A DNA stretch of 64,000 bases from Fibrobacter sp. UWB10 (GTDB lineage Bacteria; Fibrobacterota; Fibrobacteria; Fibrobacterales; Fibrobacteraceae). Both the position numbers and the translations under genes were made by a program. Below the pieces are notes generated by a model. The model searched no databases, had not been told where the DNA came from, and worked only from the letters and a program-made list of their open reading frames with translations. The stretch spans positions 62,001 to 126,000 of the forward strand of contig NZ_FXUE01000007.1 in NCBI RefSeq assembly GCF_900182935.1, read 5' to 3'. This document shows, in pieces, positions 1 to 64,000 of the stretch (position 1 is the first letter of the stretch; each line of letters begins with the position of its first letter).

Positions 1-1
1 A

Positions 2-274
2 TCGACCGTTTCCAAAAACAATAAAGAATGGCACAGGGAAGACAAGACACTAGAAAACTTCAAGAAATACCGTAAGAGGCCTAGCGAAAATTCTATTGCG
101 CAACTTACTGATTTCTACAATTTCTTGCTTTCGTTCAAAGGCGATATCATTCCGCCGTCAAAAAGAATTCCAAAAGAAAAGCATCCCCTGGGTTCGGAGA
201 CGCTTGTCAGTTTCTTGAGAAAAAAATCTGCAATGATTCAAATTCCAAAGGACTTATCAGAAGACGATTCCTAA
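2..274 (+). CDS. 3' end of a gene cut by the window start, unknown function
   Basis: An open frame runs without a stop from base 2 to TAA at 272-274 (90 codons). The peptide is rich in Lys, Arg and Ser and ends in the acidic LSEDDS. I recognise no domain. The start lies outside the window, so length and family cannot be judged. Its last four bases overlap the end of the minus-strand gene 271-591, so the two are convergent and abutting. Confidence 0.5.
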   Translation, partial: STVSKNNKEWHREDKTLENFKKYRKRPSENSIAQLTDFYNFLLSFKGDIIPPSKRIPKEKHPLGSETLVSFLRKKSAMIQIPKDLSEDDS

Positions 275-591
275 GCTTCGTCAGAGTTAGAGGTTTCGCT
301 TTCAGACGTATTGGGCCGTGCCACGTGGACATCATAATAGCAGTTTCGGATTTCGGTAATCAGCAAATCAATCTGATCTAACTGGTGCGGAATCCGACGA
401 ATCTTTTTGCGTTCCCGTTCAACCTTCCGTCCATATTCATGATTCATCTTTTGAAGCGCAGAATCGAAATCTCTTTTCAGCAAATAATACCGAGCTGCAA
501 ACCACGTTGCTGTCGCAGTCAATGCAATAAAAAGCAAAAACACAAAAATAGCTTCTGCAGAGATTGTCGAAGGGACGAAGTAGTCATTCAT
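271..591 (-). CDS. small membrane-anchored protein, unknown
   Basis: This encodes 106 residues. A single hydrophobic segment (about residues 12-33, rich in Ala, Phe and Leu) is followed by a basic, probably helical region (KRDFDSALQKMNHEYGRKVE) and an acidic Ser/Thr tail. It would be an inner-membrane protein with a cytoplasmic helical part. It is the last gene of a minus-strand set 1337-271 that begins behind the structured leader at 1361-1450. No strong Shine-Dalgarno is visible before the ATG. I do not recognise a family. Confidence 0.6.
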   Translation of the reverse strand: MNDYFVPSTISAEAIFVFLLFIALTATATWFAARYYLLKRDFDSALQKMNHEYGRKVERERKKIRRIPHQLDQIDLLITEIRNCYYDVHVARPNTSESETSNSDEA

Positions 592-645
592 GTTTGAAAC
601 ACTCTGTTAAAGGTCTTCTCTAGTTCAATATAACAAAAGATTGCC

Positions 646-993
646 TTATATGCTTCTTCCGCTTTTTCGAATCTCAGCTCTTACGGATTCCGCAATTATC
701 TTACAATTATCATTGTGAGCTTTAAAAACAATCCAATCCGTTGGTCCCTTAAAACACGTATCAACAATTCCTGTTGCGCGATGCGCCAAATGCTTACAAA
801 GGCACACGATAACACCAAAATCTCTCATGTGTGTGCCATTCCATAACGCACGTAATTTTGAACACGATTTAGCATTACGTTCAACAAGAATTTGCCGGAC
901 TACATACCCCAATTCTTTTTCAAGCGCTTTCTTTTTCGAAGCATTGCCGCCAACTAAGATGATATCAATGCTATCCTTCAAATAATCATTCAT
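646..993 (-). CDS. hypothetical protein with DUF2325-like features (weak)
   Basis: This encodes 115 residues from the ATG at 993. That start is chosen because AAGGAG lies 8 bases upstream; an ATG at 999 is too close to it, and the ATG at 1026 overlaps the preceding gene. The N-terminus (SIDIILVGGNASKKKALEKE) looks like the first strand and Gly loop of a small Rossmann-like fold. The middle has conserved-looking Cys and His (VIVCLCKHLAHRATG), which recalls DUF2325, where a central Asp/Cys-His region follows a VGG strand. This is only a resemblance. It is the second gene of the operon 1337-271. Confidence 0.55.
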   Translation of the reverse strand: MNDYLKDSIDIILVGGNASKKKALEKELGYVVRQILVERNAKSCSKLRALWNGTHMRDFGVIVCLCKHLAHRATGIVDTCFKGPTDWIVFKAHNDNCKIIAESVRAEIRKSGRSI

Positions 994-1019
994 AACCATT
1001 TCTCCTTTATAGCTCGTTA

Positions 1020-1337
1020 TTAGCATTCATGCCCCAAAAAGACAACGTTCCTGAGGCCAATATCAGCTCTAAGCTGCTTGACGGCCTGGTGACGGTAAAC
1101 GCCCTTGATATAGCGATAGGGCTCTGCCGAGAAAAAGACCCTTTCGCCCCTTTTGAACGAAACTCCGTTCAGACTAAAATTGCTATCCTGAATCCATACA
1201 TGGTCCGTCAGCGAATTGCCCTGTTCGTCCATAACATTCGTCAAGACCGCAACCATCTTGTTGCTAGCAGTCATGCTAATGCGGCCAAAATTGGCGCTGT
1301 AAGAATGACGGGTGAGTGTACTGCCGAGATTTCTCAT
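1020..1337 (-). CDS. small OB-like hypothetical protein, first gene of an accessory operon
   Basis: This encodes 105 residues. AAGGA lies before the ATG at 1337 and the structured leader (1361-1450) ends 24 bases upstream. The core has the pattern TDHVWI...F...KRGERVFFSAEPYRYIKG. I associate this pattern with a common small beta-barrel family (DHxW, then G-D/E-x-V/I-x-F, then Y-x-K-G) thought to be OB-like; that is memory of a pattern, not a search. The start lies behind the same leader that precedes the helicase gene, which suggests co-regulation with it. Confidence 0.6.
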   Translation of the reverse strand: MRNLGSTLTRHSYSANFGRISMTASNKMVAVLTNVMDEQGNSLTDHVWIQDSNFSLNGVSFKRGERVFFSAEPYRYIKGVYRHQAVKQLRADIGLRNVVFLGHEC

Positions 1338-1360
1338 AATTCTGTCCTTTTTTTGTTGTG

Positions 1361-1450
1361 ACCGCGACTGCGGAAGTTTTAAAGGTAAGGGGTTTCCCCC
1401 TTACGATTACAGATTTAGATTTTGGTTCAGGGACAAAACGGGACAAAAAG
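1361..1450 (-). repeat. structured leader repeat, copy 1 (upstream of the 105-aa gene)
   Basis: About 90 bases nearly identical to 4957-5048. The first 20 bases (on plus) are identical and the last ~48 nearly so. Both copies have a CCGC-GACT-GCGG stem-loop (1362-1373 here) and a second stem. In this copy the second stem is GTAAGGGG (1385-1392) with CCCCTTAC (1397-1404). In copy 2 the stem bases differ but still pair. Two TTTGTCCC blocks 10-11 bases apart (minus strand, 1430-1450) look like operator half-sites or part of the promoter. It lies directly between the terminator of the helicase operon and the next operon. Confidence 0.75.
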
Positions 1451-1472
1451 AAGGGGGTTATTTTGCCCCCTT
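1446..1472 (-). terminator. rho-independent terminator of the helicase operon
   Basis: On the minus strand AAGGGGG pairs with CCCCCTT around an 8-base loop and is followed by CTTTTTG. The stop codon of the 49-aa ORF (TAA, 1458-1460) lies inside the loop, so termination of translation and transcription coincide. The T-tract overlaps the first bases of leader copy 1. Confidence 0.75.
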
Positions 1473-1607
1473 GAAGAGCCTGCTTGTCGGATTCTTCTGA
1501 ATCGATCGATTCTTTTGAACCGCAAGGTACTGCTTGTTAAAACCACTAGTACCCTTGTTAGCGTTCTTCTGGTTTGCGTGATTGTCACGCGGCGAGAGTT
1601 TGGACAT
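1458..1607 (-). CDS. 49-residue basic, Asn-rich peptide at the end of the helicase operon
   Basis: ATG at 1605-1607 has AAGGAG six bases upstream and the frame closes at TAA 1458. The product is 49 residues, strongly basic and rich in Asn, Gln and Lys (starts MSKLSPRDNHANQKN; ends RLFKGAK). The ORF begins 20 bases after the stop of the 225-aa gene and ends within the operon terminator, so it fits the transcript exactly. It has no hydrophobic segment. It could be a nucleic-acid-binding or regulatory peptide. No family is recognised. Confidence 0.65.
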   Translation of the reverse strand: MSKLSPRDNHANQKNANKGTSGFNKQYLAVQKNRSIQKNPTSRLFKGAK

Positions 1608-1627
1608 AGAAGTCTCCTTGTTAAGGT

Positions 1628-2305
1628 TTAAAATCCGTTGTCTTCGTCATCATCATCGTCCATGAGGTACGACTTGAGTTCATCATCAATTTGGAAGGTC
1701 ACTTCGAAGGACGCAAGCGATCTCAAAGCAGGCGTTCCAAAAACCTTGACCATACCATTCGACTTCAAGTCTGCCTTGAACTCCATCTTGGTATAGGTGG
1801 AGCAGAACGTCTTGCCAGTAGACACAAGTTTGGTCTTATCGGAACAGACCGTCAGGTTCTCCATGTTCTTGCCATATTCCTCCGGAATTTCCTCGGGGTC
1901 ATTCTTGGCGTTATCATACCAAGAGTCAGGAACAGGCTGGACATCAAGGATATAAGGCATATCCCCCATCGGATTCCATAGGGTCAGAAGGAAGGCACCT
2001 TTCAGCCCCTGCCAAACATTCCCCGATTCCATGGTTTTTAAGCCAGTGGATGTCAGTTCATAGCCGTTCTGCTTATCGTAAGCAAGTAAGCCCTGCGCTT
2101 TGAAAAAGAAGAGGATGTTCTTGACGGCGGCCCTACGGGCCTCGCCGTTGTCGCAGAAGAGGTCGCGACAAATATCCACCTCGTTGGCGTGCGGGTGTTC
2201 TACGATGTACTTGAGGAACGGGCAGATCCACAAGTTCTTCCTGAGGGCGCTGATTTCGCCCTTCATGATGCGGAAAGAGAGGTTGCTCTCGAGATTGAGT
2301 TTCAT
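1628..2305 (-). CDS. winged-helix partner protein of the SF1 helicase
   Basis: This encodes 225 residues, starting 18 bases after the helicase stop with AAAGGA before the ATG. Residues ~28-95 read as a winged helix: helices around PFLKYIVEHPHANEVDICRD and AAVKNILFFFKAQGLL, then a wing with YELTSTGLKTME. The second half is predicted alpha/beta and ends in an acidic run (DDDDDEDNGF). Acidic tails of this kind often mimic nucleic acid or dock on a basic partner. The tight spacing makes it a likely subunit of the helicase complex. The overall plan (winged helix, then mixed fold, next to a helicase) repeats in the gene at 6408-7403. Confidence 0.75.
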   Translation of the reverse strand: MKLNLESNLSFRIMKGEISALRKNLWICPFLKYIVEHPHANEVDICRDLFCDNGEARRAAVKNILFFFKAQGLLAYDKQNGYELTSTGLKTMESGNVWQGLKGAFLLTLWNPMGDMPYILDVQPVPDSWYDNAKNDPEEIPEEYGKNMENLTVCSDKTKLVSTGKTFCSTYTKMEFKADLKSNGMVKVFGTPALRSLASFEVTFQIDDELKSYLMDDDDDEDNGF

Positions 2306-2323
2306 AGTTAGTCCTTTGATGAA

Positions 2324-4912
2324 TTAAAGGTTATGGGTTACATTCTTGAGTTTTTGGACAATGCGGCCAAGTGCCCCCTGGCCCTTGCTCATAGCACGCC
2401 AATTGCCAACATGCACCATCATGTAGCGGGCGCGAGTGATAGCAACGTTCAGGCGGTTCGGGGCACTGATGAAGCAGGTCGCAACCTGGTTGCTGTAGCT
2501 GAGGAATACGATGTCCGCTTCGTGCCCCTGGAAGGAGTCTACGGAACCCACGCTGAACGTCACGAACTTCGAACTATCCTTGAACACGCGCAGGCAAACG
2601 GCCTTCAATTCCTCGGCCTGTTCCTTGTAGAACGAAAGGACCGCGACAGACCACTTTTCGACCTTCCCACTTTTCTCATCCTTCTTGGGCTTTGCCTTCG
2701 CGAAATCGCGGAACTTTTCTAGTTCCTTTTCAATCCATGCCTGCTCCTTCTTGTTGCGGTTCTTGTGGTCACAGCGTCCCTTGATGTTCTCCCAATGCAC
2801 ATGCTGCTTACCAAAACGGCGGTACGACCATTCGCGTTTACCTTCCATATGCTCGGAACGCATCGCCATACCATCATAGAACTCGTCGGAAGCGAGTTGC
2901 GCAATCTGCTGATGACTGCGGTGCTGGTAAGAAAGCTTGACACAGCGCTCATCGAGCATCTTCTCAGGAATTCCACGGAAAAGAGCAAGATCCCTATATT
3001 CACCGTAACCTCTGCTAAGGAGTTCCATACACGAAGGCAGGTAAATCTGTTCAAAGATGCGGATGCGCTTCTTGCAAGCTTCCTTGTCCCCTTCGGGAAT
3101 CAGTTGGTCCACTTCTTCTTTCAAGCGGGTGAGCGTACTCTTGTCGGCGTTCACGTCATTGTCGCGTTGTTCGAACATGCGAATCAATCTCCACGAAATT
3201 TCGTCGTGCCATTCCTTGGGATCGTTCTCATCAAAGCGTTCAAAGAGCTTCTCGCGATTGTAACGTGCAGCCGCCACCCATTCCTGCATACCTTCTTCGT
3301 GAAGAATACGCCCAGTATTCTTATCACGAGCCACACGTATGGTGGTAACGCGGGGTGCAATCAGGTCGCGTTTTTCCTTGAGCGATGGCAGGGTCCCCAC
3401 AATAACGGTGGCATAGGGCAAGACATCATCATACTCGGACTTGTCGGCATCGGCAAAGAGGATATCATACTTCTTTGCATACCGCTTGTACCAATAAGCA
3501 TCCATTTCAGATTCCTTCTCCACCAGCACCACAGTCTGACGCATCTGCTTGCCGGCAGACATCAGTAACGAATCCGAAGCCACAGTGTATTCACGTTCCT
3601 TATCAGAATCATCTGGGTAACAAATCTGCAGGTTCTCCGCCAAGTCATCATCACTCACGTATGGCGGCAACTGCTGGATATCACCCACGATAATCCAATG
3701 ATTGCACAGGCACGCCGGAACCAGGAATTCCTGAATAGTGGTCTTGGAAGCCTCATCGAGAATCAGGTAGTCGAACGGCGGCTCGTCAGAACCCTTCAAA
3801 CTCAACTGCCTCATCACTTCAAGAGACGCCCCAAAAGTGGTGCCCGCAACAATGGGCGTGTTCTCCTGAAGGAATTCATACAACAGCAGGTTATCCTTGA
3901 CATCGCTATGTTCCAAAAGTTCCTGCTGGACTGCGGTACGCTTGTCTTCGGGAATCCTCTTCAAGCGTTCCTGAAGAGCCTTAGCCTCCGTCTTCATAAA
4001 AGGCTTGCCGTTAATAAACTTCTTGGCATCATTGCTAATGTTGGGATTGTCTTCGCAACCATAACGTTTGACGCAGGCAAGGTCCAAGTGGTCCTTCAGT
4101 TTTTCCAAGATATTGTCGACAGCCACATTGGTAGAGGCAACAAGCAAAATGCGCTTGCCTCGCTTTACCAGCTGGATAATAAGCTCGATAATGGCGGTAG
4201 TTTTGCCAGAACCAGGAGGCCCAACCTTGATGGTGAAATCCGGAGTAGAGAGCGCATTGCATACAAACTTACGTTGTTCACTATTGCCCGGACGATTGTT
4301 ATCCTTAAGGATGTAGTAATCGTCATCGGCTAGTTCAACAGGCGTATAGCTCGGGAGATCCAATTCTTCCTTCTGCATAATACTATTGAGGGCCTGGGGA
4401 ATAATTGCGGGAATGTTATAGAACGATTCGAAATTATTCACCTCACTGCGGGCAGCCACTCCTAAGTCTCCATGCACACCACTGACATGCTCCATTGCTG
4501 CGATTTCAGCAGCCATCGGGATAGTGGAAGGCGGAATGCATAAGATGTGCCCCTCCTTGATGTGCTCCTTCATCCAGAAGTAGACCGTCTTCTTTCCAGT
4601 ATCCTTATCCACTTCAAAGGTAAGGTTCGTCAGCACAATCAAGTTCTTAGGCTCAAGATCCACCCTAGGCACTTTGTTTTCGGGCACCATATACACACGG
4701 GCGGAAGAAACGCCCTTCTTGACAGCCTGAATGAAGGTATTCTGAATGTCCTCGAACTTGGCATTGGTACGCTTCGATTCGGTCATCACGTACTTAAGAC
4801 CACTATCATCTTTTCCCAGGAATTTTCCTTCGAAAAGGGTGGTCTGAAAGCCATTGAGTCGGAGTTCGATTTCCTTCTCGATGGCATGGAGATAATTCTT
4901 AGTAGTACACAT
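2324..4912 (-). CDS. SF1B (Upf1/DNA2-like) helicase with a large insertion
   Basis: This encodes 862 residues, start preceded by AGGAGGA. The helicase motifs are intact: Q-motif region ~210-216, Walker A GPPGSGKT 231-238, motif Ia around STNVAVDN 260-267, Walker B DEAS 386-389, motif III GDIQQLPP 410-417, motif IV SYQHRSH 661-667, motif V VDSFQGHEADIV, motif VI NVAITRAR 822-829. It therefore should translocate on single-stranded DNA or RNA with ATP hydrolysis. Residues 1-200 are a separate N-terminal domain without a recognised family. About 230 residues between motifs III and IV form an unusually long insertion with Rossmann-like strands. It heads an operon with a winged-helix protein and a 49-aa peptide, behind leader copy 2. 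Defence use is inferred from context. Confidence 0.85.
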   Translation of the reverse strand: MCTTKNYLHAIEKEIELRLNGFQTTLFEGKFLGKDDSGLKYVMTESKRTNAKFEDIQNTFIQAVKKGVSSARVYMVPENKVPRVDLEPKNLIVLTNLTFEVDKDTGKKTVYFWMKEHIKEGHILCIPPSTIPMAAEIAAMEHVSGVHGDLGVAARSEVNNFESFYNIPAIIPQALNSIMQKEELDLPSYTPVELADDDYYILKDNNRPGNSEQRKFVCNALSTPDFTIKVGPPGSGKTTAIIELIIQLVKRGKRILLVASTNVAVDNILEKLKDHLDLACVKRYGCEDNPNISNDAKKFINGKPFMKTEAKALQERLKRIPEDKRTAVQQELLEHSDVKDNLLLYEFLQENTPIVAGTTFGASLEVMRQLSLKGSDEPPFDYLILDEASKTTIQEFLVPACLCNHWIIVGDIQQLPPYVSDDDLAENLQICYPDDSDKEREYTVASDSLLMSAGKQMRQTVVLVEKESEMDAYWYKRYAKKYDILFADADKSEYDDVLPYATVIVGTLPSLKEKRDLIAPRVTTIRVARDKNTGRILHEEGMQEWVAAARYNREKLFERFDENDPKEWHDEISWRLIRMFEQRDNDVNADKSTLTRLKEEVDQLIPEGDKEACKKRIRIFEQIYLPSCMELLSRGYGEYRDLALFRGIPEKMLDERCVKLSYQHRSHQQIAQLASDEFYDGMAMRSEHMEGKREWSYRRFGKQHVHWENIKGRCDHKNRNKKEQAWIEKELEKFRDFAKAKPKKDEKSGKVEKWSVAVLSFYKEQAEELKAVCLRVFKDSSKFVTFSVGSVDSFQGHEADIVFLSYSNQVATCFISAPNRLNVAITRARYMMVHVGNWRAMSKGQGALGRIVQKLKNVTHNL

Positions 4913-4956
4913 AGTATAGTCCTCCTAGTCAAATGAAAGGCAAACTGTTTTTTCGT

Positions 4957-5048
4957 ACCGCGACTGCGGAAGTTTTTAGCGTTCGGGGCGTTTCCCCTTA
5001 ACGATTACAGATTTAGATTTTGGTTTCGGGACAAACCGGGACAAAAAG
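4957..5048 (-). repeat. structured leader repeat, copy 2 (upstream of the helicase)
   Basis: Second copy of the leader at 1361-1450. The CCGC/GCGG stem-loop is unchanged. The second stem is GTT-GGGG pairing CCCC-AAC, where copy 1 has GTAA-GGGG/CCCC-TTAC, so paired positions changed together. The two TTTGTCCC blocks are retained at 5027-5048. It ends 45 bases before the helicase ATG, consistent with a promoter plus 5' untranslated leader. Confidence 0.75.
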
Positions 5049-5161
5049 CGCTTCTCAAAAATTGCCGTTTTTAGGCTAAAATCGCCATTTTATGCAATAG
5101 CTTGAATTTTTTACAACTATTTTTTACATTAGAGTCTGATATAAAGACAAAGGGCCTATAA

Positions 5162-5650
5162 ATGACCGACGACGTTACCGAATGGCGAAAGTTGCGCAAC
5201 GAGCTCGACGACATGTTGAAAGCTCGCGAAATGAAGTACGCCGACGCCGTTAGGAAATACTACAGCAAAAACCCGAAAGACGCTAGCGAAAAAAAGTCAT
5301 CTCGCAAAAAAATCATCAGCAAAAATATGTCAAGAGAAGACGAATTCTCGTATGACAACAGCGTCGAAAAAAAATACTGGAAAAACCGCCCTAAAAATGA
5401 AACTGACCTTGCCAACGACAAACCCGCAGATAATCGAATTATCCCAGCAATCATCTTCTTTGAAAAACTGAAAAAATTTATTCTCTCCCTAGAATGCCAG
5501 AAACCAGAACAATGGCTAGTAGAAAACGATTATCAATATTTTTTAGATAAAGTCAGAAAAGAAGTCATTCCTAATGTCAAGAAACAAATGGAAGATGAAC
5601 AGTATCAGCTAAAAAAAGATGAAAACGGAATGGACGAATTCGATTTCTAA
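5162..5650 (+). CDS. charged hypothetical protein, first of a plus-strand pair in the island
   Basis: This encodes 162 residues, with AAAGGG seven bases before the ATG. It is very rich in Lys, Asp and Glu, with an N-terminal helix (EWRKLRNELDDMLKAREMK), a basic low-complexity centre and a C-terminal helical part (WLVENDYQYFLDKVRKEV). No membrane segment is present and no family is recognised. It is followed after 16 bases by a lipoprotein gene, so the two are probably one transcript lying between the two helicase operons. Confidence 0.7.
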   Translation: MTDDVTEWRKLRNELDDMLKAREMKYADAVRKYYSKNPKDASEKKSSRKKIISKNMSREDEFSYDNSVEKKYWKNRPKNETDLANDKPADNRIIPAIIFFEKLKKFILSLECQKPEQWLVENDYQYFLDKVRKEVIPNVKKQMEDEQYQLKKDENGMDEFDF

Positions 5651-5666
5651 AATCCAAGGAATAACT

Positions 5667-6365
5667 ATGAAAAAGATTTTCTATGCATTAATGGCCCTAA
5701 TGATTTTTGTATTCGCATCGTGTTCTAAAGAAGATGCCAAGGAAAACACGGTCTGTTTCGCACAATGTCTCCTCGCCAAAGAACACGGCCAAAATTTTGC
5801 CCAAAACAACAATGAAGAACAATCTATTATAGACGAAAAACTGAATCTTATTCTTAGAGGCATGGGTAAGCAAGATTCTATTTTGAATATTTTAGGAGCG
5901 GAACTTGCCTCAGCAAACAAACAACAAGACTCTACAACGCCCAATAGCAACTGCGTAACACAAGAAGCCCCCACAGACATGCCCCATATCAACAGCGAGA
6001 CGCAAGTGGCCGAACCGGCGCCAGAACCGATGCCAGAACAAACACCCTTCGCAGATGCAGAAGAAACTTACGACGACAAAATTCCTGAAATCAGAGAAAA
6101 GAAGAGTAATTTCGAAGAACAAGCTATATCAGGAACAATCGGTGCTGTTCTCGGAGCAGCAGGCGGATTTATGGCCGCCCAAAAAATGGGCTGCAAAAGG
6201 CTTGAAGTTCTTATCGAATACAAATTAATGCAGGTATGCATTAATAGTTGCGGCTACAATACAGAAAGAAAATGTAGCGATGCCATCATGAATATGCTCT
6301 GCAAAGAAAAACTAGAGGAAGACGAAATCGAACAACGCGCTCGTTCTTGTGATATCAGGCGTTAA
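5667..6365 (+). CDS. lipoprotein with a Gly-zipper segment
   Basis: This encodes 232 residues from the ATG at 5667; AAGGA lies six bases upstream. An earlier in-frame ATG at 5619 overlaps the previous gene and would hide the signal peptide. The N-terminus MKKIFYALMALMIFVFASCS is a lipoprotein signal with lipobox FASC. A Pro/Glu/Thr-rich stretch follows, then a glycine-zipper hydrophobic segment (GTIGAVLGAAGGFMAAQ, ~residues 157-173), then a Cys-rich C-terminus with about six Cys. Gly zippers pack in membranes or form pores; here it could couple the envelope to the cytoplasmic helicase genes beside it, but that is inference. It is convergent with the gene at 6408. Confidence 0.75.
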   Translation: MKKIFYALMALMIFVFASCSKEDAKENTVCFAQCLLAKEHGQNFAQNNNEEQSIIDEKLNLILRGMGKQDSILNILGAELASANKQQDSTTPNSNCVTQEAPTDMPHINSETQVAEPAPEPMPEQTPFADAEETYDDKIPEIREKKSNFEEQAISGTIGAVLGAAGGFMAAQKMGCKRLEVLIEYKLMQVCINSCGYNTERKCSDAIMNMLCKEKLEEDEIEQRARSCDIRR

Positions 6366-6407
6366 GAAGTGCTTTTTTGGGACATCTAGTTCAAAAAAGT
6401 AAAGGCT

Positions 6408-7403
6408 TTAAAATTTTCTAGTCTTTTTTCTCATTTTTTGCATTCTCGCCAAAATCGCGGCATCAGGCTTAAAAAGGCTTTTTAACGAGGTCTTTGTTGT
6501 GGGATCACTTAAAATATTGGATTCCATTTTTGGCAAATATTCTTCCAAATCACCGCGATTTTTCTGATAGTAGTTAGTTACAATTTTAGATAATTTTTCT
6601 TCAAGGGCAAATTTTTTATCAAATTTTTTCACAGAAAAACTTAATTGTCGAATATCGACTTTGATATCACTCTTATTAGTATCACTAATGAAAATGAGTG
6701 CTAAAAAGCGAATGTTTCTTTTGTATTGTTTAAGTTTATTATCGGCAAAATCATAAAATGTTTTCTCTTTAAATTGGCTATTGAAGAATATACTAAAATC
6801 ACTTCGTTTGCTGACTAGCGCACCATAAGAGGGATTGTTTTGATGTTCTATAGTTATGACATCTTTTTCTGTCTTTTCTTTTTTATGCGTCTGAATTAAT
6901 TTATAACCAGAAAAAGCGTTAGTTTTCCCTTCACTAGCTTTATCTATGGGTTTGCTTGGATCAAAAAATTCATTATTCATGTCATTTTTGATAAAGTCAA
7001 ATCGGTCAAGCATTAAAAATTCGAATTCTTCTGTTTCAGTCTTTTTCGCTTTGGACTTTTTATTCATAAAATTTTTTCCATCCAAAGTGACTTCCAATGT
7101 ATCATTGGCTGTTTCTTTAATGAATCTGTTTTTTAAGAGATAATGAAATTGAATATTGACAAAGCAATCCTCTTCTATTCCAAGAAAATTGAATATTTCG
7201 GAGTATGTATTAATCCCACTATCAATTAATTCTAGGAGAACGTGACTAAATCTATCGACTTCAACATCTTTTTCTACAATGACATTCTGTTTACATTCCC
7301 AAAAAGGCAAGTCAATCTCAAGAATTTCAGCAAGAAAAAAGTTTTCAGTTCGATAATCATCTTTATGAATACGCCAGGTATTTTGTTTTATGCTATCATG
7401 CAT
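6408..7403 (-). CDS. winged-helix partner of the pseudokinase-helicase
   Basis: This encodes 331 residues. The start at 7403 is chosen because GGAGG lies just upstream and the ATG overlaps the helicase stop (ATGCATGA), which implies translational coupling. Residues ~55-115 look like a winged helix (VLLELIDSGINTYSEIFNFL, then LLKNRFIKE and a wing). The remaining ~200 residues are Lys/Phe-rich alpha/beta (RFLALIFISDTNKSD) without a recognised family. The last part is basic. The same order (helicase, then winged-helix partner) occurs at 4912-1628. Base composition is much more AT-rich than the genes after 11 kb. Confidence 0.7.
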   Translation of the reverse strand: MHDSIKQNTWRIHKDDYRTENFFLAEILEIDLPFWECKQNVIVEKDVEVDRFSHVLLELIDSGINTYSEIFNFLGIEEDCFVNIQFHYLLKNRFIKETANDTLEVTLDGKNFMNKKSKAKKTETEEFEFLMLDRFDFIKNDMNNEFFDPSKPIDKASEGKTNAFSGYKLIQTHKKEKTEKDVITIEHQNNPSYGALVSKRSDFSIFFNSQFKEKTFYDFADNKLKQYKRNIRFLALIFISDTNKSDIKVDIRQLSFSVKKFDKKFALEEKLSKIVTNYYQKNRGDLEEYLPKMESNILSDPTTKTSLKSLFKPDAAILARMQKMRKKTRKF

Positions 7404-10400
7404 TGAAAATTTCCTCCATACTATTGAAGACAAGTCCTTCCTTTTGGAGCTCTTCGACAATTTGTTTTAATTTAAATTCAGTAAAATTCTCCGATTTCGT
7501 AAATACAGCCCTATTTAACAGATAATTACTATCGCCTATAATAAATAGCAGCCGCTTTGCACGAGAAAACGCCACATTGATGCGCCTATAATCGGCTAGA
7601 AAACCGATATTGTCATGCCCATGACTACTGCGCACTATGTCATAGATGATAATATCTCTTTCGGCGCCCTGGAATTTATCAACGGTATTTATTTGCACCA
7701 AAGGCTCATTGTCTTTGATAAAATTACCATATGCTTTAGCATCTACTTGTTTTTTCAAAAGTTCTACTTGCCCTCGGTAGCCAGCGATCACTCCTATATC
7801 AAATGGGTTGTCGTTAGATGCATTATCTGGGTAAAGGCTGTTCAATTTTGAGAGTAGTTCCTTAATTGTATCGACGTTACACTGATTTTGCCTATTAAAC
7901 TTGTCGCCATTATCATAGTGATTCTCCCTATTCGATGTATTCAAAAAGACAATAGAGGTTTCTTTCTTCAAGCTCAATTTATGGGATTTTTTTTCATCGT
8001 ACCCTTCAATATCAGGATTCTTTAGTTTGCCATCATAGAAATACTTGGATATCAATGAACCTATTTGTTTAGGCATTCGATATTGAATATCCAGCATCTT
8101 GACATATCGCTTATTATTTGACGATTCAAATTCCTTTTTTATTTTCTCGAACAACGATACACCATATGTTTTTTCAATATCAAGTCCCTCATCCTCAACT
8201 TGTTCTTTGATATCTTGTTTAACAGCATCATCTCGTGTAACAACTGGGGGTAATTGCTTGTCATCGCCAATCAGAATAATGTTTCTTCCCATGCTTATAG
8301 GGACTAAGGATTCTGCAGGCGTCGCCTTGCTTGACTCATCCATAATGACATAGTCAAAATTGAAGTTTACTCTACTATATCTACTGCTGGCAATATGGAT
8401 ACAAGTAGCCCCGAGAATATTCATTTTTAAAAGCATTGCCGTTAAAAAATTGATTTCCTCACTACCATTGTTAAGCATGGACACCTTTCTATCGGAGTCG
8501 TAATTTACGGAAGAATTGCTAATAAACGCTATCCAGTCTTTTTGAATTTTCTTTAACTTAAAGTATTTCTCTCCAAACGTCTCTTTAAAAACAGTTTCAA
8601 TATCAGCAAAATCCTCTGCGTTTTCAAATAGCTGTTTTAGATAATCATTACCCTTTGCTAGAGCCTTTTTAAATAACTTGATGTCTTTTTTACTTCTGGC
8701 ATCTTCAAAGGCTTTGAAAATTTCATACAGGTTTCTATTTCCTTCTTGCGAAGGAAAATTTTCTTCCATATATTTTTTTGACTTCTGCTCCGTTTCGCCA
8801 ACCCAACTTTTCAATTTTTCTTCATAACAATGTGATTTCATACTTTCAGAGACATTGTCATTTTCAAGAGCATTGTCACTTGCCAAACGGATAAAACGAA
8901 TCTCCGTTTCGCCAACTAATTTTTCAAGCACATTATCTACGGCCAAATTGGATTGCGAGGTCAACAAAATTTTTGCATTTGGGTTTTCATTCACAATTTG
9001 CCGTATGGTTTCTACTATAACAGTCGTTTTACCGGTTCCTGGAGGCCCCTGAATTATGTATATTGGTTTGTAATTAACGGCTTCCAAAACCGCTTCAAGC
9101 TGAGAATCGTCTTTTGCAATATTTGAATTGAATAATTTACTTTTGAATCCGTCATAATCCAAATCATGTATATTGCATTCTATAGATTCTTCTGGAGTAG
9201 CTATTATATCTCCTAATTCCTTATTAGCTATGCTAGATTTGATAAACTTTTGGCACGCTTCTACTTGTTTCTTGTATTGACTTGTTTCTTGTCTAATATC
9301 CTCAGAAAGAATCCCTTGATGTGGTATTTCCTGAATGGTGCAAACAGGATTCGGAATCGTAATAATTTTAGATTCTGAACGCCAATCCCCAATTTTACCA
9401 ACAATTTGCTCTCCAACGAAAAGAATCTTCTTTTCGTTTTTCATATTCTTTATTTTTCCCCAACTAATTTTGGGGGCGTTTTCTTGTTCGTCATCTAAAT
9501 AGAATAGTAACTTAGACCCATCCTTTCCTTCTTCCACTTTTTTATATGGAATTTTAAGGGCGCGCATTTCAATAAATTTCTTTTCTGTCTCGGGCAATTT
9601 TTGCCATACCTCAAGTTCATTATGCTTTTGGCGAGACAATTTTGCAAGTTTATTTTTTTCCTGATATTTTTCCCATAAAAAATCTATCCAATAATCAGAT
9701 GTATTTGCGTCATACTCAACATGAGCTTCTAACAAAAACGCATCTTCATCTTGAATAATGGCATTGTTACAATTATTTCTGCAGTTAGTATAAGGAATAA
9801 AGAGATAGCCATCGTCATCTACAAAGAATCTTCCCGTCCATTCATTGGTTGTAAATCGTCCTGTAACTTGATCACGTTCGGATAATTCTGGATTAACCAC
9901 CATCCATGTATTTTCGTTCATTGACGATATGACTTCATCAATATCATCTTCATATTCTGGTTGTGTTATTACAGCCAACGAGGGTAATTGAAACCGCTTT
10001 ATCGGCGTCAATTTTTGTAACAAATCTATTAATTCGTAATATTTGGAAAACCTCTTCTTTCTGTCGGGATCAAGGGTCTTTTTGACAAGCTCATCTAGTA
10101 CCAGCTTTTCACTTTCGATATCGCTATAGTTGTCTCGCAAAAAGGCCTCAAAGGTCTTGACCAAAGAAAACATGTCATCTTGATGATTCGGCGATAATTG
10201 AGAATCTCCTTTATTATGCTTTATGGCTTGTGGAGACAAATAGTCTTCGTCTAGCAATTTCTCACGTAGAAAGATTTCATAGAGTTTTGGAAAAAGGAGT
10301 TTTGCTTCATTTTCTTCATTTACTAGTATGAACTTGGGAGATATGATAAACCCCTGATTATTTCCATTTTTTTTAAAGTAGTCCAACCCCTTTGCTATAC

Positions 10401-10734
10401 CCAAAATAGCAGGGATATCAATATTGTTTGGAAAATCCTTTAAATAATCATCCGAAAAATGTTCATACACGATGTAATAAAAATTTTCGTCCGCATTATA
10501 GCTGACATCAATTGTTTTTACGAATCCCTGAACATCACAACCTATTAAAGGCTTGATTTCATTTTCAATCTGTCGATTGAGTGCGCGTCTATTTTCGATG
10601 GTTTCCTGTAAAACCAAAATATCGAATACATCTCCTGCAGCATCTTCACAATTTTCATAGAAGTGAAGATGTTCACTTAATATTTTTGGTTCAGATGTGA
10701 CTGTATATTTTTCTATAGTGTCCAATATTTGCAT
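7396..10734 (-). CDS. pseudokinase-SF1 helicase fusion
   Basis: This encodes about 1112 residues from ATG 10734; an upstream ATG at 10833 would add 33 residues but has no ribosome site. Residues ~15-245 align by eye with a protein kinase: the hinge-like YYIVYEHFS, helix E (AILGIAKGLDYFKKNG), a catalytic-loop equivalent QGFIISPKFILV and a C-lobe ending LDPDRKKRFSKYYELIDLL. The HRD Asp and DFG are absent, so it should be inactive. A linker with a possible OB-like part follows. Helicase motifs start at ~564: GPPGTGKTT, MDESSK, GDDKQLPP, DIQYRMP, VDKFQGAERDIII, NVAFSRAKR. The family is SF1B (AAA_11/AAA_12). It is coupled to the gene at 7403. The pseudokinase may sense a ligand or partner and gate the helicase. 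Confidence 0.85.
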   Translation of the reverse strand: MQILDTIEKYTVTSEPKILSEHLHFYENCEDAAGDVFDILVLQETIENRRALNRQIENEIKPLIGCDVQGFVKTIDVSYNADENFYYIVYEHFSDDYLKDFPNNIDIPAILGIAKGLDYFKKNGNNQGFIISPKFILVNEENEAKLLFPKLYEIFLREKLLDEDYLSPQAIKHNKGDSQLSPNHQDDMFSLVKTFEAFLRDNYSDIESEKLVLDELVKKTLDPDRKKRFSKYYELIDLLQKLTPIKRFQLPSLAVITQPEYEDDIDEVISSMNENTWMVVNPELSERDQVTGRFTTNEWTGRFFVDDDGYLFIPYTNCRNNCNNAIIQDEDAFLLEAHVEYDANTSDYWIDFLWEKYQEKNKLAKLSRQKHNELEVWQKLPETEKKFIEMRALKIPYKKVEEGKDGSKLLFYLDDEQENAPKISWGKIKNMKNEKKILFVGEQIVGKIGDWRSESKIITIPNPVCTIQEIPHQGILSEDIRQETSQYKKQVEACQKFIKSSIANKELGDIIATPEESIECNIHDLDYDGFKSKLFNSNIAKDDSQLEAVLEAVNYKPIYIIQGPPGTGKTTVIVETIRQIVNENPNAKILLTSQSNLAVDNVLEKLVGETEIRFIRLASDNALENDNVSESMKSHCYEEKLKSWVGETEQKSKKYMEENFPSQEGNRNLYEIFKAFEDARSKKDIKLFKKALAKGNDYLKQLFENAEDFADIETVFKETFGEKYFKLKKIQKDWIAFISNSSVNYDSDRKVSMLNNGSEEINFLTAMLLKMNILGATCIHIASSRYSRVNFNFDYVIMDESSKATPAESLVPISMGRNIILIGDDKQLPPVVTRDDAVKQDIKEQVEDEGLDIEKTYGVSLFEKIKKEFESSNNKRYVKMLDIQYRMPKQIGSLISKYFYDGKLKNPDIEGYDEKKSHKLSLKKETSIVFLNTSNRENHYDNGDKFNRQNQCNVDTIKELLSKLNSLYPDNASNDNPFDIGVIAGYRGQVELLKKQVDAKAYGNFIKDNEPLVQINTVDKFQGAERDIIIYDIVRSSHGHDNIGFLADYRRINVAFSRAKRLLFIIGDSNYLLNRAVFTKSENFTEFKLKQIVEELQKEGLVFNSMEEIFNA

Positions 10735-10899
10735 ATTCGATATTTCATCCCGCTTTTCACGATTTCTTCCATTTAATATATATACATAACGCGCTCTAAA
10801 TTCTTTTTTTTCCCAAAATATAAAGATTACCATACTTGAAAAAACATTTTTCTAGCCACAAAGCGTCACCCCCTCCATTTTTTTCATATATTCCCTAGC

Positions 10900-11616
10900 A
10901 TGGACACGGAAAAGAAAATAGCCCTGATTATTGACTGCGACAACGCCAAGGCGGACGCCATCTATGGCATCATGGAAGAACTCTCCAAGTTCGGGGAGAC
11001 GAGCATCCGCAGGGCGTATGGCAACTGGAAAGGTAGCAACCCCTGGGAAGAGGTTCTGCATCCGTTCGCGATTCAGCCGATACAGCAGTTCCCCTACACG
11101 AAGGGGAAGAACGCGACCGACCTTGCGATGACTATCGACGTAATGGAACTCCTGTTCACGGAGAGCATCGACATTTTCGCCATCGTGAGCAGTGATTCGG
11201 ATTTCACTCCGCTTGCCATGAAACTTAGGGCCAAGTCAAAACAGGTAATCGGGTTCGGTGAAGAAAAGACGCCGCAACCGTTCATTGATTCGTGCAATTC
11301 CTTCATCTATATCGACAAGTTCAAGAAGCCGACCGAGTCGGACGAGGCGACGAACAACATCGAACCGCTCGACCGCAACAAGCTGCGCGGCAATTCAAAA
11401 ATTATGAACGCCATCCGCAAGGCAATCAGCGAAGAGGCCGATGAATCAGGCTGGGCAGTCGCATCCAAGGTTTCACAACAAATCAACCGTCAGATTTCGC
11501 TGAGCCCCAAGAACTTCGGCTATGCCAAGTGGCCTGCCCTTATCCGTGCCACGGAATACTTTGAGGAAGGCAAAAATTCCAAGGGGCAGCAAGTCTTCCG
11601 CATCAAGAAGAAGTAA
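10900..11616 (+). CDS. NYN-domain nuclease with C-terminal LOTUS/OST-HTH domain
   Basis: This encodes 238 residues. The NYN (PIN-like, MARF1/Limkain-type) domain spans ~5-150 with the expected acidic residues: D12/D14 in IIDCDN, D74 in KNATDLAMTID, and D99/D101 in SSDSDF. These coordinate metal for RNA cleavage in the family. Residues ~165-236 form an OST-HTH/LOTUS domain (GWAVASKVSQQI...FGYAKWPALIRATEYF), an RNA- or G4-binding winged helix. It is divergent from the pseudokinase-helicase gene with a short AT-rich spacer. It may belong to the island or be a free-standing RNA-processing gene. Confidence 0.88.
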   Translation: MDTEKKIALIIDCDNAKADAIYGIMEELSKFGETSIRRAYGNWKGSNPWEEVLHPFAIQPIQQFPYTKGKNATDLAMTIDVMELLFTESIDIFAIVSSDSDFTPLAMKLRAKSKQVIGFGEEKTPQPFIDSCNSFIYIDKFKKPTESDEATNNIEPLDRNKLRGNSKIMNAIRKAISEEADESGWAVASKVSQQINRQISLSPKNFGYAKWPALIRATEYFEEGKNSKGQQVFRIKKK

Positions 11617-11628
11617 CCACTCAACGCA

Positions 11629-12216
11629 CTACTTCACACACCTAACCGATCGCGCTTCATCTTTGCCGAAGGCGCTGAGCTTGGCGGCCTTGATGCTGAA
11701 ATCCAGGAGCATGTAGTAAGCGAGGCCATCGGGTGTTTCGACAGCGCACCAAATGTGCGCATAGCCGCCGATGCCATCGAACTTGCCGCCCGTAGTACCG
11801 TTTCCGGCAAGGCGGTAACCTGCAGGCAATGCATTAAAGCCGTAAGCGTCCGAGCCGTTTCCTTTCTTGAACCAGCCACTTGTCGATTTGAGAGCATAGC
11901 CAGCAACTTCTGCGCCACCCGCTGCTGAAATAAGTTTTTCAAAGTCCGCGCTGTCGGGCAAGTGCCAGCCTTCAGGGCACACGGCACGTGCCATATCCCA
12001 CGTATAAAGTCGTCCGTACTTGGAGCAGTTGCGGTTGTCGCCTTCGGGGCAGGCGCTCCCTTCGATTTCGTAATTCAGGTTTTCGGCCATCCAGGTCTGC
12101 GGACCGATTTGTACGATGTCGTAACTTTGTCCGTCACGCGGGTCGGTGAAAGACTCGGAGCAGGCAGAAAGCAGGGTTGTCAAAAGAATCGAAATATATA
12201 GAATTGGCAAATGCAT
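11629..12216 (-). CDS. FISUMP-domain lipoprotein, short
   Basis: This encodes 195 residues. The signal peptide ends in LLSAC (lipobox), and nearly all the rest is one FISUMP domain (Fibrobacter succinogenes major paralogous domain, TIGR02145). Hallmarks are WMAENLNY, YGRLYTWDMA, CPEGWHLPDSADF and the terminal RSVRCVK. The family is surface-exposed in Fibrobacter; its biochemical role is unknown, and the fold resembles C-lectin/FGE-like proteins. It starts 23 bases after the stop of the FISUMP gene 12240-13040 and is likely in the same operon. It is convergent with the NYN gene. Confidence 0.88.
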   Translation of the reverse strand: MHLPILYISILLTTLLSACSESFTDPRDGQSYDIVQIGPQTWMAENLNYEIEGSACPEGDNRNCSKYGRLYTWDMARAVCPEGWHLPDSADFEKLISAAGGAEVAGYALKSTSGWFKKGNGSDAYGFNALPAGYRLAGNGTTGGKFDGIGGYAHIWCAVETPDGLAYYMLLDFSIKAAKLSAFGKDEARSVRCVK

Positions 12217-12239
12217 TTATGAACGTCCCTTGAAAAGAA

Positions 12240-13040
12240 TCACTCTACGCATCGGACAGATAGTGCTGCGCGTTTTGTAAATTCGCCCCAGTCGCTCGTT
12301 CTGAAGTCTCCGTTTTGCAGTCCGTGCAAAAAGAAATAGAGGGCGTGCTCGGAGGAATTTCGATAGTCCGTTAGCTCTGTCGATGTCCAGAAGAAAGCTT
12401 CGTTGCCGATGCCGCAATAAATGTTGTCTTCGTTCCCTGTATGGTAACTGCAGTCAAAGTCTCTCATTTCTTTTTCGGCCCTTGCGCCGGCGGCGAGCCC
12501 CGCAAAGCCAAACCTGTCAACATATTTGATATCGTATTCTTCGTTTGGGATCCAGCTGTATCTTGCCCTCAGGCTTGCGCTTGCACCTTCATTACCGTTG
12601 TGCAAATCGGCATAGTCGATCATCTCGTTCCATTCTTTTTCACTGGGGATGTGCCAACCTTTGGGACATATTCCCTGATGTTTCTTCTTGATTTTCTCGC
12701 TATAGATGGCGCTCAATTTGTTATAGGCAGTATCAAGTTGCATAGCAACAGTCCATGGGTAAAGTCTGCCGTAAATAGCGCAGGAGTCAGGCTCGTCGTT
12801 GTAGCAGTAGCTTGAATCCGCGGCGAAGTTCAGGTTCTCTGCAAACCACCAGCGGTTACCGATTTTTACGGTTCTGTACGTTTTCCCGTCACGGACATCT
12901 ACGATGGAATCATATTCAATATTTGCAGAGTCAAATATCTCTTCAGATTCTTCCTCAGCGGTGGAACTTGACCGGTAATAGTCATTATTGCTGCAGCCGC
13001 ACAAAACGGCAAGGGCGAATACAATGACAAAGAACATCAT
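12240..13040 (-). CDS. FISUMP-domain lipoprotein
   Basis: This encodes 266 residues. The signal MMFFVIVFALAVLCGC ends in a lipobox. An acidic Ser/Glu spacer leads into the FISUMP domain: VDVRDGKTYRTVKIGNRWW, FAENLNFAADSSYCYND, YGRLYPWTVAM, GICPKGWHIPSEKEWNEM and a final ALSVRCVE. The ATG overlaps the stop of the preceding gene (ATGA), a translational coupling. The function of FISUMP proteins is not established; secretion and lipidation are clear from the sequence. Confidence 0.88.
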   Translation of the reverse strand: MMFFVIVFALAVLCGCSNNDYYRSSSTAEEESEEIFDSANIEYDSIVDVRDGKTYRTVKIGNRWWFAENLNFAADSSYCYNDEPDSCAIYGRLYPWTVAMQLDTAYNKLSAIYSEKIKKKHQGICPKGWHIPSEKEWNEMIDYADLHNGNEGASASLRARYSWIPNEEYDIKYVDRFGFAGLAAGARAEKEMRDFDCSYHTGNEDNIYCGIGNEAFFWTSTELTDYRNSSEHALYFFLHGLQNGDFRTSDWGEFTKRAALSVRCVE

Positions 13041-13711
13041 GGTTCCCCCTCGAAAAATAGCGAATCGCCCCGCTGGTTTACGACAATTACCGAATTCCCC
13101 ACATCCTTTATTCTGTAAGTCGGTAGTTGCGATTTCAGCATGCCATCATGTATCGCGTAAAAGTCCTCCGAAATCTTGAGATAGTGCGCCGCAAAGGAGA
13201 TGTCCTTGTGCAAGTCAAAATTGCAGTTTTCAAATTCCAAGGTATCCAAGTCCTGTTTTTCGCCGTTTACGATGGCAAGGGCACAAGCGTACGAGTATTC
13301 ATCGAGCCGTAGTGCATTCACGCAATAGAAGTTTCCATCAATAGAATCCATAGCAAGGCAGCTTTCGGTCCAGCGAGGAAGTCCCTTGAAAGACAACTCC
13401 TCAGGCAAAAGATCTTCGGGTATTGAGTTTTTCTTGCCAACCTTTTGGGAACGTAGGCTTGCAGAATAATAGTAAGTCGAGATGATATTGCTAAACGTCT
13501 CTCCATCATCGTAATTCATAAAATGACTGCAGTGAATTACTCCACTTTCCCAGTGGCGAACTTCAACAACCATGGTCGTGTCATCTATCAAACCCTTATA
13601 GCGCCATGTGTAGCCCTTGTCAGTCACCTCGTAGGTGTCGATGCCGCACCCAACTAGCACTACACAGGGTATTGCGCATATCATCGTAAAAATGAATCGC
13701 CAAAAAATCAT
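13037..13711 (-). CDS. lipoprotein of unknown function in the FISUMP operon
   Basis: This encodes 224 residues. The signal peptide ends in VVLVGC, so the mature protein would be a lipoprotein. The rest is predicted beta-rich (YTWRYKGLIDDTTMVVEVRHW) with several Cys; no family recognised. The ribosome site AGGAGA overlaps the stop codon of the upstream 607-aa gene, and its own stop overlaps the start of the FISUMP gene 13040. The three genes 15544-12240 are therefore one translationally linked unit. Confidence 0.75.
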   Translation of the reverse strand: MIFWRFIFTMICAIPCVVLVGCGIDTYEVTDKGYTWRYKGLIDDTTMVVEVRHWESGVIHCSHFMNYDDGETFSNIISTYYYSASLRSQKVGKKNSIPEDLLPEELSFKGLPRWTESCLAMDSIDGNFYCVNALRLDEYSYACALAIVNGEKQDLDTLEFENCNFDLHKDISFAAHYLKISEDFYAIHDGMLKSQLPTYRIKDVGNSVIVVNQRGDSLFFEGEP

Positions 13712-13720
13712 TGATTTCTC

Positions 13721-15544
13721 CTAGTCATCATTCAATGGTGGCAAATCCGGATACCCGACGCAAAGTTTGGAGCCGTCATCATAAATTTCGTAAGAGGAGT
13801 CGGAATATTCTGCACATCGAGTCCTAATATACCAGGGGCGATATTCCTCGTCATTGGCCAGAACTCGACTATTGTTTTTGCAGATATACTGAACGCCTTT
13901 ATAGCTTATAAATTGGATGTCCATGCAGGGGGGAGTCTCTGAAGTGTATTCGGTAAGCCTTTCGGCTGGCACGAATTTCCATTCCCAACTGGACGCAACG
14001 CCAAATGAAAGGAATTCCTCGGAGAATGTGCACCAGAAATACTCCCCGTCTACCTGAATGACTTCGTTTTTGTTGTCCTTGTCGCAGGAAAGCCCGTAGT
14101 ATTCAAGGCGCCCTACAGAGTGCCACTTGTTTTCTTCGCAGAGGTAGTAATGCGAAGAAATCCTGAGCGAATCCCCCGTTGTGCAGGAATCGCCCCCGAA
14201 GTAATCAATTTCAGAGATGCCTTCCCAACGGCCGTCTTGGCATTGGTAATACCCGTCCCTGAAAATGACTTTTTCCTTTTCATTTTCCTCGATGCAGTCA
14301 CCGTGTTCGTGGTAGAAATAAGCCTCGAAATCATCCTGCTTTTGGGTGACGAGGGGGATGGTATCTGTCCAGCGGATAGAAATACCATAGCCGTGGCACT
14401 TGAACAAATGATCATGATAGACGCGGGATTTGTTGCGCATGGAGTCGTTGCATTCGCCGAACAGGAACTTGATTGCTGTTTTGTCATCAGCCGGAATCCA
14501 GTTCATGGCTTTGTCGGAGCAAGCGTATACGGTGTCTCCTGCTTGCGCTATATCCGTGTAGCCGTGATAACAGGGGCCAAAAGCTAAATCCAGGGAGTCC
14601 ATCGGTTTCCAGAACATGATGGAATCTTTGCGCATGTCGCAGACAAATTGTTGCTGCTTCAGTTTGCTTTGTTCCGTTGCAACCTTAGCTCGTTTTCCGA
14701 GGCTGTCGCATGCCGAAAGGCCGTAGCCGTCTTTCCATAAGTTTGAAAAGAAGACGAAACTCGTGCTGTCTGTCTTGATGACATCTGCATAGCGATTAAC
14801 GAGTACCTCGTCGACAATCATGAGGCTGTCAAAGAATTCGCTGCCGAACGTATTGCGTTCCAATGACTCCGACATCTTTTTGAATGCTCCGGCAAACGCC
14901 GAGTCGGAATTGCCGAAACTCGCGAGTAAATAGGGCATAAGGCGCAACGCATCAAACTTAATGCTGTCGGATTCAAAATCTATTCCCTCTTGCCACACCA
15001 TGCCGAACATCCTGAAAATTTCGCGCGAGGCCTTTTTCTTTGCGTTGCCTAGATAAAAACCTTCGTTTTGAACTAGGTCCTTGACGCGGTTGCTTTCTAG
15101 CGCACCGAGCAGGTTAACAGCGGGAGTGGGATAACGACCAAAATCGACATATTCCTCGAATGTCAGCTCCTTTGCATCGGGCGAGTCGCTGCGCGTGCAG
15201 GTGAATGTAAGTTTTGCAAAGGTGGTGGGGTACTCGCAGGAATCGGAGGTAAAGGTGTAACCAAGTGAGCCGTTCTTGCTGATGGTGGCCTCAATGACCT
15301 CGGCTTCTTCGAGGTTCTGCTTGAGAGCGGTAATGGTGAGCGATTTCGGAATGAGCGGCGCCTCTAGCGAGAATTTTCCCGACAGGGCGGTGAAAACTCC
15401 CGACGAATCGCAGGGGACGCTCCCCCTGCTTGAATCGTGGTCCTCGTAATCGGAATAGTCATAGGTATGGTCATAACAGCCCGCAACAAACAGTGCGGTT
15501 AAAACAACCGATACCGCAAACCATTTACGACTAAAATGCTCCAT
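13721..15544 (-). CDS. large Cys-repeat lipoprotein, Fibrobacter type
   Basis: This encodes 607 residues. The start at 15544 is chosen because AAAGGG lies upstream and it gives a clean lipoprotein signal (MEHFSRKWFAVSVVLTALFVAGC, Cys at 23). Residues ~30-110 look like a beta domain. The centre is helical. The last ~280 residues contain at least four degenerate repeats of the form C-x-n-DG/H-x-Y-x-C-x-n-W (for example YYQCQDGRW, YYLCEENKW, YFWCTFSEE). Such Tyr/Cys/Trp repeats occur in other Fibrobacter lipoproteins, often beside FISUMP domains. It probably sits on the outer surface; its function is unknown. Confidence 0.78.
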   Translation of the reverse strand: MEHFSRKWFAVSVVLTALFVAGCYDHTYDYSDYEDHDSSRGSVPCDSSGVFTALSGKFSLEAPLIPKSLTITALKQNLEEAEVIEATISKNGSLGYTFTSDSCEYPTTFAKLTFTCTRSDSPDAKELTFEEYVDFGRYPTPAVNLLGALESNRVKDLVQNEGFYLGNAKKKASREIFRMFGMVWQEGIDFESDSIKFDALRLMPYLLASFGNSDSAFAGAFKKMSESLERNTFGSEFFDSLMIVDEVLVNRYADVIKTDSTSFVFFSNLWKDGYGLSACDSLGKRAKVATEQSKLKQQQFVCDMRKDSIMFWKPMDSLDLAFGPCYHGYTDIAQAGDTVYACSDKAMNWIPADDKTAIKFLFGECNDSMRNKSRVYHDHLFKCHGYGISIRWTDTIPLVTQKQDDFEAYFYHEHGDCIEENEKEKVIFRDGYYQCQDGRWEGISEIDYFGGDSCTTGDSLRISSHYYLCEENKWHSVGRLEYYGLSCDKDNKNEVIQVDGEYFWCTFSEEFLSFGVASSWEWKFVPAERLTEYTSETPPCMDIQFISYKGVQYICKNNSRVLANDEEYRPWYIRTRCAEYSDSSYEIYDDGSKLCVGYPDLPPLNDD

Positions 15545-15673
15545 CCTAACCCTTTTTTGTGATTCCATTCATCTTTGTAGAATAAGATAATTTATTTACC
15601 CTATTCAAACAACATAAAAATGGAAATAGATGATGAAGCGTTTATTTTGAGGGATAACTTGAATTCAAGCGCA

Positions 15674-17749
15674 TCAATCCTTCAAGCACCGAATACTATA
15701 GATACCGTACAAATCACAAATCCAAAGGAGTACGTAATCGTCTATTCCGGAGCCTTCCCAACAAGACATGTAATTCGAATTTCTTGAAGAGGTCCAATAA
15801 CGAGCGCCCCAACTTTGTACAGAGAAAATCCAAGAGCCAGTATCGTCACGTACCGCGCCGCCAGAAGGAAGCACGGTAAATCCCGACTCATTCGTAAAAT
15901 CCCTTTTGGCTTTCCTCAGCCCACGCTCTTCCATATTATCCCACTTATACGGACTCAAAAGATACTTTGCCACGTAAATCAAATTGCCATCTACTTCAGC
16001 ACTGTATTTTTCGGCAAAGTAACGTTCCAATTCAACATAGTCGGAATCAGTAGGCATGTGATAACCCGCGGGGCAAATTCCCCTCACATGGTTCTTGTTA
16101 TCAATGTAGTCTGCCGACAAATCGCAAGCCGAAGAATCCTGCGGGCATTCTTCCAAGGTTTTGCCCACCGCCACATGCCACGGATAAAGCCTTCCGTACA
16201 CATCGCAATTCAAAGAATCGTTGTTTAAACAATAGCTTGAATCTGTGGCATAGTTCAAGTTTTGCGCCATCCAAACTTGACTACCCAATTTCAAGGTGCG
16301 GTACACGTGATTGTCGCGTTCATCAAGCAATTCACCGTATTCCACATCCGGATTCAACAGGCTCACATCCTGGCACTTGTACTTTGTGCAATCATACAGC
16401 TTAGAGGGAATCTTTGCCGGTACAAAAAATTCAGACAAAGTATAATCAGAAACAGAATCCTTTCCTATATACAGCTTTGTCAATTCTACGATATTGACAT
16501 TCTGATATTCATCTTCCACCCTCATGCGAATCTGGTAATAATCCGTATCGCCCCAGTCAAAATCTTTAAGAGTTGTATCCAAGACATTCAGCAAGTAATT
16601 AGTCGTATCGCTTTTCAAGATAACGGAATCAGAATAAATCGTCTCGTATTTATCTTTATCATATTCGGCGGCCTCCAAATAAACCTTCGCAATCCTTTCT
16701 GCACCGTACACGGGCTGAATCAAGTCAAAAGAGAATTTGAACTGGGTCATGTATTTGTCGCTGACCCTATAAATCGAAGCCTTGTAATCCTTCGGCACAT
16801 TCACAATTTCTGGAGCACTGTGGTCGACAACGAATGTAGTATCTTTGACCGCTCCAATAAGCCCCTTTCGGACATTCAAATTTTCATCGATGGCCCAAGC
16901 CAGTTTTTGATCAATCGTGCTATCTGCACCATCGGTCATCAACAATTTCAGATACATGCTCGTGTCAGGCGCCACAATACCGGAAACCGCCATAAAGCGC
17001 AAGGTGTACCGGCCTTCAGGCAACACACCCCAAAGCGAATCCACGGAATACAAAAGCCACGGGGTAAAAGTATCGGGCTTGTAGAATTGCTTTACGGTAT
17101 CGCCTTTAGAATTCATCAACATCATCTTGTAGATATGCTCGCGGAAACGGCAACCATCGCAAAACACCTCTACATTCTTATGTTCTTCGGTAAAGTCAAG
17201 ATTCCAAGCAATCTTGTCAAACGTGCGAGTCAATAAAAATACAACATCGTAAGGCTTGCCGTATAATTCCAACACTGCCTTATAATAGCCATCAGCCAGT
17301 TTAAACTTTTTGTCCAGTTCTGCCAGGTTATAACTCAGGTGCCATACGCGCGAATTAACCGTATCCTGCACCACCTTCACTTTAAACGAGCCGACTTCCT
17401 TGTACGATGCAGGAACACCGAGTGTCCTGTATTTTCCTTCAACGGATTCATCGTAATACAAGGTCCCCGTTTCAAGCTCAATTTTCTTGTCACAGCTAAT
17501 GGTGTTGACTTTTGCCGTAAAATCAAAATCAAGATCCGCGATATAGGAATCGTTCAAGGGCCAAATCAGACTCAATACAGGAGGCACACTACAAGGAGTC
17601 TCGTACACCAACGCACTGCTGCTCGAACTGGATTCGCTGCTGCTCGATTCTTCCGGTGCGCTGGAGCTGTTATCGTCTCCGCATGCGCACAAGCCAACAC
17701 AAAACGCAATGGTCAGCATGCAATCAAATAAAAAAGAATGATTCTTCAT
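15674..17749 (-). CDS. FISUMP lipoprotein with N-terminal beta-rich domains
   Basis: This encodes 691 residues, with AGGGGA before the ATG. The signal ends LCACG (lipobox) and is followed by a Ser/Glu linker (residues ~24-47). Residues ~50-460 are beta-rich with Asp/Val/Tyr-rich strands and may be Ig-like domains. The C-terminal ~210 residues are a FISUMP domain: VYRTLKLGSQVWMAQNLNY, YGRLYPWHVA, GICPAGYHMPTDSDYVEL, and an end at SIRCLKD. It is a surface lipoprotein of unknown substrate. The stop is followed by 130 bases without a gene before the next operon, so it may be a separate transcript. Confidence 0.85.
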   Translation of the reverse strand: MKNHSFLFDCMLTIAFCVGLCACGDDNSSSAPEESSSSESSSSSSALVYETPCSVPPVLSLIWPLNDSYIADLDFDFTAKVNTISCDKKIELETGTLYYDESVEGKYRTLGVPASYKEVGSFKVKVVQDTVNSRVWHLSYNLAELDKKFKLADGYYKAVLELYGKPYDVVFLLTRTFDKIAWNLDFTEEHKNVEVFCDGCRFREHIYKMMLMNSKGDTVKQFYKPDTFTPWLLYSVDSLWGVLPEGRYTLRFMAVSGIVAPDTSMYLKLLMTDGADSTIDQKLAWAIDENLNVRKGLIGAVKDTTFVVDHSAPEIVNVPKDYKASIYRVSDKYMTQFKFSFDLIQPVYGAERIAKVYLEAAEYDKDKYETIYSDSVILKSDTTNYLLNVLDTTLKDFDWGDTDYYQIRMRVEDEYQNVNIVELTKLYIGKDSVSDYTLSEFFVPAKIPSKLYDCTKYKCQDVSLLNPDVEYGELLDERDNHVYRTLKLGSQVWMAQNLNYATDSSYCLNNDSLNCDVYGRLYPWHVAVGKTLEECPQDSSACDLSADYIDNKNHVRGICPAGYHMPTDSDYVELERYFAEKYSAEVDGNLIYVAKYLLSPYKWDNMEERGLRKAKRDFTNESGFTVLPSGGAVRDDTGSWIFSVQSWGARYWTSSRNSNYMSCWEGSGIDDYVLLWICDLYGIYSIRCLKD

Positions 17750-17785
17750 TTTTCCCCTAACATATTGAATTTGTATAAAAATATA

Positions 17786-17814
17786 TAAAAAACGGCCCGG
17801 ATAATTCCGGGTCG
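17786..17814 (-). terminator. rho-independent terminator after lysC
   Basis: On the minus strand CCCGGA, loop ATTA, TCCGGG is followed by CCG and six T. It lies 62 bases downstream of the aspartokinase stop. A second hairpin GACGCC-GGA-GGCGTC (17862-17876) sits next to the lysC stop. Confidence 0.75.
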
Positions 17815-17875
17815 CGATTTATATTCTGGTTTGAGATCCTTCGCCCGTTCAGGGCTCAGGATGACGCCGGAGGCG

Positions 17876-19198
17876 TCACTTCACGAACGCGCCGTAGATG
17901 GCCTTGATGGCCTTCTCGGTATCGGCTTCGTCAACACCGGTGATGATGTTGATCTGCGAAGAACCCTGGTCAATAATGCGGACGTTGACCTTGTTGTCTG
18001 CGAGAGCCGTGAAGAGCTTTGCAGCCACACCGATCTTGTTCGTCATGCCATGACCCACGGTAGCGATGAGTGCGATACCCGGGAACACCTTGATACGGTC
18101 GGGGCGCATCTGCTGCGTGATGTCTTCGAGAACCACGTCCTGCACGGCGTCGAGAGCCTTGCTATCCACCACGATGCTCATGGAGTCGATGGCGCTCGGG
18201 CACAGTTCGTAGGAGAGGCCTTCACTTTCGAGCACGGCGAGCACACGGCGACCGAAACCGACTTCCTTGTTCATCATGGACTTTTCGATGTAGATCATCG
18301 AGAAGCCCTTACGGCCGGCAACGCCCGTAATCGGGAGCTTTGCTTCTTCCGGAGTGGGGCCGATGATGGTACCCGGATCCTGCGGGCGGTTCGTGTTGCG
18401 GATATTGATAGGAATCTTCTTGGCGCGGCACGGAGCGATAGATTCGTCGTGGAGCACAGAAGCGCCGGAATAAGCGAGTTCGCGGATTTCGCGGTAGCTC
18501 ACGTATTCAATCGGCAGCGGATTTTCGACGATGCGCGGGTCAGCCATGAGCATGCCCGAAACGTCGGTCCAGTTTTCATACTTGGCAGCATCAATGCCAT
18601 TGGCAAGGATAGCGCCCGTGATGTCGGAACCGCCACGGCTGAAGGTCTTGACTTCGCCACGGAGGTTGCTACCATAAAAGCCCGGCAGCACGTAAAGCTG
18701 GTTTTCGTCGGACAAGGTCTTCGCGATGTCTTCGTAAGTCTTCGGCGTAATGCGATACTTGTCGTCGAAGGTGATCAGCGGGAAGGTGTCCACGAAGTTT
18801 GCACCCAGGTACTTGGCCATGAGGCGGGCGCAAAGGAATTCGCCGCGGCTCACCAAGAAGTCGGTGCTGATGGTTTCAGGATGGTTCTTGAGCTTGTCTT
18901 CGAGGCTGTCGAGATCTTCGGAAAGCTTGTCGCCGAGGCCCAGGTCCTTGCAGATTTCGTCGTAGCGCTGGCGGATCAGGTTCCACGGGGTCGAAAAGTC
19001 GAGACCCTTGCTAGCGAGGTCATAGGTGCTGTAGAGGAGGTCGGTAAGCTTGGTTTCCTTAGGATTGCGCTTGCCGGGGGCGGAAACGACGATGACCTTA
19101 CGGTTCTTGTCGGATTCAACGATGGCCTTGATCTTCTTGAACTGGCCTGCATCGGCGACAGAGCTGCCGCCGAACTTACATACGATTCTTTGACTCAT
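17876..19198 (-). CDS. lysC: aspartate kinase
   Basis: This encodes 440 residues from the ATG at 19198, behind AAAGGA; an upstream in-frame ATG at 19240 lacks a site. It phosphorylates L-aspartate, the first step to Lys, Thr, Met and diaminopimelate. The N-terminus has the kinase signature KFGGSSVAD. RGGSDITGAILA (~200-211) belongs to the aspartate-binding region. The last ~150 residues carry two ACT domains (TGVAGRKGFSMIYIEK..., FPGIALIATVGHG...), typical of monofunctional, feedback-regulated enzymes. No homoserine dehydrogenase domain is fused. Length fits the family. There is no attenuator or lysine riboswitch that I can recognise upstream. Confidence 0.93.
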   Translation of the reverse strand: MSQRIVCKFGGSSVADAGQFKKIKAIVESDKNRKVIVVSAPGKRNPKETKLTDLLYSTYDLASKGLDFSTPWNLIRQRYDEICKDLGLGDKLSEDLDSLEDKLKNHPETISTDFLVSRGEFLCARLMAKYLGANFVDTFPLITFDDKYRITPKTYEDIAKTLSDENQLYVLPGFYGSNLRGEVKTFSRGGSDITGAILANGIDAAKYENWTDVSGMLMADPRIVENPLPIEYVSYREIRELAYSGASVLHDESIAPCRAKKIPINIRNTNRPQDPGTIIGPTPEEAKLPITGVAGRKGFSMIYIEKSMMNKEVGFGRRVLAVLESEGLSYELCPSAIDSMSIVVDSKALDAVQDVVLEDITQQMRPDRIKVFPGIALIATVGHGMTNKIGVAAKLFTALADNKVNVRIIDQGSSQINIITGVDEADTEKAIKAIYGAFVK

Positions 19199-19692
19199 TT
19201 TTTCCTTTTGGGCCACCAAACCTCTCAGCTTCGAGCGCAATCGCTTTCCTCGCGACCGTCGTGCCCAAGCCTACCCATCTGGCCAGCCACTTTTGGTTTA
19301 CGGCGCCCTCTAAAAATTCATTTTCAAAAATTTGGCTGCGACTCATCGTGCAGTTTCGTCTCTCGAAGTGGTAAAGACTTCCAGTATTCACCACTTCTCG
19401 TTCCTGCCTGCACTCGGTCTCGCTCAAATTTTCTTCATCAAAGCAATTTTTAGCGGTCGCCTTTGTGTCTATGTCTGCGACGGTGTTTTTTACCGTTGCG
19501 AGCGCAAAGATAAAAATTTTGAATTTTTGTTGCAAGGGGGAGGTCTCCCCCTCGGTGGCACGTTGTTGCCACCTACCCCCTCTGCGGGAGCACCCGCAAC
19601 GCCCCGTTATGTAAAATTCTGGGCGCGAATGTAAAATATTCGCACTGTCGCTCACAAAAGCCTCAAAAAAAGCGTGTATAGTAAGAGGCTTT
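19199..19692. other. 494-base gap without a convincing gene
   Basis: Between lysC and the sigma-54 activator gene, both strands are open for long stretches but lack ribosome sites and coding character. The content is low-complexity, locally AT-rich, and holds the palindromic repeat at 19535-19607. A promoter for each divergent gene must lie here; none is recognisable with confidence. Confidence 0.6.
19535..19607 (+). repeat. palindromic repeat element, copy A (intergenic)
   Basis: Three adjacent stem-loops: GGGGGAG/CTCCCCC (19536-19551), GGTGGCA/TGCCACC with loop CGTTGT (19554-19573), and GCGGG/CCCGC (19584-19597). The same layout with the conserved core CACGTTGTTGC, then TACCCCCTCT, then ACAACGCCC or GCAACGCCC, occurs at 27389-27470 inside a coding region. 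This marks it as a dispersed element of the genome. Confidence 0.7.
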
Positions 19693-20592
19693 ATGAACAG
19701 ACACGAATCCATGTTACGTATCGCGGCAAGCTCCGACATCTCGGTGCTCTTGCTGGGGGAATCGGGCAGCGGCAAAGAGGTTGCCGCCCGCTTCGTGCAC
19801 GCTCACAGCAAGCGGGCGGGCGGGCCCTTTATCGCCCTCAATTGCGGGGCGATTGCGAAGGGACTCACCGAAAGCATTCTAGAAGGCCACCGCAAGGGGG
19901 CATTCACCGGCGCCTCCGAGGAGCGCCTGGGAGTGGTCCGCTCAGCGGAACACGGCACGCTGTTTCTAGATGAAATTGGCGAGATGCCGTTTGAAACCCA
20001 GTGCAAGCTGTTGCGCATTCTGCAAGAGCGCTCCGTAATGCCACTCGGCAGCTGCGACCCCCTGCCTGTAGACTTCCGCCTGATTTGCGCCACCAACCGC
20101 AACTTGCGCGCCGAGGTGCATGCAGGCCGATTCCGCGAAGACCTTTACTTTAGACTAAATGTGTTCCCCGTAAAAATCCCGCCACTTAGGGAGCGCGAAG
20201 ACTTTGCCGCAATCGCTCAAGAAATCTGGAAAGAAATCGCCGACCACAATCCGCTTAATGCAAGCGAAATCACATTGCTTTCCAAGCGCAAATGGCCTGG
20301 CAACGTACGCCAACTCAAGAATGTACTGCAGCGCTATTCGCTTTTAAAGCCCTACGACATCACCCTGCCTAAGCTACTCGACGAAGAATTTTTCGAGCCA
20401 ATATTCAGCAGCAGCGTCGCCGAACCGACCAGACTTTACAACGTAAAATCCAGACGCATCACCGAAACGCCCGAATGGGAATTAATTTATTCGGAACTTT
20501 CCAAGAACAACGGCAACAGGAGCATCACCGCACAAAAACTAGGCATCAGCCGCGGCTGCCTAAATTACCATATTAAGAAACACCAGAGCTAA
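19693..20592 (+). CDS. sigma-54-dependent activator, AAA+ core and Fis-type HTH only
   Basis: This encodes 299 residues. Walker A GESGSGKE is at 22-29, the sigma-54 contact loop GAFTGA at 69-74, Walker B LFLDEIG at ~91-97, and arginine fingers in the REDLYFRLNVFP region. The C-terminal ~40 residues hold a Fis-type helix-turn-helix (NNGNRSITAQKLGISRGCLNYHIKKH). It opens closed sigma-54 promoter complexes by ATP hydrolysis. It has no N-terminal receiver, GAF or PAS domain (typical family length is 440-500), so activity must be controlled otherwise, by level or by a partner. The start has no strong ribosome site (GAGGCTTT). Confidence 0.88.
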   Translation: MNRHESMLRIAASSDISVLLLGESGSGKEVAARFVHAHSKRAGGPFIALNCGAIAKGLTESILEGHRKGAFTGASEERLGVVRSAEHGTLFLDEIGEMPFETQCKLLRILQERSVMPLGSCDPLPVDFRLICATNRNLRAEVHAGRFREDLYFRLNVFPVKIPPLREREDFAAIAQEIWKEIADHNPLNASEITLLSKRKWPGNVRQLKNVLQRYSLLKPYDITLPKLLDEEFFEPIFSSSVAEPTRLYNVKSRRITETPEWELIYSELSKNNGNRSITAQKLGISRGCLNYHIKKHQS

Positions 20593-20608
20593 AAAACTTG
20601 GTGATTAA

Positions 20609-21553
20609 TTAGAATCGAATTCCAAGCGTCAGGTAATGATACCCGCCGTCAAAGGCCTTCTTGGGGCTGTAGGCGTAGTCGAAATGCGCCATACCGATGG
20701 CAACACCAAGGCCCGCACTGATTCCGTCTTCGGTGTCGGGGCGCGCCGCGTAACCCATACGGAATGCGAGCATTTCAGCGTAAGTCAGTTCGCCCCCGAA
20801 TCGCCACTCGGGGTCAGCCATGTCGGCGCGGCGGTAAGCGTCGGCAGACATATGCAAATTCCACTGGCTTTCCAAATTAAAGAGTTTTGAAATCGGCAAG
20901 ATTCCTGTAATGCCTGCCTGCAAAGCCATCGGGGCGGTTTCGCTTTCGCCATCGTAGTCGCCCATGTAGCCAAAATTCGTAAGCGTCGCGCCAAAGGCAA
21001 AGTATTCATTCACATGGTAGGCGCCACCGATGTCGCCCAAGAACGCAAGCGCCGATTCGTCATCAATGGTCTGCTGGCACAAGCGTGCCGACAGCGCCCA
21101 GTTGAAAACCTTGCTGCGGTTACCGAGGCCCGCCTGCAATGACCAAGCGTAGGCACCATAATCCGACGTCTTAAAGCCTTCTTCGTCGCGGCCTTCAATA
21201 CCATCGTAACCCAAAAATTCAAAACCAGCCGACACCGTGAGCGGGAATTTCCAGAACTCAAACGGAAGCGCGAAATACGCCGTCGTAAAATCGTCAGCCG
21301 TCATTTCCGGGAAAATAACATGGTTTATGCCCGCCTCGGCTTCTTGAACAGTTGCCATGGCCAGCGGGTTACGCGAAATTTCAGAAGCATTCGCCGCATC
21401 GGCAACACCCGCACCCGAAAGGCCGGCAGTCCTAGCCGAAGCATGCATCGAAAGATACTTCATCGATACCCCGCCGGCATCTACATTCCAATGCTCCCCG
21501 GCAAAAGCAAGGGAACATGCAACAAGACTTATAGCGAGGATCTTCTTATTCAT
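20609..21553 (-). CDS. PorV/PorQ-family outer-membrane beta-barrel
   Basis: This encodes 314 residues. The signal peptide is MNKKILAISLVACSLAFA. The mature start (GGVSMKYLSMHASARTAGLSGAGVADA) and NPLAMA are typical of the PorV/PorQ (UPF0164-like) family, FadL-like barrels that act as shuttle or receptor parts of type IX secretion in Bacteroidota and Fibrobacterota. Alternating strands run to the C-terminal YHYLTLGIRF, an outer-membrane-protein end with terminal Phe. It is convergent with the sigma-54 activator gene. Whether this copy serves T9SS or another role is not shown. Confidence 0.8.
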   Translation of the reverse strand: MNKKILAISLVACSLAFAGEHWNVDAGGVSMKYLSMHASARTAGLSGAGVADAANASEISRNPLAMATVQEAEAGINHVIFPEMTADDFTTAYFALPFEFWKFPLTVSAGFEFLGYDGIEGRDEEGFKTSDYGAYAWSLQAGLGNRSKVFNWALSARLCQQTIDDESALAFLGDIGGAYHVNEYFAFGATLTNFGYMGDYDGESETAPMALQAGITGILPISKLFNLESQWNLHMSADAYRRADMADPEWRFGGELTYAEMLAFRMGYAARPDTEDGISAGLGVAIGMAHFDYAYSPKKAFDGGYHYLTLGIRF

Positions 21554-21699
21554 GCCCTACAAGATACAAAATTTCAGGATTATTTATTCATCAATCGCTT
21601 TAAACAGGTTTCTCATACACTAGAAAATATTGTACTTATTGTTGCCATCCCAGCTGCGGGTATTGCCATAGCGCCAATGGATCATGTTGTATAAAGTAA

Positions 21700-21727
21700 A
21701 AACCCCGCGAACTTTCGCGGGGTTTTC
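21700..21727. terminator. terminator after the GH45 pair
   Basis: AACCCCGCGAA-CTTT-CGCGGGGTTTTC: the 7-base arms CCCCGCG and CGCGGGG enclose a short loop, with A and T tracts on both sides. It lies 18 bases beyond the stop of the GH45 gene 21746 and would end the minus-strand operon. It is functional by design on both strands. Confidence 0.75.
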
Positions 21728-21745
21728 AGCTAAACTTAAGGTCGA

Positions 21746-23173
21746 TTATTCCACATCGCAACCGGCGCTCGGATTCTGCCAGCCGTTTTCCGGAGGAGCT
21801 TCGCCCGCCTTCCAGCAATGGAGCGTATCGAGCACGTCTCCTTCCTTGAAAGTGGACCAGTCCGTCACCTTCTTGAAGTTGTTTTCTAGAGAGGTGTTGT
21901 ATCGGCTCATGTAATGGTCAATCAAGTACTGCGGGCATTCCACTTCTTCGATGTAGTAGGTCGGATTGTCTGCGGCCATGTACCAGTCGGCAAACCAGTG
22001 GCAACCGCGCAACAGGTTCGGGAGGCCGGCATCGCCGAAGGCCGCATCGCACATACCCTTGATACAAGTCTGGTATTCAACGAGAGTAGCGTCGTAGCCG
22101 AGCTGGTTCTGACATTCGGTCAAGAATCCGCCAAAGCCTGCACCCCAGTTAAAGTCGCTGCCTTTTTTCACCTGAGTTGTAAGAGCGTCAAAGGCGCCCA
22201 CGCCACCGCCCGGAACCATCAAGTCGAACTGACCCGCCGGAAGATTAGGATTGCCGCCAGCCACATCCATACCGATGTTAGAGGCCATCACGATCATGTG
22301 CTTGCCCTTGAGAGCCTTGTGGGTTTCCCTGGGCGGGTTGTTTTCCATCTCGTTCGCGAAATGGCCATCGTACTGCAGGTGATAGCACTTGCCGCACTTG
22401 CTGTCGGCAGTGCCCGCAACGTATGCATAAGAAAGCGTGTCGTTCACGGCAATAGGCGCCATGTCGGTGCAGGTGAACACGCCCTTTTCCTTTTCGTCGC
22501 CGCAAGCGCTTCGGGTTCCGTTGTAACCGAACCAGGCCTTCGATACGTCACCCAAGGTAAAGGTAGGGACTTCGACATCGTGGATGTTGCAGTTACGCGC
22601 AGTGCCAAAGTCGGCAAGGAACGCCTCGTTGGAAGACGTATCTGCACGAGTTGTATCGTTAGAGCTTTCCTTAAGCCAAGAGCAATGCGGTTTGCAGGCA
22701 TCCCAATAACGGGTATTCCAGCCGCGCTTTGCCGTAGCGCTAATGTCCTTGGTGTATTCGGCCGGAGGCGCACCGTAAGATTCAAGGGTCGGGAACCCGT
22801 CGGGGCCAAGTTCCGGGTTCGTATTTCCGGAACTGCTGCTGACCACAGGGTCAGTGCCCGTGCTCGACGTCGGATTCGTCGGATCAGTCGGGTTCGTGCC
22901 GCCTGCAGACGATGTCGGATCCGTAATGCCAGCGCTAGAATTCGGGTTCGTGCCACCCGCAGAAGATGTCGGGTTCTGCACATTGCCAGGATCCTGCGTG
23001 TTGCCCGGATTGCTCGGGTCAGTCACGCTACCCGAAGAATACGGATTGTCGACACCTGCACCCGGGTCCAAAATCGGATCGGTGGCGTTGTTCGAAGTGG
23101 CATCGTCACCGCAAGCGCAAATCATAGCGACAGCACTTGCAGCAATCAGACTCTTGAATAACTTACGATTCAT
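21746..23173 (-). CDS. lipoprotein endoglucanase, GH45
   Basis: This encodes 475 residues from ATG 23173 (AAGAGG four bases upstream). The signal MNRKLFKSLIAASAVAMICAC has a lipobox, so the enzyme is anchored to the cell. A ~100-residue Pro/Thr/Asn/Ser linker follows with TNPTSSAGG-like units. The GH45 signature TRYWDACKPHC (~154-164) contains the nucleophile Asp, and GQFDLMVPGGGVGAF (~320-335) contains the catalytic acid. Conserved Cys-rich parts (CGKCYHLQY, CHWFADWYMAAD) fit. It cleaves internal beta-1,4 bonds of cellulose with inversion. It is the second gene of a tandem pair. Confidence 0.9.
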   Translation of the reverse strand: MNRKLFKSLIAASAVAMICACGDDATSNNATDPILDPGAGVDNPYSSGSVTDPSNPGNTQDPGNVQNPTSSAGGTNPNSSAGITDPTSSAGGTNPTDPTNPTSSTGTDPVVSSSSGNTNPELGPDGFPTLESYGAPPAEYTKDISATAKRGWNTRYWDACKPHCSWLKESSNDTTRADTSSNEAFLADFGTARNCNIHDVEVPTFTLGDVSKAWFGYNGTRSACGDEKEKGVFTCTDMAPIAVNDTLSYAYVAGTADSKCGKCYHLQYDGHFANEMENNPPRETHKALKGKHMIVMASNIGMDVAGGNPNLPAGQFDLMVPGGGVGAFDALTTQVKKGSDFNWGAGFGGFLTECQNQLGYDATLVEYQTCIKGMCDAAFGDAGLPNLLRGCHWFADWYMAADNPTYYIEEVECPQYLIDHYMSRYNTSLENNFKKVTDWSTFKEGDVLDTLHCWKAGEAPPENGWQNPSAGCDVE

Positions 23174-23196
23174 AAAACCTCTTACAGTGCGCAAGA

Positions 23197-24822
23197 CTAG
23201 TAAGTCTTGGCCTTGTCAGCAGCCAACTGTTCCGGATTGCAGTATTCGCCCTGTGCATTGGGAGTTTTGCTGCAAGCATCCGTAGTGATAAAGTCACCGC
23301 CCTGGTATTTGGACCAGTCAGACTGGAACAAGATCTTGGTTTCAATAGAAGTGCTGATGGTGGTAGAATACTTGTCAATCAAGTACTGCGGGCATTCGAC
23401 TTCTTCCCACTGGTAGGTCGGATTGTCGGCAGCCATAAACCAATCGGCAAACCAGTGGCAACCACGAAGCAGGTTCGGATAGTTGGAGTCGCCAAAGGCA
23501 GCATCACACATTTCCTTGACGCAGGTCTGGTAGCAATCCAGCGATCCATCGTAACCGCACTTGTCGTTGTTCTGGCAGTAAGTCAAGAAGCCGCCATAAG
23601 TAGCGCCCCATTCAATGCCGGGCTTGGTAATCTGAAGCTGCAAGGCATTAAAGATACCTGGACCACCGCCCGGTACCATCAAGTCAAACTGACCAGGCTT
23701 CACGTCATGACCAATGTTAGATGCCATCACGATGATATGCTTGCCCTTAAGAGCCTTGTGTGTTGCCTTGGCGCCATTGCTCTCACTAGCATCATGGAAG
23801 GAACCGTCATACTGCAAATGGAAACATTTACCGCACGAAGTTGTCGCATCGCTACCGGCAACGAAGGCGTATGCCAAAGTATCATTTACAGCCACAGGAG
23901 CCATGTCGGTACAAGTGAAACCACCACCAGATGCGGGGTCCGCTTCCTGACATGCGTTCGGGGTATTCTGGATACCTACCCAATAACGTTCCAGGCCCTT
24001 GCTATAAGTGAACGTCGGAATTTCAATATCGTGAATATTGCAAACACGGGCCGTGTAGTGGCTGGCCTCGTATTCTGCCTGAGTATTAATTTTAGGCTTG
24101 CCTTCTTCACCATCGGTACTCGTCTGAGAGCAGTGGGGCTTACAGGCATCCCAATAACGGGTATTCCAGCCGCTAGTACCATTGCCAAGAATGTTCTTGA
24201 GTGTAGGCACAGGATACAGCTTGATATCTTCTTCGGGGTTGCCAGTCGTCTTGGCCGGTTCTGCGTTGCTAGAGCTGCTTTCGACAGGTTCAATGCCCGC
24301 GCTAGAAGTCGGGTCGGTCGGATTCGTGCCACCTGCAGAAGATGTCGGATCGGTCGGGTTCGTACCGCCCGCAGACGACGTCGGATCAGTCGGGTTTGTG
24401 CCGGCCGAAGAAGTCGGATTTGTGGGATCGGTAGGATCGGTCGGATTAGTCGTAACAGAAGACGAGCTGAACTTTTCGATGGTACCCGTTTGCGGGTCAA
24501 CAGTTGCATTTGCTTCGCAAGCGGTCAGGGCTGCAATATCAACACCCGTTGCAATCGGCGCACCATTCAAATCCATAATGACACCGGCGTCAAAATAGCC
24601 AATCGGCTGGCCAGCCGCATTCGTCACATTGCCATCGGCATAAATGACCAAATCAGCGCTACCCGTGTTAAAGATCCATGCCGTAGACGTTACGACAGCC
24701 TTTGCACAAGCGTTATCGGCAATCGGGGTTACGGGACTGCTCGAAGCGGAATCGTCGCCGCAAGCGCAAATCATGGCGACCGCACCGGCCGCGATCATCG
24801 TCTTGAATAGTTTTTGCTTCAT
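23197..24822 (-). CDS. lipoprotein endoglucanase, GH45, with extra N-terminal module
   Basis: This encodes 541 residues. The signal MKQKLFKTMIAAGAVAMICAC ends in a lipobox. Residues ~32-125 are a module absent from the neighbour (CAKAVVTSTAWIFNTGSADL...; two Cys), possibly binding or stabilising. A linker of four or five TNPTDPTSSAG-type repeats follows. The GH45 catalytic domain includes NTRYWDACKPHCSQ, GQFDLMVPGGGPGIF and CHWFADWFMAAD. The gene lies 23 bases upstream of the other GH45 gene; the two catalytic domains are clearly paralogous, so the pair arose by tandem duplication. AAGAGG precedes the ATG. Confidence 0.9.
   Translation of the reverse strand: MKQKLFKTMIAAGAVAMICACGDDSASSSPVTPIADNACAKAVVTSTAWIFNTGSADLVIYADGNVTNAAGQPIGYFDAGVIMDLNGAPIATGVDIAALTACEANATVDPQTGTIEKFSSSSVTTNPTDPTDPTNPTSSAGTNPTDPTSSAGGTNPTDPTSSAGGTNPTDPTSSAGIEPVESSSSNAEPAKTTGNPEEDIKLYPVPTLKNILGNGTSGWNTRYWDACKPHCSQTSTDGEEGKPKINTQAEYEASHYTARVCNIHDIEIPTFTYSKGLERYWVGIQNTPNACQEADPASGGGFTCTDMAPVAVNDTLAYAFVAGSDATTSCGKCFHLQYDGSFHDASESNGAKATHKALKGKHIIVMASNIGHDVKPGQFDLMVPGGGPGIFNALQLQITKPGIEWGATYGGFLTYCQNNDKCGYDGSLDCYQTCVKEMCDAAFGDSNYPNLLRGCHWFADWFMAADNPTYQWEEVECPQYLIDKYSTTISTSIETKILFQSDWSKYQGGDFITTDACSKTPNAQGEYCNPEQLAADKAKTY
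24269..24440 (-). repeat. in-frame tandem repeats of the cellulase linker
   Basis: Near-identical units of about 30 bases coding TNPTDPTSSAG run through this stretch. They form a minisatellite in the linker of the upstream GH45 gene, with a shorter, more diverged version at 22853-23000 in the second. Such repeats change copy number by slippage or recombination and would lengthen or shorten the tether of the enzyme. Confidence 0.7.
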
Positions 24823-24923
24823 ACATCCTCTTATTGTTTTTTCAGTTCTAAAAATAAATTCTGTAGCCCGATTTTCAAAGCAAAATCAAGTTACTAAATC
24901 ATTATATGTTCCCTAAATGTACA

Positions 24924-25020
24924 CAAAGCCCCGAAATATGAGAACTGCGTCACGCAAAATTACTCGGGGCTTTGACGACTATTCCGAGCAGGCTGTTTTT
25001 CAGCCTGCCCTCCATAGTCG
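24924..25020. other. two strong stem-loops between purM and the GH45 pair
   Basis: First, an 11-base perfect arm pair CAAAGCCCCGA (24924-24934) with TCGGGGCTTTG (24964-24974), containing an inner TGCGT/ACGCA. Second, CGACTAT/ATAGTCG (24976-24982, 25014-25020) enclosing GCAGGCTG-TTTTT-CAGCCTGC (24988-25008). Neither has a following T-tract on the minus strand, so they may be a structured leader of the GH45 transcript or a dispersed repeat rather than terminators. Confidence 0.55.
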
Positions 25021-25028
25021 CATAACGC

Positions 25029-25059
25029 AAAAAAAGGCCGCACTTGCGTGCAAGCCTTT
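25029..25059 (-). terminator. rho-independent terminator after purM
   Basis: On the minus strand AAAGGC-TT-GCAC-gcaa-GTGC-G-GCCTTT is followed by a run of T. It lies 24 bases past the purM stop. Confidence 0.75.
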
Positions 25060-25082
25060 AAATTTCTCTTGTTGCGGGAGGA

Positions 25083-26108
25083 CTAGTCTCTGAACTTCAC
25101 CTGCTTGGTGCCCTTCACGACTTCACCAATCTGCACCCACTTTTCGCCCTTGGCTTCGAGATGAGCGGTGACTTCGGCCTTGTCCTTCGGGTCGATGAAG
25201 ATGAGCATGCCCATACCCATGTTGAAGGTAGAGTACATTTCGTCCTTTTCGACAGAGCCAGCCTGCTGGATCAGCTTGAAGATCATCGGAGGATCCCACG
25301 TGGTGCGATCGATAATCACGTCGACATCGTCCGGGAGGATTCGCGGGATGTTGCCCTGGTAGCCAGAACCGGTAATGTGGGCGAGGCCCTGGATAATCTT
25401 CTTGTTGCAAAGGTCAATCAGGCTCGGATAGTAGCTGCGGTGCGGCACGGCGAGAGCTTCGCCGATGGACTTGTCCATGCCATCGACCATGGTGTCAACC
25501 TTGTAACCGGCCACGTCGAAGAGCACCTTACGAGCCAAAGAATAACCATTTGTATGCAAACCGGTAGAAGGCAGGCCAAGGATAATGGTACCCGGCTTGA
25601 TCTTCTTGCCGTCAATGATGTTTTCGCGTTCCACGACACCCACGATGGTGCCGGAAATATCGTAGTCGCCCGGACCGTAGAAGCCCGGCATTTCAGCCGT
25701 TTCGCCACCGATCAACACGAGGTCGTTTTCGCGGCAAGCCTTGGCCATACCGGCAACGAGCTTGTCCATGACACCCGGTTCCAGGCGGCCAGTAGCCACG
25801 TAGTCCAAGAAGAACAGCGGACGTGCACCCTGAACGAGAATATCGTCGCAGCAGTGGTTCACGATGTCTTGACCCGGGAGTTCGTGCGTGCCCATTTCAA
25901 TGTCGACCTTGAGCTTGGTGCCCACGCCATCAACGGAACTCACGAGGACGGGGTCCTTCATGCCGAGATGGTTCAGCGTGAACAGGCCACCGAAGTTGCC
26001 CACGTCACCGAGAACGCCTTGGTTGAATGTAGTACGTACGGATTTCTTGACACCGACCATTGCCTCGTCGGCACGTGCCAAGGACACTCCTGCGTCTGCG
26101 TAATTCAT
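25083..26108 (-). CDS. purM: phosphoribosylformylglycinamidine cyclo-ligase
   Basis: This encodes 341 residues, usual family length, with AAAGGA ten bases before the ATG. It closes the imidazole ring to give AIR, step five of purine synthesis, using ATP. The N-terminus MNYADAGVS is the family start (YADAGVD/S). Signatures include VSSVDGVGTKLK, HCCDDILVQGARPLFFLDY, GGETAEMPGFY and SGYQGNIPRILP (family HITGGG or HITGSG-like). It is upstream in strand sense from a hairpin terminator. No purine riboswitch or PurR-like box was seen. Confidence 0.95.
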   Translation of the reverse strand: MNYADAGVSLARADEAMVGVKKSVRTTFNQGVLGDVGNFGGLFTLNHLGMKDPVLVSSVDGVGTKLKVDIEMGTHELPGQDIVNHCCDDILVQGARPLFFLDYVATGRLEPGVMDKLVAGMAKACRENDLVLIGGETAEMPGFYGPGDYDISGTIVGVVERENIIDGKKIKPGTIILGLPSTGLHTNGYSLARKVLFDVAGYKVDTMVDGMDKSIGEALAVPHRSYYPSLIDLCNKKIIQGLAHITGSGYQGNIPRILPDDVDVIIDRTTWDPPMIFKLIQQAGSVEKDEMYSTFNMGMGMLIFIDPKDKAEVTAHLEAKGEKWVQIGEVVKGTKQVKFRD

Positions 26109-26148
26109 CTTTTATCCTTTTGCCCAAGTCTTGGGCACGTGTTAGCCC

Positions 26149-26946
26149 TTAGTGGGCATTTTGTTTTTCATCAATATTTCTGAGCGCATCCAAAATCAGG
26201 CTCGTAGTATCGGACATCTGGTTGATGTTCACGATATCGGGCATCAAGTGCGTGTCAAGCTTGAAGAGCGTTTCGTCGCCCCAAGACAACATTTTTTCAA
26301 GAGCATCTGGGCCTGCCAGTTTGCCACACTTGGCACAGCAGATTCGGCCGTCCTGGAATGCGATAAAGCCCTTTTCGCCATTGCATTCGAACAAGACCGT
26401 TCCCGTCACGCGGCTCTTTTCCATAGTTTGCGCAAAATCAATAAAGGGGAGCACCTTTGCAGAAGCCAAAAGCGAAAGTCTTTCGAATTCATCGAACGCC
26501 TTGTTCTTGGCGCGCAGGCGGTCAGCGACCACCTTGTAAAGGTACACCATAATGTTCGGGTTCTTGTCCAGAAACTTCACGAATTCGTCGCGCGGAATGT
26601 GGAGCACCGTGGCACCATCTTCGCTCGCGATAACCGTATTACTCGTGGGTTCGTTACAGATAATGGACATTTCACCAAAGCATGCACCCGCATCAAGCAG
26701 GGCCAGCGTATTGTAATGGCCATCGGCCAAAATCTGACCGCAAATAAAAGCTCGACCACTTTGCAACACGCAGAACGAATCCCCGACAGAACCACCGTTA
26801 ATAATGATTTCCCCCGGCTCGTACTCGCGGATCTGCGCATTCAAAAGCAAATAGTCTGCGCAGTCTCTGGGCACCTGCTGCAAAAAAGGCGTCCCAAGTT
26901 CATAGTTGGCTGCAATCCAGTCACCAATACCAGTATGAGTCTTCAT
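26149..26946 (-). CDS. cyclic-nucleotide-binding protein with DUF4388-like C-terminus
   Basis: This encodes 265 residues. Residues ~28-145 form a cNMP-binding beta-barrel (YEPGEIIINGGSVGDSFCVLQSGRAFI; ACFGEMSIICNEPTSNTVIA, phosphate-binding cassette). The cassette lacks the usual RTA Arg-Thr pair (NEPTSNTVIA), so ligand binding is uncertain. The C-terminal ~90 residues (TGTVLFECNGEKGFIAFQDGRICCAKCG) fit DUF4388/PatA-like domains. No HTH is seen, so it is not a CRP-type regulator but probably a signalling adaptor. It begins 4 bases after the stop of the binding-protein gene 26950. Confidence 0.78.
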   Translation of the reverse strand: MKTHTGIGDWIAANYELGTPFLQQVPRDCADYLLLNAQIREYEPGEIIINGGSVGDSFCVLQSGRAFICGQILADGHYNTLALLDAGACFGEMSIICNEPTSNTVIASEDGATVLHIPRDEFVKFLDKNPNIMVYLYKVVADRLRAKNKAFDEFERLSLLASAKVLPFIDFAQTMEKSRVTGTVLFECNGEKGFIAFQDGRICCAKCGKLAGPDALEKMLSWGDETLFKLDTHLMPDIVNINQMSDTTSLILDALRNIDEKQNAH

Positions 26947-26949
26947 GCC

Positions 26950-28131
26950 TTAAAAGATAAAAATATTGTGGTACCAGTCAAAACCTTTTTGGCTAGAATC
27001 AGCCCCATTTGTAGAGTTTTGTATACACGAACGCAAATTTGTAAGCGTTTCGGCAGGATACGCGACTGCAGACTCGAAAAAATCGTTCCCGCCACCGGCT
27101 CCCTTGATACCGTCGTTCTGGTACACGCGTTTTTCCTTGAACGCACGGATAAACTTGACGCGCGGTTCTGCCGCAATCAGGTCTTCGGGAGTCGCGAACA
27201 TTCCCGGATTCACCCACACGTCGGCACTGTCTGCCACCTGCAAGATTTCTTCGAGGCTAAACTGCAATTCCTGATTGGTGTCCGCGGCCCACAAGTAGCA
27301 ACCGCCCGCATCTTTGATAAGGCGCGCAGTAAAGCTGTTGCCGCCCGGCGCATGCCATACGCCACCGTAGCTCATGCCTACTAACACGCGGGGGCAAGCC
27401 TCCCCCTCGCTCGCACGTTGTTGCTCGCTACCCCCTCTAGCGGGGGACACCCCCACAACGCCCCCGTTGGTAGCCTGCAAATACAAACTTTTACTTTGTT
27501 CAAAAACAGAATCCGCGAGAGATTCTACGCCAAACAGGCGCCCAAACAGCTTAATCCATTCGGCCTTCGCAAGCGGTGTCCGTTCCTGCCATTCCGACGT
27601 AAGCATCAGCGAAAGCCCGATGGCGCCAATACGCTCGTAGTCGTCCATGCCGCCGCCAGTCGCAAAGTCGAACACCAAGTCCGGCTTTGCCGCCATCAGC
27701 TTTTCGAGCGAAAGCGTAGGCCCGTTTCCGACCTCGGCCACCTCGCCCGCAGCGACGCGCGCATACACCACGCTATCGACCAAGTACTTGCCTTCGCCCA
27801 CCGCCACAATGCGGTCACGGAGCCCGAGGCGCAGCATATAGCCCACCTGTGCCGACGAAAGCGCCACCACGCGCTTGAGTGGCTCGCCCAGCTTAAAGCG
27901 CTTGATTAGGGTATCGCGACCCACAATCGAGCGGATTTCGGCGTAATCTTCGCCACAAAGCTTGCCGATTTTAAGGTTTTCGCTAAATTCCAGCGCCGGA
28001 AGTTCACCGCAATCGGCCAAATTTTTTTCGCTTTCAGCCTCGTTTTTGCACCCCGACAGCCCAAAGGCCGAAAATGCCATAAAAAGCCCGAAGGTGGCAC
28101 TCAAGACCATTTTTCCACAAAAATTCAACAT
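26950..28131 (-). CDS. ABC substrate-binding lipoprotein (Fe-siderophore/cobalamin type) with in-frame element
   Basis: This encodes 393 residues; a second Met (MVLSATF) could be the start. A lipoprotein signal ends in GLSGC. The body is a helical-backbone periplasmic binding protein (PeripBP/BtuF-FepB type): RVVALSSAQVGYMLRLGLRDRIVAVG, LEKLMAAKPDLVFDF and a C-terminal YQNDGIKGAGGGNDFFESAV. It should hand a metal chelate or cobamide to an inner-membrane permease, which is not in this window. About 28 residues at ~225-252 (VSPARGGSEQQRASEGEA) derive from a palindromic repeat inserted in frame. It is followed closely by the cNMP gene. Confidence 0.82.
   Translation of the reverse strand: MLNFCGKMVLSATFGLFMAFSAFGLSGCKNEAESEKNLADCGELPALEFSENLKIGKLCGEDYAEIRSIVGRDTLIKRFKLGEPLKRVVALSSAQVGYMLRLGLRDRIVAVGEGKYLVDSVVYARVAAGEVAEVGNGPTLSLEKLMAAKPDLVFDFATGGGMDDYERIGAIGLSLMLTSEWQERTPLAKAEWIKLFGRLFGVESLADSVFEQSKSLYLQATNGGVVGVSPARGGSEQQRASEGEACPRVLVGMSYGGVWHAPGGNSFTARLIKDAGGCYLWAADTNQELQFSLEEILQVADSADVWVNPGMFATPEDLIAAEPRVKFIRAFKEKRVYQNDGIKGAGGGNDFFESAVAYPAETLTNLRSCIQNSTNGADSSQKGFDWYHNIFIF
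27389..27470 (+). repeat. palindromic repeat element, copy B, inserted in frame in a binding-protein gene
   Basis: Same element as 19535-19607. It starts with a GGGGG...CCCCC stem (27390-27405), keeps the core GCACGTTGTTGC, then TACCCCCTCT, a GGGGG-ACA-CCCCC stem (27442-27454), and ACAACGCCCCCGTTG. The insertion does not disrupt the minus-strand reading frame; it adds a low-complexity peptide between two regions that match the family. The middle stem of copy A (GGTGGCA/TGCCACC) is largely lost here. Confidence 0.72.
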
Positions 28132-28251
28132 TCAAACTCCTAAAAAAGCACGTAAATCGTTGATTTTTAACGTCTTATGAAAATTTCTAATGCAATTTTC
28201 GTAAACATAATGTATTTTATAGCCTAGATATTATTATCAACGGAATCTTTT

Positions 28252-29142
28252 ATGAAAACAAAGATAGCCTCTTTTTTGAGCATTGTTGCTCTCAGCTTGC
28301 TCACCCTCGCCACCGGCTCCTTTGCCGAAGAAGAAGAAGGGTTTTACGAAAAGGACCACGTCCGTGGGTTCATTTCGGTTGGCGCGGACTACCGCGGCAT
28401 GCGTAGGGAATTCCAGCGCTATGTGAACAACACGGCGCTTGCCGACTACGGCCACCTGGCCGAAACTCCCGTCGAAAACTCCGAAGGTGGCGTCGACACC
28501 TTGCTGGTCGAATACTACGGGAACCCCGGCTACAAGAAGTTCAGCGACTGGTACTTGGGTATGCACGTGAACATCGGTGCCCAATACAAACAGTTCCTGA
28601 CTTGGTTCGACCTCAACTTCATGGCACCGCAGGTATCCAAGCGTCCTGCATCTGGCTATACGCCGGTGGACGAAAACGGAAACGAAAGCCCCAAGAGCTA
28701 TCCGCTTTATGACGTGGAATGGTTCGCCTATGGCGCCGACTGGATGTTCGGTTGGAAGCTCTTTGGCGAAAACGCTCCGATCAACCTGATTCCTTCTGTG
28801 GGCTTCGGTTTCAACTTGATCAACTTCCACTTCGCCTCTAACTTCTCTGTTTCCGAAAAGGGCAACATCGAAAACAACGATATCATGCGCGACCGCTTCT
28901 ACAGCACGTTCGCCACCACAGTCAACTCCGAAATCGAACTCCGTATCGAACTCGGTCGCTTGGCTCTGGGCGCCTACCTCGGCTACCGCTTTGTGCGCTA
29001 CAACGACCTTTCTATCGAAGACTTCGGTATCAACTACGGTCCGTACGGCACCGACAACGTCGGCGACACGTACTTCCTGGGCGTCCGCGCCACCTGGTAC
29101 TTCCTGTCTAAATGGGAAAAGAAGCAAGCGGATAAGTTATAA
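28252..29142 (+). CDS. outer-membrane beta-barrel protein, unknown
   Basis: This encodes 296 residues. The signal peptide is MKTKIASFLSIVALSLLTLATGSFA, followed by an acidic start (EEEEGFYEKDH). The mature protein is rich in Tyr, Phe, Gly and alternating hydrophobic residues (FISVGADYRGM, WYLGMHVNIGAQYKQFLTWFDL, LIPSVGFGFNLINFHF, FLGVRATWYFL), as in an outer-membrane barrel of about 12 strands. No family name recognised. It is divergent from the ABC binding protein, with the spacer 28132-28251 AT-rich. Downstream there is a run of stem-loops. Confidence 0.75.
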   Translation: MKTKIASFLSIVALSLLTLATGSFAEEEEGFYEKDHVRGFISVGADYRGMRREFQRYVNNTALADYGHLAETPVENSEGGVDTLLVEYYGNPGYKKFSDWYLGMHVNIGAQYKQFLTWFDLNFMAPQVSKRPASGYTPVDENGNESPKSYPLYDVEWFAYGADWMFGWKLFGENAPINLIPSVGFGFNLINFHFASNFSVSEKGNIENNDIMRDRFYSTFATTVNSEIELRIELGRLALGAYLGYRFVRYNDLSIEDFGINYGPYGTDNVGDTYFLGVRATWYFLSKWEKKQADKL

Positions 29143-29146
29143 GACC

Positions 29147-29300
29147 GCAAAGTCCCTATAGTCAACATGAAAATGTGACTGGACTTTGCTCTCACAAAAG
29201 CGTGCAAAACGAGTGTCGCAAAATTATGCTTGCATAATTTTATGACCGAGTGAAGCCGCGGACGCTGAAAGCGTCAACCACGCCTCGTTAATACGAGGCG
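29147..29300. other. cluster of four perfect stem-loops after the barrel gene
   Basis: (1) 29147-29189: GCAAAGTCC with GGACTTTGC, enclosing AGTC-ACAT-gaaa-ATGT-GACT. (2) 29220-29241: 10-base arms AAAATTATGC and GCATAATTTT. (3) 29261-29275: GACGCT-gaa-AGCGTC. (4) 29281-29300: CGCCTCG-ttaata-CGAGGCG followed by TTTGTTGTT, terminator-like on plus. There is no ORF with a ribosome site. This may be a small structured RNA, a degenerate mobile repeat, or nested terminators. Confidence 0.55.
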
Positions 29301-29347
29301 TTTGTTGTTCACGGAGACCGCTCGACTCTATCGCATTTATGAAAATC

Positions 29348-29376
29348 GCCCTCGGTTAAAAGCCGAGGGCTTTTTT
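29348..29376. terminator. rho-independent terminator
   Basis: GCCCTCGG-7-base loop-CCGAGGGC followed by six T on plus. It lies between the barrel gene cluster and the convergent NYN gene, two bases before the latter's stop. Confidence 0.8.
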
Positions 29377-29377
29377 G

Positions 29378-30076
29378 TTAATTAAGGCGGCGAGGCGCGT
29401 GAGGATCGCGCCCCACCGCCACCTTTGGTCGAGGGTTACGCCCTTTGCTGAACGGGTGTTCGCATTGAAAGAAAAATCCGCGAGGCGCCTTTGAATTCAG
29501 GTCGTTATCCAGAATCTTTTCCATGGCCACGTAATGGGCGCAACTGCGCCTAAGGCACGAATCTGTTTTCCAGCGCACGTAGCTTTTCGCCTTCGGGTAG
29601 ACAAAATCCCAGCCGAGCACAAGTGTGGGAATGCCCATGAGCCTTAGTCTGTCAGGGAGTGGCGCATACTCGCCCTGCGTGCTTAAAAGCACCACGGCAT
29701 CGAGCTTGCGGTACATAGCAAACAACAAGGCGTCTTCCATGAGTAACAGGTTCGGGCCCACACAGCCCGCCTCTGCTGGATTGTTGAAATGCACGCTGTA
29801 GCCGGCCTGTTCCAGCACATGTTCTAGCTTGAGCACGCCTTCGCAATCGCGAGCGAACACATGCGGGTCGCGGTACGGGTGGTAATAGTGCGACTCCATT
29901 TGCAGTTCGCGGAACTTGTCGCCTTCAAAATAGCGGATTGCCTGCGATTCCACCCAAAGCCTTAGGCTCCGAAAATCCAAGCACGAATGGAACCGGTGAA
30001 CGTTGCGGTAATAATCGTTCACCTTTTTTAGAGTGAAACCATCTAGGAAAAATCCTATGCGGAGCGGTTGCGGCAT
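29378..30076 (-). CDS. NYN-domain (DUF88-like) putative ribonuclease
   Basis: This encodes 232 residues. The N-terminus RIGFFLDGFTLKKVN carries the first catalytic Asp (D12). The central LLLMEDALLFAMYRKLDAVVLLSTQGEYAPLPDRLRLMG matches the NYN pattern. The usual SGDGDF acidic loop is here STQGEY, with Glu replacing one Asp and the first Asp replaced by Thr/Gln. Metal binding may thus be altered. The C-terminus (~175-232) is basic with Arg/Pro and Cys residues, possibly RNA-binding. No gene neighbour suggests a partner. Confidence 0.72.
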   Translation of the reverse strand: MPQPLRIGFFLDGFTLKKVNDYYRNVHRFHSCLDFRSLRLWVESQAIRYFEGDKFRELQMESHYYHPYRDPHVFARDCEGVLKLEHVLEQAGYSVHFNNPAEAGCVGPNLLLMEDALLFAMYRKLDAVVLLSTQGEYAPLPDRLRLMGIPTLVLGWDFVYPKAKSYVRWKTDSCLRRSCAHYVAMEKILDNDLNSKAPRGFFFQCEHPFSKGRNPRPKVAVGRDPHAPRRLN

Positions 30077-30209
30077 AATACCTCCATAAAAAAGACGTGC
30101 CTTTTACTAACACGCTTTTTTTAGGGGCTTTGTATACCGTTTTGATGTTAAATTTTCTATACAAAGTATCACGCAACATTTTGCGCGATAAACTTGCGTC
30201 GATAAAACC

Positions 30210-31154
30210 TTAAAGCAGCTTTTTCTTCTTCAGGTCGTCCATGAGCGAGCCCGGCATCCAGTCCTTGAGTTCCTCGAATTTCGGGTCATCCAAAGTTTTG
30301 CGCCAGGCTTCGGCCTTAGCCTTGTCGCCCTTGTCGCTATAAATGCGAATCAAGTTCAGCGCCGAGCACCAGTAACGAATGCTCTTGCCCGTGCGCTTTA
30401 AATAGTCGGCGGCGCTACGCTCGTAAATGTCGGCAGCCTCGGTATACTTCTTGAGGCGGTAAAGCATGTCGGCCTTGATCTGCAGCATGACCGGGTGATT
30501 CGGCGCGCGCTTGAGGCCGCGTTCGGCAAGACTCAGGCCCGTCGCAAAGTCTTCCTTGTCGTAATGCATCCAGATGAGCGGAGTCAGAAACAGCGGCCAG
30601 AATCGTTCGGACTTTTGCGATGCGCTGTCGAGAGTAGCCAGATAAAGCTCGCGATTGTCCGACTTGAACGGCACCCAGCTAAAGCTCTTGTCTATGTAAT
30701 AAGCGTAAATGGCAAAGAAGGCGCGTGCCTCGAGTTCCTTGGAATCTTCGAATGCCTTAGCCGCAGAGCGCGTGGTCATTGCCCCTTTGACTGAATGCCC
30801 CGTCTCGCCCTGCACGAAACCCATCTCAAAACGGCGCAAGGCATCCCAGAGTCCCGTGGTCTTGCAGTTTTCCAGGTACTTGCCCGCCCTGAACAAAGCC
30901 GAAGTGTCGCCCTTGTCGTCGTAAGCGCTGATTCGCACAATGTTTTCAAGCACGCAGCCCACACCATCGTTTTCAGCACGGAGTTTCTTGGAATATTCCA
31001 AAGCATCGCCATAACGCAGGGCCATAGTCGCAGAAGTCGCCTTGGACCAGAGTTCCGCCTGGTTCTTGGGGAGTGAAAGCGTCAGAGGTTCTTCGGCAAA
31101 ACAGAGGGCGGCCAAAGCAAAAAGGGCAAAAAATATCGTGTTCAAAAATCGCAT
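30210..31154 (-). CDS. secreted TPR-like protein
   Basis: This encodes 314 residues. The signal is MRFLNTIFFALFALAALCFA with no lipobox Cys. The rest is helical with TPR-like repeats, clearest at GLSLAERGLKRAPNHPVMLQIKADMLYRLKKYTEAADIYERSA (about residues 215-260). Such proteins act in envelope assembly or polymer handling as scaffolds. No catalytic motif. It stands alone; the 5' side has a long AT-rich gap with DnaA-box-like sites. Confidence 0.72.
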   Translation of the reverse strand: MRFLNTIFFALFALAALCFAEEPLTLSLPKNQAELWSKATSATMALRYGDALEYSKKLRAENDGVGCVLENIVRISAYDDKGDTSALFRAGKYLENCKTTGLWDALRRFEMGFVQGETGHSVKGAMTTRSAAKAFEDSKELEARAFFAIYAYYIDKSFSWVPFKSDNRELYLATLDSASQKSERFWPLFLTPLIWMHYDKEDFATGLSLAERGLKRAPNHPVMLQIKADMLYRLKKYTEAADIYERSAADYLKRTGKSIRYWCSALNLIRIYSDKGDKAKAEAWRKTLDDPKFEELKDWMPGSLMDDLKKKKLL

Positions 31155-31601
31155 TGGTGCAAATTTAGAAAATATGGCAACCCGTGAAACACCCCAAATC
31201 TGTTGATAAACTATGGATAAAAAGACTCAATTCACTATTTATCCACAAGGGAAATGTTCATTTTTGCGAATTTCAAAAACTTATTTTCCTTATTTTTTAC
31301 TCCAAATTGGAATATCCGTTTTGGCCCCTATTCCGGGGTGAAAGTGGCCTCAGCAGGCACCCGTTAATCCATTGATAGACAACAATTTAAGGTCCGCCGT
31401 TTTGGACAAATGTACTGTTTTTTCGAAAAATTCGCCAAAATTAGGAAATTGTTTCTTAAATCTTACATACCTTTTTGACTATTGCCTGAACACGCAAAAT
31501 TATCTATAACTAGCATAGGTGATAAACAACTTATCAACATATAAACAACAATTTCACAATAAAAAAGGGTAAAACCGGGAATAACACGCGACGGAGGTCT
31601 T
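31155..31601. other. 447-base AT-rich gap without a gene
   Basis: No ORF with a ribosome site. It holds promoter regions for the two divergent genes, several DnaA-box-like 9-mers (31201-31539), and AT-rich stretches. A GC-rich island (GGCCCCTATTCCGGGG, about 31322-31337) sits in the middle. Confidence 0.6.
31201..31539. promoter_or_regulatory. cluster of DnaA-box-like sites
   Basis: TTATCCACA (exact consensus) at 31239-31247 on plus; TTATCAACA on minus at 31201-31209 and on plus at 31531-31539; a near match TTATCCATA on minus at 31212-31220. All are in one AT-rich intergenic gap. This could be a DnaA-titrating or regulatory locus; being an origin is not claimed, since no dnaA, dnaN or gidA gene is near. 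Confidence 0.4.
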
Positions 31602-31820
31602 ATGAAGCTTTTCCATAAAACATCTGCATTGTCATTCTACATGATCCATTCCGGCTTCTTGGCATTCAAGACCCGCGTCAAAGAAGAACTCGACGCAGCC
31701 GGTGGCGGAAACCTGGACGACCTTTTGGACGACGACAGCCTGCATGCCTACTACCGCAACGGAGACTCGCCGGATTATGTCGCCGCCTCGCTCTGGAACC
31801 CGGCTATCGAAGAAGACTAG
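31602..31820 (+). CDS. 72-residue protein, unknown
   Basis: The ribosome site GGAGG lies five bases before the ATG, and a perfect terminator follows the stop. The protein is acidic in its second half (DDLLDDDSLHAYYRNGDSPDY). The N-terminal ~25 residues are moderately hydrophobic (ALSFYMIHSGFLAFKT) but not a clear signal or membrane segment. No family recognised. A monocistronic unit with its own promoter in the DnaA-box gap. Confidence 0.7.
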   Translation: MKLFHKTSALSFYMIHSGFLAFKTRVKEELDAAGGGNLDDLLDDDSLHAYYRNGDSPDYVAASLWNPAIEED

Positions 31821-31858
31821 CCCACCCCAAGCGTTTCACTCTCTCCCTCCTAGATGAA

Positions 31859-31897
31859 AAAAATTCCCGCAGTGTGCCTACTGCGGGAATTTTTTGA
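31859..31897. terminator. strong bidirectional terminator
   Basis: 15-base arms, A-run then ATTCCCGCAGT, and the complement followed by T-run (31859-31873 with 31880-31894), loop of six. It serves both the 72-aa gene (plus) and the LpoA-like gene (minus). Confidence 0.85.
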
Positions 31898-31933
31898 TAT
31901 CTATTCTAAGTTCTAAGCTCTACCAACTAAACT

Positions 31934-33727
31934 CTATTTCGCCGGGCAGCCTTCGACGGTTTCGAACTTGCCCTTGTTCACGGTCACGATCTTGGTGTTC
32001 ATGTTCATGCCGCGCTTGAACTTGATTTCGCCGTACACGCCCTGGAAGTTTGCGGTGTAGTTGATCAGGTTCGTGAGGCTGTTGGGGTTCTTGGCCATGG
32101 AGCTGAACACGATGTTTGCAGCGTCGTAGCTGAGTCCGCTCACCCTGTCTTCGCCGGGTTCTGCCCCCCAACGTTCCTTGAAGTCGCTCACGAACTTCTT
32201 GAGGCCGTCATTGTTGCCGCCCATATCCATGGCGGGCACGCTAAAGTAGGAACTGTCGACCTGGCGCTTGCCCTGAATCAAGAGTTCGCGGCCATACCAG
32301 CCAGAGGCGCCGAGCAGCACGCCCGAAATCTTGTTGAAGGCCACCTGGCCAGCCATGAGGCCAGCGTCACCCGGGTTGGTTGCCGGAATGAAGATGCCCG
32401 GAATGTTGAACGTGGAGTCCTGCATGTAGAAGCGGCGTTCCTTGGCGTTCACAGCGTCGAGGTCAGATGCCCCGCGAGCAATGTTCTGGCGGCGGTTGAG
32501 CTGCTTGAAGCGCACGTCACGCAACAGGCTGAATTCGGTCTTGTAGTCGGGGCGGCCTTCTTCATAGTTGCGGAAGGCGATTACGGAGGCACCGCGGCGT
32601 TCGACGGCGGTGGTAAAGCTCTGCGACATCGAGGCGCCATAGCCACCGAGCGGGCTTAAGATGGCGTATTCGCGGATGTTCAGGCACTTGGTCGCGAAAT
32701 CGGCGATGCTTTTCGCCAAGTTATCCATGGTGATGTTCACCTGGAAAATGTTCGGGCCCATCTTGGCGATACCGTCGTCGGTAGCCGTCGGGGTGAGCAT
32801 CGGGATATTCTGGAAGTTGCTGCCGAGCCAGGCGGCTACGGTCGCGGCCGGGGCACTCATGATGGGGCCGATGATGGCCACAATGCTATCCTGGTTAATG
32901 GCCTGCTGGGTACGCAGGAGCGCCTGGGCGGCGTCAGCACGGGTGTCGGACACGCGCAGGTTCACCTTGCCCTGGAGTCCGGCCTTTTCGTGGGCGAGAA
33001 TCACGCCCTGAATAGCCGCCGCACCAAATTCGGCGTAGTCGCCCGAAAGGGGGGCGAGCACCAAGACCGTCGGCATACCGGCGCCGCGGTCTTCCAAGGA
33101 TTCAAGTCCCTTCTCGGCGGTGTTGGAGAGGTTTTCGGCTACCCCGCCTGCAACCACCTTCTTGTACCAGTAACGGGCGGCCTTGTAGCGCTTGGAATTC
33201 TGGCATTCACGGCCGATCTGCAGCTGCATCCAGCCCACAATGTCCTTGTCGACCGGGTATTTTTCCAAAAGGGCCTGCAACTGTTCAGCCGTCAAAAGCG
33301 AAGCGGCCAGCGTCTGAATGGCGACTTCCTTGGTGCGACTACGGGCGGCCGGGTTCTTGGAGTAGGCCAGAATGCGGAGCATGGATTCGACACCTTCGTA
33401 AACGCTACCCTTTTCAACCATCACGATGGCATGCGCCAGTTCCATGCGTTCACGGTAGACCGTGTTCACGTAGTATTCCAGGAAGCGAGAAGAAAGCTTC
33501 AAGGCTTCGTCGCGCTTGTGTTCACGCAAGTAGCATTCGGCAAGCATCACAGAAGCCTTTTCGCCAGCGGGCTTACGGAAGCTCGACTTGTAGACCTTCT
33601 GGAGCGGGGCGATTGCCTCGGCACACTGGCCGTTCTGGATTAAATTCTTTGCCTCACGAATTTCGTCTTGGGCAAAAGCGGTAGCGGCAAGCATTGCCAC
33701 CAAAGCAAAGGGTAAAAGACGTTTCAT
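31934..33727 (-). CDS. LpoA-like lipoprotein-type periplasmic protein (TPR + Leu/Ile/Val-binding fold)
   Basis: This encodes 597 residues from ATG 33727; the stop of the preceding gene (TAG) is one base upstream, so starts are coupled. A longer in-frame ORF upstream overlaps that gene and is rejected. The signal is MKRLLPFALVAMLAATAFA without a lipobox Cys. Residues ~20-230 are TPR-like (KNLIQNGQCAEAIAPLQKVYK). From ~240, a type-I periplasmic binding fold (VLVLAPLSGDYAEFGAAAIQGVILAHEKAG; AIIGPIMSAPAATVAAWL; YDAANIVFSSM). This combination is that of LpoA/PBP activators or branched-chain amino-acid sensors. Confidence 0.8.
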   Translation of the reverse strand: MKRLLPFALVAMLAATAFAQDEIREAKNLIQNGQCAEAIAPLQKVYKSSFRKPAGEKASVMLAECYLREHKRDEALKLSSRFLEYYVNTVYRERMELAHAIVMVEKGSVYEGVESMLRILAYSKNPAARSRTKEVAIQTLAASLLTAEQLQALLEKYPVDKDIVGWMQLQIGRECQNSKRYKAARYWYKKVVAGGVAENLSNTAEKGLESLEDRGAGMPTVLVLAPLSGDYAEFGAAAIQGVILAHEKAGLQGKVNLRVSDTRADAAQALLRTQQAINQDSIVAIIGPIMSAPAATVAAWLGSNFQNIPMLTPTATDDGIAKMGPNIFQVNITMDNLAKSIADFATKCLNIREYAILSPLGGYGASMSQSFTTAVERRGASVIAFRNYEEGRPDYKTEFSLLRDVRFKQLNRRQNIARGASDLDAVNAKERRFYMQDSTFNIPGIFIPATNPGDAGLMAGQVAFNKISGVLLGASGWYGRELLIQGKRQVDSSYFSVPAMDMGGNNDGLKKFVSDFKERWGAEPGEDRVSGLSYDAANIVFSSMAKNPNSLTNLINYTANFQGVYGEIKFKRGMNMNTKIVTVNKGKFETVEGCPAK

Positions 33728-33728
33728 A

Positions 33729-34043
33729 CTAGGATTCCGCAGCGGCTTGAACCACGTCGTGTTCTTTCTTGATTTGTTTTTGGAGAGATTCAGGCAATTT
33801 CGCCCAGTCCATGACATCGACCCGGAACGGGAGTCCGCTATCGACAAAAGCCTTTTCAACAGCGGTCATCGCCTCGAAAGAAAGGGGACTTTCTGAAATA
33901 ACCACCAATTCCAGTTCTGTATCGGGAGTAAGGTCTACTCCAGTGACACGGGCTCCATGCGCCCATACTTCGAGCCCTTCGAAATGGAGGGCCAAGATCC
34001 TCTGGACCTTTTCCAAATGATCTGATTCAATACATAAAGCCAT
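33729..34043 (-). CDS. nucleotidyltransferase-like (MNT fold), catalytic residues degraded
   Basis: This encodes 104 residues. The strand-turn pattern EVWAHGARVTGVDLTPDTELELVVI corresponds to the G-S-x-A-x-G-xn-D-x-D motif of minimal nucleotidyltransferases, but the paired Asp appear as ELE and the GS as GA, so catalysis is doubtful. MNT proteins usually pair with HEPN toxins; none is adjacent. It is tightly linked to the LpoA-like gene downstream (TAG-T-ATG). A binding or regulatory role is more likely. Confidence 0.7.
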   Translation of the reverse strand: MALCIESDHLEKVQRILALHFEGLEVWAHGARVTGVDLTPDTELELVVISESPLSFEAMTAVEKAFVDSGLPFRVDVMDWAKLPESLQKQIKKEHDVVQAAAES

Positions 34044-34093
34044 ACGGGGTCAAATATAGCTAAACTCAAAAAAAGTTTTGCTATTATTGAAAC

Positions 34094-35347
34094 ATGATTG
34101 CCTTTCTATTTATACTGCTTATAGGCCTTGCACTCGTTTATATTAACGTCAGTAGCGTTGCAAAAGGTAAAACTGGTAAAATTATTGGCGGTGCTACGCT
34201 GTTCGTGCTCTTTTTGGGCATGTTGTTGCGCTCTACGCTAATAGGAAGTTACATTGTCGCTTTTTTTGCAGTCTGGCTTCCAAACTCCCTTATTCTTTAT
34301 ATACCCTGGACTCTTTATCGAGTTGTATATTATTTTACGCAGCCGCATCACCTGAGCCGCCACCTGGTACGCCGCGTGGGTCGTTACCTGCTTGGAATCA
34401 CATGCGCCTTTACGTTCATGTTCATTGGCTATGGCATGCAACAAAACGACGATTACAAAACGAACTTGCTCACTATCGATTTGCCGAGCCAGTATACCGA
34501 AAACTTCACCGCGATATTCTTTAGCGACATTCATGTAGACCCGCTGTTCAAGGCCCAAAAGCTTGAACGCTTTATTGCACAAGTCGATTCCATTAAGCCC
34601 GATTACTTATTATTCGGTGGAGACTTGGCCGATATTTCGACCGAAAAAATGGATCGCATGGGATACGATACTTTGTTCAAAAAACTGACCGCCGGAGCGA
34701 AAGTGGCGGCAGTCGCCATCAACGGAAATCACGAAGCGTTCATGGCGAGCTCGGGCAACAACCCCGAAGAATGGATGCGCAAGGTGGGCTTCGTGGTGCT
34801 CGACGATTCTACCGCATGCCTGGGCGACGTCTGCTTTACGGGCCGCACCGACTTTACGGTTGCACGCAGCAGGGACGCCGAACGCAAGCCGCTTAGCGAA
34901 CTCATTCCCGATTCTATAAAGATCGTGGAACACGTAAAAGATACTACGGATTCTCTCGCAGATTCTACAAGGACGGTTGTCGCGCAAGATTCGACCATGG
35001 ATACCGTTGCCGCCGCCCCTGCAATTACTTACGATACGATTCCGCTTTACCGCCCCTGGATTCTCTTGGACCATCAGCCCAAGGGAATCGAGAAAACGCA
35101 TGTCGGCAGGCTCCCGGACTTTGCCCTTTCGGGCCACACGCATGACGGCCAGTTCTTCCCCGTGACTGTCATTATCGACTTCGTGTGGAAACTCGCCTAC
35201 GGCAAGGGCGCACTCAGCGGAGTCCTTTGGCTCGTGAGTTCCGGCTTTGATTGCTGGGGTCCGCCTGTACGCCTAGGAAGCGATTCCGAAATCTGGGTGA
35301 TTAAATTCAAGGCGAAAGAAAACGCCAGCGAACCGCAAGAAAACTAA
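34094..35347 (+). CDS. membrane-anchored metallophosphoesterase
   Basis: This encodes 417 residues. Residues 1-115 contain three or four membrane helices. The calcineurin-like phosphoesterase domain follows with D145-x-H147 (FFSDIHVD), GGDLAD 175-180, GNHE 211-214 and SGHTHDGQ (~352). It uses two metals to hydrolyse phosphoesters, as YkuE-like lipid or cell-wall phosphatases do. Between the GNHE motif and the final metal motif, residues ~277-320 form a Thr/Asp/Ala-rich low-complexity insert. Divergent from the MNT-like gene with a 50-base spacer. Confidence 0.88.
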   Translation: MIAFLFILLIGLALVYINVSSVAKGKTGKIIGGATLFVLFLGMLLRSTLIGSYIVAFFAVWLPNSLILYIPWTLYRVVYYFTQPHHLSRHLVRRVGRYLLGITCAFTFMFIGYGMQQNDDYKTNLLTIDLPSQYTENFTAIFFSDIHVDPLFKAQKLERFIAQVDSIKPDYLLFGGDLADISTEKMDRMGYDTLFKKLTAGAKVAAVAINGNHEAFMASSGNNPEEWMRKVGFVVLDDSTACLGDVCFTGRTDFTVARSRDAERKPLSELIPDSIKIVEHVKDTTDSLADSTRTVVAQDSTMDTVAAAPAITYDTIPLYRPWILLDHQPKGIEKTHVGRLPDFALSGHTHDGQFFPVTVIIDFVWKLAYGKGALSGVLWLVSSGFDCWGPPVRLGSDSEIWVIKFKAKENASEPQEN

Positions 35348-35370
35348 CCGAGAATTAGATTTTAATAGAA

Positions 35371-35404
35371 AAAGTGGTCAAAAATTTTGACCACTTGTTT
35401 TTTT
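35371..35404 (+). terminator. rho-independent terminator after the phosphoesterase
   Basis: AAGTGGTCAAAA pairs with TTTTGACCACTT, then GTTTTTTT. Arms are 12 bases with almost no loop. Confidence 0.85.
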
Positions 35405-35609
35405 AGAATAAAATTGTTAGATTACGCCTGGTCAGTTTTGTCGAACCTAGCGTGTTCTTCAATCTGATGATTTTTATATGGCTTTTTAGATGGACTGCAA
35501 AATCGGTCCCTTCCCTTTAAATTAAAAGCACTGGAAGTGCAGCAACCGGGCTGAGTTTTTTTTGAAAACTCGGTCTTAAACCGATTTTCTCTATCGAGAA
35601 AGGAATATC
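35405..35609. other. gap before the Rpn nuclease gene
   Basis: No ORF with a ribosome site. It has GCACT-GGA-AGTGC (35528-35540) and a GAGTTTT/AAAACTC hairpin (about 35553-35575) before the ribosome site AAAGGA of the next gene, possibly a terminator-like or regulatory leader. Confidence 0.5.
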
Positions 35610-36548
35610 ATGGTGCAGAACCGTAAAAAGAGTATTGAGCAGGCGATTGAGGCTAAAAAGGCCGAGTTGATGAAACAGACTTTCTTCGACCCGACTTTCG
35701 ATGCAACGTTCAAGAAAATCTTCAAGAAACCCGAGAACCTCATCCATTTCCTAAACGCAGTCCTGCATTTGGAAGGCGAGCAGCAAATTGCTCATATCGT
35801 TCGTCTCAAACCTACCGTTGGGCTGGAGGCCCACTCCAACAAAAAGAAGCCTAAGATCGTACGCTTCGACATTCATGCACGCACCGCCGGCAACGAATTT
35901 ATCGACGTGGAAATCCAGCGTGCGGTACAGGAAGATTTTCTAGACCGCATCGAACTTTATTCTGCCATGCTCTCGGTCAACGCCAAACTTGCCCTCATTA
36001 ATGAGGCTTCCAAAAAACAGTTGAAAGAACACCCTTACCTAATGCCAAGGGTATATTCCATCTGGATTTGCAAATTTAACGTGGACTTCTGCAAGCACTA
36101 TCGCGAAGAGCTTGCCCTTTACAGGGCCTCTGATGTTGGAAAGTCCAAAGCCTTGCCCATCTACCCCAAAAAAAGATATATTGTGATTGACTTGACCAAG
36201 TACATTCCGAAAAAGGACAATTCGCCCGAAAACGAATGGATAAGGCTCTTCAAGACGATGCCGCTCATAAAGCGGGCGCCAAAATGCAAGGACGAAATCA
36301 TCGCCGAAGTTTACGAATGTATGAGAATCGACACGTCAACGGACGAATTTATCACGGAGGTCGCAACGAATATGATTGACAGAGACGAATACAACGCATG
36401 CATAAGCTACGCCCGTCGCATAGGCCGCGAAGAAGGTGAAGCAAAAGCAAATAATAAAAATGCGGCACGAGACAAGAAAATCGAGAAATTTCTCCGTTCA
36501 AAAGGTGTTTCACCTAAAATTCTTGCTGCAGCCCTTGCAATTAAATAG
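35610..36548 (+). CDS. Rpn-family PD-(D/E)XK nuclease
   Basis: This encodes 312 residues, AAAGGA upstream of ATG. It has the N-terminal FFDPTFDATFKKIFKKPENLI and the nuclease core with D87 (VRFDIHA) and E101-I-Q103 (IDVEIQ), so the catalytic D...ExQ is intact. The family (recombination-promoting nuclease, PDDEXK_2, formerly transposase_31) is a DNA endonuclease with roles in recombination and phage defence. The C-terminal tail (~267-312) has the typical REEGEAKA helix and a short domain. The TAG stop is followed in the same frame by a second, related tail (36552-36803). Confidence 0.85.
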   Translation: MVQNRKKSIEQAIEAKKAELMKQTFFDPTFDATFKKIFKKPENLIHFLNAVLHLEGEQQIAHIVRLKPTVGLEAHSNKKKPKIVRFDIHARTAGNEFIDVEIQRAVQEDFLDRIELYSAMLSVNAKLALINEASKKQLKEHPYLMPRVYSIWICKFNVDFCKHYREELALYRASDVGKSKALPIYPKKRYIVIDLTKYIPKKDNSPENEWIRLFKTMPLIKRAPKCKDEIIAEVYECMRIDTSTDEFITEVATNMIDRDEYNACISYARRIGREEGEAKANNKNAARDKKIEKFLRSKGVSPKILAAALAIK

Positions 36549-36551
36549 CTT

Positions 36552-36803
36552 TTGAAGCTGGACATGGCATTCGTAAGTATTGGACAAAAATACGGCTTTG
36601 AAAGTGCCGGAGACTATTTCCGCAAACAAATTGCCGACGCCGAAGAAAGAGCAGAAAAAGCTCGTGACGAAGGAAAAGCTGAAGGCGAAACCAAAGGTCA
36701 CGCCGACGCAATCAATGTGTTTGCAAACTTGGGTGTTTCTCCGGAAAAAATTGCCGAGGCCAAAGCTAGGCTTGACGCGTTAAGTTCCTCGCAATCAAAG
36801 TGA
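36552..36803 (+). pseudogene. second Rpn-type C-terminal tail after the stop (remnant or small protein)
   Basis: The frame of the Rpn gene continues after its single TAG stop for ~84 codons. The product (from ATG 36564, MAFVSIGQKYGFESAGDYF...) ends in the same kind of tail as the gene upstream: EGKAEGETKGHADAINVFANLGVSPEKIAEAKARL. The last part (LGVSPEKIAEA) resembles the upstream KGVSPKILAAAL. It could be a leftover from tail exchange, a stop-readthrough extension, or a short Rpn-type C-terminal protein of the kind known to be made from internal starts in this family. Confidence 0.6.
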
Positions 36804-36814
36804 TTTTATTCCAG

Positions 36815-36839
36815 AAAAGGCTCCCGTGAGGGAGCCTTT
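36815..36839. terminator. terminator between the Rpn tail and the glycosyltransferase gene
   Basis: AAAGGCTCCC-GTGA-GGGAGCCTTT, flanked by A and T tracts on both strands; it serves two convergent genes. Confidence 0.75.
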
Positions 36840-36843
36840 CAAA

Positions 36844-38040
36844 TTATTTCAAAACTTTGTTGTAGACGGCGATTTGGCGCTGAATGATTCCGTCCCAGGT
36901 GAAGCATTCGGCGATGCGCTTCTGGGAGCCCGCGAGTAGTCGCTTTACAAGTTCCGGGTCGGCGGCGAGGCGCTTGTAGGCGTTTGCTAGGGCCTCGGGG
37001 TCTTTTTCGGGAACGAGGATTCCCGTTTCGCCGTCAATAACAACGTCCGGGATTCCGCCCACATTGCTTGCCACAATCGGGAGGCCGAGTTCCATGGCCT
37101 CAATCAGCACGACGCCGAGGCCTTCGGTGTCGCCCTTGCTGTCGACAATCGCCGGGAGCGTGAAGACATTAGCAGTCTTGTATTCGTTGGCGAGCGCTTC
37201 GGGCGAAAGTTTGCCGGTAAAGATGATTTCAGCGGAATTCGGGGTCGCAGACTCCGAAGCCAGTTTCTTCAATTCTTCAGTCAAATCGCCGACACCGACA
37301 ATGCGAATTTCGAACTGATCACGTGGCAAGTACTTGGCCGCTTCAATCAAGTAGCAAATGCCCTTGCGTTCAATGTGGCGGCCGACGAACAAGATTTTGA
37401 ACTTGCCCTGGACGGGATGCGGTTCGGCGTTCCCCGTCCCCGTCTCTAAAGTTGTGCCATACGGGCTCCACTCGACATCGACATTGCGGAGGGCCTTGAT
37501 TTTGCTGGCGGTAAAGCTCGAGTTCGCAAACACGGCCTGCGCCTGGCCGATTGCAAATTTAAGGAGCGGGCGAACCCATTTCTTTTTGCGGATGAGCAGA
37601 AGTTCAGCCCCGTGGAAATTCAGCACCAGCGGGATTCTGAACAACTTAGCGGCACCGAGCGCGATGTAGGCATGCGGGAACGGCCAATGAGCATGAATCA
37701 CATCAGGCTTAAACTTACGGCAAATCTTAATGCACTTGAAGAACCCGCTGATGATATAGGGAATCGCCAAAAGCTGGAGCCAGGGCTTATTCGCCATCTT
37801 GCTGGGAGCGCCTTCTTCATGCGTCAAAAATTCCCAACTTGCAGGCGCATAGCGGAATCGATTAACCTTGACGCCATCGATTTCGTGGCTCTTTAAGCCC
37901 TTGTATGCGGGCGCCAAAACCTGAATATCGAGGCCAGCCTTTTTGAGGTGCGCAATCGAGGTACGCAACCAAGGGACTTCGGCGTCTTCATGGAAACGCG
38001 GATAAACCGAACCAATGACAAGTACTTTAGAAACAGCCAT
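36844..38040 (-). CDS. glycosyltransferase, GT4 (GT-B fold)
   Basis: This encodes 398 residues. The N-terminal half has VLVIGSVYPRFHED..VPWL and VIHAHWPFPHAY (acceptor domain). The C-terminal donor domain has ILFVGRHIERKGICYLIEA and E-x7-E pattern EGLGVVLIEAMELGLPIVASNVGG (E residues bind the nucleotide sugar). It transfers a sugar from NDP-sugar to an acceptor, probably polysaccharide or LPS. It begins just after the stop of the 150-aa gene 38043-38495 in minus direction, likely cotranscribed. Confidence 0.9.
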   Translation of the reverse strand: MAVSKVLVIGSVYPRFHEDAEVPWLRTSIAHLKKAGLDIQVLAPAYKGLKSHEIDGVKVNRFRYAPASWEFLTHEEGAPSKMANKPWLQLLAIPYIISGFFKCIKICRKFKPDVIHAHWPFPHAYIALGAAKLFRIPLVLNFHGAELLLIRKKKWVRPLLKFAIGQAQAVFANSSFTASKIKALRNVDVEWSPYGTTLETGTGNAEPHPVQGKFKILFVGRHIERKGICYLIEAAKYLPRDQFEIRIVGVGDLTEELKKLASESATPNSAEIIFTGKLSPEALANEYKTANVFTLPAIVDSKGDTEGLGVVLIEAMELGLPIVASNVGGIPDVVIDGETGILVPEKDPEALANAYKRLAADPELVKRLLAGSQKRIAECFTWDGIIQRQIAVYNKVLK

Positions 38041-38042
38041 AA

Positions 38043-38495
38043 CTAAACAGCGGTGCTTTCCGGCGCGGGAATATTCTGAATACAGGCCGGATAAAGGATA
38101 GGCTTAACAACTTTGTCCAAAATGGCCTTGACTTTTCCGTTGTTGTCGGTCTTCTGTTCAATACGGCCCTTCACACGCTGCCAGCCATCGAGCTTGGAAT
38201 CGAGCAAAAGCATACCCAGTCCCGATTCGTGTTCCAAAAACCCGACGATATCGCTTCCGCGGCTACCGCTGTTCAGCACGGCAAACATGGAATTCCAAAA
38301 CTGGATAAATTCGCTTTCGTCGGGCAGTTCTTTTTTCAGAGTTTCAAAGTCAAATTCCAGATATACAAACGAGCTGTTATCCTCATCACTACGGATAATT
38401 TCTTCTTGACAACGTCTTTCAAAGATCTCTTCGGTATAAATCGAGATACTATACTTGTGTTTTCGTATCAAATTATAGAGCAGCTCTTTCATCAT
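38043..38495 (-). CDS. hypothetical protein, weakly like a GGDEF-fold domain
   Basis: This encodes 150 residues (an alternative start is the second Met, 38492). The middle (NSGSRGSDIVGFLEHESGLGMLLLDSKLDGW) recalls the R-x-S-D-x-x-G...LLLP pattern of diguanylate-cyclase folds, but the GGDEF signature itself is absent. It would be a degenerate or non-catalytic member at best. It is upstream of the glycosyltransferase, 2 bases apart, so a regulator of glycan synthesis is plausible. Its start is only ~28 bases from the divergent DUF4954 gene. Confidence 0.6.
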   Translation of the reverse strand: MMKELLYNLIRKHKYSISIYTEEIFERRCQEEIIRSDEDNSSFVYLEFDFETLKKELPDESEFIQFWNSMFAVLNSGSRGSDIVGFLEHESGLGMLLLDSKLDGWQRVKGRIEQKTDNNGKVKAILDKVVKPILYPACIQNIPAPESTAV

Positions 38496-38523
38496 TCACC
38501 CAAATTTAGGCTATTTTTACGAC

Positions 38524-40401
38524 ATGCAGCGATTGTTAAAATTGAAAAAAGTGCTCAAGAACAGCATTTTGGCGACCTCCGTCGAAAATTTCAAGGGTAT
38601 CAGGGCCGGAACTGCAAAATACCGCCACCTGACCGAAGACGAAATCCAGATTCTTGAAAAGAACGGCAACCGTTCCGAATCTTGGGACAAGGTCATGGTC
38701 GAACCGGACTTCGACCCGAACCGCATTATCCGTTCGTCGTTCATGGGCGAAGTCTACTTGCCCAAATTCTTTGGAACGCTTTTATTGCCGGGCGACGTGT
38801 CGTTCCCGACCGGCATTTACGACAGCCTTGTACACAATTGCTTTATCGAAAACGCATTGGTCCACAAGGTGGCCATGCTCAGTAACATTCTGGTGCGCAG
38901 CAGCGCCGTGGTGCAGAATGTAGGCTCGATTATCAGTAGCGGAAAAATCAGCTACATGATCGGGAATTCCATGCATGTGGGTAACGAAATGGGTGGCCGC
39001 AAAGTCGCCGTGTTCCCCGAAATCACCATGGAACTGGTCGAAGCCCAACTGTTCCACAAGCCTGAACCCGAAGTCGCAGCAGCCTTCGACGAACAGCTCA
39101 AGGCCTACCGCGAAGAAACTGCATTCCCGTTCGGCGTAGTCGGCAAGGGCGCCGTGGTCTGCAACACCAACATCATTCGTAACAGCTGGATTGGCGCACA
39201 CGCACGCATCGAAGGCGCCGAAAAAATCCGCAATTCCGTGGTGCTTTCTTCGCTCGAAGAACCGAGCCACGTTTACGATTCCGTGATTCTCGAAAATTCG
39301 AACGTGCAAAAATCGGTCACCATTCACACCGGTGCCGAAGTCCAAGGCTCTGTGCTCATGAGCCGCACGACCGTCGCCTGCAAGGCAATCGTCAAGTCTT
39401 CGATTATTGCACCGTGCTGCCACATTGAAGAAGGCGAAGTCAACAGCTCTTATGTGGGCCCTATGACCCAAATGCACCACCACTCGCTCTTGATTGCAGC
39501 ACTCTGGCCCGAAGGTTGCGGAAACCTCGGCTATGGCGCGAACGTGGGCAGCAACCACACTGGCCGTATGCCCGACCAAGAAGTCATGCCCGGCCAGGGA
39601 ATGTTCTTTGGCCTCGGCGTAAACATCAAGTTCCCCGCAAACTACCGCGAATCTCCATTCACACTGATTGCAACTGGACTCACCACGCTCCCGCAGCGCG
39701 TGAAGTTCCCGTTCTCGCTGATTCGCCCGGGCGACCCGCAACTCGTGGGAGTGGCCCCGCGCTTGAACGAAATCGTGCCGGGTTGGAACTACGCCCGCAA
39801 CGCCTACGCGCTCGACCGCAACCTTTACAAGTATTCGCTGCGCGGCAAGGGCATTGTACCCGCCACCTTCTACAGCATTTTTAGCCCCGATACCGTGCGC
39901 TATGTTTTCGACGCTTACCAGCGCCTGCAAGTGATTGCCATTCGCGACATTTACACCAAGGAACACATCGATGGTCTCGGCGAAAACTTTATGCGCGAAC
40001 GCATTCGCCAGCAGGCGATTAAGACGTACCAGGAATACATGGAACGTTACGCGCTCGAGCAGATTATCACCCTGGTTGTAAACGATGCAAACCTGCAGGC
40101 GCAACCCGTAAAGGAACTGCGCCGCATGGCTACCAACGACGCGAACAAGGACGTGATGCGCGTAGTAGCCTTGCCCGAAACGTTCGACGATTTGCTCAAG
40201 CGTTACCGCCAGCTCGAAAAGGATTGGTACGAACGCGTGACGCACGGACTCGACAAGGACAACGAACGCGGCCGCCAGATTTTTGACGACTACGACGACG
40301 CGCACCCAATCGATAAGGGATTCACCGAATGGGAAAAAGCCCGTGTCGAAGAAAAGTTGCGCAGGCTGAATTCCATTGTTAAAATAGCCAAGCCCGAATA
40401 G
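38524..40401 (+). CDS. DUF4954 protein with left-handed beta-helix repeats
   Basis: This encodes 625 residues. Residues ~80-320 show hexapeptide-type repeats of short hydrophobic-x-hydrophobic turns (NSWIGAHARIEGAEKIRNSVVLSS; TVACKAIVKSSIIAPCCHIEEG), as in left-handed beta-helix acyl- or nucleotidyl-transferase-like proteins. The remainder is helical. The family DUF4954 is known in Fibrobacterota, Spirochaetes and Bacteroidota without a firm function; a sugar nucleotidyl or acyltransferase role is inferred. It is followed 6 bases later by an M48-like protease gene. Confidence 0.75.
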   Translation: MQRLLKLKKVLKNSILATSVENFKGIRAGTAKYRHLTEDEIQILEKNGNRSESWDKVMVEPDFDPNRIIRSSFMGEVYLPKFFGTLLLPGDVSFPTGIYDSLVHNCFIENALVHKVAMLSNILVRSSAVVQNVGSIISSGKISYMIGNSMHVGNEMGGRKVAVFPEITMELVEAQLFHKPEPEVAAAFDEQLKAYREETAFPFGVVGKGAVVCNTNIIRNSWIGAHARIEGAEKIRNSVVLSSLEEPSHVYDSVILENSNVQKSVTIHTGAEVQGSVLMSRTTVACKAIVKSSIIAPCCHIEEGEVNSSYVGPMTQMHHHSLLIAALWPEGCGNLGYGANVGSNHTGRMPDQEVMPGQGMFFGLGVNIKFPANYRESPFTLIATGLTTLPQRVKFPFSLIRPGDPQLVGVAPRLNEIVPGWNYARNAYALDRNLYKYSLRGKGIVPATFYSIFSPDTVRYVFDAYQRLQVIAIRDIYTKEHIDGLGENFMRERIRQQAIKTYQEYMERYALEQIITLVVNDANLQAQPVKELRRMATNDANKDVMRVVALPETFDDLLKRYRQLEKDWYERVTHGLDKDNERGRQIFDDYDDAHPIDKGFTEWEKARVEEKLRRLNSIVKIAKPE

Positions 40402-40406
40402 CTCTA

Positions 40407-40985
40407 ATGAGTTCTGCTACGCTGATACTCGCCTTATTGCTTGCCATTGAATTCGTGGCACGCCTCGTGCTTGAAATTCGCGAGCGCAGGCTTACGCAAA
40501 TGCGCGGCGGCATCTTTGCCGTATTGCGCTTGATTCCGCTATTGAATGACATCGTGCCGCTGCCCGAAAACCGCAAGGATCCTGCCGAAAACGAATTCGT
40601 GAAAAAACACGAAGAAGGCCATGCAAGCCTGCGTCACGGCATTTTGCGTAACCTCGCGAAAATCGCCCTGTTGCTGTTGGCCGTATGGCTGTTCGCCTTC
40701 TTGCTTGCAAGCCACGGCATGTCGCTTGTAGAATCTATCCTCTGGCTTCATTTGGCGGCAATTCCGTTCCGCACCCTATTCCACCTTTACTGCTGGCACC
40801 AGGAATACGAAGCCGACCGCTACGCCTTCGACAAGCTCGGCAAAAAGGTAGCCAAGGCCGCCATGCGAAACCTCGCCGAAAGCGAAATCCCGTATACAAA
40901 ATTGTTCGCAGTGATTTACCGCGAACATCCGACTGTTGCTATACGCAGTCAAAAGATTTTGAACAAAGAAATTAAAGCGGCTTAA
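40407..40985 (+). CDS. M48-like membrane metalloprotease
   Basis: This encodes 192 residues. The zinc motif is H68-E-E-G-H72 (KKHEEGHAS), and the third ligand region is YEADRYAFDKLG near residue 140, as in M48 peptidases (HExxH plus EADxxA). Two or three hydrophobic segments (N-terminal ~3-20, ~84-105, ~112-130) flank the site. It is shorter than HtpX (~290). It begins six bases after the DUF4954 stop and is probably cotranscribed. It overlaps the sodium symporter gene end by 4 bases. Confidence 0.75.
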   Translation: MSSATLILALLLAIEFVARLVLEIRERRLTQMRGGIFAVLRLIPLLNDIVPLPENRKDPAENEFVKKHEEGHASLRHGILRNLAKIALLLLAVWLFAFLLASHGMSLVESILWLHLAAIPFRTLFHLYCWHQEYEADRYAFDKLGKKVAKAAMRNLAESEIPYTKLFAVIYREHPTVAIRSQKILNKEIKAA

Positions 40986-42334
40986 GCCTCTTTAACAGCA
41001 CGAGATTCACGGCCGAGGGCAAGGATAATCGCGTTCACCACGAACGCTGCAATCATTAAGATATCCCCGGTATGCAAGCCAAGCGAACCCGGTAACGCCG
41101 GACACAGTTTACCCGCGAGCGCCAAGATTCCACCTGCCACAATGGCAATCCCCACAAACTTGGGCTTTGCCTTAAGGCCCAAAAGTCCCCACAGAATCGG
41201 CACCGTAAACGCACCTGCATAAACTGCAAGCGCAAGCAAGAGCGTGCCAATAATGTCGGTGAATACAAGCGCAAGAATCAAGGCAATCAAGCCGTTCATC
41301 AAGATAACGATACGGGCCTGGAGCAGCGAAGGCTTGGGGCACAACCCATTAATGATAATGGAACTGCTTAAAAGCGTTGTATCGGCACTGCTCAGCACCA
41401 CGCTCAAAAGCGCAAGCGCAAATACCGGCAAAAGCCACGACGGCAATACCGCATTTGCAATCGATGTAATGCGGGCACCCTGCTCTCCAACAAAACTCAC
41501 TCCGTAAACAGCCAAGAAGCCGATTACAAATGCAACAGGAATCAAAACGCATGCTGCCATGCCAATTGCCTTCTTGGCAGTTGCGGCATCTTTCGCACAA
41601 AACATGCGGCTATAAATGTCTGGGCCCGCCGTATACGTGGTGCCGTAAGTGAGAATCAAAAGGAACAAATCGAGCGGTGTGAAGTTCGTGTTGAACGGGA
41701 ACTTGGGCGCCACACTCGTCGAAGCACTCGCCACCATACTGCCGAGCTCGCCACCGCCAAACTTCGCAAAGCCCGCAAGCAGCAAGAGCCCCGCAATAAT
41801 CAGGCATGCCTGCAAAAAGTCGGTACGCAAAATCGAAACCTGGCCGCCCGCAAGCGTGTAACCTGTAAACACCGCCGCAGACACAATCGCCGCCGTCGTG
41901 TAGGGCATCGAGGTAAAAGTCATCAAGAGCTTGGCCGCCGCAATAATTTGCGCCGCCACAATGCCAGTCCATGCAACCGGAATCACAAAAGAGGCAACCA
42001 GTCGCGGGCCCTTGCCATACAAGTTTTCGACCAAATCCGGCAGCGCATATTTGCCGTGGCTGTAGGCACGACCCGCAAACGGAATCAACGCCAACAAGCC
42101 AAGTGCGCCCACCAGCATGAACCAGCTCGCGGACCCGCCGAGCCTAGCGCCGCTATCGACGGCGCCAATCACGGCCGACCCGCCCAAAATCGTTGCAACA
42201 AGGCTACCGGCTACCGCCTTCGCCGACGCTCCTTTGCGCGCCACAAAAAAATCCGGAATGTCCTTTACGTGCCGCGCACTGCGCACCGCAATCGCAATCA
42301 AAAACACCAAGTAGATAATTAAGGCAATATTCAT
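40982..42334 (-). CDS. sodium:solute symporter (SSS family)
   Basis: This encodes about 450 residues from ATG 42334; longer starts at 42346 and 42382 are in frame but fall in or above the palindrome 42344-42363. Thirteen hydrophobic segments fill it. Typical SSS features are the first-helix FVARKGASAKAVAGSLVATILGG and GTTYTAGPDIYSRMF, with the LNG.../TTLLSSSIIINGL near helix 8 that forms the Na+ site (SSADTTLLSSS). It takes up a small solute with Na+; the substrate is unknown. No ribosome site is obvious at any start. Confidence 0.87.
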   Translation of the reverse strand: MNIALIIYLVFLIAIAVRSARHVKDIPDFFVARKGASAKAVAGSLVATILGGSAVIGAVDSGARLGGSASWFMLVGALGLLALIPFAGRAYSHGKYALPDLVENLYGKGPRLVASFVIPVAWTGIVAAQIIAAAKLLMTFTSMPYTTAAIVSAAVFTGYTLAGGQVSILRTDFLQACLIIAGLLLLAGFAKFGGGELGSMVASASTSVAPKFPFNTNFTPLDLFLLILTYGTTYTAGPDIYSRMFCAKDAATAKKAIGMAACVLIPVAFVIGFLAVYGVSFVGEQGARITSIANAVLPSWLLPVFALALLSVVLSSADTTLLSSSIIINGLCPKPSLLQARIVILMNGLIALILALVFTDIIGTLLLALAVYAGAFTVPILWGLLGLKAKPKFVGIAIVAGGILALAGKLCPALPGSLGLHTGDILMIAAFVVNAIILALGRESRAVKEA

Positions 42335-42343
42335 GTTTTCTGT

Positions 42344-42363
42344 CATGCCCGCAACAGCGGGCA
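42344..42363. repeat. REP-like palindrome upstream of the symporter
   Basis: ATGCCCGCAACAGCGGGCAT: 8-base perfect arms around AACA. The stem has GC-rich core arms ATGCCCGC and GCGGGCAT. It lies between the symporter start and the next gene's stop. Confidence 0.6.
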
Positions 42364-42385
42364 TCTCCATTTTGTGAAACAAAAT

Positions 42386-43396
42386 CTAGAATTTCCGGCT
42401 CATGATAAACATGACCGTACGCAAATCCCATTCGCTCCCCACCTGCTTTTGCAATAATTCCTCGGTTGTCGGGTATCGATGATTTTCAAATTTGCGGTCG
42501 CGCGAGACAGACGCCATAAGCATGCCGTTCCATTTTTGGCTCACCTTGATCGATGCCATCGGAGTTATACTCACCGTTACAAAGCTCGGATTGTAATCCT
42601 TGTATGCATCATCAAAATCATATTCATGCTTAAAGCCGCTCGCATTCACTGCAAGCATCGCCATAGGCACACGCTCAAAAGGCATCATATAGATGAGCGT
42701 ACCGCCATATTTGTACTTAAAGCCGTTCACCATGTTTTCGTTGCCGGCTTTCCACACCTCTTTATCTTCGGCGCCCGTATATGCAGAATACCGGAGTTCC
42801 GCCGTCCCCTTCAAAATAATCTTGGTCCAATCACTCTTGGGCAAAAAAGCAAGCAACGGAATCGTGAGCGCCGTGTGGTAACGCATGCCGTATGCGTATT
42901 CCGTAAACATAATATCACGCCTGTACTTTCGTTTTTCGGGCCGGTAAACACCCATAAAAGTTGCAGTGCGACCATAGTTCAGCGCCGTCCCCGTATTCGC
43001 CTCGGCGCCCAATTCCAACAAATGCATCAGTTCAATTGCAGCATCAAGTTTTACGCCAACCCCCGCAAAGTTCACATCGCCCGAAGCCAAGCCCTTAAAA
43101 CTCAGCAATTTGCCGAAATCCTGTTGCACCTTAAAATGGTATGTGTACGCAGGCACCGCAAACGCAAAAAAAGGCCAGTTATGCAAAGTCTCCGAATTCT
43201 TAAGCGAATTGTGCGGCAACAAAAGAGAAACTATCGAAAGCGTGCCCTCGCGCGAAGTCTTGAGCCCTGTGCTATCAGCCACCGCAACAGAATCCGTCTT
43301 AACAGCAGAGCTGTCGGCAGGTTCATCTGCAACAGCGAACGCGGCACCAAACAGCACCGAAACAATCACCAATTTGCAAATTCTTCGCCAAAGCAT
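42386..43396 (-). CDS. outer-membrane beta-barrel-like protein, unknown
   Basis: This encodes 336 residues from ATG 43396 behind AAGGG. The signal is MLWRRICKLVIVSVLFGAAFA. An acidic/Ser linker follows (DEPADSSAVKTDSVAVADST). The body is rich in aromatic and Gly residues with alternating strands (FFAFAVPAYTYHFKVQ, AYGMRYHTALTIPLLAF, VTVSITPMASIKVSQKWNGML), ending in MFIMSRKF, an outer-membrane-type C-terminus with Phe. It is divergent from the BatD-like gene. No family name is recognised. Confidence 0.7.
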   Translation of the reverse strand: MLWRRICKLVIVSVLFGAAFAVADEPADSSAVKTDSVAVADSTGLKTSREGTLSIVSLLLPHNSLKNSETLHNWPFFAFAVPAYTYHFKVQQDFGKLLSFKGLASGDVNFAGVGVKLDAAIELMHLLELGAEANTGTALNYGRTATFMGVYRPEKRKYRRDIMFTEYAYGMRYHTALTIPLLAFLPKSDWTKIILKGTAELRYSAYTGAEDKEVWKAGNENMVNGFKYKYGGTLIYMMPFERVPMAMLAVNASGFKHEYDFDDAYKDYNPSFVTVSITPMASIKVSQKWNGMLMASVSRDRKFENHRYPTTEELLQKQVGSEWDLRTVMFIMSRKF

Positions 43397-43481
43397 AAGC
43401 CCTTGCGAATATAGATAAACAACCCGCCAAAGTTGCCCCACACACATCAAAATTTGTATATTCTTTGCTACTGAGGTTTAT

Positions 43482-44474
43482 ATGTCTCGAATTTTTAGCT
43501 CTCTCGCAATTCTTTTTACTGCAATCGCATTTTGTGCCACAAGCGCCCTCGCCTTCGATGTATCGGTCAAGGCAAACGTCGATAACGCCCAAGTGTTCGT
43601 GGGCGACATGTTCAATTACGAAATCCAGGTAGTGGCCCCCGAAAACGCAATCGTCGACTTGCCGAGCTTTGTCGGAAACCTCGGCAGTTTCGAAGTCAAA
43701 GAAATGAAGAACGAAAAGGTGACCGAAGGCATGCCCAAGGGCACCGCCAAATTCACCTGGCTTGCAACGCTCAACACCTTCGTGAGCGGCGACTTTCTGA
43801 TTGCCCCGCAGCAAGTGAGCGCCGTCGTCGGTAGCGACACTGTCAAGACAAGCACCGACCCCGTAGCCGTCAAAGTTTCTACCCGTACCACCGGCGAAGA
43901 AGAAGACATTATTGAAGTCGAAGACCCGCTCGACGATCCGCGCCTCCCGCAGTGGCTCTACATTGTGCTGATTGTGATTGGCGTCGCCCTCCTCGTATTC
44001 CTCGGCTGGTTCTTGCATAAAAAGTTTGCGAAGCATGGCGAAGCCCCCAGGCTCCCGCCGTACGAAGAAGCAGTGCTTGCCCTCAAGGAACTCCGCCAAA
44101 AGAATTACCTTGCCGAAGGCAATCAAGGCGACTACTTTATGGCACTCGGGTTCATTACCCGCCGCTATATCGAGCGCCGTTTCGAAGTCGATATTCTAGA
44201 TGCCACCGTAGCCGAACTCAAGCAGCGTATGGCTCACGTAGCAGGCCTTCCGCAGGCCTACAAGGAATCGGTCGTAACGCTTGCCGTCGAAACCGAGCCC
44301 GTGAAGTTTGCAAAAATGAAACTTGAAGGCGAACGCTGCCGCTTCTGGGACGAATGGGCCGACCGCCTGCTCGAAGACACCAAGCCCACTCCCGAAGAAG
44401 AACAAGCCAAGAAAGAAGAATTGAAAGCCGCCGTCGATACGATCCGCAAGGCCAAAAAGAAAAAGAAGAAATAA
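43482..44474 (+). CDS. BatD-like membrane protein
   Basis: This encodes 330 residues, GAGG before the ATG. A signal peptide (ending ALAFA) precedes a beta-rich Ig-like domain (FDVSVKANVDNAQVFVGDMFNYEIQVV) as in BatD. One membrane helix lies at about 157-178 (LPQWLYIVLIVIGVALLVFLGWFL), then a cytoplasmic DUF4381-like helical region with a Lys-rich C-terminus. Proteins of this type belong to the Bat operon for aerotolerance or to MoxR/VWA systems; no MoxR or VWA gene is adjacent. Followed by mutT after 12 bases. Confidence 0.78.
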   Translation: MSRIFSSLAILFTAIAFCATSALAFDVSVKANVDNAQVFVGDMFNYEIQVVAPENAIVDLPSFVGNLGSFEVKEMKNEKVTEGMPKGTAKFTWLATLNTFVSGDFLIAPQQVSAVVGSDTVKTSTDPVAVKVSTRTTGEEEDIIEVEDPLDDPRLPQWLYIVLIVIGVALLVFLGWFLHKKFAKHGEAPRLPPYEEAVLALKELRQKNYLAEGNQGDYFMALGFITRRYIERRFEVDILDATVAELKQRMAHVAGLPQAYKESVVTLAVETEPVKFAKMKLEGERCRFWDEWADRLLEDTKPTPEEEQAKKEELKAAVDTIRKAKKKKKK

Positions 44475-44486
44475 CGCCATCACGCC

Positions 44487-44897
44487 ATGAAACGTATCGA
44501 GGTTGTTGCAGGCATTATTTGCGACGGGGCTCCGCATTCAGCGGGGGCCCGATTCTTTGCCACCCAACGCGGCTACGGCGAACAAAAAGACGGCTGGGAA
44601 TTCCCGGGCGGCAAAATGGAACCCGGCGAAACACCCGAACAAGCGCTTGCACGCGAGCTCAAAGAAGAACTTGCGATTAACGTGAATGTGGGCGACTTTA
44701 TTTGCACGGTAGAATACGACTACCCCGCATTCCACTTAACCATGCACTGCTTTTACTGCACACTCGCAGACGGCAGCACCCCCACACTACTCGAACACGA
44801 AGCAGCCCGCTGGCTCTCGCGCACAGAACTGCATTCTGTGAACTGGCTCCCCGCCGACATCGAAGTCGTTAAAACTCTAGAAAAGCACCTTACATAA
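44487..44897 (+). CDS. mutT: NUDIX hydrolase, MutT-like 8-oxo-dGTP pyrophosphohydrolase
   Basis: This encodes 136 residues. The NUDIX box GGKMEPGETPEQALARELKEEL (spanning ~33-55) has the full GX5EX7REUXEEXGU pattern. Length and the N-terminal AGIICDG fit MutT, which removes oxidised dGTP. Its ATG is 12 bases after the BatD-like gene, so it may be cotranscribed. Substrate specificity is by family only. Confidence 0.85.
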   Translation: MKRIEVVAGIICDGAPHSAGARFFATQRGYGEQKDGWEFPGGKMEPGETPEQALARELKEELAINVNVGDFICTVEYDYPAFHLTMHCFYCTLADGSTPTLLEHEAARWLSRTELHSVNWLPADIEVVKTLEKHLT

Positions 44898-44923
44898 AAA
44901 AGCCCGCCGTTGCCGGCGAGCCC
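44895..44923. terminator. terminator between mutT and the esterase gene
   Basis: GCCCGCCG-TTGC-CGGCGAGC with AT-rich flanks. On the minus strand the stem is followed by six T, which suits the esterase gene end. Confidence 0.7.
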
Positions 44924-44946
44924 TTAGGAGGTGTATATAGGAAATT

Positions 44947-46467
44947 CTAGAACTGTTCGAAGAACTTGTGGACTTCTTCGGGAACCCAGGTGCTTTCCCA
45001 GTTCCAACCCACGCTCATGTTGCCGGTATCGTGGGCTGTCCACTGGTGGTCACCCGGCCAGCTGCACCATTTTACGGGGAAGCGTTCGTCGACGGTCGTA
45101 AAGTCGTAGCACACGTGGCCGGTGTTGCCGCTCACTTCCTTGGGCTTTTCGGAACTTGCGTCAGTGAAGTCGCCATTCGCGTCTGCCTTGCCGTTACGCT
45201 TTAGGATGCGCGGGAGAGCGCTGTTCTTCGCGCGGTTATAATCGCAGCGACCATCGTTCACGCCGTGCACGTTCATCCAGGCAATAGGCAGGTTCTTCAT
45301 GTTGTTGCCTTCGGGGAGCCAGATGTTGTAATCAGCTACGGCGTAAGTGGCGGCAGCACGCACGCGGCTCTGCATGTCCTGCATCAGAGAATAGCTGAAC
45401 ATGGCGCCATAGCTGAAGCCAGTAATGAACACGCGGCTCGTGTCAACGCAGTAGTTTTCGTTCAGAGTCGTGAGCGTCTGGGCGAAGAAATCGTGATCGC
45501 TCTGGCCCTTGTTCCATAAACCACCGATTGCATCGAGCGAAACAAAGATGTAGTCACCGTTCTTGTCGAGCACCTGCTGGCCATAGTACGGTGTCGGATG
45601 GTCGTAGTCTGCTTTGTGATGCACAAAGTCTTCGCCACTGCTACCATAGCAGTGCAATGCAAACAGAACCTTGTGCGGTTTTGTGTTGTCGTAATTCTTG
45701 GGCAAGGTGATAAAGTATTTGCGGCTGTCGCTGCCTACCTGAATCTGGAACTGGTCACCATTTTCAACGCTCTTGACCTTTTGCAACTTGGAATTGCTGC
45801 CGCAGCCCTTACTCGGGGTGGGCGCGTTGCCGAGAGCATAGCCAAACTTGAACTGGGGAGCGGTTGCCGTGAGTTTTACATTGAGAGTGGTGTCCAGCGT
45901 GCCGAGCGGTACGGTAAGCGTGTCATAGCCTTCGAGCACAAAGCGGATTGCTTCACCCGGAGCAGCCTCTTTCATGAGGGCGCCACTGGCCTGCGAGCCA
46001 ATTGCACTATTAAAGCCGCCATCGGTCGTAAACTTGAAATTATGCTTGGCAGATCCGACAGAAACCTGCGCAAAGTACGTGCCGCGGGCCTTGACTGCGT
46101 TGCTCAAGTTATAAGAGCCTGCGCCCTGCAGTGTTTTCTGGAAAACCTGGTTGCCAAGCGAGTTGAAAATTTTTACCTGAACGGGCTGCGTGCTGCTCTG
46201 GGAATACGAAAGAACGCCATTATTCACGCCAATATAGCCTACGCTATTCTTGACGGCATGAATTCCCGTTTCTTCTACATCAATGGAGAATTTGCCCTGG
46301 TCATCCGTTGTGGTTTGACGGCCTTCTTTCAGAAGGTCTACTGCGACACCCTTGAGGCCTTTACCCTGGTCGTCAGAAACGGAACCAGAAATGGAATATG
46401 CAGACGCCATTCCGCAAAAAGCGAGAACGCACGCTGTCGTGAATAAATTGGTTGCCTTGATAAGCAT
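44947..46467 (-). CDS. secreted esterase (PHB-depolymerase/feruloyl-esterase type) with N-terminal accessory modules
   Basis: This encodes 506 residues from ATG 46467 (AAGGAG upstream); longer starts are rejected. After the signal MLIKATNLFTTACVLAFCGMASA is a carboxypeptidase-regulatory-like domain (SISGSVSDDQGKGLKGVAVDLL), then a module like a T9SS sorting domain (IFNSLGNQVFQKTLQGAG...NAVKARGTYFAQV) at ~95-170, then the hydrolase: YFITLPKNYDNTKPHKVLFALHC, GFSYGAMFSYSL (Ser nucleophile), with Cys pairs. It likely removes ferulate or acetyl groups from xylan (CE1/LpqC-like). The sorting-like module is internal, not C-terminal. Confidence 0.82.
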   Translation of the reverse strand: MLIKATNLFTTACVLAFCGMASAYSISGSVSDDQGKGLKGVAVDLLKEGRQTTTDDQGKFSIDVEETGIHAVKNSVGYIGVNNGVLSYSQSSTQPVQVKIFNSLGNQVFQKTLQGAGSYNLSNAVKARGTYFAQVSVGSAKHNFKFTTDGGFNSAIGSQASGALMKEAAPGEAIRFVLEGYDTLTVPLGTLDTTLNVKLTATAPQFKFGYALGNAPTPSKGCGSNSKLQKVKSVENGDQFQIQVGSDSRKYFITLPKNYDNTKPHKVLFALHCYGSSGEDFVHHKADYDHPTPYYGQQVLDKNGDYIFVSLDAIGGLWNKGQSDHDFFAQTLTTLNENYCVDTSRVFITGFSYGAMFSYSLMQDMQSRVRAAATYAVADYNIWLPEGNNMKNLPIAWMNVHGVNDGRCDYNRAKNSALPRILKRNGKADANGDFTDASSEKPKEVSGNTGHVCYDFTTVDERFPVKWCSWPGDHQWTAHDTGNMSVGWNWESTWVPEEVHKFFEQF

Positions 46468-46703
46468 GATGACTCCTTTTTCAAAATGCCCCTTTACAAC
46501 ACACCACTCCATGATGGAATATAAACTATAAGCGGGCAAGAATCTCGCCACAGAGCGCCCTGATTATGGATGAATTGTCTATAAAAATAAGTTTACGCTC
46601 CGCATTTTATCCATTTTTCATATTTTACAAGTAACATAAAAAAAATATTGAAATAAGCACCTGATTTCTATATTGCCGTCCGCCAAATTTTTTTGGAGGA
46701 ATC

Positions 46704-47663
46704 ATGAACAAGAAAGTTCTTACTGCCGCCACTGTTGCAGTTTTGTCGTGCTTCGTTTCAACGGCTTGGGCAGAAAGACCGAACGAAGATGTGACTTGCA
46801 AGTTCCCGGGCGGAGCTTACTACAAATCCAACAACACCATGTATCTGGAATCGATCAACGACGAAAACGCTAGCGTCGAAATTGCAGAAGAATCCAAGAA
46901 TTGCATTGACGAATTTACTCACAAGGGCGAATTTAACCTTGTAGTGGAACGCAGCACAAAGCTGGCCGCGAATTCGACCATTTCGCTCCCAATGAACTAC
47001 TCGCCGAAAAATTCTTGCATACAGTTGTACGAAGTGGTACAATTCTCCACCGATGACGAAGGCAATTGGAATGCCACCGCAAAGAATATGAAAGGCCAGG
47101 GCGACATGCACAAGCCCATGCTCATGGTTACCGATACCAAAAATAAAGCATGCCAGGATATCAAGGAAATTGAATTTACCGCAAGCAATCTGCAAGCAAT
47201 CACCCAACACACTGCAGCTCAGCAACATCTCGAAGTATACAACCCCAAGACTGGCCACAATGACTGGGCTCTCGAAGGCACCTACAAATTTATCCGTTGG
47301 GAAAAGGACAATGCCGATTTGGGAATCGTTTACGGTTACGCCGCCAAGGACAAGAACAAGGTAGATGCAGGTCATTTCACCCGCATAGGTGCAGGCGCCT
47401 ACCTCCCGCCGATGCGCGCTTACCTCAAGTACATAGGCAATACTCCTCTCGCCAAGTCTGTTGAATCCATTGTCGAACTGCCCGAAACCATCGACGTCAC
47501 GCTTGTCGACGAAGAAGAAGGCACCACGCGTACGGCCCGCTGGAACATGGCTACCGGCGAAATCGTAAAGGTGAACGGCTGGTATGACCTTAAGGGTCGC
47601 AAGCTGAACAGCAAGCCCCAAAACAAGGGCATGTTCATTGGCAACACCAAGGTTCAGAAGTAA
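46704..47663 (+). CDS. secreted protein with T9SS-like C-terminus
   Basis: This encodes 319 residues. GGAGG lies before ATG. The signal is MNKKVLTAATVAVLSCFVSTAWA. The mature protein has several Cys and a predicted beta domain. The C-terminal ~45 residues (GEIVKVNGWYDLKGRKLNSKPQNKGMFI) match the pattern of a type IX secretion or sorting signal (VYDLKGRKL..., KGMYI...). It is 16 bases upstream of a 44-residue peptide gene, which appears to be cotranscribed. The function of the mature domain is unknown. Confidence 0.75.
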   Translation: MNKKVLTAATVAVLSCFVSTAWAERPNEDVTCKFPGGAYYKSNNTMYLESINDENASVEIAEESKNCIDEFTHKGEFNLVVERSTKLAANSTISLPMNYSPKNSCIQLYEVVQFSTDDEGNWNATAKNMKGQGDMHKPMLMVTDTKNKACQDIKEIEFTASNLQAITQHTAAQQHLEVYNPKTGHNDWALEGTYKFIRWEKDNADLGIVYGYAAKDKNKVDAGHFTRIGAGAYLPPMRAYLKYIGNTPLAKSVESIVELPETIDVTLVDEEEGTTRTARWNMATGEIVKVNGWYDLKGRKLNSKPQNKGMFIGNTKVQK

Positions 47664-47679
47664 TTATTAGGGGTTGATT

Positions 47680-47814
47680 ATGGAAAAGAAAGAATATACA
47701 GCACCGAAAATGGAAATCGTCGATTTTGACCATCAAGTGGCTCTGCTCAGCGGAAGCGGCGAAGAACCCTCTGATACATGCGATGATGGTGACTATTGCG
47801 ATGAACTCGGCTAA
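47680..47814 (+). CDS. 44-residue Cys-containing peptide, cotranscribed with the secreted protein
   Basis: ATG 47680-47682, AGGGG upstream, TAA 47812-47814. It begins MEKKEYTAPKMEIVDFDHQV and ends with ALLSGSGEEP, then C34 and C40 five residues apart in an Asp-rich tail. The first part (Y-x-x-P-x-x-E-I/V) followed by a hydrophobic LL-S-G-S-G junction is the pattern of leader-core peptides of Bacteroidota-type small secreted or ribosomally made modified peptides. It is not a known antimicrobial. Its stop touches the convergent rsmA gene. Confidence 0.7.
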   Translation: MEKKEYTAPKMEIVDFDHQVALLSGSGEEPSDTCDDGDYCDELG

Positions 47815-48603
47815 TTAAGCCTGCTCGCCCACAATCACCTTGTAGAATTCAAGGAACTGTGCAGGCGAAAGTTCTTCGGCACGAACGGTTGTCGGATAAT
47901 CCAGGAGCTCGATAGCTTCCTGGATTTTCTTTTTGTCATAGGCGCGGCCGAACGAATTGGCAAGGGTTTTGCGCTTTTGGGTGAAGGCGGCGCGTACAAA
48001 GTCAAAAAAGCCTTCGGGAGCCTGGAGCGCGTCTGCCTTGGGCGTCAAGAGCATGGTAGCGCTGTCCACATTGGGGCGCGGGGTAAAATGCTCGGGCCCA
48101 ATCTTGCGCAGAATCTGCGTGTCGGCGTAAGCGGACACCAGAACAGAGAGGCTGCCGTAATTGCTGCTGCAGGGGCTTGCGCAAATGCGCTCGGCGACTT
48201 CGAGCTGCACCATTCCCATAAAGCCCTTGGTCAAGTGTAATTTGGGCATAAGGCCCGCGATAATCGCAGTCGATACGTTGTACGGCAAGTTACCCGTAAC
48301 CCAGGGCTTTTCATGGGCATCCAGAAACGCCTGCAAGTCAAACTTCAAAAAGTCAATGTTTTCGATATGGAAGTTTTCGCGGCCCTGGAATTTTTGTTGC
48401 AAAAATTCCACGCACTGCTCGTCGATTTCGACGGCAGTGAGTTCCACGGCGCGTTCAAGCAAGTGTTCAGTAAGGGCGCCGTGCCCAGGGCCGATTTCAA
48501 GCACCCAGTCGCCCGCATTCGCCGGCAAATCGCCCGCAATCATTTGGGCGGTCGGTACATCCAAAAAGTTCTGACCAAATTTACGGCGTCTTGCTCTATC
48601 CAT
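47815..48603 (-). CDS. rsmA: 16S rRNA dimethyladenosine transferase
   Basis: This encodes 262 residues from Met at 48603 (MDRARRRKFGQNFL, the family start); the upstream in-frame Met at 48639 gives a non-conserved extension. It dimethylates A1518 and A1519 in 16S rRNA. Motif I is EIGPGHGALT, the target-binding motif NLPYNVS (NLPY) near ~113-119, and QNFL at the start. Length fits. It is convergent with the 44-aa peptide and followed in minus direction by no close gene; tmk is 70 bases upstream and may share a promoter. Confidence 0.93.
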   Translation of the reverse strand: MDRARRRKFGQNFLDVPTAQMIAGDLPANAGDWVLEIGPGHGALTEHLLERAVELTAVEIDEQCVEFLQQKFQGRENFHIENIDFLKFDLQAFLDAHEKPWVTGNLPYNVSTAIIAGLMPKLHLTKGFMGMVQLEVAERICASPCSSNYGSLSVLVSAYADTQILRKIGPEHFTPRPNVDSATMLLTPKADALQAPEGFFDFVRAAFTQKRKTLANSFGRAYDKKKIQEAIELLDYPTTVRAEELSPAQFLEFYKVIVGEQA

Positions 48604-48673
48604 ACCGCCAAAGATAGAAATAAAAAGCCCGCAATTCAATTGCAGGCCATTTAAGTTATGCTTTAAAGTTTTT

Positions 48674-49303
48674 CTAGAGTCTCGCTTTTACAAGCTTGTA
48701 CAAGTCAGCGAAAACTTCATCAGGCGTACGGTCGGCATCAATGGCGGCAACGCAGTCGCTGTAGTCACGGGCCGCGGCAAGGTACCCCTTGCGCACCCTC
48801 TCGAAAAATTCGGCCTTCTCGCTCTCGAGTCGATCGGGAGCCTCGCCCCGCTTCGCGGTGCGCGCGCGTCCCCGCTGTACATCAATATCAAGCACCACAG
48901 TCAGTTCCGGAAAGCAACCGTCGCAAGTGATTTCTGTCAGGCGTTGCACAAGGTCAGCACCCAAGCCGCGGGCATAACCCTGGTAAGCAAAAGTACTCCA
49001 GGCGAATCTGTCAGCAATCACAATCTTGCCGGCATCAAGTGCGGGCTGGATAATTTCGGCAATCACCTGCGCGCGGGCTGCATTGTACAACAAGAGTTCG
49101 GTTTTGTCGCTCATGATTCCCTTGAAACTCGTGTCCAGCAAAATCTCGCGCACGCGTTCCGAAATCTTTGCGCCACCCGGCTCACGCAACTTCACTACAG
49201 AATATCCCTCTTTAGTGAGGGCGTCAATCAGCATATCGATCTGAGTCGTTTTACCCGACCCGTCGATACCTTCCAAACTAAAAAAATGCTTCGCTGTCTT
49301 CAT
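48674..49303 (-). CDS. tmk: thymidylate kinase
   Basis: This encodes 209 residues (a Met two codons upstream, 49309, is an alternative). It phosphorylates dTMP to dTDP. P-loop SLEGIDGSGKTTQ (~8-20), DRF (IVIADRFAWSTFAYQGYARGL) and a LID region are present. Length fits. Upstream of it is a divergent gene (49400). No ribosome site stands out. Confidence 0.93.
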   Translation of the reverse strand: MKTAKHFFSLEGIDGSGKTTQIDMLIDALTKEGYSVVKLREPGGAKISERVREILLDTSFKGIMSDKTELLLYNAARAQVIAEIIQPALDAGKIVIADRFAWSTFAYQGYARGLGADLVQRLTEITCDGCFPELTVVLDIDVQRGRARTAKRGEAPDRLESEKAEFFERVRKGYLAAARDYSDCVAAIDADRTPDEVFADLYKLVKARL

Positions 49304-49399
49304 AATCAATTTACAAGTACTTTAAAAAAGTAGAAAAAATTTATGAGGCGCCAAGAAAATACTATCTTTACATCGCCTTTTGCAACTAATGGAGTTTTT

Positions 49400-50422
49400 A
49401 TGCCTTCTGAAAATGCGATTATTGAACGTGCCGAAATGTACTTGCGCAAGCTTTCTTGCGGAATCAACCCCCTGACAGACGAAATTCTGCCCGAAGGTGA
49501 CTCCTGCAAGCAGGAACGTATCAGCAAGTGCCTGGCTTACGTCGCATCGCTTTTGCAGCAGCAGCTGAACCACGACCAAGTGGCTCCCATGCCGAACGAA
49601 AAATTCCAGGGCGAAAAATTCGAAAAGCGCCCGGTTAAAAAAGCAAAGCCCGTCATGCAAGATTTGGCCATCGACGCCGAAACCCTGAAGGGTTACCGTT
49701 TCTTCGATTACCCGGTTTCTATTTCTCGCGTGGTGCGCAACGTGAACGAACTCTTGCCCAAGAACATGAACCACCTGCTGTATGCCGACGTGGCAAACTT
49801 CCTGGTGCAAGAAGGTATTCTCGAAAGGCAATCTACCGAAAACGGCACCGAAGCAAACCTACCCACCGCAAAGGGTGAATCTTACGGATTCGAAAAGGGC
49901 GAATCGGATTTGCGCGGCCACCACAACATTTATACGCAGTGCTGGCAACAGGCACAGCAGTTCATTTTGGACAACATTCAAAAGTGTGTCGCTATCGCAA
50001 ACGAACGCTATGCCGCCCGCAAGGCAAACCAGGCTCAGGATTCTCTGAACGACGACCAGGAATACGCCCCGAAGCGCGTACAGAAGGAAAAATTCCACCT
50101 GACCGCTGAACAATTGGGCGAATATCCCTCCGAAGACACTCCGGTGCCCGTCAGTGAAATCGCACGCCGCCTGAACGCACTTGTAAGCGACAACATGGAA
50201 CGCATCTACTACAAAGTCATTCGCGACTGGTACGTGGAACAGGGCTACCTTGAATTCAAGACATCGCCCGAAGGCCGCAGCGCATTCCTGCCCACCGAAA
50301 AGGGCTCCATGAGCGGACTCTTCGTGGAATCGCGTACCGGCAAAGACGGCGAACTCTACGACGTGGTAATGTACGATGCTAAGGCCCAGAAGCTTTATCT
50401 GGACTTCATTGCGCAAGCCTAA
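49400..50422 (+). CDS. protein with two tandem winged-helix-like modules
   Basis: This encodes 340 residues from ATG 49400 (GGAG five bases before). Two similar modules occur: ~100-165 (LKGYRFFDYPVSISRVVRNVNELL...VANFLVQEGIL) and ~235-300 (LGEYPSEDTPVPVSEIARRLNALV...IRDWYVEQGYLEF), each ending in a PTxKG turn and followed by a FILDN or LYLDF helix (QFILDNIQ, LYLDFIAQ). This repeat-plus-aQ.FI helix pattern is known from domains of unknown function attached to some helicases and regulators. It may bind DNA. Confidence 0.7.
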   Translation: MPSENAIIERAEMYLRKLSCGINPLTDEILPEGDSCKQERISKCLAYVASLLQQQLNHDQVAPMPNEKFQGEKFEKRPVKKAKPVMQDLAIDAETLKGYRFFDYPVSISRVVRNVNELLPKNMNHLLYADVANFLVQEGILERQSTENGTEANLPTAKGESYGFEKGESDLRGHHNIYTQCWQQAQQFILDNIQKCVAIANERYAARKANQAQDSLNDDQEYAPKRVQKEKFHLTAEQLGEYPSEDTPVPVSEIARRLNALVSDNMERIYYKVIRDWYVEQGYLEFKTSPEGRSAFLPTEKGSMSGLFVESRTGKDGELYDVVMYDAKAQKLYLDFIAQA

Positions 50423-50445
50423 TCGCTGAAAAATAAAGACAGCTT

Positions 50446-50571
50446 TTAATGATTGTCGTCAGATTTAATGGCGCGATCTAGATAAAAAAGTATCAGAAGT
50501 TCAAGAACTACAGCCCCAGCTAGTTCCGCGAACATGATTATCGTCGAGCAATCGACTTCACATGAAAACAT
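50446..50571 (-). CDS. candidate 41-residue hydrophobic membrane peptide
   Basis: ATG 50571 to TAA 50446 on minus. GGGGGTG stands just upstream, preceded by a GTATAGC/GCTATAC stem-loop (50582-50599). The peptide begins MFSCEVDCST and then has a single long hydrophobic helix (IIMFAELAGAVVLELLILFYL, split here for length: residues 11-31), ending in charged DRAIKSDDNH. Size and plan resemble type I toxin-antitoxin toxins or regulatory micropeptides. No antisense RNA is proven. An upstream hairpin GGGG...CCCC (50628-50655) may be regulatory. Confidence 0.5.
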   Translation of the reverse strand: MFSCEVDCSTIIMFAELAGAVVLELLILFYLDRAIKSDDNH

Positions 50572-50627
50572 AAACACCCCCGTATAGCTACTGCTATACA
50601 CAACGGCACTAAATATAACTTGGCGCA

Positions 50628-50655
50628 GGGGATGTTGTCAACATCACAACACCCC
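50628..50655. other. stem-loop upstream of the hydrophobic peptide
   Basis: GGGG-A-TGTTGT pairs with ACAACA-CCCC across the loop caacatc; an alternative fold pairs GATGTTG with CAACATC. No T-tract follows, so it is more likely a regulatory hairpin than a terminator. Confidence 0.5.
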
Positions 50656-50689
50656 AGGTATTAAAATACTTCTTGTTTTTTTCTTACTG

Positions 50690-50722
50690 AAAAAATGTCC
50701 CGATGCCGTATGACATCGGGAT
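50690..50722 (-). terminator. rho-independent terminator after secA
   Basis: On minus, TCCCGATG and CATCGGGA pair around a short loop and are followed by six T. It is ~60 bases past the secA stop. Confidence 0.78.
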
Positions 50723-50780
50723 TTATTTGCTTTTAAACGCGGTCGCTTTTACGGCAACTTTTAGTCGCGATTAATGGCGA

Positions 50781-53747
50781 TTATTCGGCGTCCTTGCCGT
50801 GGCACTTCTTGTACTTGAGGCCAGAACCGCACCAGCAAAGGTCATTGCGGCCGAGCTTCGGAGCCTGCTGTTGAGCGCGGCGACGAGCGGCGGCGAGCAT
50901 GGCCGGATTCACACCCGGGCGAGTACCCGGCAGTGCGGACTGCGGCATCGGCTTAGCCTGCTGTTCCTCGGAAATTGCATTCGTTTCAGAGGTAGCGGCT
51001 TGGCCTGCGAGGCCTGCGGGCTTCGCGCCTTCGGCACTCATCTGTTCGGCAGGTTCAGCGGCGCTTTCTTCAGCCGGAACTTCGGCAGATTCTGCGGCGT
51101 TCTGAGCGGCAGCGGCCTGAGCTTCTTCAGCGGCCTTGCGTTCAGCGTCAATCTGTTCCTGGCTCTTAAGCTGCAACTGGTCCGGAGAAACAGTCACACC
51201 GTTCGGGAGCGTAATGCGGATGTTCAGAATGCGGAGCGCAGTGAGCGTTGCAATCTTTTCCATGCAGCCTTCGAACATCTTGAAGCCTTCGTTCTTGTAG
51301 ACCATCAGCGGGTCCTTCTGAGCGTATCCGTGGAAACGGATAGAATCCTTCAGCTGGTCCATGGCGTACAAGTGTTCCTTCCACACCTGGTCAATGGTCA
51401 TCAACAAGAAGCGGCGTTCAATCTGGCGGAAGTCAGTTTCCGGAATAATCTTCGTGAGCTTGTCGTAGCGGGCCTTGCAGAGTGCGATGATTTCATCGAG
51501 CACCTGTTCCGGCGTCTTGCTCATGGCTTCTTCGAGCGTGAGGCTGTATTCCATACCGAGGCTACGCTGCAAGTCAATGTGCAGGCCTTCCAAGTTCCAG
51601 GCTTCGGCGTAAGTCTTGGCCGGAATGTAGGCTGACACCTTAATGTCGCAGGCATCTTCGATACGGTTCATGATTTCTTCACTGATGTCTTCGCCGTTCA
51701 GAATGCGGCGGCGCAGGCCGTAAATCACCTTACGCTGTTCATTCATCACGTTATCGTAGTCGAGCAAGTGCTTACGGATATCGAAGCTCTGGCCTTCCAC
51801 GCGGCGCTGGGCACCACGAATCGAGCGGGACACGATCGGGTGGGTAATCACTTCGTCTTCGCCCACGCCAAAACGGGTCATCAAGTTCTTGACGCTGTCG
51901 CCACCGAAGATACGCATCAAGTTATCATCGAGGGAGAGGAAATATTGGCTAGAACCCGGGTCGCCCTGACGGCCGGAACGACCACGCAGCTGGTTGTCGA
52001 TACGGCGAGATTCATGACGTTCGGTGCCAAGCACATGCAAACCGCCAAGCTCGGTAACTCCCGGGCCAAGGGCAATGTCGGTACCACGACCAGCCATGTT
52101 GGTTGCAATCGTCACCTTGTCCTTATGACCGGCATACTGAATGATTTCAGCTTCGCGGCCATGGTTCTTAGCGTTCAAAACTTCGTGCGGAATGCCTTCC
52201 TTTTCAAGGAGGCCATGCAAATGTTCGGACTTTTCAATGGATGCCGTACCAACGAGGAGCGGCTGGCCCTTTTCGTGACGTTCCTTGATTTCAGCCACAA
52301 TGGCGCGCCACTTGGCATCTTCAGACTTGTACACCATGTCCTGCAGGTCCTTACGAATGCAGGGCTTGTTGGTCGGAATCACCCAAGTATTCATGTTGTA
52401 AATCTTGATGAATTCCGTTGCTTCGGTTTCGGCGGTACCCGTCATACCCGAAAGCTTCTTGTACATGCGGAAGTAGTTCTGGAACGTAATCGTTGCAAGC
52501 GTCTGGTTTTCGCGACGGATCTGCACGCCTTCCTTGGCTTCGATAGCCTGGTGCATACCGTTGCTGTAGCGGCGGCCTTCCATAAGACGGCCCGTGTTTT
52601 CGTCGACGATGATGATTTCGGTATCGCGGACGATGTAGTCCACGTCCTTTTCGTAAAGGTACCAGGCCTTCAGAGCGTTATCCAAGAAATGCACCCAGTC
52701 GGCATGTTCGCCGTACAGGTTCGTAATGTGCATGAGTTCCTGAATGTGGTTCACGCCCTTTTCAGTCAGCTGGATGTTCTTGTCCTTTTCGTCGACCGAG
52801 AAGTCCTTGTTCTTAATGAGCTGCTTGGCGATTTCGTTTGCCTTGGCGTACTTTTCGGTAGCGTCTTCGGCCGGACCACTAATAATAAGCGGCGTACGAG
52901 CTTCGTCAATCAAAATGGAGTCGACTTCGTCAACAATACAGAAGTTCAGTTCGCGCTGCACCAGCTGGTTGGGTTCCACAGCCATGTTGTCGCGCAGGTA
53001 GTCAAAGCCGAATTCGTTGTTGGTACCATAGGTCACGTCGCTGTTGTAGCTCACGCGGCGTTCTTCGGGAGAAAGGCCGTTCACAATCAGGCCCACCGTG
53101 AGTCCCAAGAACTTATAGACCATACCCATCTGCTTGGCGTCACGGCCAGCGAGGTAGTCGTTCACAGTCACCACATGCACACCGTGGCCAGAAAGACCGT
53201 TCAAGTAAACCGGGAGGGCGGCGGCAAGCGTCTTACCTTCACCAGTTGCCATTTCAGCGATAGCACCTTCATGGAGCACCAAGCCACCGATCATCTGCAC
53301 GTCGAAAGGCATCATGCGGAACGGCTTCACCGATTCGGGGTAAAGTTCGCGAACCTTGGCGTACACAGAGGCAGGCAGGTAGACTTCCCATTCGTTCTTG
53401 CCGGCGGCAAGTTCGGCCTTCGCGGCATTCACGGCATCCTGAAGCTCGGGGCCCAGGCGGCTAAAGTCGAAGTTGTTTTCGGGCTTGAAGATGTTGAAGA
53501 TACCCAGGCGGCGGTCGCAAGCTTCTTGGCACACGGCAAAGGCTTCGACCTTGATGTCTTCGAGGGTGGCGCCATTCTTGAGCTTTTCGCGGAATTCCGC
53601 ACTCTTTGCGGCAAGGGCGGCGTCATCCAAAGCTTCCAGGGCTTCGCGGGCCTTGTGGATTTCGGCAATCACCGGGCGCAGCTGCTTGACTTTACGTTCG
53701 TGCGGGGTACCAAAGATCTTGTGAAGAACGGTATCGACTATGCTCAT
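50781..53747 (-). CDS. secA: preprotein translocase ATPase
   Basis: This encodes 988 residues from ATG 53747. It drives secretory proteins through SecYEG with ATP. Key features are the N-terminal MSIVDTVLHKIFG, Walker A MATGEGKTLAAALP (~150), DEAD-type DEVDSILIDEARTPLI, motif with GRGTDIALG, the RGRSGRQGDPG Arg-finger region, and a C-terminal SEC-C zinc motif (CWCGSGLKYKKCH). A Glu/Ala/Pro-rich segment precedes the zinc motif, as in other long SecA. It is essential core machinery. AAAAAGG precedes the ATG. The antisense strand carries a long open frame that is a shadow of codon bias. Confidence 0.96.
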   Translation of the reverse strand: MSIVDTVLHKIFGTPHERKVKQLRPVIAEIHKAREALEALDDAALAAKSAEFREKLKNGATLEDIKVEAFAVCQEACDRRLGIFNIFKPENNFDFSRLGPELQDAVNAAKAELAAGKNEWEVYLPASVYAKVRELYPESVKPFRMMPFDVQMIGGLVLHEGAIAEMATGEGKTLAAALPVYLNGLSGHGVHVVTVNDYLAGRDAKQMGMVYKFLGLTVGLIVNGLSPEERRVSYNSDVTYGTNNEFGFDYLRDNMAVEPNQLVQRELNFCIVDEVDSILIDEARTPLIISGPAEDATEKYAKANEIAKQLIKNKDFSVDEKDKNIQLTEKGVNHIQELMHITNLYGEHADWVHFLDNALKAWYLYEKDVDYIVRDTEIIIVDENTGRLMEGRRYSNGMHQAIEAKEGVQIRRENQTLATITFQNYFRMYKKLSGMTGTAETEATEFIKIYNMNTWVIPTNKPCIRKDLQDMVYKSEDAKWRAIVAEIKERHEKGQPLLVGTASIEKSEHLHGLLEKEGIPHEVLNAKNHGREAEIIQYAGHKDKVTIATNMAGRGTDIALGPGVTELGGLHVLGTERHESRRIDNQLRGRSGRQGDPGSSQYFLSLDDNLMRIFGGDSVKNLMTRFGVGEDEVITHPIVSRSIRGAQRRVEGQSFDIRKHLLDYDNVMNEQRKVIYGLRRRILNGEDISEEIMNRIEDACDIKVSAYIPAKTYAEAWNLEGLHIDLQRSLGMEYSLTLEEAMSKTPEQVLDEIIALCKARYDKLTKIIPETDFRQIERRFLLMTIDQVWKEHLYAMDQLKDSIRFHGYAQKDPLMVYKNEGFKMFEGCMEKIATLTALRILNIRITLPNGVTVSPDQLQLKSQEQIDAERKAAEEAQAAAAQNAAESAEVPAEESAAEPAEQMSAEGAKPAGLAGQAATSETNAISEEQQAKPMPQSALPGTRPGVNPAMLAAARRRAQQQAPKLGRNDLCWCGSGLKYKKCHGKDAE

Positions 53748-53872
53748 CTTTTTCCTTTTTACGGCCGAGGGCACTGCCCGCGGTCTCTGATTAAAAATTT
53801 ACGGGGAGAATTTAGCAAATTGCATGCCAATTCAGAATCGTTTAGTCTTGAAACAAGGGCCTATTGCCGAGT

Positions 53873-54352
53873 CTATCGCAGAATCTGGGCCAGCATCGCC
53901 TTGCAACCCTCGTTTACATCGTCCCAAGTGGCCTGAAAATCGCCTGTATACCAGGGGTCCGCCACATCGCGGCTCTTGCCAACCCAATCCATTAGAAGCG
54001 AAATTTTGTGATTTGGGTCTTTTTGGAGCTCGGGCGGCAAAATCCAACGGAGGTTGCGCAAATTGTTACGGTCCATGAGCACAATGTAGTCGTAATACTC
54101 ATAGTCGCGAACCGTCATCTGGCGCGCCGTCTTTCCGCTGCAATCGATCCCATGCGAGGCAAGCATGCGGCGTGCCGGCGGGTAAACCGGGTTCCCGATT
54201 TCTTCGGTACTCGTCGCGGCACTTGCGATCTCGAATTCAACATCCGCTAACGATTCGGCGGGCAAATCCCGTACCAACTTTTTCATGACGAATTCAGCCA
54301 TCGGGCTTCGGCAAATGTTCCCGTGGCACACAAACAGAATCTTGATTTTCAT
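53873..54352 (-). CDS. low-molecular-weight protein tyrosine phosphatase
   Basis: This encodes 159 residues from ATG 54352; an upstream in-frame Met at 54394 would not give the family start. The signature C9-H-G-N-I-C-R15-S-P (CX5RS) and the catalytic acid in DPWYTGDF (~127) are present. It dephosphorylates phosphotyrosine proteins or, in bacteria, exopolysaccharide kinases or arginine-phosphate proteins. It is divergent from the DNA glycosylase gene with only 26 bases between starts. Confidence 0.9.
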   Translation of the reverse strand: MKIKILFVCHGNICRSPMAEFVMKKLVRDLPAESLADVEFEIASAATSTEEIGNPVYPPARRMLASHGIDCSGKTARQMTVRDYEYYDYIVLMDRNNLRNLRWILPPELQKDPNHKISLLMDWVGKSRDVADPWYTGDFQATWDDVNEGCKAMLAQILR

Positions 54353-54378
54353 AAGGCAAAAATAGTATTTTTGTGTCC

Positions 54379-54915
54379 ATGAAAAAGCCCGCAAACAAAG
54401 CCACTAGTAATGCCGTGCAAATCAAGAATGAACGCACGCATGTGACGCACGAGTTCCCGGCCCTATATGACCGCGAATCCCGCGTGCTGTTGCTCGGCTC
54501 CATACCCTCGCCCAAGTCACGCGAAATGGCATTCTACTACGGGCACCCGCAAAACCGCTTCTGGAAAGTCATGGCTGCCGTACTCGGCGAAAGCGTGCCC
54601 GAAACCATCGCCCAAAAGAAGGCCATGCTCAAAAAACATCACGTGGCCCTGTGGGACGTTCTCGACAGCTGCACTATTGTGGGCGCAAGCGACACCAGCA
54701 TCGAAGACCCCGTTGTAAACAACATAAAAGAACTCGTAAAAAAGTCCAAAGTCACGCGCATCTTTTGCACCGGAGCCACCGCCCACAAGCTGTACCAGAA
54801 ACTCTGCGCCCAAGATGTCGGAATAGACGCGGTCAAGCTCCCCTCAACCTCGCCCGCCAACTGCGCCGTATCGCTAGAGAAATTGGTAGAAGCCTACAAG
54901 GTAATTCTAGAATAA
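54379..54915 (+). CDS. DNA glycosylase of the HDG/deoxyinosine type
   Basis: This encodes 178 residues from ATG 54379; a GTG two codons earlier is possible. GSIPSPKSREMAFYYGHPQNRFW (~41-63) is typical of hypoxanthine/uracil-DNA glycosylases of the UDG superfamily (family 6, HDG). The later LPSTSPAN is the second catalytic loop. It removes deaminated adenine (hypoxanthine) from DNA and starts base excision repair. Without a ribosome site, the message may be leaderless. Confidence 0.82.
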   Translation: MKKPANKATSNAVQIKNERTHVTHEFPALYDRESRVLLLGSIPSPKSREMAFYYGHPQNRFWKVMAAVLGESVPETIAQKKAMLKKHHVALWDVLDSCTIVGASDTSIEDPVVNNIKELVKKSKVTRIFCTGATAHKLYQKLCAQDVGIDAVKLPSTSPANCAVSLEKLVEAYKVILE

Positions 54916-54944
54916 AGCCCCGCGGGCTAAACAAGCCGCCAACG

Positions 54945-55163
54945 CTAGCGGTTCCAGCCGTTATGCCCTTCGCCGTAATACAGCGCAGCATCTTCGGGGC
55001 CAAAGTCGTCGGCCACGGTATCGCGCGGAGAAAGCCATCCGCGCATCTTCTTGATGCGTGCCTTGCGAGCCTCTGCAGGAGAGTCTGCGGCAACCTTTGA
55101 AGCGGGGGCCGCGGCAAGGTTCGTGCCAGTTTCAATGTGCTTTTCGTCAAGTGAATCGGCCAT
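54945..55163 (-). CDS. 72-residue hypothetical protein
   Basis: This encodes 72 residues. Ala/Lys-rich and charged; the C-terminus (DDFGPEDAALYYGEGHNGWNR) is the most conserved-looking part. No domain recognised and no membrane segment. It is divergent from the PL14-like gene with a 49-base spacer. Confidence 0.55.
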   Translation of the reverse strand: MADSLDEKHIETGTNLAAAPASKVAADSPAEARKARIKKMRGWLSPRDTVADDFGPEDAALYYGEGHNGWNR

Positions 55164-55212
55164 ACATTAAAAAGATAGCTTAAAATCGCTCAAAAAAGAT
55201 TATTTTAAAAGC

Positions 55213-56316
55213 ATGAGTATGAAAATCCACCGCACCTTCGTCGCAGCATTCGCCGTCACCGCGCTTACTCAAGCGCCCGCCTTCGCGCAAACGGCCTCCG
55301 ACACCGTCTCGTTCGTGAACTTCGAGAACCGCGAAGTCGGCGTGTACGGCAATGCAGAGGCCAAGGAAGACTTCAAGCGCAACGATTACGACAAAAGCTG
55401 GTGGTACGCCATGGACAAGAACAATGGCGAAAACTCCAAGGTTGTGTACGACGGCGAAGAACACGGCAACGTACTGCAGCTCAAATACCCCAAGGGTTGC
55501 GTGGGCCCGAACGACAATGACACCCCCGCCTGCGCCGCGCAAATCATCCAGCCCCTCGTTAAAACCGCCGACACCATGTGGAGCGCCTACGACATATTCT
55601 TCGAAGACGGATTCGAGTTCCAGCTCGGTGGCAAGCTCCCCGGCCTATGCGGCGGCAAGTGCTACACCGGCAACGCCATGCCCGAAACCGGCGACGGCTG
55701 GAGCGCACGCATCATGTGGCGCAAAGACGGCAACGCCGTGCAGCTCATCTACTTCATGGGGCAAGAGTCCGTATACGGCGACGATTTCAAGTGGGACTTG
55801 AACGGCACCATCCCGCAAAAACAGTTCACCACCGGCACCTGGCACCGCATTGTAAACAAAGTAAGTATGAATACCATCGCCTCTCCCGGCAACGGCGACA
55901 AGAACGGTCGCGTGCAGACTTGGCTTGACGGCGAACTCGCGCTAGATGTGGATACCCTCAGGCTCCGCGACTACGACACCGTGAAAGTTGACAAGTTCTA
56001 CCTCTCCACATTCCACGGCGGAAGCAGCGCCGAATGGGCCCCCACCCACGACTGCTTTATCCGCTACGACAACTTCACCGTATCGACGGATTCCATCGCC
56101 GTGACGGCCAATGCTCCAGACACTAGCGGCACCTGCGAAGGTGAAAATTGCGGGCAGGGCCCCGAACGGATTATGCCGCGGGCTCAGAACCGCGCCACAA
56201 TCGCACCCGTTGAAACCTACCGAATCGACGGCACACTCGTCGGCCGCAAAAACACCCTCCCCGACGCCACCACGCACCAGCTCAAGAATGGGAAAAGAGT
56301 TAAGGTTGTGAGGTAG
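55213..56316 (+). CDS. secreted PL14-like polysaccharide lyase
   Basis: This encodes 367 residues; a second Met (55219) is also possible. Signal peptide to about residue 26 (AFAVTALTQAPAFA). The catalytic domain matches polysaccharide lyase 14-like proteins: ENREVGVYGNAEAKEDF, the KLPGLCGGKCYTGN region (~130-143), GDGWSARIMWRKDG and YDNFTVSTD. This would cleave uronate-containing polymers. The last ~40 residues (YRIDGTLVGRKN...LKNGKRVKVVR) resemble a T9SS C-terminal domain. Its end overlaps the AlbA_2 pseudogene tail by 17 bases. Confidence 0.82.
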   Translation: MSMKIHRTFVAAFAVTALTQAPAFAQTASDTVSFVNFENREVGVYGNAEAKEDFKRNDYDKSWWYAMDKNNGENSKVVYDGEEHGNVLQLKYPKGCVGPNDNDTPACAAQIIQPLVKTADTMWSAYDIFFEDGFEFQLGGKLPGLCGGKCYTGNAMPETGDGWSARIMWRKDGNAVQLIYFMGQESVYGDDFKWDLNGTIPQKQFTTGTWHRIVNKVSMNTIASPGNGDKNGRVQTWLDGELALDVDTLRLRDYDTVKVDKFYLSTFHGGSSAEWAPTHDCFIRYDNFTVSTDSIAVTANAPDTSGTCEGENCGQGPERIMPRAQNRATIAPVETYRIDGTLVGRKNTLPDATTHQLKNGKRVKVVR

Positions 56317-56660
56317 GGGATTTTATCCTATCATTTATCCTGCCGTTTATCCTATCACCCAACCATTCACCCAACTTATTACCTAACTTATCGCCCAACC
56401 GCAATCACATTTCATTTGCGGTCAAAATTTTCGACCGCAAAATTTCGGCCTTTTATTGTATCATTTATTGTGTCATCCGCACGGAATTTTGGGCCACATT
56501 TTGGGCCACTTTTGGGGCCACTTTTCTGTTTCATCCGAAACTTCAGGTGATTTCATAACTACAACATCCCCGCAGGATTCCACCCTCTCTTAAATTCTAT
56601 CCGTTCACTTTCAATCCGCTGCTTGTTCAGCAAAGTTTCAATATCTATAGGCATTGACAT
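56300..56660 (-). pseudogene. decayed AlbA_2 (ATP-binding/HTH) gene: start fragment and repeat tail
   Basis: With AAGGAG before ATG 56660, 33 codons encode MSMPIDIETLLNKQRIESER then IEFKRGWNP, the start of AlbA_2-type putative DNA-binding proteins, then a stop at 56559. The minus strand after that has three blocks of 4-residue repeats in different frames: VAPK-VAQN-VAQN (56486-56521), DDTI-NDTI, and LGDK-LGNK-LGEW-LGDR-INGR-INDR, ending at TAA 56300. Such 4-residue repeats sit in the C-terminal linker of this family (compare NNRV-NNEV in the gene at 62650). The centre (ATP-binding and dimer regions) is missing; several frameshifts are implied. Confidence 0.72.
56486..56521. repeat. 12-bp tandem repeat, 3 units
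   Basis: ATTTTGGGCCAC, ATTTTGGGCCAC, TTTTGGGGCCAC. On minus it codes the 4-residue repeats of the AlbA_2 pseudogene tail. The unit length equals that of the repeat at 62857-62904. Confidence 0.7.
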
Positions 56661-56691
56661 AATAATCTCCTTCAGTTCACAATTGGGTAAT

Positions 56692-57051
56692 CTACCCCTC
56701 CCTTTTTTTCAACTTCAATTTGTTTATAATCTTAGATACCTCCAACACCACATCCGTGTACTTTGACTTTTTCGTATCGAAGCAAAGGTCTTTATCTACG
56801 TCAATGAATCTTATGCAATTTCCTCCGGGGAATCGCAAAGAATATGACACCCCCTTATATGTACTGCATATCTCTTCAAAGAATTCTACAATCTTGCGAG
56901 ATTCATCTTTTTCTTTTTGCAACGGCGTAAAAATTCGCTCTATTTTATCGTACAATTTTTGTTCTTCTTCAGTGAAGCCGCTTTCACCATCAGCATATTG
57001 TCCCCAGTAATACATCATTTCAACTTCTTGTTCTGTAAATGTATAGTTCAT
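56692..57051 (-). CDS. small acidic hypothetical protein in the defence island
   Basis: This encodes 119 residues, AGGGAA before ATG. Mixed helical with YTFTEQEVEMMYYWGQYADGESGFTEEEQ and a later FPGGNCIRFIDVDKDLCFDTKKSKYTDVV; no family recognised. It is downstream of DUF1016 nuclease by 38 bases, likely cotranscribed. Confidence 0.6.
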   Translation of the reverse strand: MNYTFTEQEVEMMYYWGQYADGESGFTEEEQKLYDKIERIFTPLQKEKDESRKIVEFFEEICSTYKGVSYSLRFPGGNCIRFIDVDKDLCFDTKKSKYTDVVLEVSKIINKLKLKKREG

Positions 57052-57089
57052 TTTTCCCTCGTTTTTATGATTAAACTTAATTTCGGGTT

Positions 57090-58220
57090 TTACATAACTT
57101 CCAAGAGCAATTTTTCGTCGGGCATGACGGCTTTCAGTTTTTCCGGCATAACCTTATAGGTCGCAACACCCATGGGCTGGTTGTAATCTTGCAACAGATA
57201 CTCAACAAATGACTTGTCCGCACCCTTACACAGAATAATGCCGATGACCGGATTTTCGTTTGCCTTCCGTTCGTCGTCGTTCAGCACGCGCATATATGCC
57301 GAGAGCTGTCCGAGATACGCAGGCTTGAACTCCCCCTTCTTTAATTCCACAACGACAAGACTCTGTAATTCGCGATTATAGAAGAGCAGATCCACCCACA
57401 TATCATGTTCAAGTTTTTCGATATGGACTTGATGACCGACGTACGTGAAATCCTTTCCAAACGTCAAAATAAAGTTCTTGACATTCTGGACAATGGAATT
57501 TTCGACAACGCGCTCGTCAATATCCTGGGGATTACGCTCGTCAAGTTCTTCCACATTGACAAAGTCAAGCAAGTATTCGTCCTTGAACATCGAGATTGCC
57601 TTTTGCGCATGGAGCGTTTTGGGCAAGGTTAATGCGAAATTATTGGGGAGTTGCCCTTGGTGGTGATACAAATCCGCCTTGAGGTAATCGCGCAGAGCGT
57701 ACTTGTCCCAATGGTTTATGAGTGCCTGATGAATGTAGAAAGCACGCTCTTCCAAAGTGGAGGTCTTCAGAAGGATTTCCATATGGTGAGTAAAACTCAA
57801 CTCTAGAAATTCGGTGAAGTCCAATTCGTTCGCCAATGGCGAACGATTTAGATTAAGAAGCGCAAAAATCGGTATTTTTGCCGATTTTTCGCTATTTTCG
57901 ACATTTTCTAATTCGTCAGCCGTTGGCTGGCAATTTAAAACAGGGAGCCATCGCTCAAAGAATATCCTCATTTTTTTGATGTTAGATGCCGAAAATCCTC
58001 GCAATCCAGGCAATTCCCGCCGAAGTTGAGCACTTATTGTATCTATCGCCCCTGTACCCCAGGTTCCCTTGCGGGAATTTTCGGAAACGAACTTGCCTAT
58101 CGCATAGTATAGCGATAGCATCTGCTTGTTGGCCGCCCGAGCCGTCTCCAACTGACTTTCGAGAATAGCAGACTTTATCTGCTGAACAGCATCGTTATAA
58201 AAAGGACTTATTTTTTCCAT
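57090..58220 (-). CDS. PDDEXK nuclease with N-terminal HTH (YhcG, DUF1016)
   Basis: This encodes 376 residues. ATG 58220 has GGAGG five bases upstream. Residues ~10-170 form the N-terminal DUF1016 helical (HTH-like) domain (YNDAVQQIKSAILESQLETARAANKQMLSLYYAIGKFV). The C-terminal domain is a PD-(D/E)XK nuclease with D-V-D...E-L-K: HIEKLEHDMWVDLLFYNRELQSLVVVELKKGEFKPAYLGQLSAYM. The family often sits in type I restriction loci, as here. The likely role is restriction or DNA cleavage. Confidence 0.88.
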   Translation of the reverse strand: MEKISPFYNDAVQQIKSAILESQLETARAANKQMLSLYYAIGKFVSENSRKGTWGTGAIDTISAQLRRELPGLRGFSASNIKKMRIFFERWLPVLNCQPTADELENVENSEKSAKIPIFALLNLNRSPLANELDFTEFLELSFTHHMEILLKTSTLEERAFYIHQALINHWDKYALRDYLKADLYHHQGQLPNNFALTLPKTLHAQKAISMFKDEYLLDFVNVEELDERNPQDIDERVVENSIVQNVKNFILTFGKDFTYVGHQVHIEKLEHDMWVDLLFYNRELQSLVVVELKKGEFKPAYLGQLSAYMRVLNDDERKANENPVIGIILCKGADKSFVEYLLQDYNQPMGVATYKVMPEKLKAVMPDEKLLLEVM

Positions 58221-58322
58221 TATAGCCTCCAAGTGGCCGCAATTTGCAACCGGTTGATGTTAGAGGCGTTCTTGCAAAACCGAAAAGCCGGTTAAAACAA
58301 ACGCGCCCAAGCCGAGAGCAGC

Positions 58323-58344
58323 GGAAATAAACATGTTTATTTCC
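58323..58344. repeat. perfect 22-bp palindrome in the gap before the nuclease gene
   Basis: A self-complementary 22-mer centred on ACATGT, arms GGAAATAAAC. It lies upstream (in minus sense) of the DUF1016 gene among further short hairpins. Possibly an operator or a terminator on neither strand; it has no T-tract. Confidence 0.5.
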
Positions 58345-58524
58345 ATTGCCGAGGCGAAGCGCGTTGCGTTGTAAACGCAAAAACGCACCTCGCCTTAAAA
58401 CAGCGAGATGCGTCGGGCGTTAATGTACCTAAAATCGACAGATGTGGCAAGGGTTAGGAAAAAATTTTACAAAGCGGCCGGAATAAAAGTGTATATTAAA
58501 AACCAAGCGCCAAGGAAGCTAACT

Positions 58525-58710
58525 ATGACTCAAAAACTCTGGAACACCTGCAAGAAGTGCGGCTGCGACAAGACCGAAGACACCGAGAAGCTTTGCGAGC
58601 AGTGCAAGGCAAAACGGCGGCAATTCTGGAGCGACCTCAAGAAAGTCGGCGGCGTAGCCGCTGGCGCGTTGCTGGTGGTTATTGCCGGCGGGAAGATGAG
58701 GAAGAAATAA
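58525..58710 (+). CDS. small zinc-ribbon membrane protein
   Basis: This encodes 61 residues from ATG 58525 (AAGGA upstream); a longer frame upstream is rejected. C-x2-C pairs (CKKC near 9-12, then CEQC near 28-31) form a zinc ribbon. A short hydrophobic segment at ~42-55 (VAAGALLVVIAGG) could be a membrane anchor. Ends in Lys/Arg-rich KMRKK. Convergent with the metallopeptidase. No family name recognised. Confidence 0.7.
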   Translation: MTQKLWNTCKKCGCDKTEDTEKLCEQCKAKRRQFWSDLKKVGGVAAGALLVVIAGGKMRKK

Positions 58711-58711
58711 T

Positions 58712-59407
58712 TTATTTCATCGGCATGAGCACAAAATCGTTAAGTTCCTTGCGGACTTCTTGCCAGAAGGGCATGTACTTGTCGAGCAGCGCGATGTAAT
58801 CTTTGTTGTGATGGCGAACTTTCAGGTGCAAGAGTTCGTGCAATATCACGTAATCCAGGCAGCGGATGGGCGTATGTGCCAAATGCAGATTGAACCAGAG
58901 TTTTCCTGCGGGGTTGCAACTGCCCCACTTGTTCTGCATAATTTTTGTTTGCCAGCCGCTGCACTTTAGGTGCGTTTTCTTTTCCCATGCGGGCAAGCGT
59001 TTTTCAATTTCGGCGACAAGCATTTCGCGGAGTTTTTCGTTCACGTAGTTTTCGCGCTGTTGTGCGGTACTTGCTTCGCGAACAGTCAGAACCACATTTT
59101 GCCCGTCTATTACAAATCCATTTGCGCGGTCATGTTCTACACGCAAATAATACTGACGTCCGAAAATAAAAATGGATTCGCCGGAAACATATTCACGTTC
59201 GCTCAAGCGCGCCTGATTTGCAAATTTTTCTTGTTGGCGTTTAATCCAGGCAACCTTGGTGCGCACAAAAATCTTGATGGATTCGTCAGAAAGGTTCAGC
59301 GGTGCAGAAATTCGCACATCGCCATCGGGCGGCATCACCGAGAGGTGAATGTTCTTGATATCCTTTTTTGTAACGGCAACTGTAATGCCCGACACTTGCA
59401 TCCGCAT
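58712..59407 (-). CDS. YgjP-like metallopeptidase (M48/DUF45)
   Basis: This encodes 231 residues. HELLH (ILHELLHLKVRHHN) and the later H...Y region give the zinc site; the N-terminal QYYLRVE and SGWQTKIMQNKWGSCN are typical of YgjP/SprT-like DUF45 proteins. The ATG overlaps the hsdR stop by one base (TAATG), so it is translationally coupled. Such a gene is common after hsdR in type I restriction operons. Confidence 0.85.
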   Translation of the reverse strand: MRMQVSGITVAVTKKDIKNIHLSVMPPDGDVRISAPLNLSDESIKIFVRTKVAWIKRQQEKFANQARLSEREYVSGESIFIFGRQYYLRVEHDRANGFVIDGQNVVLTVREASTAQQRENYVNEKLREMLVAEIEKRLPAWEKKTHLKCSGWQTKIMQNKWGSCNPAGKLWFNLHLAHTPIRCLDYVILHELLHLKVRHHNKDYIALLDKYMPFWQEVRKELNDFVLMPMK

Positions 59408-62400
59408 TAGAATTCGCTCTGCTTGCTGATAAGTTCATAGACGCGGTCAACTTCGGCATCATCTTGCAGAACATCGAATAAGGCTCGCTTAATCTTGTTG
59501 ATTTTCACCGGGCTGTTGCGGAAATCGGCTTGTATACTGCCCATGACAGCATCGTAAATTCTATTCGTCAAGCCTTCGTCTCTTCCGCAGTTATCGTAAA
59601 TTGCACGCTTCGCGGCACTTCCCTTGACGGAGGCCGGATAATCTTCGCTTGCAGCCGAAGAATTCACCTTTTTGGCAAGCTCAATATAGCGTTCCAGCAA
59701 CTTCTTGTATTCAATCAGGCCGTTCTTGCGTTCTTCAATCAACTGATCCAGAATTTCTGACATTTTGTTGTAGTACGCAGGATTGACATTTATCTGGTCA
59801 ACGATTTTGCGGCGGATGTTGTTCTCGATTTTTTCGGCAGCGCTTTGCTGAGCGTGCTTTCTGCCGGCAACTAAATCAAACTTGCAAAGTTCAATGATAT
59901 CCAGCAAGGTCGTGTCATCAAATTCAATAATCTTTGTCGAATCGCCAGCGGCAATGTAATTGTCAATAAGGTGGCGCATGTCGGGTTCACAAGCTTTCAA
60001 ATCAACAAAGTCGCCACTCGCCTGCATAATCACCTGACGCAAATTCACGTAATCATTGGTGCGTTTTTCTTTTTCGTTCCATTCGGCTTCGGTATAGGGC
60101 AACGACAAAATCTGCGATTTCAACTCGGCAAACGCGCGCGCCAAACTGCTCGCCAATGAGTAGAAGCGTTCACGCAAGCGGGCCAACGCCTCAAACTCTT
60201 CCGGATTTTTAAGCCAACTGATACCTTCTCCACAGAAGAAATGAATGTAATCCGATTCGTCCTTAGGCGGTTTCACGTCTTCACAAAGCGTCTCGATTTC
60301 TTCAAGAATCTTGTTGAAATATTTCTCGGCTTCAGTCGCACGGTCCTTAATCAAGCCATCGACATCGCTGTCGTCGTAGCCTTCGAATGCACCCGATGTG
60401 TATTTGTTCATACTGTCGGTCACATCGTCGAAAAGTTCCTTGTAGTCAATAATGATACCGAAGGGCTTCGTCTCGTCATCCAAACGGTTCACGCGGCAAA
60501 TCGCCTGGAACAGGCCATGGTCCTGCATCTTTTTGTCGATATACAGATATGTGCAATGAGGAGCATCAAAACCGGTCAGCAACTTATCGACTACAATAAG
60601 TAACTTCATGTTGGCCGGCTCTTCAACGAACTTGCGTTTGGCCTCTTTTTCAAAAGCCTCAACTTTCTTGTCAATGCGGGAAGTATCGTCGCCTTCTTCG
60701 ACTCCGACCATCTTCAAGTAAATCTGGTATTTCCTGAAAGTTTCCGTATCCTCATCGAGGCTCACCGTATCGGTACGCAGGTCGCCCGGATTCGGCGTGT
60801 AAGAAGAAATGATAGCGCATTTCTTAAAACCCAATGCCTGAAAAATTTCGTAGAAGCGGCAAGCCGTAAAAATGGAATCCGCGACAAGGATAGCGTTTCC
60901 GCAACCTTCCGCCAAACGGGCATCCTTCGCAAAATCAAGGATGATATCGTTCGCAATCGTTTTCAGGCGGTCGTAAGACGAATAAACCGTGCGCATATTC
61001 GCCCAACGGGCTTTCAGTTTTGCCTTCGCGACAGGCGTCATGCCACGCGTTTTTAGTTCAAACCATTCATCAATCTTTTCACGGGACCGGAGATCTTGCG
61101 GAACATCGCGACCTTCGTAACGCAAGTCGAGAATCACGTGGTCGCGCACACCTTCGTCGAATTTATACGTGTGGATGTAACTTCCGAAAACTTCCAGACT
61201 CGTCTTCTTGTCTTTCTTCAAAAGCGGTGTGCCGGTAAAGCCCACGAAAATCGCCTTAGGCATCAAAGCAGTCATCGCCTTGTGCAACTTGCCCGATTGT
61301 GTGCGGTGGCACTCATCCACGAATACAACGAAATCACCTTTCACGCTAAAGTTCGGTGGCAGTGAATCCTTGATTTCTTTCAAGAACTTTTCGTAATCAC
61401 CGTCGGTAACTTCACCGCCACGGCGACCGAACTTGTGAACCAGCGAACAAATGATGGCACCTTCGGTAGAATTCAAACGGTCCAACAAATCGCGACCGCT
61501 CTTGGTGCGAATAATCTTTTCTTCTACGCCCTTGAACAGCTGTTCTATCTGGTCATCAAGCTCATCACGATCCGTGACAATCAAAATTCTGCGACTCGGA
61601 TTGTTCAGCAGCAGGCGCTTGGCAAGCCAGACCATCGTGAGCGATTTGCCCGAACCTTGCGTGTGCCATACAATACCGCCTTTCTTTTGCGCGGTAATCC
61701 TGTTGTACGTGCGGTGAATCGCATAATACTGATTGTAGCGGCAGACCTTCTTTACACCATTATCAAAAATGATAAAGTTATGAATCAAGTCTAGGAAGCG
61801 GACCTTGTTGAACAGCGAATAAAGACTCTCGAAGAGAACGCCGTCAAACGACGAACTCTTATCATCGATAATCAAATCGTTGTCGTCCAGTTCCTGCAAG
61901 CGTTCGCGGAACGCCTCCTGTTTCCAAGTCAAGTACTTCTTCTCCGGCGTGGCGATTGTCCCGTAGCGGACACCCTCGCTTTCGTTTGCCGCCAAGCAAT
62001 ACTGAATCGTAGTAAAGAACGACTCAATGAAATCATGCTTCTGGTTCGTCAGGTTCTGGCGAATACCATCGGCAACAGAAACGGAACTCTTCTTGAGCTC
62101 AATGACGGCAACGGCAATGCCGTTAATATAAATGACAAGGTCCGGGCGCTTGGAGCCAAATGTTGAACTGACGGTCACCTCTTCGGCAATGGCAAAATGG
62201 TTGTTGGCCGGATTTTTAAAATCAATGTAATAGACACTGACATTTTCGCCATCCGCATCAGAAACCGGGTGCGAATACTTCAGCAAACTGTAAACCGTCT
62301 TGTTCGCAGAATATAAACCCTGCTGCAAATCGCCCGCCGCATGTTGCAAATCGGCGATGGCCTTGTGTGCAACCGTTTCCGAATAGTGCTGCTTACCCAC

Positions 62401-62550
62401 CAAGAACGCAAACAGATCATCATCGCGAATGTTCTTGTTCGCCACTTCGCACAAATTGCCCAGGTAATCGTAATGCAATTCGTCCTTGAAGAACTTGATT
62501 ACCTTCGCCTGCGTCTTGCGTTCGGGAATGTTGATATTCGGTTCGGCCAT
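59407..62550 (-). CDS. hsdR: type I restriction endonuclease, R subunit
   Basis: This encodes 1047 residues, AAGGA before ATG. The nuclease motif is SKRPDLVIYINGIAVAVIELKK (~134-155), with the D...E-x-K pattern. Walker A HTQGSGKSL (~296-304) and DEAH-type DECHRTQSG (~410) start the SF2 helicase. Further motifs include VGFTGTPLL, SYTPNPGD, DKLLTGFDAP. It cuts DNA away from unmethylated sites after translocation. It needs HsdM and HsdS, not in this window. Length is as in the family. Confidence 0.93.
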   Translation of the reverse strand: MAEPNINIPERKTQAKVIKFFKDELHYDYLGNLCEVANKNIRDDDLFAFLVGKQHYSETVAHKAIADLQHAAGDLQQGLYSANKTVYSLLKYSHPVSDADGENVSVYYIDFKNPANNHFAIAEEVTVSSTFGSKRPDLVIYINGIAVAVIELKKSSVSVADGIRQNLTNQKHDFIESFFTTIQYCLAANESEGVRYGTIATPEKKYLTWKQEAFRERLQELDDNDLIIDDKSSSFDGVLFESLYSLFNKVRFLDLIHNFIIFDNGVKKVCRYNQYYAIHRTYNRITAQKKGGIVWHTQGSGKSLTMVWLAKRLLLNNPSRRILIVTDRDELDDQIEQLFKGVEEKIIRTKSGRDLLDRLNSTEGAIICSLVHKFGRRGGEVTDGDYEKFLKEIKDSLPPNFSVKGDFVVFVDECHRTQSGKLHKAMTALMPKAIFVGFTGTPLLKKDKKTSLEVFGSYIHTYKFDEGVRDHVILDLRYEGRDVPQDLRSREKIDEWFELKTRGMTPVAKAKLKARWANMRTVYSSYDRLKTIANDIILDFAKDARLAEGCGNAILVADSIFTACRFYEIFQALGFKKCAIISSYTPNPGDLRTDTVSLDEDTETFRKYQIYLKMVGVEEGDDTSRIDKKVEAFEKEAKRKFVEEPANMKLLIVVDKLLTGFDAPHCTYLYIDKKMQDHGLFQAICRVNRLDDETKPFGIIIDYKELFDDVTDSMNKYTSGAFEGYDDSDVDGLIKDRATEAEKYFNKILEEIETLCEDVKPPKDESDYIHFFCGEGISWLKNPEEFEALARLRERFYSLASSLARAFAELKSQILSLPYTEAEWNEKEKRTNDYVNLRQVIMQASGDFVDLKACEPDMRHLIDNYIAAGDSTKIIEFDDTTLLDIIELCKFDLVAGRKHAQQSAAEKIENNIRRKIVDQINVNPAYYNKMSEILDQLIEERKNGLIEYKKLLERYIELAKKVNSSAASEDYPASVKGSAAKRAIYDNCGRDEGLTNRIYDAVMGSIQADFRNSPVKINKIKRALFDVLQDDAEVDRVYELISKQSEF

Positions 62551-62649
62551 TGCAGATCCTTGAACGGTTTCTGCATAAATATAACCTTATCTTTTAATAA
62601 AAGACGTTCAAAAAAATCAAGAATCCCTTCCACAACCTCTTTTTCGGGC

Positions 62650-64000
62650 CTAAGACCTCACCTTTTTTTCATTAACAATCCAATAACCCCGTTTATTATT
62701 ACCCTCACGACTCACAACACCCTTTGCTTGTAAAACACGCATATTTTTATTTATATGTACAAGAGAAACTGATATGAGCCTCGATAGTTCCCTTTGCGTT
62801 ATTGTAGGCTTTTCGCGTAACACATTAATCATTTTTTGCTGAATCTCACTGAATTTATTGTTAACCCTATTGTTAACCTCATTGTTAACCCTATTGTTAA
62901 CCTCTTCATTTTGAGGCTCACTCACATAATCATTCAACGATACTGTTATTCTAAACACGTCGCCTTCCGAAAAAGTCGGATCGGCACCGCCGTAAGGCTT
63001 GGAATAAAGGAACATTTTGCGGACACCCGAGCCGAGCTGGTCAGCATAGCCGATATTCCTGAAGAACGACGCAATGGTCGGATTTTTGGGTTTCGGCTCT
63101 AAATTCTCAAGCGTAATTATCTTTTGAGCAGGAGCACGGTTCGCATTTTCGACAAACATGCGGTTACGCTCTATAATGAACTTCGACTGAAACGAACTCG
63201 TAAACTCGCGGTGCATCAGCGTGTTCGAAATCATTTCACGAACAATGATGTTGCGAATGCTCTTGCGGAACGAATCCTCGACAAAGAACTTGTCCGGCAA
63301 ATGCTTTTGGGCAAAAGCAAAAAGGCGCTCGTAGCTATCGATAAGGTTCGTATCTACGACATCGCGGTCATCGTAACGATCGACATTTTCACGACGAAGC
63401 AAGGCGTCTGTCCTATACGCCGGGCAAATGCTATGGATTACCTCGTCACGGCCAAGCAGAAGTGCCGCTGCCAGGTTGAATCCAGGTTTATCCAAGTCGT
63501 AATCCATGGTATAAAGTCCGGCACTTTTCAACAAAGTCTCATCATCCATGTTTTTCCACGGATGGTCGCCTCCAGCATTGTTGACCGCCAAAAGGCGTAC
63601 CCTGTCAAGCAGTTCCAAGTGCAAGTCCTCTTTTTTCAGATAGGGAAAAATACGCAGTTCGGTAAAAATTCCCTGCTTACGAATGAACATTTGCGCAATT
63701 TGCGAAGTCGCAGAGACTTTGACATCAGCATCATTTATACGGTCGTACACAATCCGTTTAAAACTATGCACCTCGGAACTCTGTGGCACATGGATGCGGA
63801 TTAATGTTTTACTGTTATATCTTATGATTTCTGGATCAAGATATGTTGTTGGTTGAAATAGAGTCGGATTATTTGCGACTTTGATGATATTTTTGATCAT
63901 GTCGATAGCCGCGTTTTCTGGGACACCCTCGACTTTGCCGTTGTCAAGAACCCCGAGATAAATGTCGCCGCCGAAACGGTTCAAAAAGGCACATACAGAC
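62650..64000 (-). CDS. AlbA_2-type ATP-binding/HTH protein, start outside the window
   Basis: The frame is open to the window end (SVCAFLNRFGGDIYLGV at the edge), so the visible part is ~449 codons and the start is beyond 64000. AlbA_2 residues at the visible start, then a domain with HREFTSSFQSKFIIERNRMF like RecG-C/ATP-binding (HATPase_c_4) family. A 12-bp repeat encoding NNRV-NNEV-NNRV-NNKF lies before a C-terminal winged helix (MINVLREKPTITQRELSRLI, VHINKNMRVLQAKG). Such genes often lie in hsdM-hsdS-AlbA_2-hsdR operons; hsdR is 100 bases downstream here. Confidence 0.85.
   Translation of the reverse strand, partial: SVCAFLNRFGGDIYLGVLDNGKVEGVPENAAIDMIKNIIKVANNPTLFQPTTYLDPEIIRYNSKTLIRIHVPQSSEVHSFKRIVYDRINDADVKVSATSQIAQMFIRKQGIFTELRIFPYLKKEDLHLELLDRVRLLAVNNAGGDHPWKNMDDETLLKSAGLYTMDYDLDKPGFNLAAALLLGRDEVIHSICPAYRTDALLRRENVDRYDDRDVVDTNLIDSYERLFAFAQKHLPDKFFVEDSFRKSIRNIIVREMISNTLMHREFTSSFQSKFIIERNRMFVENANRAPAQKIITLENLEPKPKNPTIASFFRNIGYADQLGSGVRKMFLYSKPYGGADPTFSEGDVFRITVSLNDYVSEPQNEEVNNRVNNEVNNRVNNKFSEIQQKMINVLREKPTITQRELSRLISVSLVHINKNMRVLQAKGVVSREGNNKRGYWIVNEKKVRS
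62857..62904. repeat. 12-bp tandem repeat, 4 units, in the AlbA_2 tail
   Basis: ATTGTTAACCCT and ATTGTTAACCTC alternate twice, 48 bases. On minus it codes NNRV-NNEV-NNRV-NN. Same unit length as the pseudogene tail repeat at 56486-56521. Confidence 0.75.

Follow-up and report, generated by a model that had tools for sequence, protein, structure and literature searches.

What is the 44-residue open reading frame that lies immediately behind a secreted-protein gene in the gut bacterium Fibrobacter sp. UWB10: is it a gene at all, and if so, what acts on its product and why does it travel with a secreted protein? The pair lies in a 64,000-nucleotide stretch of DNA, hereafter the window. A preliminary description based on the letters of the window alone had noted a short ORF with a ribosome-binding site 16 bases behind a protein with a T9SS-like tail, a YxxPxxE motif near its start, an LL-SGSG junction and a pair of Cys residues, and had read it as a leader–core-like peptide that the neighbouring protein may carry or process, with no radical-SAM or protease gene close by. 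The observation itself is confirmed by our analysis. The interpretation is supported in part, as set out below.

The two genes stand alone between an esterase-like gene on the other strand and a convergent rsmA. The secreted-protein gene ends in TAA at 47661–47663, and after 16 nt the peptide gene follows, encoding MEKKEYTAPKMEIVDFDHQVALLSGSGEEPSDTCDDGDYCDELG, with Tyr6, Pro9 and Glu12 in the Y-xx-P-xx-E motif, Leu22 and Leu23 before SGSG, Cys34 and Cys40, and AGGGG six bases before the ATG. The stop codons of the peptide gene and rsmA abut with no gap, leaving no room for a separate terminator between them. The coordinates of the features are collected in the table.

Features of the peptide locus and related features; positions are those of the window unless a contig is named
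Position	Strand	Feature	Basis
46704–47663	+	Secreted protein (here SECR), 319 aa, first gene of the pair	ORF with SD-like ggagg; homologues precede nearly all sister peptides; no Pfam or NCBIfam family
46704–46772	+	Probable Sec signal peptide, MNKKVLTAATVAVLSCFVSTAWA	Read by eye from the sequence
46968–47660	+	Conserved SECR C-terminal domain, about 230 aa; among Fibrobacter genomes found with full score only in those that have the peptides; also in Prevotella	267 bits with the domain profile (A2); predicted all-beta, mean pLDDT 65.8
47583–47660	+	C-terminal sorting-like tail, YDLKGRKLNSKPQNKGMFIGNTKVQK, resembling short T9SS CTDs	Motifs B, D and E as described in PMC11969387; no T9SS HMM match
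47669–47673	+	Ribosome-binding site AGGGG of the peptide gene, in the 16-nt gap	Sequence; purine-rich tract kept upstream of orthologues
47680–47814	+	Peptide gene, 44 aa, precursor-like	Seven such peptides in this genome; 15 orthologues under purifying selection
47680–47757	+	Leader-like part, MEKKEYTAPKMEIVDFDHQVALLSGS: KK-x-Y6-xx-P9-x-M11 ... L22 L23 xx S26	Conservation over 63 Fibrobacter and 26 Prevotella peptides; YxxP is the recognition sequence of lasso B1 RREs (PMC12710340)
47758–47811	+	Core-like part, GEEPSDTCDDGDYCDELG: acidic	C...YCDELG kept in orthologues, variable in the wider family
47812–47817		Abutting stop codons of the peptide gene and convergent rsmA	Sequence
44947–46551	−	Esterase-like protein	TIGR04183 match, 26.1 bits (cut-off 23)
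20609–21553	−	PorV/PorQ-family outer-membrane protein, possible T9SS shuttle component; not part of the pair	NF033709, 117 bits, over cut-off
Contig C4: 158219–158998		Full-length SECR homologue without a detectable peptide downstream (locus L143)	In the same genome, beside a paired copy

Several lines of evidence show that the ORF is a gene. A search of its own genome finds six further peptides of the same type, and a profile built from the seven hits 65 of 151 genomes of the phylum, with 1 to 13 peptides per genome. Fifteen orthologues sharing the C...YCDELG end keep the frame and give pS 0.60 against pN 0.18 over all pairs (dN/dS about 0.17), and dS 0.76 against dN 0.18 over the less saturated pairs (dN/dS about 0.24), so the protein sequence is under purifying selection. 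A regulatory short ORF of the attenuator type, or a translational coupling element, is suggested only by the short length and the position close behind a longer gene, and we consider it most unlikely: the ORF lies at the 3′ end of the unit with no gene to regulate downstream, its amino-acid sequence is under selection, and an Rfam search gave no hit. Promoter and terminator scans were at chance level, and a search for plasmid spread gave no DNA match.

Aligned on the YxxP motif, 63 Fibrobacter peptides show K, K, Y, P and M at positions −6, −5, −3, 0 and +2 in 98, 92, 100, 100 and 89% of sequences, L and L at +13 and +14 in 94 and 90%, and S at +17 in 90%. Beyond this Ser no column is strongly conserved, and D/E rise from 14% in the leader to 27% in the tail. 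The Y/F..P motif was also the anchor of the alignment, but the profile found the peptides without it. Twenty-six Prevotella peptides show the same sharp boundary. This is the layout of a RiPP precursor, with a conserved leader and a variable core, and it supports the leader–core reading of the preliminary description. The nearly invariant junction residue, Ser26 in the window peptide, could be a modification site or part of the cleavage site. The Cys pair singled out in that description is weak as a family feature: both Cys are kept in all 15 orthologues of this subgroup but are absent from most sister peptides, and we therefore rejected Cys modification as the general chemistry of the family. 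A radical-SAM-type or GG-Bacteroidales natural product precursor was likewise rejected, as the 44-mer matched no family at E 1 in NCBIfam or Pfam.

The link between the peptide and the neighbouring secreted protein, as opposed to the nature of that link, is strongly supported. Every group of peptides in this genome, in pairs or tandems, follows a secreted protein with the same C-terminal domain, and in four other genomes 27 of the 30 peptide loci examined do so. Conversely, over five genomes, 23 of 26 full-length SECR homologues have a peptide starting within 40 nt. Of 63 collected paired peptides, a set chosen for having a partner, 48 start within 36 nt of the partner’s stop and 15 are second peptides at 130–191 nt. 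Three Fibrobacter genomes without peptides (G045, G063 and G116) also lack the full domain. The pairing is not absolute: full-length SECR homologues at three loci (L126, L135 and L143) have no detectable peptide downstream, and three YxxP peptides have no SECR protein in front, one solitary (L079), one behind another type of ORF (L088) and one behind a different protein ending in ...LYDLLGRIKGFLNIQ (L095).

What the secreted protein does is harder to read from sequence. The SECR domain has no Pfam or NCBIfam match in any of 12 members, so no family points to a catalytic function; Foldseek on its low-confidence model gave nothing with E 0.001 or better and VIA-align none over Z 2.6, results that are uninformative, and a profile search hit one PDB chain (4kca, an endo-arabinanase) only over the C-terminal tail. 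The tail had been described as a T9SS tail, but none of the T9SS models TIGR04183, PF18962 or PF13585 matches the window protein or 12 homologues. By eye, its motif (YDLKGR...KGMFI...K..K) resembles the short T9SS signals of Prevotella intermedia (PMC11969387), which share Y..GR, GxY/F and basic end motifs; we came across no mention of a co-encoded YxxP peptide in that work. The genome has seven hits to the PorV family, two of them over the NCBIfam cut-off, one of these in the window. The esterase-like protein next door has a TIGR04183 match in its middle (residues 111–174) instead of at the C-terminus, behind a CarboxypepD_reg-like domain. In Prevotella-type genomes the YxxP peptides also follow secreted proteins with classic T9SS-like tails but no SECR domain (loci L233, L235, L237 and L252), so the link may be to T9SS cargo in general.

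That no protease or modification gene is close to the peptide is true locally but misleading. The only PqqD hit over cut-off in the genome lies 2.7 kb after a paralogous peptide on another contig, C2, where the order is secreted protein, peptide, NTP_transf_5 nucleotidyltransferase (141.6 bits), HPr-kinase-like protein with a Walker A motif, S24/S26-like peptidase, stand-alone PqqD/RRE (45.9 bits) and an ABC transporter without a peptidase domain. The kinase-like gene is the only HPRK homologue in the genome, although it matches known HPr-kinase models only weakly (19.6 bits against a cut-off of 200 for TIGR04352), and the peptidase is below Pfam cut-offs. None of the partners of the kinase-like gene is near the other peptide loci examined, and six of the seven peptides have no modification gene beside them. 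The operon is on another contig from the window, so action in trans is inferred.

The core set of kinase, peptidase, PqqD and ABC transporter is conserved over Fibrobacter, with NTP_transf_5 and a secreted-protein/peptide pair directly upstream in five of the twelve regions compared (L102, L103, L109, L110 and L111). Two NTP_transf_5 genes lie near the operon in some Fibrobacter (adjacent in L106, apart in L110), suggesting extra tailoring. A scan of GTDB genomes finds 410 relatives of the kinase-like protein, of which the best 80 are from Fibrobacter and mostly rumen Prevotella or other Bacteroidales, the latter at 55–62% identity. Of 43 Bacteroidales loci, 42 keep kinase, peptidase and PqqD, and some hold a secreted-protein/peptide pair (L198, L209 and L211). 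Some Prevotella-type genomes (G196, G211 and G155, the last being the genome of L198) carry 19 to 30 dispersed YxxP peptides, and Prevotella sp. tf2-5 has 16 peptides. The kinase tree puts Fibrobacter and Bacteroidales in nearly separate clades (2 label changes), so recent frequent transfer between the phyla is not supported; a single older transfer is neither shown nor excluded.

The peptide and the stand-alone PqqD co-occur. In the genus Fibrobacter, 60 genomes have both, 2 the peptide only, 1 PqqD only and 4 neither (Fisher p 9.5e-5); in 80 genomes of the genus of Xylanibacter ruminicola Ga6B6 the corresponding counts are 56, 9, 8 and 7 (p 0.009), tests that do not correct for relatedness. 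The nine Prevotella genomes of 65 with peptides that lack a PqqD hit at E 1e-10, and the two Fibrobacter genomes that lack a stand-alone one, are drafts, and incompleteness may explain them.

The predicted fold of the 89-aa PqqD protein (pLDDT 87.6) has the strand–strand–strand–helix–helix–helix order of an RRE. Its nearest solved structures are lasso B1 proteins crystallized with their leader peptides (TbiB1 and TfuB1 among them), with Z 12.1 for 5v1u, 11.8 for 6jx3 and 11.6 for 5v1v over 82 residues, above all others at 9.3 or less; a profile search agrees weakly (6jx3, E 0.0015). YxxP is the published recognition sequence of that RRE group (PMC12710340), and Y and P are present in 63 of 63 Fibrobacter peptides, a correspondence by sequence only. 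HprK and NTP_transf_5 genes occur in lasso clusters (PMC7533575), where an HprK-type kinase, PsmK, phosphorylates Ser and an NTP_transf_5-type protein, PsmN, adds hexose (PMC9266682). These parallels raise the possibility of an ordinary lasso precursor with lost or distant lasso enzymes, which we rejected as very unlikely: no B2 protease family (PF13471) is found anywhere in the genome at E 0.1, no asparagine-synthetase-like cyclase is present in the operon, and the PqqD scores far below the NCBIfam lasso PqqD cut-offs (19.4 against 70 and 16.6 against 80 bits).

We favour, with moderate confidence, the reading that the 44-residue ORF encodes a precursor of an RRE-dependent, RiPP-like modification system that works in trans. 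In this view the leader is bound by the single stand-alone PqqD/RRE protein; the core is then tailored, most plausibly by phosphorylation and/or nucleotidyl or glycosyl transfer on a Ser, with Ser26 the most conserved candidate; the S24/S26 peptidase would remove the leader near the LLxxS junction; and the ABC transporter would export the product. The gene directly upstream would encode the peptide’s dedicated partner, a secreted, probably T9SS-exported surface protein, perhaps a carrier, receptor or anchor. Our data establish the gene, its family, the split into leader and core, the pairing, the operon, the co-occurrence and the RRE-like predicted fold, whereas docking, which motif and fold support, and the chemistry, leader cleavage, export and role of the partner, including whether it carries the peptide, are inferred.

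Two other readings start from the same pairing. The peptide could be an unmodified accessory of the secreted protein, such as a chaperone, an immunity or inhibitor partner or part of its surface complex, with the RRE operon serving other substrates and co-occurring only by shared descent. The near-obligate adjacency and the lack of modification genes beside six of the seven peptides fit this, but we consider it unlikely, because the best conserved residues are the lasso-type RRE recognition sequence and a junction and not a folded interface, because one sister peptide sits directly before the RRE operon, an arrangement repeated in other genomes, and because in Prevotella the same leaders follow secreted proteins that lack the SECR domain. 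Alternatively, the peptide could be a trans-acting docking tag that brings the kinase and nucleotidyltransferase to the co-translated secreted protein as the real substrate, with the variable tail giving pair specificity. Constant co-encoding with a surface protein is compatible with this still less likely reading, but an exporter and a peptidase in the operon fit a processed peptide better, and the secreted protein, with its apparent Sec signal, should leave the cytoplasm on its own.

Among characterized systems, the closest are lasso peptides with split B1/B2 and a tailoring kinase or nucleotidyltransferase (paeninodin and pseudomycoidin), which share the YxxP leader, a stand-alone PqqD-type RRE, HprK-like and NTP_transf_5 proteins and an ABC exporter; here there is no B2 protease and no cyclase in the operon, an S24/S26-like peptidase stands in their place, and many precursors are dispersed over the genome, each behind a secreted protein. 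The HPr-rel-A system (NCBIfam TIGR04352 and partners) has an HprK-related kinase with a PqqD-type protein and a nucleotidyltransferase, but the kinase described here falls far below its cut-off. Trans-acting RiPP systems with many dispersed precursors, such as the prochlorosins, also combine one enzyme set with many precursors with conserved leaders and variable cores, but with other enzymes, and those precursors are not known to be paired each with a secreted protein. RRE-Finder reported about 4,000 discrete lasso-like RREs without lasso peptidase and cyclase, which its authors suggest may belong to uncharacterized RiPP classes (PMC7470986); the present family, in which such an RRE is tied to precursors, an operon and a partner protein, is a plausible member of that pool. 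Literature searches on HPr-rel-A, Prevotella and Fibrobacter RiPPs, T9SS with small proteins and YxxP found no description of this pairing in the open-licence full texts searched, where absence is not proof. RRE-dependent peptide processing is already known, and what is new is its probable use on dispersed precursors, each tied to a secreted protein.

A bolder version of the favoured reading is possible, though we hold it only tentatively. It would be a new class of peptide modification in Fibrobacter and rumen Prevotella, in which one operon of RRE, kinase, nucleotidyltransferase, peptidase and exporter acts in trans on 1 to about 30 dispersed precursors, each encoded with its own T9SS-route surface protein onto which the mature phosphorylated, nucleotidylated or glycosylated peptide is loaded, giving a combinatorial set of peptide-decorated surface proteins. 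More generally, the system we infer would give a very large number of anonymous YxxP micro-ORFs in rumen and gut bacteria a common role, tie some of the orphan discrete RREs of RRE-Finder to precursors and enzymes, and link peptide modification to surface-protein secretion in a major cellulose degrader.
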